This document shows positions 1-16,340 of a stretch of 16,340 nt of DNA, in pieces. The DNA is from Cyanobacteria bacterium UBA8803 (lineage in GTDB: Bacteria; Cyanobacteriota; Cyanobacteriia; Cyanobacteriales; Coleofasciculaceae). Numbering within the stretch: the first letter of the stretch is position 1; each line of letters begins with the position of its first letter. The translations under genes and the position numbers were made by a program. The notes beneath the pieces are model-generated. The model was not told where the DNA came from, searched no databases, and was given only the letters and a program-made list of their open reading frames with translations. Location of the stretch: contig DNXU01000302.1 in the NCBI GenBank assembly GCA_003505715.1, forward strand, positions 5,202 to 21,541. Direction: 5' to 3'.

Positions 1-126
1 CTCCCTCACTCCCTCACTCCCTCGCTCCTCACTCCCTCACTCCCTCAGCCCTCATCCCTCTCCCCCTCATCCCTCATCCCGCCTCCCTCATCCCTCACCC
101 CTCAACCCTCATCCCTCATCCCTCAT
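1..126. repeat. Short tandem repeat tract, 8-bp then 7-bp units (consensus NCCCTCA)
   Basis: Bases 1-48 are built from the octamer CTCCCTCA with one unit shortened. From about 49 the period drops to seven (gCCCTCA, tCCCTCA, cCCCTCA, aCCCTCA) and runs to the minE stop codon. Such short tandemly repeated sequences are common between genes in filamentous cyanobacteria. The tract reaches the window edge, so its full length is unknown. On the minus strand it is the 3' untranslated region of minE, and the TGA stop itself lies in a degenerate unit. Confidence 0.9.
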
Positions 127-413
127 TCCTCATCAGACAACGATGTGGGGTCTTTAACCCGACGGATGGGAAGGTTGGCAATCAACGCTGTTGCTCGTTG
201 ATTGCTCTCTAACGAAAACTCCAACCCCTCGGTATCAATTTCAACGTAGCGAGAGACGACTTCTAAGATTTCATTGCGCATCGACTCAATCATCTTGGGG
301 CTGAGGTCAGCGCGATCGTGAGCAATGACCAGTTTAAGGCGGCGTTTGACTTCCGCTCGACTGTTACTGGCACTAGTCCAGGGGAAAAGTCGTTCTAGAA
401 GTTCGCTAATCAC
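123..413 (-). CDS. minE: MinE, cell division topological specificity factor
   Basis: MinE binds MinD at the membrane, stimulates its ATPase and displaces MinC, so the division inhibitor is kept away from mid-cell. The product is 96 residues, normal for cyanobacterial MinE. The N-terminus ([10 protein letters not shown]) is the membrane-targeting and MinD-contact segment. It is followed by the anti-MinCD stretch [17 protein letters not shown] (about residues 23-39) and a C-terminal topological-specificity domain. The start is a GTG with no clear ribosome binding site; an ATG just upstream is out of frame. It is the last gene of minC-minD-minE, 108 bases behind minD. The last residues and the stop codon run into the tandem repeat tract at the window's left edge, so the C-terminal tail may vary between strains. 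Identification is firm. Confidence 0.95.
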
Positions 414-521
414 GGCATTTGTGTGTTGTGTGTGGTTTGTGGTTGGTTGTTGGTTGTTGGTTGTTTGCGATTGGCTAATGGGTTTGGGGCCAAGGACAAA
501 TAACCCATAACAAACAACTGC
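414..521. repeat. minD-minE spacer with GGTTGTT heptamers and a foldback
   Basis: Three exact heptamers GGTTGTT lie at 445-451, 452-458 and 459-465, preceded by degenerate TG-rich units from 420. The last unit begins an imperfect palindrome: GTTGTTTG (460-467) pairs with CAAACAAC (511-518), TGGGTT (479-484) pairs with AACCCA (503-508), and the tip is TTGGGGCCAA. Read on the minus strand this gives a stem-loop in the minCDE transcript just before minE. It could be an mRNA processing or stability element, or simply a repeat-family remnant. Confidence 0.75.
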
Positions 522-1319
522 TTAGTTTCGGAACATCCGGCGGATGCGGTTGAGCAGATTGTCATGTTCTGCCATTAGGTCAAGAAAGGGAATTTGTTCC
601 CCTTCTAAGCGCCGAGCAATGTTATGAACGGCAATTCCAGGTAGGGCGAGATTCTCGGCCAAAGTTAAGGGTTCGCCGCGATTGCTAGATACAATCACGC
701 GCTCATCATCTGGGATGACACCGATTAAGGGAATGGCGAGAATTTCTTGGACATCTTGCACAGACATCATCTGATCGGCTTGTACCATGGCTGGTTTCAG
801 GCGGTTAACAATTAGGTTGATGCGCTTGATACCTTGGGCTTCCAGCAAACCGACTACCCGATCGGCATCCCGCACCGCCGCAATTTCTGGCGTTGTCACG
901 ATTAAGGCTTCCGATGCCGCAGCGATCGCATTACGGAAACCCATTTCAATTCCCGCTGGGCTGTCAATCAAAATGTAATCGTACTTCTGGGCTAATAAGC
1001 CGATGAGCTTTTTCATTTGGTCGGGACTAACGGCTTCCTTATTGCGGCTTTGGGCAGCAGGTAGCAGTACCATACCATCCTGCCGCTTGTCTTTGACCAA
1101 TGCCTGGTCTAATCGGCATTGGCCTGCTAAGACTTCAATCGCCGTATAGACTACTCGATTTTCCAGACCTAAGAGCAAATCCAAGTTTCTCAGACCAAAA
1201 TCCGCATCGACGAGCGCCACTTGGCGGCCCAATCGAGCGATCGCCACACCTAAATTAGCCGTAACTGTAGTTTTACCCACCCCTCCTTTGCCGGAGGTGA
1301 TAACAATAATGCGACTCAT
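522..1319 (-). CDS. minD: MinD, septum site-determining ATPase
   Basis: MinD is a ParA/MinD-family P-loop ATPase. Its ATP-bound dimer sits on the membrane, recruits MinC to block FtsZ assembly, and is released by MinE. The 265-residue product has the deviant Walker A SGKGGVGKTT at residues 9-18 with the signature lysine, the switch region LVDADFGLRNLDLLLG at about 37-52, and the Walker B-like segment YILIDSPAG. It ends in a basic amphipathic helix (LLNRIRRMFRN) that matches the MinD membrane-targeting sequence. Its ATG overlaps the minC stop codon by four bases (ATGA), which implies translational coupling. Length and motifs are typical; nothing is missing. Confidence 0.98.
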   Translation of the reverse strand: MSRIIVITSGKGGVGKTTVTANLGVAIARLGRQVALVDADFGLRNLDLLLGLENRVVYTAIEVLAGQCRLDQALVKDKRQDGMVLLPAAQSRNKEAVSPDQMKKLIGLLAQKYDYILIDSPAGIEMGFRNAIAAASEALIVTTPEIAAVRDADRVVGLLEAQGIKRINLIVNRLKPAMVQADQMMSVQDVQEILAIPLIGVIPDDERVIVSSNRGEPLTLAENLALPGIAVHNIARRLEGEQIPFLDLMAEHDNLLNRIRRMFRN

Positions 1320-2107
1320 GAATTCAACAACAAGTGGGTTTTAGAAAAATCCGAAGCTCTGGCAATACGTATACCTTGTGGTGTTACATAAGCCACCTCC
1401 GGATAAAAATGATTCGGTGGCATCTCCGGTGCCCTAGCTACGGCATCAGCAATCCGCAGTTGGGTTGGTTCCATTTTAAGAGCCATAATACGGCACGAGC
1501 GATTACCGTTAGCCCCAGCATGAGCAATCCCCCGCAGGCTACCCCAAATCAGAATATCTCCAGCGGCGATGACTGCACCACCCGGATTTAAATCTCCCAC
1601 GATCGCAATAGTGCCGGGATGACGAATCTCCACCCCCGAACGTACCGTCATTTGTAAATATAGGGGGTCTGCCAGTAACTGAGCAGGTGCTGTAGGAGTT
1701 TGATTGAGTGAATAGGTGGCGGATTGCTGTTCTACTGAGTAACCAGCAGTAGCAGCAGCCACAGCAGTTTGACGGCGGCTGGTGTGAACTCGCAATAGCT
1801 GTAGCTGAACTTCACCCAGGGCATCTGCGATCGCTTGTAGTTTCATTCCATCCAACAATTGGTCACCAGCCATCAAATGGACGGGACATTGGGCTTGCCA
1901 AAAGCGATCGCCCCCAAACAGGCGCAGCTTTAGCTGTTCCCATAGGTCAGACCAACTGGCCGCACCCGGCATATCTGCTGTCGGTGGCAAAATTAACAAT
2001 AGCCGTTCCCCATCAGGTTTCAAATGGACTTGAGTTTGGCAATCCACGGCTAAATTGCTTGGGGGAACCGTTGAAACTGGTGATTGTTGGTCGGAATCAA
2101 AATTCAT
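1316..2107 (-). CDS. minC: MinC, septum site-determining division inhibitor
   Basis: MinC is the FtsZ antagonist of the Min system and acts at the poles when recruited by membrane-bound MinD. The 263-residue product has a less conserved N-terminal FtsZ-interacting region (about 20-110), a linker rich in Ala, Gln and Thr (about 110-145), and a C-terminal beta-helical domain (about 155-255). The C-terminal domain carries RSGVEIRHPGTIAIVGDLNP and the motif GDILIWGSLRGIAHAG, which are the MinC dimerisation and MinD-binding features. It is the first gene of the operon. The ATG at 2107 is the chosen start; no strong ribosome binding site is visible upstream. The stop overlaps the minD start. Confidence 0.96.
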   Translation of the reverse strand: MNFDSDQQSPVSTVPPSNLAVDCQTQVHLKPDGERLLLILPPTADMPGAASWSDLWEQLKLRLFGGDRFWQAQCPVHLMAGDQLLDGMKLQAIADALGEVQLQLLRVHTSRRQTAVAAATAGYSVEQQSATYSLNQTPTAPAQLLADPLYLQMTVRSGVEIRHPGTIAIVGDLNPGGAVIAAGDILIWGSLRGIAHAGANGNRSCRIMALKMEPTQLRIADAVARAPEMPPNHFYPEVAYVTPQGIRIARASDFSKTHLLLNS

Positions 2108-2588
2108 GCAGCAACAGAATCATCGTCGGGGCACCGACTTACTAAACTAACATCCTACCTTGACTGGGGAAGGGAGAGAGGGACAGCCAGAGGTATAGAT
2201 CTTAGCTGGTTACTCTATTTTCGCCAAGCTGCACTGGTGCATCCGGACAGATGCACGGGCACTCCTTGCTTTTCGAGGCGAGAGAGGAGGTGCAGGGATG
2301 ATGGATGAGCCAAATCACAATTTTAAGGCTCGAAAACTTTGTGATTTATGCCTATAGCTATTCTCACTCAATTGGGAAATCTTCTGTTCGGTATTATTTA
2401 TAGTCTGTTCACCCATAAAAACTTTCCATAACCTAAACTTAACCAAATGTTAAGAAAATATTAAATTATTTTTCAAAAGAGTTCATATAATATTATATTA
2501 GGCTTAAGCGCTAGTATTTTGAGAAATTAAAGGTAAATCTGAGGGTGCAGGTTTAGAGAAATTTCCTAGAAAATAATTGAATATTTTT
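2108..2588. other. Intergenic region between divergent minC and the diguanylate cyclase gene
   Basis: This 481-base stretch must hold the promoters for minCDE (leftward) and for the cyclase gene (rightward). The half next to minC is GC-richer and contains a perfect 7-bp hairpin, GTGCATC (2237-2243) and GATGCAC (2250-2256), with a six-base loop. A strong purine-rich site (AGGAGG, 2285-2290) lies 7 bases before an ATG at 2298, but that frame codes only 19 residues. From about 2330 the sequence becomes AT-rich, with an inverted repeat CTTAAC/GTTAAG (2438-2443, 2449-2454) and a TATAAT at 2486-2491. No convincing protein gene is seen. Confidence 0.6.
2486..2491 (+). promoter_or_regulatory. Candidate -10 box upstream of the diguanylate cyclase gene
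   Basis: A consensus TATAAT sits about 98 bases before the likely ATG at 2589. No good TTGACA-like -35 hexamer lies 16-18 bases upstream, so if used it would be a -35-poor or activator-dependent promoter. The surroundings are very AT-rich, so a chance match is possible. Confidence 0.25.
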
Positions 2589-3674
2589 ATGCTGTCAGTT
2601 CAGGAGTCCTACCAAGAACTTTCGGTGTCTGTCCAATCAGAACTCCAGAATCTGAGTGTAGAGTCGGTGCTTCAGGAATTGCCACTCTACAATTTTCATT
2701 TTGAGTCCTCTCAGATCGGGCAGGAAGTCGCTCAGACTTTTCAACTCAATCCCGTGCTGCCAGGAATCATTTTGACAGAACAGGGGAAGTTTGCAGGGAT
2801 GATTTCGCGGCGTCGATTTCTCGAACAGATGAGCCGGCCCTATGGATTGGAACTTTTTTTAAAGCGACCCCTCAAATCTTTATATCGCTTTGCTCAGACT
2901 GAGGTTTTAATTTTGACAGGGGACACCCGGATTGTTAATGCTGCACATCGCTGCTTGGAACGTTCTGCGGAGTTACTCTACGAGCCAATTGCAGTGGAGT
3001 TGGCACCACGAACTTATCGCGTCTTAGATACTTATCAATTATTGGTGGCTCAGTTACACATTCACGAACTAGCAACCCAGCTATTGGCACAGCTATACCA
3101 CAAATTAGAGGTCGCTAACTTACAGTTAGAGCATTTGGCGACCTCCGATGGTTTAACTGGAGTGGCTAACCGACGCCGATTTGATGAATATTTACAAACT
3201 TGCTGGGAACAACAATGCGAGGGGAATTCCTGGCTATCGCTGATTATGTGCGATGTTGATTTTTTTAAAAGCTACAATGACAATTACGGTCATCAAGCTG
3301 GTGATGAGTGTTTGCGGCAAATTGCGGCAGGAATTCGGCGCGTTCTCAAGCGACCGGGGGATTTAGTAGCGCGTTATGGCGGTGAAGAATTCGGCGTGAT
3401 TCTACCGCTAACCCCCCTTAAAGGTGCCGTTCAAGTTGCCGAAATGATTCGGCAAGAGGTTAAATCCTTAGGGATTCCTCATGAAAAATCTTTGGTGAGT
3501 TCTGGTATAACTCTCAGTCTTGGGGTGGGTAGCATAATACCAACTTCGGAGCTATTGCCAACGACTTTAACCGCAACGGCAGATGCCGCCTTGTATAAGG
3601 CAAAGTCTTCAGGGCGCGATCGCGTGGTTGTCTATCCCCCCTTGAATTCCTTACAATTTAACTCCTCAGTGTAG
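2589..3674 (+). CDS. Diguanylate cyclase with N-terminal sensory domain (GGDEF protein)
   Basis: Predicted to make cyclic di-GMP from two GTP. The reading frame opens at a TTG at 2577, but I prefer ATG 2589 because the product then aligns from its first residue with the neighbouring kinase (both begin MLSVQ); this gives 361 residues. Residues 1 to about 165 are the sensory module shared with that kinase, of uncertain fold, perhaps CBS-like. A short helical linker (about 165-183) follows, then the GGDEF domain (about 184-350). The active site is ARYGGEEF (GGEEF at 264-268), with a metal-binding aspartate in CDVDFFK (222). The inhibitory I-site RPGD (255-258) sits five residues before GGEEF, so the enzyme should be active and feedback-inhibited. 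No membrane segment or EAL domain is present. It stands alone on the plus strand, 336 bases before the kinase gene. Confidence 0.93.
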   Translation: MLSVQESYQELSVSVQSELQNLSVESVLQELPLYNFHFESSQIGQEVAQTFQLNPVLPGIILTEQGKFAGMISRRRFLEQMSRPYGLELFLKRPLKSLYRFAQTEVLILTGDTRIVNAAHRCLERSAELLYEPIAVELAPRTYRVLDTYQLLVAQLHIHELATQLLAQLYHKLEVANLQLEHLATSDGLTGVANRRRFDEYLQTCWEQQCEGNSWLSLIMCDVDFFKSYNDNYGHQAGDECLRQIAAGIRRVLKRPGDLVARYGGEEFGVILPLTPLKGAVQVAEMIRQEVKSLGIPHEKSLVSSGITLSLGVGSIIPTSELLPTTLTATADAALYKAKSSGRDRVVVYPPLNSLQFNSSV

Positions 3675-4010
3675 GATATTATGCTAAAAATTTAAATTCC
3701 ATCTTTCACTTTTATTTAATTGTATCTATGCTTACTGCAAGCAAAAATCAAGAGAAATATAATCTTATATTAACTAATTTTTAATAAAGCGTTAACCTAT
3801 TAATATAACTCAATATCATACAATATTTGATATATAGCGTTTTCAAATAGTTCGTTAACAGTGAAGGTGCTGAAAGCCTTATTTGACAAAGGTTTCAGGT
3901 TGCATCTCAATCTCAAATGAAAACACTATATTAAATCTTATGGAAAATTCACTTTAAAACTTAACTAAGTAAGTTTATATAAGAACTATGGATACTAATT
4001 GGAATAATTT
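3675..4010. other. AT-rich intergenic region between cyclase and kinase genes
   Basis: This 336-base gap is strongly AT-rich. It holds the foldback element at 3832-3931 and otherwise only poly-A/T stretches. No clear rho-independent terminator follows the cyclase stop. The kinase promoter must lie here, but no confident -35/-10 pair stands out in the 79 bases between the element and the kinase ATG, so the element itself may supply promoter sequence. No reading frame here looks coding. Confidence 0.6.
3832..3931. mobile_element. MITE-like 100-bp foldback element
   Basis: The ends are 14-bp terminal inverted repeats with one mismatch: ATATAGCGTTTTCA (3832-3845) and TGAAAACACTATAT (3918-3931). 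An inner imperfect palindrome (CTGAAAGCCTT at about 3870-3880 against AAAGGTTTCAG) makes nearly the whole element able to fold on itself. It encodes nothing. Size, non-coding content and inverted ends fit a miniature inverted-repeat transposable element. A TA target duplication is possible but cannot be separated from the AT-rich flanks. Only one copy is seen in this window. Confidence 0.55.
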
Positions 4011-5342
4011 ATGCTATCTGTCCAAAAGTATTACAAAAAGTTAGTAATCCCTCCTCAAGCTGAGATGAACCATCTTAGTCTGGAGTCAACGCTCCGAGAG
4101 CTTTCACTCTACAACTCTCAAATTGAATCGTCTCGCCTTGGTACGGAAGTTGCTCAATCGTTTCAACTAAATCCCCTGCTGCCGGGAGTCATTCTCACCC
4201 AGCAGGGGAAATTTGCAGGAATGATTTCGCGAAGGCGGTTTTTGGAACAGATGAGTCGTCCATATGGGCTAGAGCTGTTTCTGAAACGTCCTCTATTCTC
4301 TTTATACCGTTTTGTGAGTACGGATGTTTTGCGGTTCAAAGGAGATATGGCGATCGTAGAAGCTGCTCGCCGTTCCCTACAGCGTCCGCCAGAACTACTC
4401 TACGAACCAATTGTGGTAGAGACAGAACTAGAAAATTACCGATTGTTGGACGTACATCAGTTACTCATCGCTCAGTCTAAGATTCATGAGTTGACCACTC
4501 AGCTCCTCAACGAGCAAACCCAAGCACAGATGATTCAGACGGAAAAAATGGCTAGTTTGGGTCAGATGGTTGCCGGAGTTGCTCATGAAATAAAAAATCC
4601 GGTTGGTTGTATTACATGTAATTTTGAATTTTTAGAAAATTACTGTCAAAAATTAATTGACATCTTGTCTGCTTATGAGGCAGAAACACCTGAATTACCC
4701 GATCATCTGATTGAATTAAGGGAAGAATTGGAGCTAGATTTTATATTACAAGACTTACCAAAAATCCTGAAAAGTATAGGAACAGGGTCAGAAAGATTAA
4801 CTAAAATCGTTGGCAGCCTGCACAGTTTCTCTCACATGGATGAATCAAATCGCAAGCCCGCTAATATTCATGAATGTATAGAGAGTACTTTGATTATTTT
4901 ACATAACCGCCTCAAGCATGGTATGGAGGTGATTAAAGATTATGGAGATTTGCCACCTGTCAATTGCTACTCCGGCCAACTAAGTCAGGTATTCATGAAT
5001 ATCATCAGTAATGCCATTGATGCATTAACGGATAAAGTCAACGAGCAAGGAGCTAACCTGAAGGAGTGGAAACCAAAAATTGAGATCCACACCAACTTGT
5101 TACAGCACTCAGAAGCAGATTGGGTATCGATACTGATTCAGGATAATGGCCCTGGGATACCCTTAGCCATTCAACAGCGAATTTTTGAGATGTTTTTCAC
5201 CACCAAGCCAGTTGGGAAGGGAACGGGTTTGGGTTTAGCCATCAGCCATCAAATTGTCACCCAAAAACATGGAGGGGAATTACTGATGCGTTCCGAGCCT
5301 AGGACAGGGACGGAATTTCAAATTTTGCTGCCGTTGGTTTAG
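4011..5342 (+). CDS. Soluble sensor histidine kinase
   Basis: A 443-residue two-component sensor kinase with no membrane segment, so cytoplasmic. Residues 1 to about 166 are the sensory module shared with the upstream diguanylate cyclase, with an identical run at 65-95. A short helix leads to the dimerisation/phosphoacceptor domain, with the H-box VAGVAHEIKNP (phosphoacceptor His192). A longer-than-usual helical insert (about 205-255) follows. The ATPase domain has N-box NIISNAIDAL (Asn334), G1 DNGPGI (378-383), F-box FEMFFTTKP, G2 GKGTGLGLA (402-410) and a C-terminal G3 (GTEFQILLPL). All catalytic boxes are intact. No response regulator is adjacent, so it is an orphan kinase here. The start is ATG with a weak GGA eight bases upstream. 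Its stop is five bases from that of the convergent HlyD-family gene. Confidence 0.93.
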   Translation: MLSVQKYYKKLVIPPQAEMNHLSLESTLRELSLYNSQIESSRLGTEVAQSFQLNPLLPGVILTQQGKFAGMISRRRFLEQMSRPYGLELFLKRPLFSLYRFVSTDVLRFKGDMAIVEAARRSLQRPPELLYEPIVVETELENYRLLDVHQLLIAQSKIHELTTQLLNEQTQAQMIQTEKMASLGQMVAGVAHEIKNPVGCITCNFEFLENYCQKLIDILSAYEAETPELPDHLIELREELELDFILQDLPKILKSIGTGSERLTKIVGSLHSFSHMDESNRKPANIHECIESTLIILHNRLKHGMEVIKDYGDLPPVNCYSGQLSQVFMNIISNAIDALTDKVNEQGANLKEWKPKIEIHTNLLQHSEADWVSILIQDNGPGIPLAIQQRIFEMFFTTKPVGKGTGLGLAISHQIVTQKHGGELLMRSEPRTGTEFQILLPLV

Positions 5343-5347
5343 CTCAA

Positions 5348-6967
5348 TCACTGCAAACCGCTCCACTCCCGCAAGAAGGGCAGTAAAAACGTAATCGGTG
5401 CTCGTTCTTCCACCGTTACCCGCAATGCCGTTGTCGTTCCTGCTGTTAGCTTGGTATCTGGGCCTTTCGATGACGACCACTTGTAACCACTGACATTACT
5501 GGATTCTGGGACTAACTCTGCTATCACTTCCACCTTAGGGGTTTTCCCTGCGATCGCATCTGCCAGTTCCGCATTACCTAATTTGGAAGCGGCTGTCGTT
5601 GACGTAACCGGATAGGGGGAGACAGATTTCACCGTTGCTACAATCCCTCCAAACCGCTCGCGCTTGACTGTATCGGGTGTAATTTGCATCTTCATCTCTG
5701 GCTTGATGCGTTTGCCATCTTTGACATCGAAGTAAGCAATACTTGTCAGTTGAACCTTCCCTTGCTCTTGAGTTTTTAAAGTGCCAAGGCGCGTACCGGG
5801 ACTCACGACTTGTCCCAGTACACTACTGACTTCTAGAATGCAGCCTTCCTGGGGACTTTCAATCAAGCTACGCTCTTTAATTTGTTGCTCCAATTGGGCA
5901 ATGGTGCGCTCGACTTCTGCAATTTCATTTTTTCGATCATTGGATGCTTGTAAATTGTCTTGTTCCAGTCGCTTGCTGCGGCTGTCTAACTCTTGTAGCT
6001 GAGCTTGAATGTCAGTCACTTGACTGCGATTATCTCGAAAAGACTTTTCAATACTAATCTCTTGAGTATTCAGTTGCTGTAATTGAGTTTGAATATCAGA
6101 AACTTGATTACGATTTTCTCGGAAAGATTTTTCAACCCCTATTTCTTTAGTACTTAATTCTTTTAACTGAGCTTGAATACTGGAAACTTGGTTGCGATTT
6201 TCTCGATAAGCATTTTCTGCTTCTAAAATTGAATCGGTTGAAATTGCGCCTTCTTTTTGCAGAGCATTACGAATGTCCAACCTCTTTTTCAGCACTGGAT
6301 TTAACTCATTAAGGCTCTGAATTTGTTGTTCAAAAGTGCGTCGTTGCTGTTCAATAGCGCTTAATTCTCGTTCTTTAGAAACAGATGCTAATGCTTGGGT
6401 GTCTTGAAGTCGTTGTTGCAAGGTTTGACGTTGCTGTGCAATCGTGATTAACCCTTGGTCTTTGAGACTGGGAGATAGGGATTGAATATCTCGCAACCGT
6501 TGGAGCAGACTAGTACGGGTAGAAGCGATCGCGTCTCGTTCTACTTGCGTGCGCTGTCTTTGCAGTGAGTCAGTATTAGCAGCTTGAGCGCTCAACTGCT
6601 GTTGTTTAGCTTGTTGGAGTTTCAGTTGTTCTTCTAATTCAGTGGGTTTAATGGTTGCTAAAATTTCCCCTTTTTTAACGCACTGATTATCTTTAATTAA
6701 TAAAGATTCTAACTGTCCTGCCAGTGGCGATTGTAACTCTAAAATTCGTTGCGGCGAAGTTAATACCCCTTGTCCGGATACCGTTACAGGAATTCTCCCC
6801 ACAACGCTCCAAACCAGCACCATCACAGTAAATCCTCCCACAGCTATGGCGGGGATAAAGTCTTTAGGTTTGACCACTTGCATGAGTTGGTCAAGCTGTT
6901 CTGGGGAGGCAAGAGATTCTAGAGATTGCTTTTGCTCTAAGTTTTCATTATCATTAGAAACAGTCAT
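5348..6967 (-). CDS. HlyD-family membrane fusion protein, NHLM/NHLP exporter type
   Basis: Periplasmic adaptor subunit that would link an inner-membrane ABC exporter to an outer channel. I chose ATG 6967 (539 residues): it follows the upstream stop by five bases and has an AAGGA 11 bases before it. The longer frame from 7003 would overlap that gene by 31 bases. A cytoplasmic N-terminus (about 36 residues) leads to one membrane helix (about 37-57, IPAIAVGGFTVMVLVWSVVG). Then come a split lipoyl-like domain (about 76-106 and 367-397), a very long coiled coil (about 108-365) built of 28-residue repeats, and a C-terminal beta-barrel region ending VTVEERAPITFLLPFLREW. The opening PEQLDQLMQVVKPKDF resembles NHLM/NHLP bacteriocin-system secretion proteins as I recall them. 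It forms an operon with the CNB protein. No ABC transporter gene is present in the window. Confidence 0.85.
   Translation of the reverse strand: MTVSNDNENLEQKQSLESLASPEQLDQLMQVVKPKDFIPAIAVGGFTVMVLVWSVVGRIPVTVSGQGVLTSPQRILELQSPLAGQLESLLIKDNQCVKKGEILATIKPTELEEQLKLQQAKQQQLSAQAANTDSLQRQRTQVERDAIASTRTSLLQRLRDIQSLSPSLKDQGLITIAQQRQTLQQRLQDTQALASVSKERELSAIEQQRRTFEQQIQSLNELNPVLKKRLDIRNALQKEGAISTDSILEAENAYRENRNQVSSIQAQLKELSTKEIGVEKSFRENRNQVSDIQTQLQQLNTQEISIEKSFRDNRSQVTDIQAQLQELDSRSKRLEQDNLQASNDRKNEIAEVERTIAQLEQQIKERSLIESPQEGCILEVSSVLGQVVSPGTRLGTLKTQEQGKVQLTSIAYFDVKDGKRIKPEMKMQITPDTVKRERFGGIVATVKSVSPYPVTSTTAASKLGNAELADAIAGKTPKVEVIAELVPESSNVSGYKWSSSKGPDTKLTAGTTTALRVTVEERAPITFLLPFLREWSGLQ
5960..6211 (-). 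repeat. Three tandem 84-bp (28-residue) repeats in the HlyD coiled coil
   Basis: Three successive 28-residue units share the pattern (A/S)(Y/F)R(E/D)NR(N/S)QV(S/T)xIQ(A/T)QLxxL. They occupy residues 253-280, 281-308 and 309-336 of the protein counted from ATG 6967. A more diverged set of three units of similar length lies just N-terminal (6281-6538; compare IAQQRQTLQQRLQ with IEQQRRTFEQQIQ). The coiled coil therefore seems to have grown by unit duplication, which would set hairpin length. Confidence 0.8.
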
Positions 6968-6972
6968 AAAGT

Positions 6973-8004
6973 TCAGTTTCCTTGTAGCCGATTCATCATC
7001 CACTTAAATCGAGTACCTGCGAGTAGGGTTGCCTCCAGAACATCGAGTGGAATTTCATCTTCGTATTCAATGTCATCCGCGAGTTGTTGGTCTTGGCTGT
7101 AAGATTTTTGACCAAACCCTCGTTGAATTAAACCTTCCCGTAGGCGGTCAATTAACACTAGGGAAATGGCACGATAAAAGCGGATGGCGAAACCGCGATC
7201 GCGTTGTATCTTTTCTCTTAATAGTTGTTGCGGTATGGCTAATACCAATGAGTTTTCTGCACATTTAATACTGGCAGATGCGTTCCCGGCTTCTACAAAG
7301 GACATCTCACCAACGATTTCTCCACTCGCTCGTCGAGCCAGTTCTTTATCCACGGGTTGCCCGTCTACCATCATGGAAAATATTACGGCTAGATTCCCTT
7401 GTAATAAAAAGTACAACGCTTCGACGGGCTGGTCTTGCTGAATCAAAACGGTTCCAGTGGGAGCATTTTCTTTCCTGCCGCGAGTCACCATCCAATCGAT
7501 ATCGTTGTCGTTGAGGATGGCAAAGAGAAATAGCACTTTTCGTAATGCTTGTCCGGGAACGATTTTGTTCTGTGCTAGTAATTTGGAAAGACTCCGCAGC
7601 CGGGAGGATAAGATGGCCGTTAGTTCCTGGTAAAGTCTAGCCCCAAAATCTGGGTCTCGCTCCATTTTGAGCTGCAACTGCCGTTTAGATAAGGCTAATA
7701 TCAATGAGGGTTCTACGGTTTTGACGGTTGCGGACGGGAGACGCTTATCAATAAAGGACATCTCACCAATGACTTCCCCTTGACTACAACGAGCAATTTC
7801 TTGATTGCTATCGGAATTTTGTTGGGAAATCAAAACTGTGACTGTACCTTCCAGGATGAAGTAAATGGAGTCGGAAGGTTGACCTTCTTGAATTAGTACT
7901 GTACCAGCAGAGAGTTCTTGGTGAGTGCCAGTTTGAGCCATCCACTCTATATCTGGTGGTTCTAGAACTTTTAAGTTATTGAGTTGGGTGAGTACAGGTG
8001 GCAT
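6973..8004 (-). CDS. Protein with two cyclic-nucleotide-binding-type (CNB) domains
   Basis: A 343-residue soluble protein with two CNB-fold domains: about 12-145 and about 157-295. The first has GTVLIQEGQPSDSIYFILEG and GEMSFIDKRLPSATV; the second has GTVLIQQDQPVEALYFLLQG and GEMSFVEAGNASASI. In each phosphate-binding cassette the Gly-Glu pair is kept (80-81 and 232-233), but the arginine that contacts the cyclic phosphate in CAP and PKA-R is a serine (91 and 243), so cyclic-nucleotide binding is doubtful. No DNA-binding domain follows; the C-terminus is an acidic segment (DDIEYEDEIPLDVLEATLLA) and a short basic tail. It lies directly upstream of the HlyD gene, an arrangement I associate with NHLM/NHLP export systems. 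It probably controls or scaffolds the transporter; that role is inferred. It is 158 bases after the preceding ligase gene. Confidence 0.85.
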   Translation of the reverse strand: MPPVLTQLNNLKVLEPPDIEWMAQTGTHQELSAGTVLIQEGQPSDSIYFILEGTVTVLISQQNSDSNQEIARCSQGEVIGEMSFIDKRLPSATVKTVEPSLILALSKRQLQLKMERDPDFGARLYQELTAILSSRLRSLSKLLAQNKIVPGQALRKVLFLFAILNDNDIDWMVTRGRKENAPTGTVLIQQDQPVEALYFLLQGNLAVIFSMMVDGQPVDKELARRASGEIVGEMSFVEAGNASASIKCAENSLVLAIPQQLLREKIQRDRGFAIRFYRAISLVLIDRLREGLIQRGFGQKSYSQDQQLADDIEYEDEIPLDVLEATLLAGTRFKWMMNRLQGN

Positions 8005-8162
8005 GGTTAAATTAGAGCTTTACCAAGGATGCTTATTCTTAGAGTGCCCAAGTAGGGGTTAAAACTAACAAGAGGGTAGTTTTGGGTGGGGCGATCGCAT
8101 CTATCAATTTTGAGATTTCAGCGATCGCCATTCGGTCAAAGGCTGTAATTGAGCTAGCGACT

Positions 8163-9317
8163 TCAGACTAAGCTATTAACTAAATCTGAATTAGTAGACT
8201 GTCTAGCAAAAGCCTCCGTAATGATTTCTGACATCAGTTGTGCAAACGGGATGCCAGAAAGGTGCAAGATGGTACCAACGGAGGTTGCGCCCTGATCGTT
8301 GTCATCGAAGGTGGAGAGAGGTTTAGAAGAAATGCCAGGGTTAGGGTTCACCTCTAGGACAAAGAGTTCTTGGGAAGCTTTATCCATCCGTATATCTACT
8401 CGTGCATATCCATTGCCACCGATAGCACAGTAAGCACGCTTACTTAACTCGCAAAGCTTATCATGCAAGTCAGGAGCGACCAATTGGTAACGACAAAATG
8501 GATCTTCGGGTGAAAAGGGAGAGCCTTTTTCATATTTTGTCCAGTACCAATCGTAAACCAAAAACCGTTCGGTTTCAGGGAGATTGGAGTGAAACACTCG
8601 TTCCACAGGCGGGTAAATTTTGATGCTTTCTGGCTCAGTAGCAGAACCGATTAGGAAGACTGTGAACTCACAACCATTGATAAACCGTTCTACAAAGATG
8701 CTGTCCGGCAAAAATTGCACTCCGTGCATTCCTTGCAGCAAACGTTGAACTTGTTCACTGACCTGTTCATCGTTGTAAACAACTGATTGCAAAGAAAGTC
8801 CACAGCTACCGTAAGAGTCCGCTGGTTTTACAATTAAGGGGGTGCCAAGACGTTCGCAAACTCCCTGAAGGCGGCTTCTATCTGCAATCACTTCATAGGG
8901 AGCAGTAGCTACACCTGCCTCAACCAAAGTACGCTTCATCCTAATTTTGGAGTCGCTCAAATTAAAATGAACATCCGCACCTGTAAAAATGATGCCTCTG
9001 GCTTCCAGTAGTTTGAGAACAGAAATGCCAGGGTAGCCATCAAGCTCATCAAGCCCAGTGCAATAGTTCAGTACCACTGGGATATACTCATTGCTGGAAG
9101 CCGCTACCTCTTCTACAACCGCCTGCATATTTTCCAAGGTGATCGGTTGCCACTTCCACTTCAAGCCGAGTTCTGTAAAGACATCTGCTAGTTCCTGACG
9201 AGTGGCAGGATTGTCAAAGTCTTCGCTGCTCAACTCTTGTCCTTTAATGCAGTAGGGAATAAACACCCAGACAAACAGCTTGTTGCTAGGTACAGGTAAT
9301 TTTTGGGAGATTGTCAT
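8163..9317 (-). CDS. ATP-grasp ligase, D-alanine-D-alanine ligase-like (copy 1 of tandem pair)
   Basis: Predicted to activate a carboxylate as acyl phosphate and join it to an amine. I chose ATG 9317 (384 residues) over GTG 9341 because the product then starts level with its neighbour copy and the catalytic residues fall at the same numbers. Visible parts are an N-terminal domain (about 1-120), the ATP-binding lysine VKPADSYGSCGLS (Lys164), the adenine-loop segment IFVERFINGCEFTVFLIG (Glu210), and the Mg-binding RVDIR (Asp308) with LFVLEVNPNPG (Glu322, Asn324). The Asn-Pro-Gly loop is Ddl-like. All catalytic residues are present, but it is longer than Ddl and too diverged to call peptidoglycan synthesis. 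Its neighbours (EctC, NRPS, two more ligases) suggest oligopeptide or amino-acid conjugate assembly. Substrates are unknown. Confidence 0.85.
   Translation of the reverse strand: MTISQKLPVPSNKLFVWVFIPYCIKGQELSSEDFDNPATRQELADVFTELGLKWKWQPITLENMQAVVEEVAASSNEYIPVVLNYCTGLDELDGYPGISVLKLLEARGIIFTGADVHFNLSDSKIRMKRTLVEAGVATAPYEVIADRSRLQGVCERLGTPLIVKPADSYGSCGLSLQSVVYNDEQVSEQVQRLLQGMHGVQFLPDSIFVERFINGCEFTVFLIGSATEPESIKIYPPVERVFHSNLPETERFLVYDWYWTKYEKGSPFSPEDPFCRYQLVAPDLHDKLCELSKRAYCAIGGNGYARVDIRMDKASQELFVLEVNPNPGISSKPLSTFDDNDQGATSVGTILHLSGIPFAQLMSEIITEAFARQSTNSDLVNSLV
9061..9159. repeat. 99-bp near-identical block shared by the two tandem ligase genes
   Basis: This block matches 10256-10354 at 97 of 99 bases, by direct reading (offset 1195). 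Elsewhere the two genes differ much more. It encodes the N-terminal stretch around WKWQPITLENMQAVVEEV in both proteins. A local patch identical even at silent sites suggests recent gene conversion or slipped recombination between the copies. Confidence 0.85.
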
Positions 9318-9360
9318 TGTTTTAGTAGCTCTAGTGTTCACAGTAAATATCGGTACAAGT

Positions 9361-10509
9361 TCACGCTGCTTTGTTTATCGAACACGACTTGGTAAAACAC
9401 CTAGCAAAAGCTTCCGCAATAATTTCTGACATCAGTTGTGCAAATGGGATACCAGCCAGATGCAAGATAGTGCCAAGGGAGGTTTGGTTTAGGTCGGAGA
9501 AGTCAGTCAGAGGTATAGAAGAAATGGCACAGTTAGCATTAACTTCCAGAACAAAAAGCTCTTGAGAATCTTTGTCCATGCGGATATCTACTCGCGCATA
9601 TCCGTTGCCACCAACCGCACAATACGCAAGCTTGCTGAGATCGCAGAGTTTTTCGCTCAAATCCGAAGCTACCGATTGGCAATGGTAAAACGGTTCCGAG
9701 GATGACGATAAAGATTCTTCAAGGTGTTTGCCCCAGAAGTTATCGTAAGACCGAAATTGTTCGGTTTCAGGCAAGCTGGAATGAAACACCAGTTCAATCG
9801 GCGGATAGATTTTGAGGCTTTCCGGTTGTTGGGAATTACCTAGCAGGAAAACTGTAAATTCACGACCGCTGATAAATCGTTCTACAAAGATGCTGTCCGG
9901 TGGAAACTGCATCTCGTGTACCCCTTGCAGCAATCGCTGAACCTGTTTACTCACCTGTTCATCACTTTCGACAACCGACTCCAGTGAAATTCCGATACTG
10001 CCATAGGCGAGTGCTGGTTTAACTAATAGAGGTGTGCCAAGGCGCTCGCAAACTCCCTGAACGCGGCTGGGGTGTGAGATAACTTCATAAGGAGCAGTAG
10101 CTACACTCGCCTTCATAAAAGCACGTTTCATCCAAATTTTGGATGTAGTGAGATGGAAAAAATTAGAATCCGCACCTGTAAAAATGATGCCTTTTTGTTC
10201 CAGCAGTTTGATAACAGAAGTACCAGGGTAGCCGTCAATCTCATCATTACCATCACAATAGTTCAGTACCACTGGTATATACTCATTGCTGGAAGCCACT
10301 ACCTCTTCTACAACCGCCTGCATATTTTCCAAGGTGATCGGTTGCCACTTCCACGCTATACCGAGTTCTGCAAAAACATCTGCTAGCCCCTGACGATACC
10401 CAGGATTGTCGTAGTCGCTGAGCAACTCTTGCTCTTGAATGCGGTAGGGAATAAATACCCAGACAAATAGCTTACTACTATGTAGTGAAAATTCCTGCTC
10501 AATATTCAC
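9361..10509 (-). CDS. ATP-grasp ligase, D-alanine-D-alanine ligase-like (copy 2 of tandem pair)
   Basis: A 382-residue paralogue of the gene that follows it 43 bases downstream (19 if that gene starts at its GTG), clearly from tandem duplication. The start is GTG, supported by AAAGGAG 11 bases upstream. Landmarks match the sister numbering: LLVKPALAYGSIGIS (Lys164), SIFVERFISGREFTVFLLG (Glu210), RVDIRMD (Asp308) and FVLEVNANCAISS (Glu322, Asn324). All nucleotide and metal ligands are kept. The loop after the metal site reads NANCAIS instead of NPNPGIS, and the middle region (about 255-285) differs most, which points to a different substrate from copy 1. It lies 78 bases after the EctC gene. 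Peptide or amide ligase activity is inferred from the family; the substrates cannot be read from sequence. Confidence 0.85.
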   Translation of the reverse strand: MNIEQEFSLHSSKLFVWVFIPYRIQEQELLSDYDNPGYRQGLADVFAELGIAWKWQPITLENMQAVVEEVVASSNEYIPVVLNYCDGNDEIDGYPGTSVIKLLEQKGIIFTGADSNFFHLTTSKIWMKRAFMKASVATAPYEVISHPSRVQGVCERLGTPLLVKPALAYGSIGISLESVVESDEQVSKQVQRLLQGVHEMQFPPDSIFVERFISGREFTVFLLGNSQQPESLKIYPPIELVFHSSLPETEQFRSYDNFWGKHLEESLSSSSEPFYHCQSVASDLSEKLCDLSKLAYCAVGGNGYARVDIRMDKDSQELFVLEVNANCAISSIPLTDFSDLNQTSLGTILHLAGIPFAQLMSEIIAEAFARCFTKSCSINKAA

Positions 10510-10587
10510 TGCTATTATGACTCCTTTATTAGCTTAAGTTCTCTTTAGGGAAAGTGATTAATTGAATGCCAATGCAGTAATTGAAAT

Positions 10588-10965
10588 CTAGTAGCAAGAG
10601 CTTTTATTGTTACTCAGTTGGTGAGATTCATGTCCTTGCAGAGGCGGCGTAAAAACGCAAATCAGCCGTAGCGTCGTTTTAGCACGTAAATAATGTTTGT
10701 CATTCTTATCTAAGGCATACATAGTGCCAGGTTGAATAGGGTAAATTGTCCCATCCACCTCTACTTCCCCTTCGCCTTCAATACAGTAGCAAGCTTCCAT
10801 GTGATTCCTGTATTCAAGTAATGATTCTGTGTTCGCTTCAATGATGGTATCGGTCAGGGAGAATTCCATCCCATCACGAGCTAACAAAAGTCTTCTACTT
10901 TGTCCATTGCCCCAATCAATATCTCGTTCTGTATTAACAATTTCCGTCAAATTTCTAATAATCAT
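10588..10965 (-). CDS. ectC: L-ectoine synthase-like cupin (EctC family)
   Basis: Ectoine synthase is an iron-dependent cupin that closes N-gamma-acetyl-diaminobutyrate into the cyclic amidine ectoine. The product is 125 residues, near the usual ~130, and aligns end to end with EctC: SRRLLLARDGMEFSLTDT, NHMEACYCIEGEGEVEVDG, YPIQPGTMYALDKNDKHYLR, LICVFTPPLQG. The three iron ligands known for EctC are present (Glu57, Tyr83, His91; the last two shifted by two through a short deletion), as are the late acidic and histidine positions (Glu113, His115). The tail after about 116 is not EctC-like. No ectA, ectB or ectD is in the window. The gene sits between two ligase genes, 47 bases after one and 78 before the next, with GGGAAG before its ATG. 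It therefore probably makes a cyclic amidine within this pathway rather than ectoine. Family call strong; substrate unknown. Confidence 0.92.
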   Translation of the reverse strand: MIIRNLTEIVNTERDIDWGNGQSRRLLLARDGMEFSLTDTIIEANTESLLEYRNHMEACYCIEGEGEVEVDGTIYPIQPGTMYALDKNDKHYLRAKTTLRLICVFTPPLQGHESHQLSNNKSSCY

Positions 10966-11012
10966 TTTGCGGTCTTCCCATCAATCAATTGCATATTGAG
11001 GTATGTATTTAT

Positions 11013-12080
11013 CTATTCTTGGGCTATATCTCTAACTAGTAAAGCTAGTTGCTTAAGATTATTTTTAGATGAACAAAACTTTCGCTGGCGAAGTTTATAA
11101 CGGTTAATGCCTTCCTTAATAATATGTTTAAGAAATCCTGATGCTCCTTCTTTTTCATCTTTTAAAATATAGTCAGCCGAGGCTTCTGCACCTTCTTTCA
11201 TAAAAATTAAAGGACTAAAATTGATTTCAAGGAAAAAAATCTCTTTTTGCTCATTAACTCTAAAATCAAAACGAGCGTACCCAACACCATTAAAAGCTAA
11301 AAATATCTTTTTAGCAGCATCTCTCAAGCGAAGATCAAGTTCTAAGTCAGAGCATAAAACATTACATTCTGGATGATATTGATGCACCTTCAAATCATAA
11401 GTCTTAAACTGCTCTCCTTTAGGAAAGACAAATTCTAGAGGGCGATAAATGATTGGAGCCTGACTATTTTCTGGATTAGCAGCTATAAGAACTGTAAACT
11501 CTCTGCCAGATATATATTCCTCGATTAGAATCCGATCAAAATAAGTAATGAGGTCGGCTACTTTGCTCTGCAATGCCTCTTTTGTTGTTACATAAGATTG
11601 ATGATCAATACCTAAACTATCTAATGCGGCTTCTGGTTTAACGAAAAGAGGAAATTCTAGACTTTGACAAGCGTCCTTGACATCAGCTAAGGTTTCAACT
11701 TTCACAAATCCTGGTCTACGTACCCCCGCAATGTCAGCAACATACTTCATTAACTCCTTGCCAGGATCGTAGAGGTCGAAAGTCGGACCAGTATAAGGTA
11801 AATTAAGCTGTTCTAAAGCAACAATTACATCAATAGAGGGAACATCCCAGTCCAAACATCCGGTACAGAGGTTAACAAAAATATCGTAACCTTGCTTCTT
11901 TAACTCTTTTAGCTGACGATAGGTTGTAGCTTTGTTGAGAAATACGTGATCTACCTGGTCTTCTGGTAATAAATGAGAAAGATTTCGTGGTGGTTCAGAG
12001 TTTTTGTAATCGGCTTCTGTCATATAGTCTACTGTCAATACCGACTTAGAATAGTCGGGTTGCAGAACGCAAACTTTCAT
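11013..12080 (-). CDS. ATP-grasp ligase, divergent third enzyme
   Basis: A 355-residue ATP-grasp enzyme only distantly related to the tandem pair downstream. The ATP-binding lysine is in FPLFVKPEAALDSLGI (Lys148), the adenine-site acidic pair in LIEEYISGREFTVLIA (Glu187-Glu188), and the metal site in YARFDFRV (Asp272) with IFFLEINFSP (Glu285, Asn287). The active centre is complete, but the glycine-rich loop reads AALDSLG instead of a Ddl-type GSxG, and the Asn-Pro-Gly loop is replaced by NFSPLIF, so the acceptor pocket must differ. The N-terminal ~110 residues contain FVNLCTGCLDWDVPSIDVI, equivalent to the LNYC-G-DE-GYPG segment of the pair. ATG with AGGAA six bases upstream supports the start. 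The gene is visibly more AT-rich than the NRPS and min genes and lacks HIP1 sites, hinting at a separate origin. It lies 117 bases downstream of the NRPS. Confidence 0.85.
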   Translation of the reverse strand: MKVCVLQPDYSKSVLTVDYMTEADYKNSEPPRNLSHLLPEDQVDHVFLNKATTYRQLKELKKQGYDIFVNLCTGCLDWDVPSIDVIVALEQLNLPYTGPTFDLYDPGKELMKYVADIAGVRRPGFVKVETLADVKDACQSLEFPLFVKPEAALDSLGIDHQSYVTTKEALQSKVADLITYFDRILIEEYISGREFTVLIAANPENSQAPIIYRPLEFVFPKGEQFKTYDLKVHQYHPECNVLCSDLELDLRLRDAAKKIFLAFNGVGYARFDFRVNEQKEIFFLEINFSPLIFMKEGAEASADYILKDEKEGASGFLKHIIKEGINRYKLRQRKFCSSKNNLKQLALLVRDIAQE

Positions 12081-12197
12081 GTTGATTTCCTAGAGTCTCA
12101 GTTTGGTACAAGTAGCGTAAAAGCTTGGGTTCGTTTTGAGTAATTGCGATCACCCTGCTGGCTCTTGAATCAAATCAGGCTGAGGAGCGATCGCCTT

Positions 12198-15100
12198 TCA
12201 GATAGAGGGACTGCAAGAAGATCGTGCAGCTATCCCTGAACCTGTTGCGCGAGGACGAGTATGGGGAAACTGGATCAAGGAGCGATCGCTCTGTGCCTGC
12301 TCAAGAGAATTCCTTAGCCGTTCCGCTAAAACTCGCACATGAGGCTCCTTGACAATGGTGTAGTGATTGCCAGAAATTGTATGAATCTCTACTCCTGTGT
12401 CCGTTAACTGATTCCAACCCATTGCCGGGTCTGAATTCTCTAACCCAAAAGATTCCTCCGCACGAAAGACAGTAATCTGGTTTGGATAAACAACTGGCGT
12501 GTAGCTGCGTTCAGCCTGACGATTTGCCAAAACAACCTCTAGCAAACGGCGAATTTCAACCACTCCAGCATCAGGAAGCACAACATTAGCCGCCCTTGCC
12601 CGCTCCAGCACGTAGCTCAACTGCTCATCCGGCGCAAGAGACTGGAGAGTACTAACCGATACATCAAGCTCCTTCCCAAAATAACTGCCCAAATCCTCAG
12701 CAAACCAAGCTAGTGTGGCAGCAGTATCAACCTCCATCGCTTGACTGTTGTGGTGGGGTGCTGAACTATCTATCAAAGCAAGCAGCGCCACTTGCTCACC
12801 AGATGAGTGCAACTGTTGAGCCATCTCAAACGCTACCACTCCACCAAATGACCAACCTCCCAGCAAATAGGGACCTTGCGGTTGAATCTCGCGGATTGCC
12901 TCGATATAATAACTAGCCATATCTTCAATCCGGCTGTTTGGCTCCCCTTGCCCATCAATCCCCGACGCTTGCAAACCGTAAAAAGGTTGGTCTTCACCCA
13001 GATGACGAGCTAAATCCATGTAACAAAGCACATTGCCTCCGATGGGATGAACGCAGAAAAAGGGAGGCTTTGTACCACCAGGCTGAATCGGTACTAAAGG
13101 AGAACTCAAGCGAGAACCCGTCGCCTGACGCAGAATGCTGGCCAGATGCTCAATAGTCGAACTGGGAAAAAGCATCGCTAGCGATAACTTCTGCCCCAAA
13201 TGCTGCTCAATCTCCAGCATCAGGCGTACTGCCGATAGAGAGTCACCGCCCAGGTTAAAGAAGTCGTCTTTCACGCTGATGGGGTGAATACCCAGCACAT
13301 TTTCCCAAATATGAGTCAACTGAAGTTCCCAAGTGTCACGGGGAGCTATAAATGCAGTTGGTTCAATGCATCTGCTGTCCCTTGGAGTGGGTAGTGCTTT
13401 GCGGTCAACTTTCCCGTTAGGATTCAATGGCAGGGACTCCAAGAACGTAAACCCTCCAGGGAGCATATAAGCTGGTAAGCGCTCTTTCAAGTAGGCACCC
13501 AGGCTTTTATCACATAGCTCTCCAGGAGTTGGTTGCTCGTTTAACACTACCTCTTGAGCGAATAGGCTATCGTAAAATAAGTTGCTCTTTGAGGGGGTTT
13601 TGTAGAGAAAAGAATCGTATTCAAATTCAAGGCGTTCTCCACTCTGTTTGAGCAAATAGCCTCGAATGTGATAGTCAGGACTTAACTGGTCTTCACTCAA
13701 CTGAGCGCTACAAACGGCTTCAATTTTGTCTCCAGCCGCTACTTCAATCCCCGGATAAAACACCGGAAAATAAACAGGTAGCCAGTTACCAACGTAAGCT
13801 AGACTGTCAATGACTTCATTTTCAACCGTGTGTAAATTAAGCCATAATAAAAATCCATCAATTTTACCACTTTGAGTGATGGTAAGGCTTATCTGTCGGT
13901 CATATTCGGGATTAGAGACTTGATTGAAATCCAAGCCTTCAAAAACATCTACAGTGGAGATGATGTTTGATTGAGGAAAATTTCGGAAAGAGACCCTTAA
14001 GGGAATTTTTCGACCGAGCTGGTTGAAAATCTGCTGGACGTAATAACCGGATAGTTCCGAAAAGTGAGGCTGACTGGCAAACGGTTCAGGAAGATAAACA
14101 GCAGCGATGTTAGTCACGCAGCGCTGGGGAATCATCATCCCATCTTCCTTGAGAAACCTTCTAGCATCATTGAGAATCGAAACCGCCCCTTCCGAATTGC
14201 CGATCGCGCCAATCAGTTCTGAAACACACAGATCGACTTTTTCCGGGAGTTGCACTTGGGTGGCATCCCCATGAATTACCGATATCTTATCTGACAGCCC
14301 CAGAGATTTTACATAACTCGTTGCCTGTTCGTAAGCTTCAAGTTGCATCTCAATGGCGTAAACTTTCAAAGCGCCATGTTCGGCACAGAATTTCGCCCAA
14401 ACAACATCCTTACCCGTGCCAATGTCTACAACAACTTTGTCCTTAACAACTTTTTTAAGTGCCACCTCATAACTGTGATTTCTCACATGGTCATAGGTCA
14501 TGGCATAGTACATGATGGCATCATAAACTCGGTAGTCTCCCGGACAGGGCCAGAGTTCTACCTGAGTGTTTTTTGGTTTGGGAACGACATAGGCGACGAG
14601 GCGTTGCTTGCCTGATTTTTCTTCGTGAGCCACTACCACACTGTCTTGCACCAGTGGATGCTGATTGAGAGTTGCCTCAATTTCCTCCGTTTGGATGCGG
14701 AAGCCGCGTACTTTCACCTGGTTATCAATGCGCCCCAGGATTTCGATATTACCGTCGCTTCCGATACGGGCTAAGTCCCCAGTTTTGTAGAGGCGAGAAT
14801 CGGCTTCATCACTAAAAGGATTGCGGATAAACCGCGCTCCCGTCAATTCGGGACGATTGAGATAGCCTCTTGCTAAACCAAGACCGCCAATATATAATTC
14901 GCCCGTCATCCCTTTAGGCACAGGCTTTTTGTTTTCATCCAACAAGTAAATCTGGGTGTTGGCAATGGGACAACCTATAGGTACGGAGTTGACATCTGGC
15001 AATTCTTTCCAGATGTCCGGTTCGTAGAGCGTCGATGTAATAGTGGTTTCAGTCAGTCCATAGGCATTGAGCCAGCGGACGCGATTACCCGCTATTTTCT

Positions 15101-15983
15101 GCCAACTCATCAATCGCTCTGGTAAAACCTTTTCATTGCCAACTACAACTAAGCGCAGCGTGGAAGGTAATTGCGCCTGTGAACTAGATAGAGCAGATAC
15201 CCATTCATGCCAGTAAGATGCAGGCAGGTTGAGAACAGTCAGCTTTTCCCGCTCTATCAGTGCTTGAAACTCTGCAACAGTTGGAGTTACAGAACCAGGA
15301 CGGAGAATGACAGTACCCCCGCTTAACCAGGTGGGGAATAACTCTTCTGCTGCAACATCGAAACTAATCGAAGCAAACTGTAAAACCCGATCTGTTGTCT
15401 GCAAATTATAGTGCTTGGCAATGGAAACACTGTGGTTGGCTAAACCCCGATGCGGAATCAGAACTCCTTTTGGCTGCCCCGTAGAGCCAGAGGTGTAGAT
15501 GACATAAGCTAGATTGTCAGATGTCATGCCGCTGTCAGGGTTCTGCTCGCTGTATTGGGCAATCTCCTCCCAATCAGCATCTAAACACACCACTTTTGCC
15601 TCGTGTGGGGGAAGATTTTCTAACCACCGTTTTTGAGTTAACAGCACTGGTGGTTGAGCATCTTCTAGCATCAAGGACAGCCGCTGTTGCGGGTAGGTTG
15701 GATCTAGGGGGACGTAGGCACCACCTGCTTTGAGAATACCCAGCAGTGCGATCGCCATTTCTAAGGAGCATTCCACACCAATTCCAACGAAAACTTCCGG
15801 TTCTACTCCTAAAGAAATTAGGTAATGCGCTACCTTGTTGGCTCGATGGTTTAATTCCCGATAAGTGAGGCTTTCCCCCTCAAAAATCACGGCGATGCTA
15901 TCAGGGGTTTGTTCTACTTGAAACTCAAATAAGTGATGAATGTACAATAGTTGAAAGGTTGATAAACCAATATTATTTGCCAT
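12198..15983 (-). CDS. Single-module NRPS: adenylation with embedded PRMT-like methyltransferase, thiolation, thioesterase
   Basis: A 1261-residue megasynthase with no condensation domain. The adenylation domain (about 20-470, resuming 830-870) has A3 YTSGSTGQPKG (163-173), A5 NAYGLTETT (306-314), A7 YKTGDLARI, A8 GRIDNQVKVRGFRI, and A10 NPNGKVDRKAL with Lys858. Aligning by eye to GrsA, the ten pocket residues are D209 V210 E213 N252 V279 V281 A307 I315 T316 K858; the glutamate suggests a basic side chain such as arginine, which is inference. Between A8 and A10 lies a SAM methyltransferase (about 480-815): VVVDIGTG motif I (517-524), the double-E loop SELIGAIGNSE (Glu589, Glu598) and a C-terminal barrel, resembling PRMT5. 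The carrier domain follows (LGGDS, Ser915), then a type I thioesterase (GGWSFGG, Ser1045; likely Asp1072 and His1207). The last ~25 residues look non-domain. It is the first gene of the leftward cluster, and the ligases probably supply the missing amide-bond chemistry. Confidence 0.93.
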   Translation of the reverse strand: MANNIGLSTFQLLYIHHLFEFQVEQTPDSIAVIFEGESLTYRELNHRANKVAHYLISLGVEPEVFVGIGVECSLEMAIALLGILKAGGAYVPLDPTYPQQRLSLMLEDAQPPVLLTQKRWLENLPPHEAKVVCLDADWEEIAQYSEQNPDSGMTSDNLAYVIYTSGSTGQPKGVLIPHRGLANHSVSIAKHYNLQTTDRVLQFASISFDVAAEELFPTWLSGGTVILRPGSVTPTVAEFQALIEREKLTVLNLPASYWHEWVSALSSSQAQLPSTLRLVVVGNEKVLPERLMSWQKIAGNRVRWLNAYGLTETTITSTLYEPDIWKELPDVNSVPIGCPIANTQIYLLDENKKPVPKGMTGELYIGGLGLARGYLNRPELTGARFIRNPFSDEADSRLYKTGDLARIGSDGNIEILGRIDNQVKVRGFRIQTEEIEATLNQHPLVQDSVVVAHEEKSGKQRLVAYVVPKPKNTQVELWPCPGDYRVYDAIMYYAMTYDHVRNHSYEVALKKVVKDKVVVDIGTGKDVVWAKFCAEHGALKVYAIEMQLEAYEQATSYVKSLGLSDKISVIHGDATQVQLPEKVDLCVSELIGAIGNSEGAVSILNDARRFLKEDGMMIPQRCVTNIAAVYLPEPFASQPHFSELSGYYVQQIFNQLGRKIPLRVSFRNFPQSNIISTVDVFEGLDFNQVSNPEYDRQISLTITQSGKIDGFLLWLNLHTVENEVIDSLAYVGNWLPVYFPVFYPGIEVAAGDKIEAVCSAQLSEDQLSPDYHIRGYLLKQSGERLEFEYDSFLYKTPSKSNLFYDSLFAQEVVLNEQPTPGELCDKSLGAYLKERLPAYMLPGGFTFLESLPLNPNGKVDRKALPTPRDSRCIEPTAFIAPRDTWELQLTHIWENVLGIHPISVKDDFFNLGGDSLSAVRLMLEIEQHLGQKLSLAMLFPSSTIEHLASILRQATGSRLSSPLVPIQPGGTKPPFFCVHPIGGNVLCYMDLARHLGEDQPFYGLQASGIDGQGEPNSRIEDMASYYIEAIREIQPQGPYLLGGWSFGGVVAFEMAQQLHSSGEQVALLALIDSSAPHHNSQAMEVDTAATLAWFAEDLGSYFGKELDVSVSTLQSLAPDEQLSYVLERARAANVVLPDAGVVEIRRLLEVVLANRQAERSYTPVVYPNQITVFRAEESFGLENSDPAMGWNQLTDTGVEIHTISGNHYTIVKEPHVRVLAERLRNSLEQAQSDRSLIQFPHTRPRATGSGIAARSSCSPSI

Positions 15984-15986
15984 TAT

Positions 15987-16003
15987 GCTAAGCGCAATAT
16001 GCT
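15987..16003. repeat. 17-bp inverted repeat, left arm (right arm 16307-16323)
   Basis: GCTAAGCGCAATATGCT at 15987-16003 matches the reverse complement of 16307-16323 (AGCTTATTGCGCTTAGC) at 16 of 17 positions, the first 13 exactly. The arms are 303 bases apart and span 337 bases overall. The left arm lies three bases upstream of the NRPS start codon. Such a match is unlikely by chance in a region this short. It may mark the ends of a small non-autonomous element or an excised insertion sequence, but no target-site duplication is visible. Confidence 0.6.
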
Positions 16004-16135
16004 GCTCGTTGACTACTTCAGCTCAGATAATTAAATCCAGCCCAATTTGCCTCGATATTTAAATTACCAAAAATATTTTGCTAAGACTTTTCTTGTTTGT
16101 CGGAAGTCGAATCATGAATTATTCATTACGTTACC

Positions 16136-16166
16136 AATCTAACATCTATCCTAAGTGAGATGTCAA
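16136..16166 (-). promoter_or_regulatory. Candidate promoter for the biosynthetic cluster
   Basis: On the minus strand a perfect -35 hexamer TTGACA (plus-strand 16161-16166) is followed 19 bases on by TAGATT (16136-16141), a 4-of-6 match to TATAAT. The spacer is slightly long. A 6-bp inverted repeat ACATCT (16142-16147) and AGATGT (16158-16163) fills the space between the hexamers and could be an operator. It would give an untranslated leader of about 145 bases before the NRPS ATG. Read by eye only. Confidence 0.3.
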
Positions 16167-16340
16167 TAAACTTTATTAGTAATATCACGTAAATTTTGGG
16201 TGAATACCATTTTTTAAGAGAAAATAAATTGAATCTATTTTGGGTAAAAAAACTAAAATTTAGGCTGTATTAGCCTCATATCCCGGCGACAACCCTGAAA
16301 AAAGATAGCTTATTGCGCTTAGCGGGACTTAAACAAAAAT

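Follow-up and report, generated by a model that had tools for sequence, protein, structure and literature searches.

A candidate biosynthetic locus joining Ddl-like ATP-grasp ligases, a condensation-less NRPS module and an EctC-like cupin in a cyanobacterium

Gene content and edge of the locus

The window, a stretch of 16,340 nucleotides on contig DNXU01000302.1 of Cyanobacteria bacterium UBA8803, carries seven minus-strand open reading frames between positions 5348 and 15983, which in the ORF listing lie 19 to 158 bp apart, except for one pair that overlaps by 31 bp. A sequence-only reading had placed here seven same-strand genes: a condensation-less NRPS (A-MT-T-TE), a CNB/HlyD pair, an EctC-type cupin and three ligases of the ATP-grasp type. 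The ORF listing, Pfam (run on 12 window ORFs) and NCBIfam all agree. The EctC gene sits between ligases C and B. The features are as follows.

12198..15983, minus strand: condensation-less NRPS module of 1261 aa, A-MT-T-TE (Pfam)
11013..12080, minus strand: ATP-grasp ligase C, Ddl-like, a SET-less member of an ATP-grasp+SET family (Pfam, relatives, Mg residues)
10588..10965, minus strand: EctC-like iron cupin of the orphan type, with Gly21, Thr38 and Glu51 in P. lautus numbering (Pfam, NCBIfam, alignment)
9361..10509, minus strand: ATP-grasp ligase B, paralogue of A (Pfam, identity, Mg residues, tree)
8163..9341, minus strand: ATP-grasp ligase A, Ddl fold in a predicted model (Pfam, relatives, model)
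6973..8004, minus strand: double cyclic-nucleotide-binding (CNB) protein, NHLM exporter type (TIGR03896)
5348..7003, minus strand: HlyD-type membrane fusion protein, NHLM type (TIGR03794)
16323..16337, plus strand: mobile-element terminal repeat CGGGACTTAAACAAA, YTAR-like targets; the contig breaks at the element

Only 357 bp of contig remain upstream of the NRPS, so part of the cluster may be missing. The terminal repeat is flanked by TTAG at 16319-16322, and the element is presumably IS5-like. Reading the small ORFs of the cluster gaps revealed no precursor-like frame, and none of the seven genes matched FeeM or an acyltransferase family in Pfam or NCBIfam. A defence-system library returned cNMP-binding-type matches for the CNB protein and one methyltransferase match for the NRPS.

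The NRPS module

Pfam recognizes AMP-binding, PRMT5-like methyltransferase, PP-binding and thioesterase domains in the NRPS. By reading, the T domain contains DSL and the TE domain GxSxG, and NGK follows the MT insert; we take these to be the T signature, the TE signature and the A10 lysine motif, respectively. The closest A domain by single-domain score is ApnA A1 (4d4g), with DVAAEE common to both, and alignment to it gives the code D V E N V G A I T (K). The pocket thus resembles that of ApnA A1, which takes Arg and often Tyr too; in the available part of Table 2 of PMC5311044, every ApnA A1 genotype starts with DVE or DME and incorporates Arg.

The methyltransferase insert spans about residues 481-813; its best PDB match is PRMT6 (E 3.5e-17), and the double-E loop, SELIGAIGNSE, is present. 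Does this fold imply arginine methylation? Inserts of the same kind, 47-56% identical, turned up at 22 further sites, spread over 20 of the 388 genomes besides that of UBA8803, so they are common in cyanobacterial NRPSs and not peculiar to the UBA8803 locus. Taking DASTVAAVCK as a Tyr-like and DAFFLGVTFK as an Ile-like code, 13 of the 20 host modules read are Tyr-like (two loosely) and four Ile-like. Of 23 related inserts, 20 retain the double-E loop, among them 12/13 in Tyr-like and 3/4 in Ile-like modules, and we therefore dropped it as proof of arginine methylation. With most PRMT-like methyltransferases in Tyr-like modules and the loop so widespread, the insert does not by itself prove such a reaction.

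Three ATP-grasp ligases

Dala_Dala_lig_C was found by Pfam in all three ligases, and the D/E/N residues, presumably those that bind magnesium, are intact on reading in each. The claim of three intact but distinct enzymes holds for their integrity but only partly for their distinctness: A and B are 70% identical, and C alone is distant (31-33% to A/B). The predicted structure of ligase A, the one modelled, has a Ddl fold. Against the NCBIfam Ddl models the best scores of A, B and C are 86, 79.5 and 75 bits, below cutoffs of at least 243. Among the matches listed for ligase C, 108 of 120 relatives carry a SET motif and 11 are shorter than 400 aa. A plasmid search with ligase A gave no match at 1e-15.

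The EctC-like cupin

The cupin scores 155.6 bits against PF06339 (Ectoine_synth; cutoff 27) and 162.9 bits against the NCBIfam ectoine synthase model PRK13290 (cutoff 128). Its iron triad Glu57/Tyr84/His92 is kept, as in 120/120 relatives listed. The canonical Trp21 and Trp51 are missing: the protein has Gly21, Thr38 and Glu51, the first two shared by all 120 relatives listed. Gene context follows the same division, with ectB at 0/26 loci of this EctC type versus 50/54 canonical loci. The types are best told apart by Trp21 and Trp51, because position 38 is variable even among the 50 ectB-linked loci (31 His, 18 Asn, 1 Ser). Relatives of the cupin occur in many unrelated contexts.

Does the cupin make ectoine? 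The ORF listing and Pfam show no ectAB in the operon, and no EctA passes the cutoff in the genome, which is 90.7% complete (best 22.3 bits versus 120.6). Although the ectoine synthase model passes, the altered pocket and the lack of EctA over cutoff make ectoine biosynthesis unlikely. Formation of a cyclic amidine by the cupin is no more than plausible, because the substrate pocket differs from that of ectoine synthase.

Export components

The predicted CNB/HlyD export pair is present and is of NHLM type by curated cutoffs: the CNB protein, with cNMP_binding twice, scores 286.2 bits against TIGR03896 (cutoff 161.05), and the HlyD protein 305.3 bits against TIGR03794 (cutoff 156.2). The CNB locus is the only place in the genome matching TIGR03896 with both halves (285.9 bits in the genome search). 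C180 passes the same cutoff (164.8 bits) with one half in a 192-aa frame; it encodes a single CNB protein of 189 aa and has no HlyD match in its first 6 kb. On C248 an ABC gene adjoins one whose product is weakly HlyD-like (20.6%).

A genome search found NHLM ABC2 over cutoff on contig C177, with a second ABC protein adjoining it. By reading, the latter begins like a C39 peptidase and has a C39-like cysteine motif; this points to a ribosomal peptide that carries a leader. The end of C177 and that of the NRPS contig have CTAA and TTAG, respectively, are of opposite types and are compatible. Three other contig ends are equally so and two more are ambiguous; we therefore regard the link as no more than consistent and rejected a target-site duplication as its proof, with 3 to 5 other ends compatible. 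The ABC subunits of the exporter would probably be those on C177.

The A/B ligase family in other genomes

Among 388 genomes searched in the order, the A/B ligase family was detected in eight others, and the DNA around these ligases was inspected to a distance of about 10 kb in each direction, or as far as the contig reached. Four of the eight have two ligase copies, and five have the same ABC exporter at the locus, 61-84% identical between loci, a pattern that fits a secreted small product. Three of these exporters, run against NCBIfam, score higher with MsbA-type than with NHLM-type models, all below cutoffs. A FeeM-type N-acyl-amino-acid synthase over cutoff adjoins the ligase in three of the eight; these three ligases fall in one supported clade of five, and the window's ligases lie outside it. 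In one genome (G493), the ligase has next to it a class I/II aminotransferase and an arginine hydroxylase of GntB type (432 bits, cutoff 380), which we count as arginine chemistry beside a relative. Another neighbourhood (L111) holds one 76-aa frame with a TE-like match.

The sequence-only reading had proposed neighbourhood co-occurrence as a check, and by that check the seven genes do not travel together as one conserved set: within the inspected stretches, EctC and the A and MT domains of the window's NRPS are near none of the eight relatives' ligases. A full seven-gene set was seen in no other genome, and both observations count against an operon model. A C-type ligase lies beside the A type in one of the eight, and two encode an EctC of 77% identity in a different cluster, away from the ligase. 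In the protein database, judging co-residence from equal contig size, EctC accompanies an A/B-type ligase on three other contigs and ligase C on two, apparently those of Trichocoleus sp. DQ-U1 (60-kb contig) and Microseira sp. BLCC-F43 (58-kb contig). The recurring part is thus the A/B ligase family, with NRPS and EctC optional. This points to a family of cyanobacterial Ddl-like ligases that share an exporter and differ in their tailoring enzymes, and for which the literature searched showed no described pathway.

A proposed pathway and its alternatives

What might the locus make? The sequence itself shows the domains, the intact signature residues, the altered ectoine pocket and the kinship of A, B and C; the substrates, step order, ring closure, product and its export are inferred. 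Tentatively, and with somewhat less than even confidence, we read the seven genes as a specialized-metabolite operon for a ligase-built, methylated and probably arginine-containing conjugate or short peptide that the cupin would cyclize and that would be exported. The A domain would activate arginine, or a basic or aromatic amino acid close to it, and load the T domain; the PRMT-like insert would methylate the T-bound amino acid, which the TE then releases. Ligases A, B and C, all Ddl-like, would make the remaining amide bonds by acyl-phosphate chemistry, replacing condensation domains. The EctC-like iron cupin might then, with a substrate other than that of ectoine synthase but by the same reaction, let an amine attack an amide to close a ring, and an NHLM exporter built from the cluster's HlyD and CNB proteins and two ABC subunits, probably those of C177, would carry the product out.

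The same genes could instead be two units that mobile elements have placed side by side: the ligases A, B and C, perhaps together with EctC, as a pathway with a product of its own, and an NRPS module independent of it. We consider this rather unlikely, given the shared strand, the short gaps and the position of EctC between ligases C and B; it draws strength from the mobile-element end just upstream of the NRPS, from the eight other genomes, where in the inspected stretches the ligases are accompanied by neither EctC nor the A-MT part, and from the PRMT-like inserts, whose 20 genomes include none with an A/B ligase. The NRPS would then make a free methyl amino acid or be the remnant of a larger NRPS, although a stand-alone module that keeps its T and TE signatures argues against a remnant.

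Ligases can also work on ribosomal peptides: in pheganomycin biosynthesis, the PGM1 ligase adds amino acids to a ribosomal precursor. Could A, B and C likewise extend such a precursor, its leader cut by the C39 peptidase of the NHLM exporter? The NHLM-type HlyD and CNB genes within the operon, the C39-like motif in the protein adjoining ABC2 and the compatible ends of C177 and the NRPS contig speak for this, but the cluster gaps hold no recognizable precursor, and the relatives' ligases have another, more MsbA-like exporter (five of eight; three tested, under cutoffs), leaving the idea quite improbable. Least credible to us is a lipo-amino-acid pathway in which the ligases elongate an N-acyl amino acid. 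It is prompted by the FeeM neighbours and their clade, whereas the window's ligases branch elsewhere and its seven genes include no FeeM or acyltransferase family.

Within the ligase-built operon that we favour, the cupin invites a broader, speculative and on balance unlikely generalization: orphan EctC-like cupins may be peptide cyclases, iron enzymes that convert an amide made by an ATP-grasp ligase into a cyclic amidine, here working with an arginine-loading, guanidine-methylating NRPS module towards a class of peptides built without C domains. A peptide substrate without a free carboxylate would explain the altered ectoine pocket.

Comparison with known systems

A biosynthetic locus pairing ligases with a C-less NRPS and exporter parts had been put forward as undescribed, and we found no matching pathway in the literature searched. 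A close parallel is the mycosporine-like amino acid pathway (see PMC9918943). In that pathway MysC and MysD are ATP-grasp enzymes and MysE is an A-T-TE NRPS. Both systems set ATP-grasp ligases (one Ddl-like in the mycosporine case) beside a condensation-less A-T-TE protein. Unlike that pathway, the UBA8803 locus has three Ddl-like ligases, a methyltransferase insert in the A domain, an EctC cupin and NHLM parts, and Pfam finds no sugar-phosphate (EVS/DHQS-like) cyclase and no O-MT beside it among the 12 window ORFs. The exporter resembles NHLM bacteriocin-type systems in its HlyD and CNB proteins and in the genomic ABC2, all over cutoff, but differs in having no precursor gene in the gaps and its ABC genes on another contig.

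ApnA A1, of the anabaenopeptin synthetase, shares the DV..E pocket and is the closest solved A domain; the window's domain differs in being interrupted by a methyltransferase and in having N278 and T331, against D/S and E/A in the part of the ApnA A1 source available. LynB3 of lyngbyapeptin B provides a precedent for a PRMT-like methyltransferase inside a cyanobacterial NRPS A domain; as described in the available portion of PMC10127204, it is a Tyr module, its PRMT-like domain is presumed to be a Tyr O-MT, and its assembly line also has a second MT that acts as a backbone N-MT.

The cupin is like ectoine synthase EctC in passing its models and in possessing Glu57/Tyr84/His92, Thr40, Tyr52 and Arg25, and unlike it in having Gly for Trp21, Thr for Asn38 and Glu for Trp51. 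It resembles the orphan EctC groups that occur without ectAB (PMC5924519, PMC6344544). The accessible sections of these papers describe a Trp shifted by two residues in some orphan proteins, and ungapped alignment of the window cupin puts a Trp three residues before position 21. PMC5924519, in the same sections, leaves orphan EctC function open. Unlike the orphan groups as presented there, the EctC gene of UBA8803 lies between ATP-grasp ligases, and because these adjoining enzymes could make its substrate, the locus offers a testable context for orphan EctC proteins.

Organization of the cluster

The sequence-only reading had placed seven same-strand genes at 5348-15983 of the window. The ORF listing bears this out with seven ORFs on the minus strand, to which domain profiles gave the following identities, in transcription order:

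12198-15983, minus strand, NRPS with A, PRMT-like methyltransferase (MT), T and TE domains
11013-12080, minus strand, ATP-grasp ligase C
10588-10965, minus strand, EctC-type cupin
9361-10509, minus strand, ATP-grasp ligase B
8163-9341, minus strand, ATP-grasp ligase A
6973-8004, minus strand, double cNMP-binding (CNB) protein
5348-7003, minus strand, HlyD protein

The window occupies 5202-21541 of contig C520 of genome G000; its last base is also the contig end, which leaves 357 bp of sequence upstream of the NRPS. The window annotation shows two plus-strand neighbors, a histidine kinase and a GGDEF protein, past which lie minC, minD and minE on the minus strand. By reading, the N-terminal ~150 residues of the GGDEF protein (2577-3674) and the kinase (4011-5342) are alike, likely a duplicated sensor region.

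The NRPS module and its methyltransferase insert

Which amino acid does the NRPS activate? Profiles detected no condensation domain, in agreement with the condensation-less A-MT-T-TE architecture proposed from sequence. The closest A domain is ApnA A1 of anabaenopeptin synthetase (479.7 bits) by single-domain score, used because the rows ranked over it are two-domain sums; the window's A domain shares a DVAAEE stretch with it. Its pocket code is D V E N V G A I T, completed by the A10 lysine. Passages of PMC5311044 show DVEDIGAIEK, DVEDIGAVEK and DVESIGAIEK as Arg-only codes, and DVESIGAIAK among codes for Arg and Tyr. Because these DVE codes incorporate arginine, arginine is our first guess for the predicted substrate; tyrosine or lysine would be possible instead.

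Sequence comparison relates the MT to protein arginine methyltransferases (PRMT6, E 3.5e-17). An order-wide search of 388 genomes found such matches in 51 at 1e-15, own genome counted; 20 of the other genomes have, at 22 places in all, an MT that is 47-56% identical. All but one of these 22 lie in open reading frames 842-7416 aa long, whereas most weaker matches are in frames that stand alone and measure 321-422 aa. The insert is thus not special to this locus. When the codes of A domains directly upstream of such inserts were read (n = 20), 13 were Tyr-like (two loosely) and four Ile-like (one read in part); two were unlike the Tyr, Ile or DVE types. One, at L197 in genome G529, has a DVE pocket like the window's, and the DVE-pocket protein of that genome is an 1807-aa formyltransferase-C-A-MT-T-TE protein with a PRMT-like insert (L214:7124-12547). 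In 20 of 23 inserts the double-E loop retains its two glutamates. Because similar inserts sit beside Tyr-like and Ile-like A domains with this loop kept, arginine methylation by the window MT is a guess that would derive from the A domain and not from the MT. Ile-like A domains interrupted by a PRMT-like MT occur at four loci (L183, L189, L191, L193). O-methylation of the side chain is unexpected there; one reading is that the MT methylates the backbone nitrogen. A passage of PMC10127204 describes a PRMT-like insert in LynB3 of lyngbyapeptin, with presumed Tyr O-methylation.

The ATP-grasp ligases

Ligases A, B and C all keep the D/E/N magnesium residues, and the description of all three as intact stands. 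Their description as distinct holds for C (31-33% identical to A/B) but not for A versus B (70% identical). A predicted model of ligase A (mean pLDDT 83.7) matches Ddl structures (best E 5.5e-20, 22% identity); none of the three reaches the NCBIfam Ddl cutoffs, with scores far below.

Does the whole set travel together? At 1e-30 the A/B family occurs in nine of 388 genomes searched in the order, own genome counted, and EctC and the NRPS A and MT parts are absent from the stretches fetched around all eight other A/B loci (L108-L115), which speaks against a conserved seven-gene unit. Two A/B copies are present in four of these genomes (L108, L111, L112, L113). Five loci share one ABC exporter family (L108, L111 as a split frame, L112, L113, L114; 61-84% identical to the L112 protein), which was not found at the remaining three. 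Among the neighbors annotated, a FeeM-type N-acyl amino acid synthase directly adjoins the ligase at three loci (L108, L114, L115; genomes G666, G683, G422), two of them also with the shared exporter; these are possibly lipo-dipeptide pathways. At L110 an aminotransferase and a GntB-type arginine hydroxylase adjoin the ligase, with an additional ATP-grasp protein; L113 has two O-methyltransferases, L111 a TE-like match in a 76-aa frame, and L109 a ligase C-SET fusion 92 bp from an A-type ligase. In the tree, the FeeM-linked ligases fall within one supported five-member clade, outside which the window ligases lie, and ligase B clusters, though weakly supported, with ligases of three contigs also bearing a C-type ligase.

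Ligase C is a member of a large ATP-grasp+SET family, with cyanobacterial and Bacteroidota names among the matches listed; of 120 listed, 108 have the SET motif and 11 are shorter than 400 aa. It is rare: two of the 388 genomes sampled from the class have it (own genome counted) and, among the eight A/B-ligase genomes, only G465. Co-occurrence was assessed from the best 120 matches of each protein search by comparing the longest contig listed per protein, equal sizes suggesting the same contig. Among these matches, C and A/B types coincide, besides the own contig, at 6068, 6243, 6435 (one C, two A/B), 19424, 33655, 403791, 6512823 and 7252026 bp, although in the megabase cases the same contig does not mean neighboring genes. 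Reading the 403791-bp contig found both types indeed together (L109). For EctC, the sizes in common are 9826, 10909 and 59573 bp for A/B types, and 58331 and 60067 bp for ligase C, the last two under the same names for both proteins (Microseira sp. BLCC-F43, Trichocoleus sp. DQ-U1). An additional 4459-bp pair (P0076, P0263) may be chance.

The EctC-type cupin

The best 80 of 98 EctC candidates from one scan of genome contigs were compared, in P. lautus EctC numbering. All 80 have the iron triad. The orphan type (26; L011-L036) has Gly21, Thr/Ala/Cys38 and Glu/Gln51, with no ectB-like gene beside it in the stretches examined, some of them short; the canonical type (54; L037-L090) has Trp or Phe21 and Trp51, with ectB in 50. 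Residues 21 and 51 therefore separate orphan from ectB-linked EctC cleanly. Passages of PMC6344544 give the P. lautus residues and their roles and note that the Trp of some orphan proteins is shifted, and a passage of PMC5924519 leaves orphan EctC function open. The orphan type has varied neighbors: NRPS genes together with glycosyltransferases and either a sulfotransferase or an APS kinase, tryptophan-pathway-like genes, and a UbiD-like decarboxylase. At L035:6317-14169 the orphan EctC is accompanied by an AMP ligase and by genes that resemble tryptophan synthase alpha, a tryptophan synthase beta-superfamily PLP enzyme, PRA isomerase and Glycos_transf_3.

EctC matches occur in three of 20 genomes of the family (own, and two others at 53%) and in two of the eight A/B-ligase genomes, away from the ligases; the own genome has no EctA over its cutoff. 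Because none of the best 80 of 98 EctC loci has an A-, B- or C-type ligase, what links EctC to the ligases is the own genome and the equal-size contigs.

Exporter parts and a mobile element

NHLM ABC2 passes its cutoff at one place in the genome, the end of the 5639-bp contig C177 (957 bits), where an adjoining ABC protein with a C39-like start is taken for a putative ABC1. The window CNB protein is the sole two-half TIGR03896 match in the genome; a protein on contig C180 passes the cutoff with one half only, and no HlyD match lies in the first 6 kb of that contig. In G000 a mobile element whose ends are CGGGACTTAAACAAA, flanked mostly by YTAR, occurs at 33 places, nearly all contig ends, and interrupts many contigs of the assembly. 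C177 and C520 both break at this kind of end. When the 33 exact ends were compared for end type and target duplication, C177 was compatible with C520, three others were equally compatible and two more were ambiguous. An order ABC1-ABC2-element-NRPS-ligases-CNB-HlyD is plausible.

Overall reading

The best-supported product, put forward tentatively and at somewhat less than even odds, is a short, probably Arg-containing, methylated conjugate. The ligases would assemble it in place of condensation domains, the cupin would close a ring, and the NHLM exporter would carry it out. Among the matches listed, open-access literature searches for the gene combination showed no pathway that fits it, in line with the sequence-only reading, which knew of no described pathway with this set.
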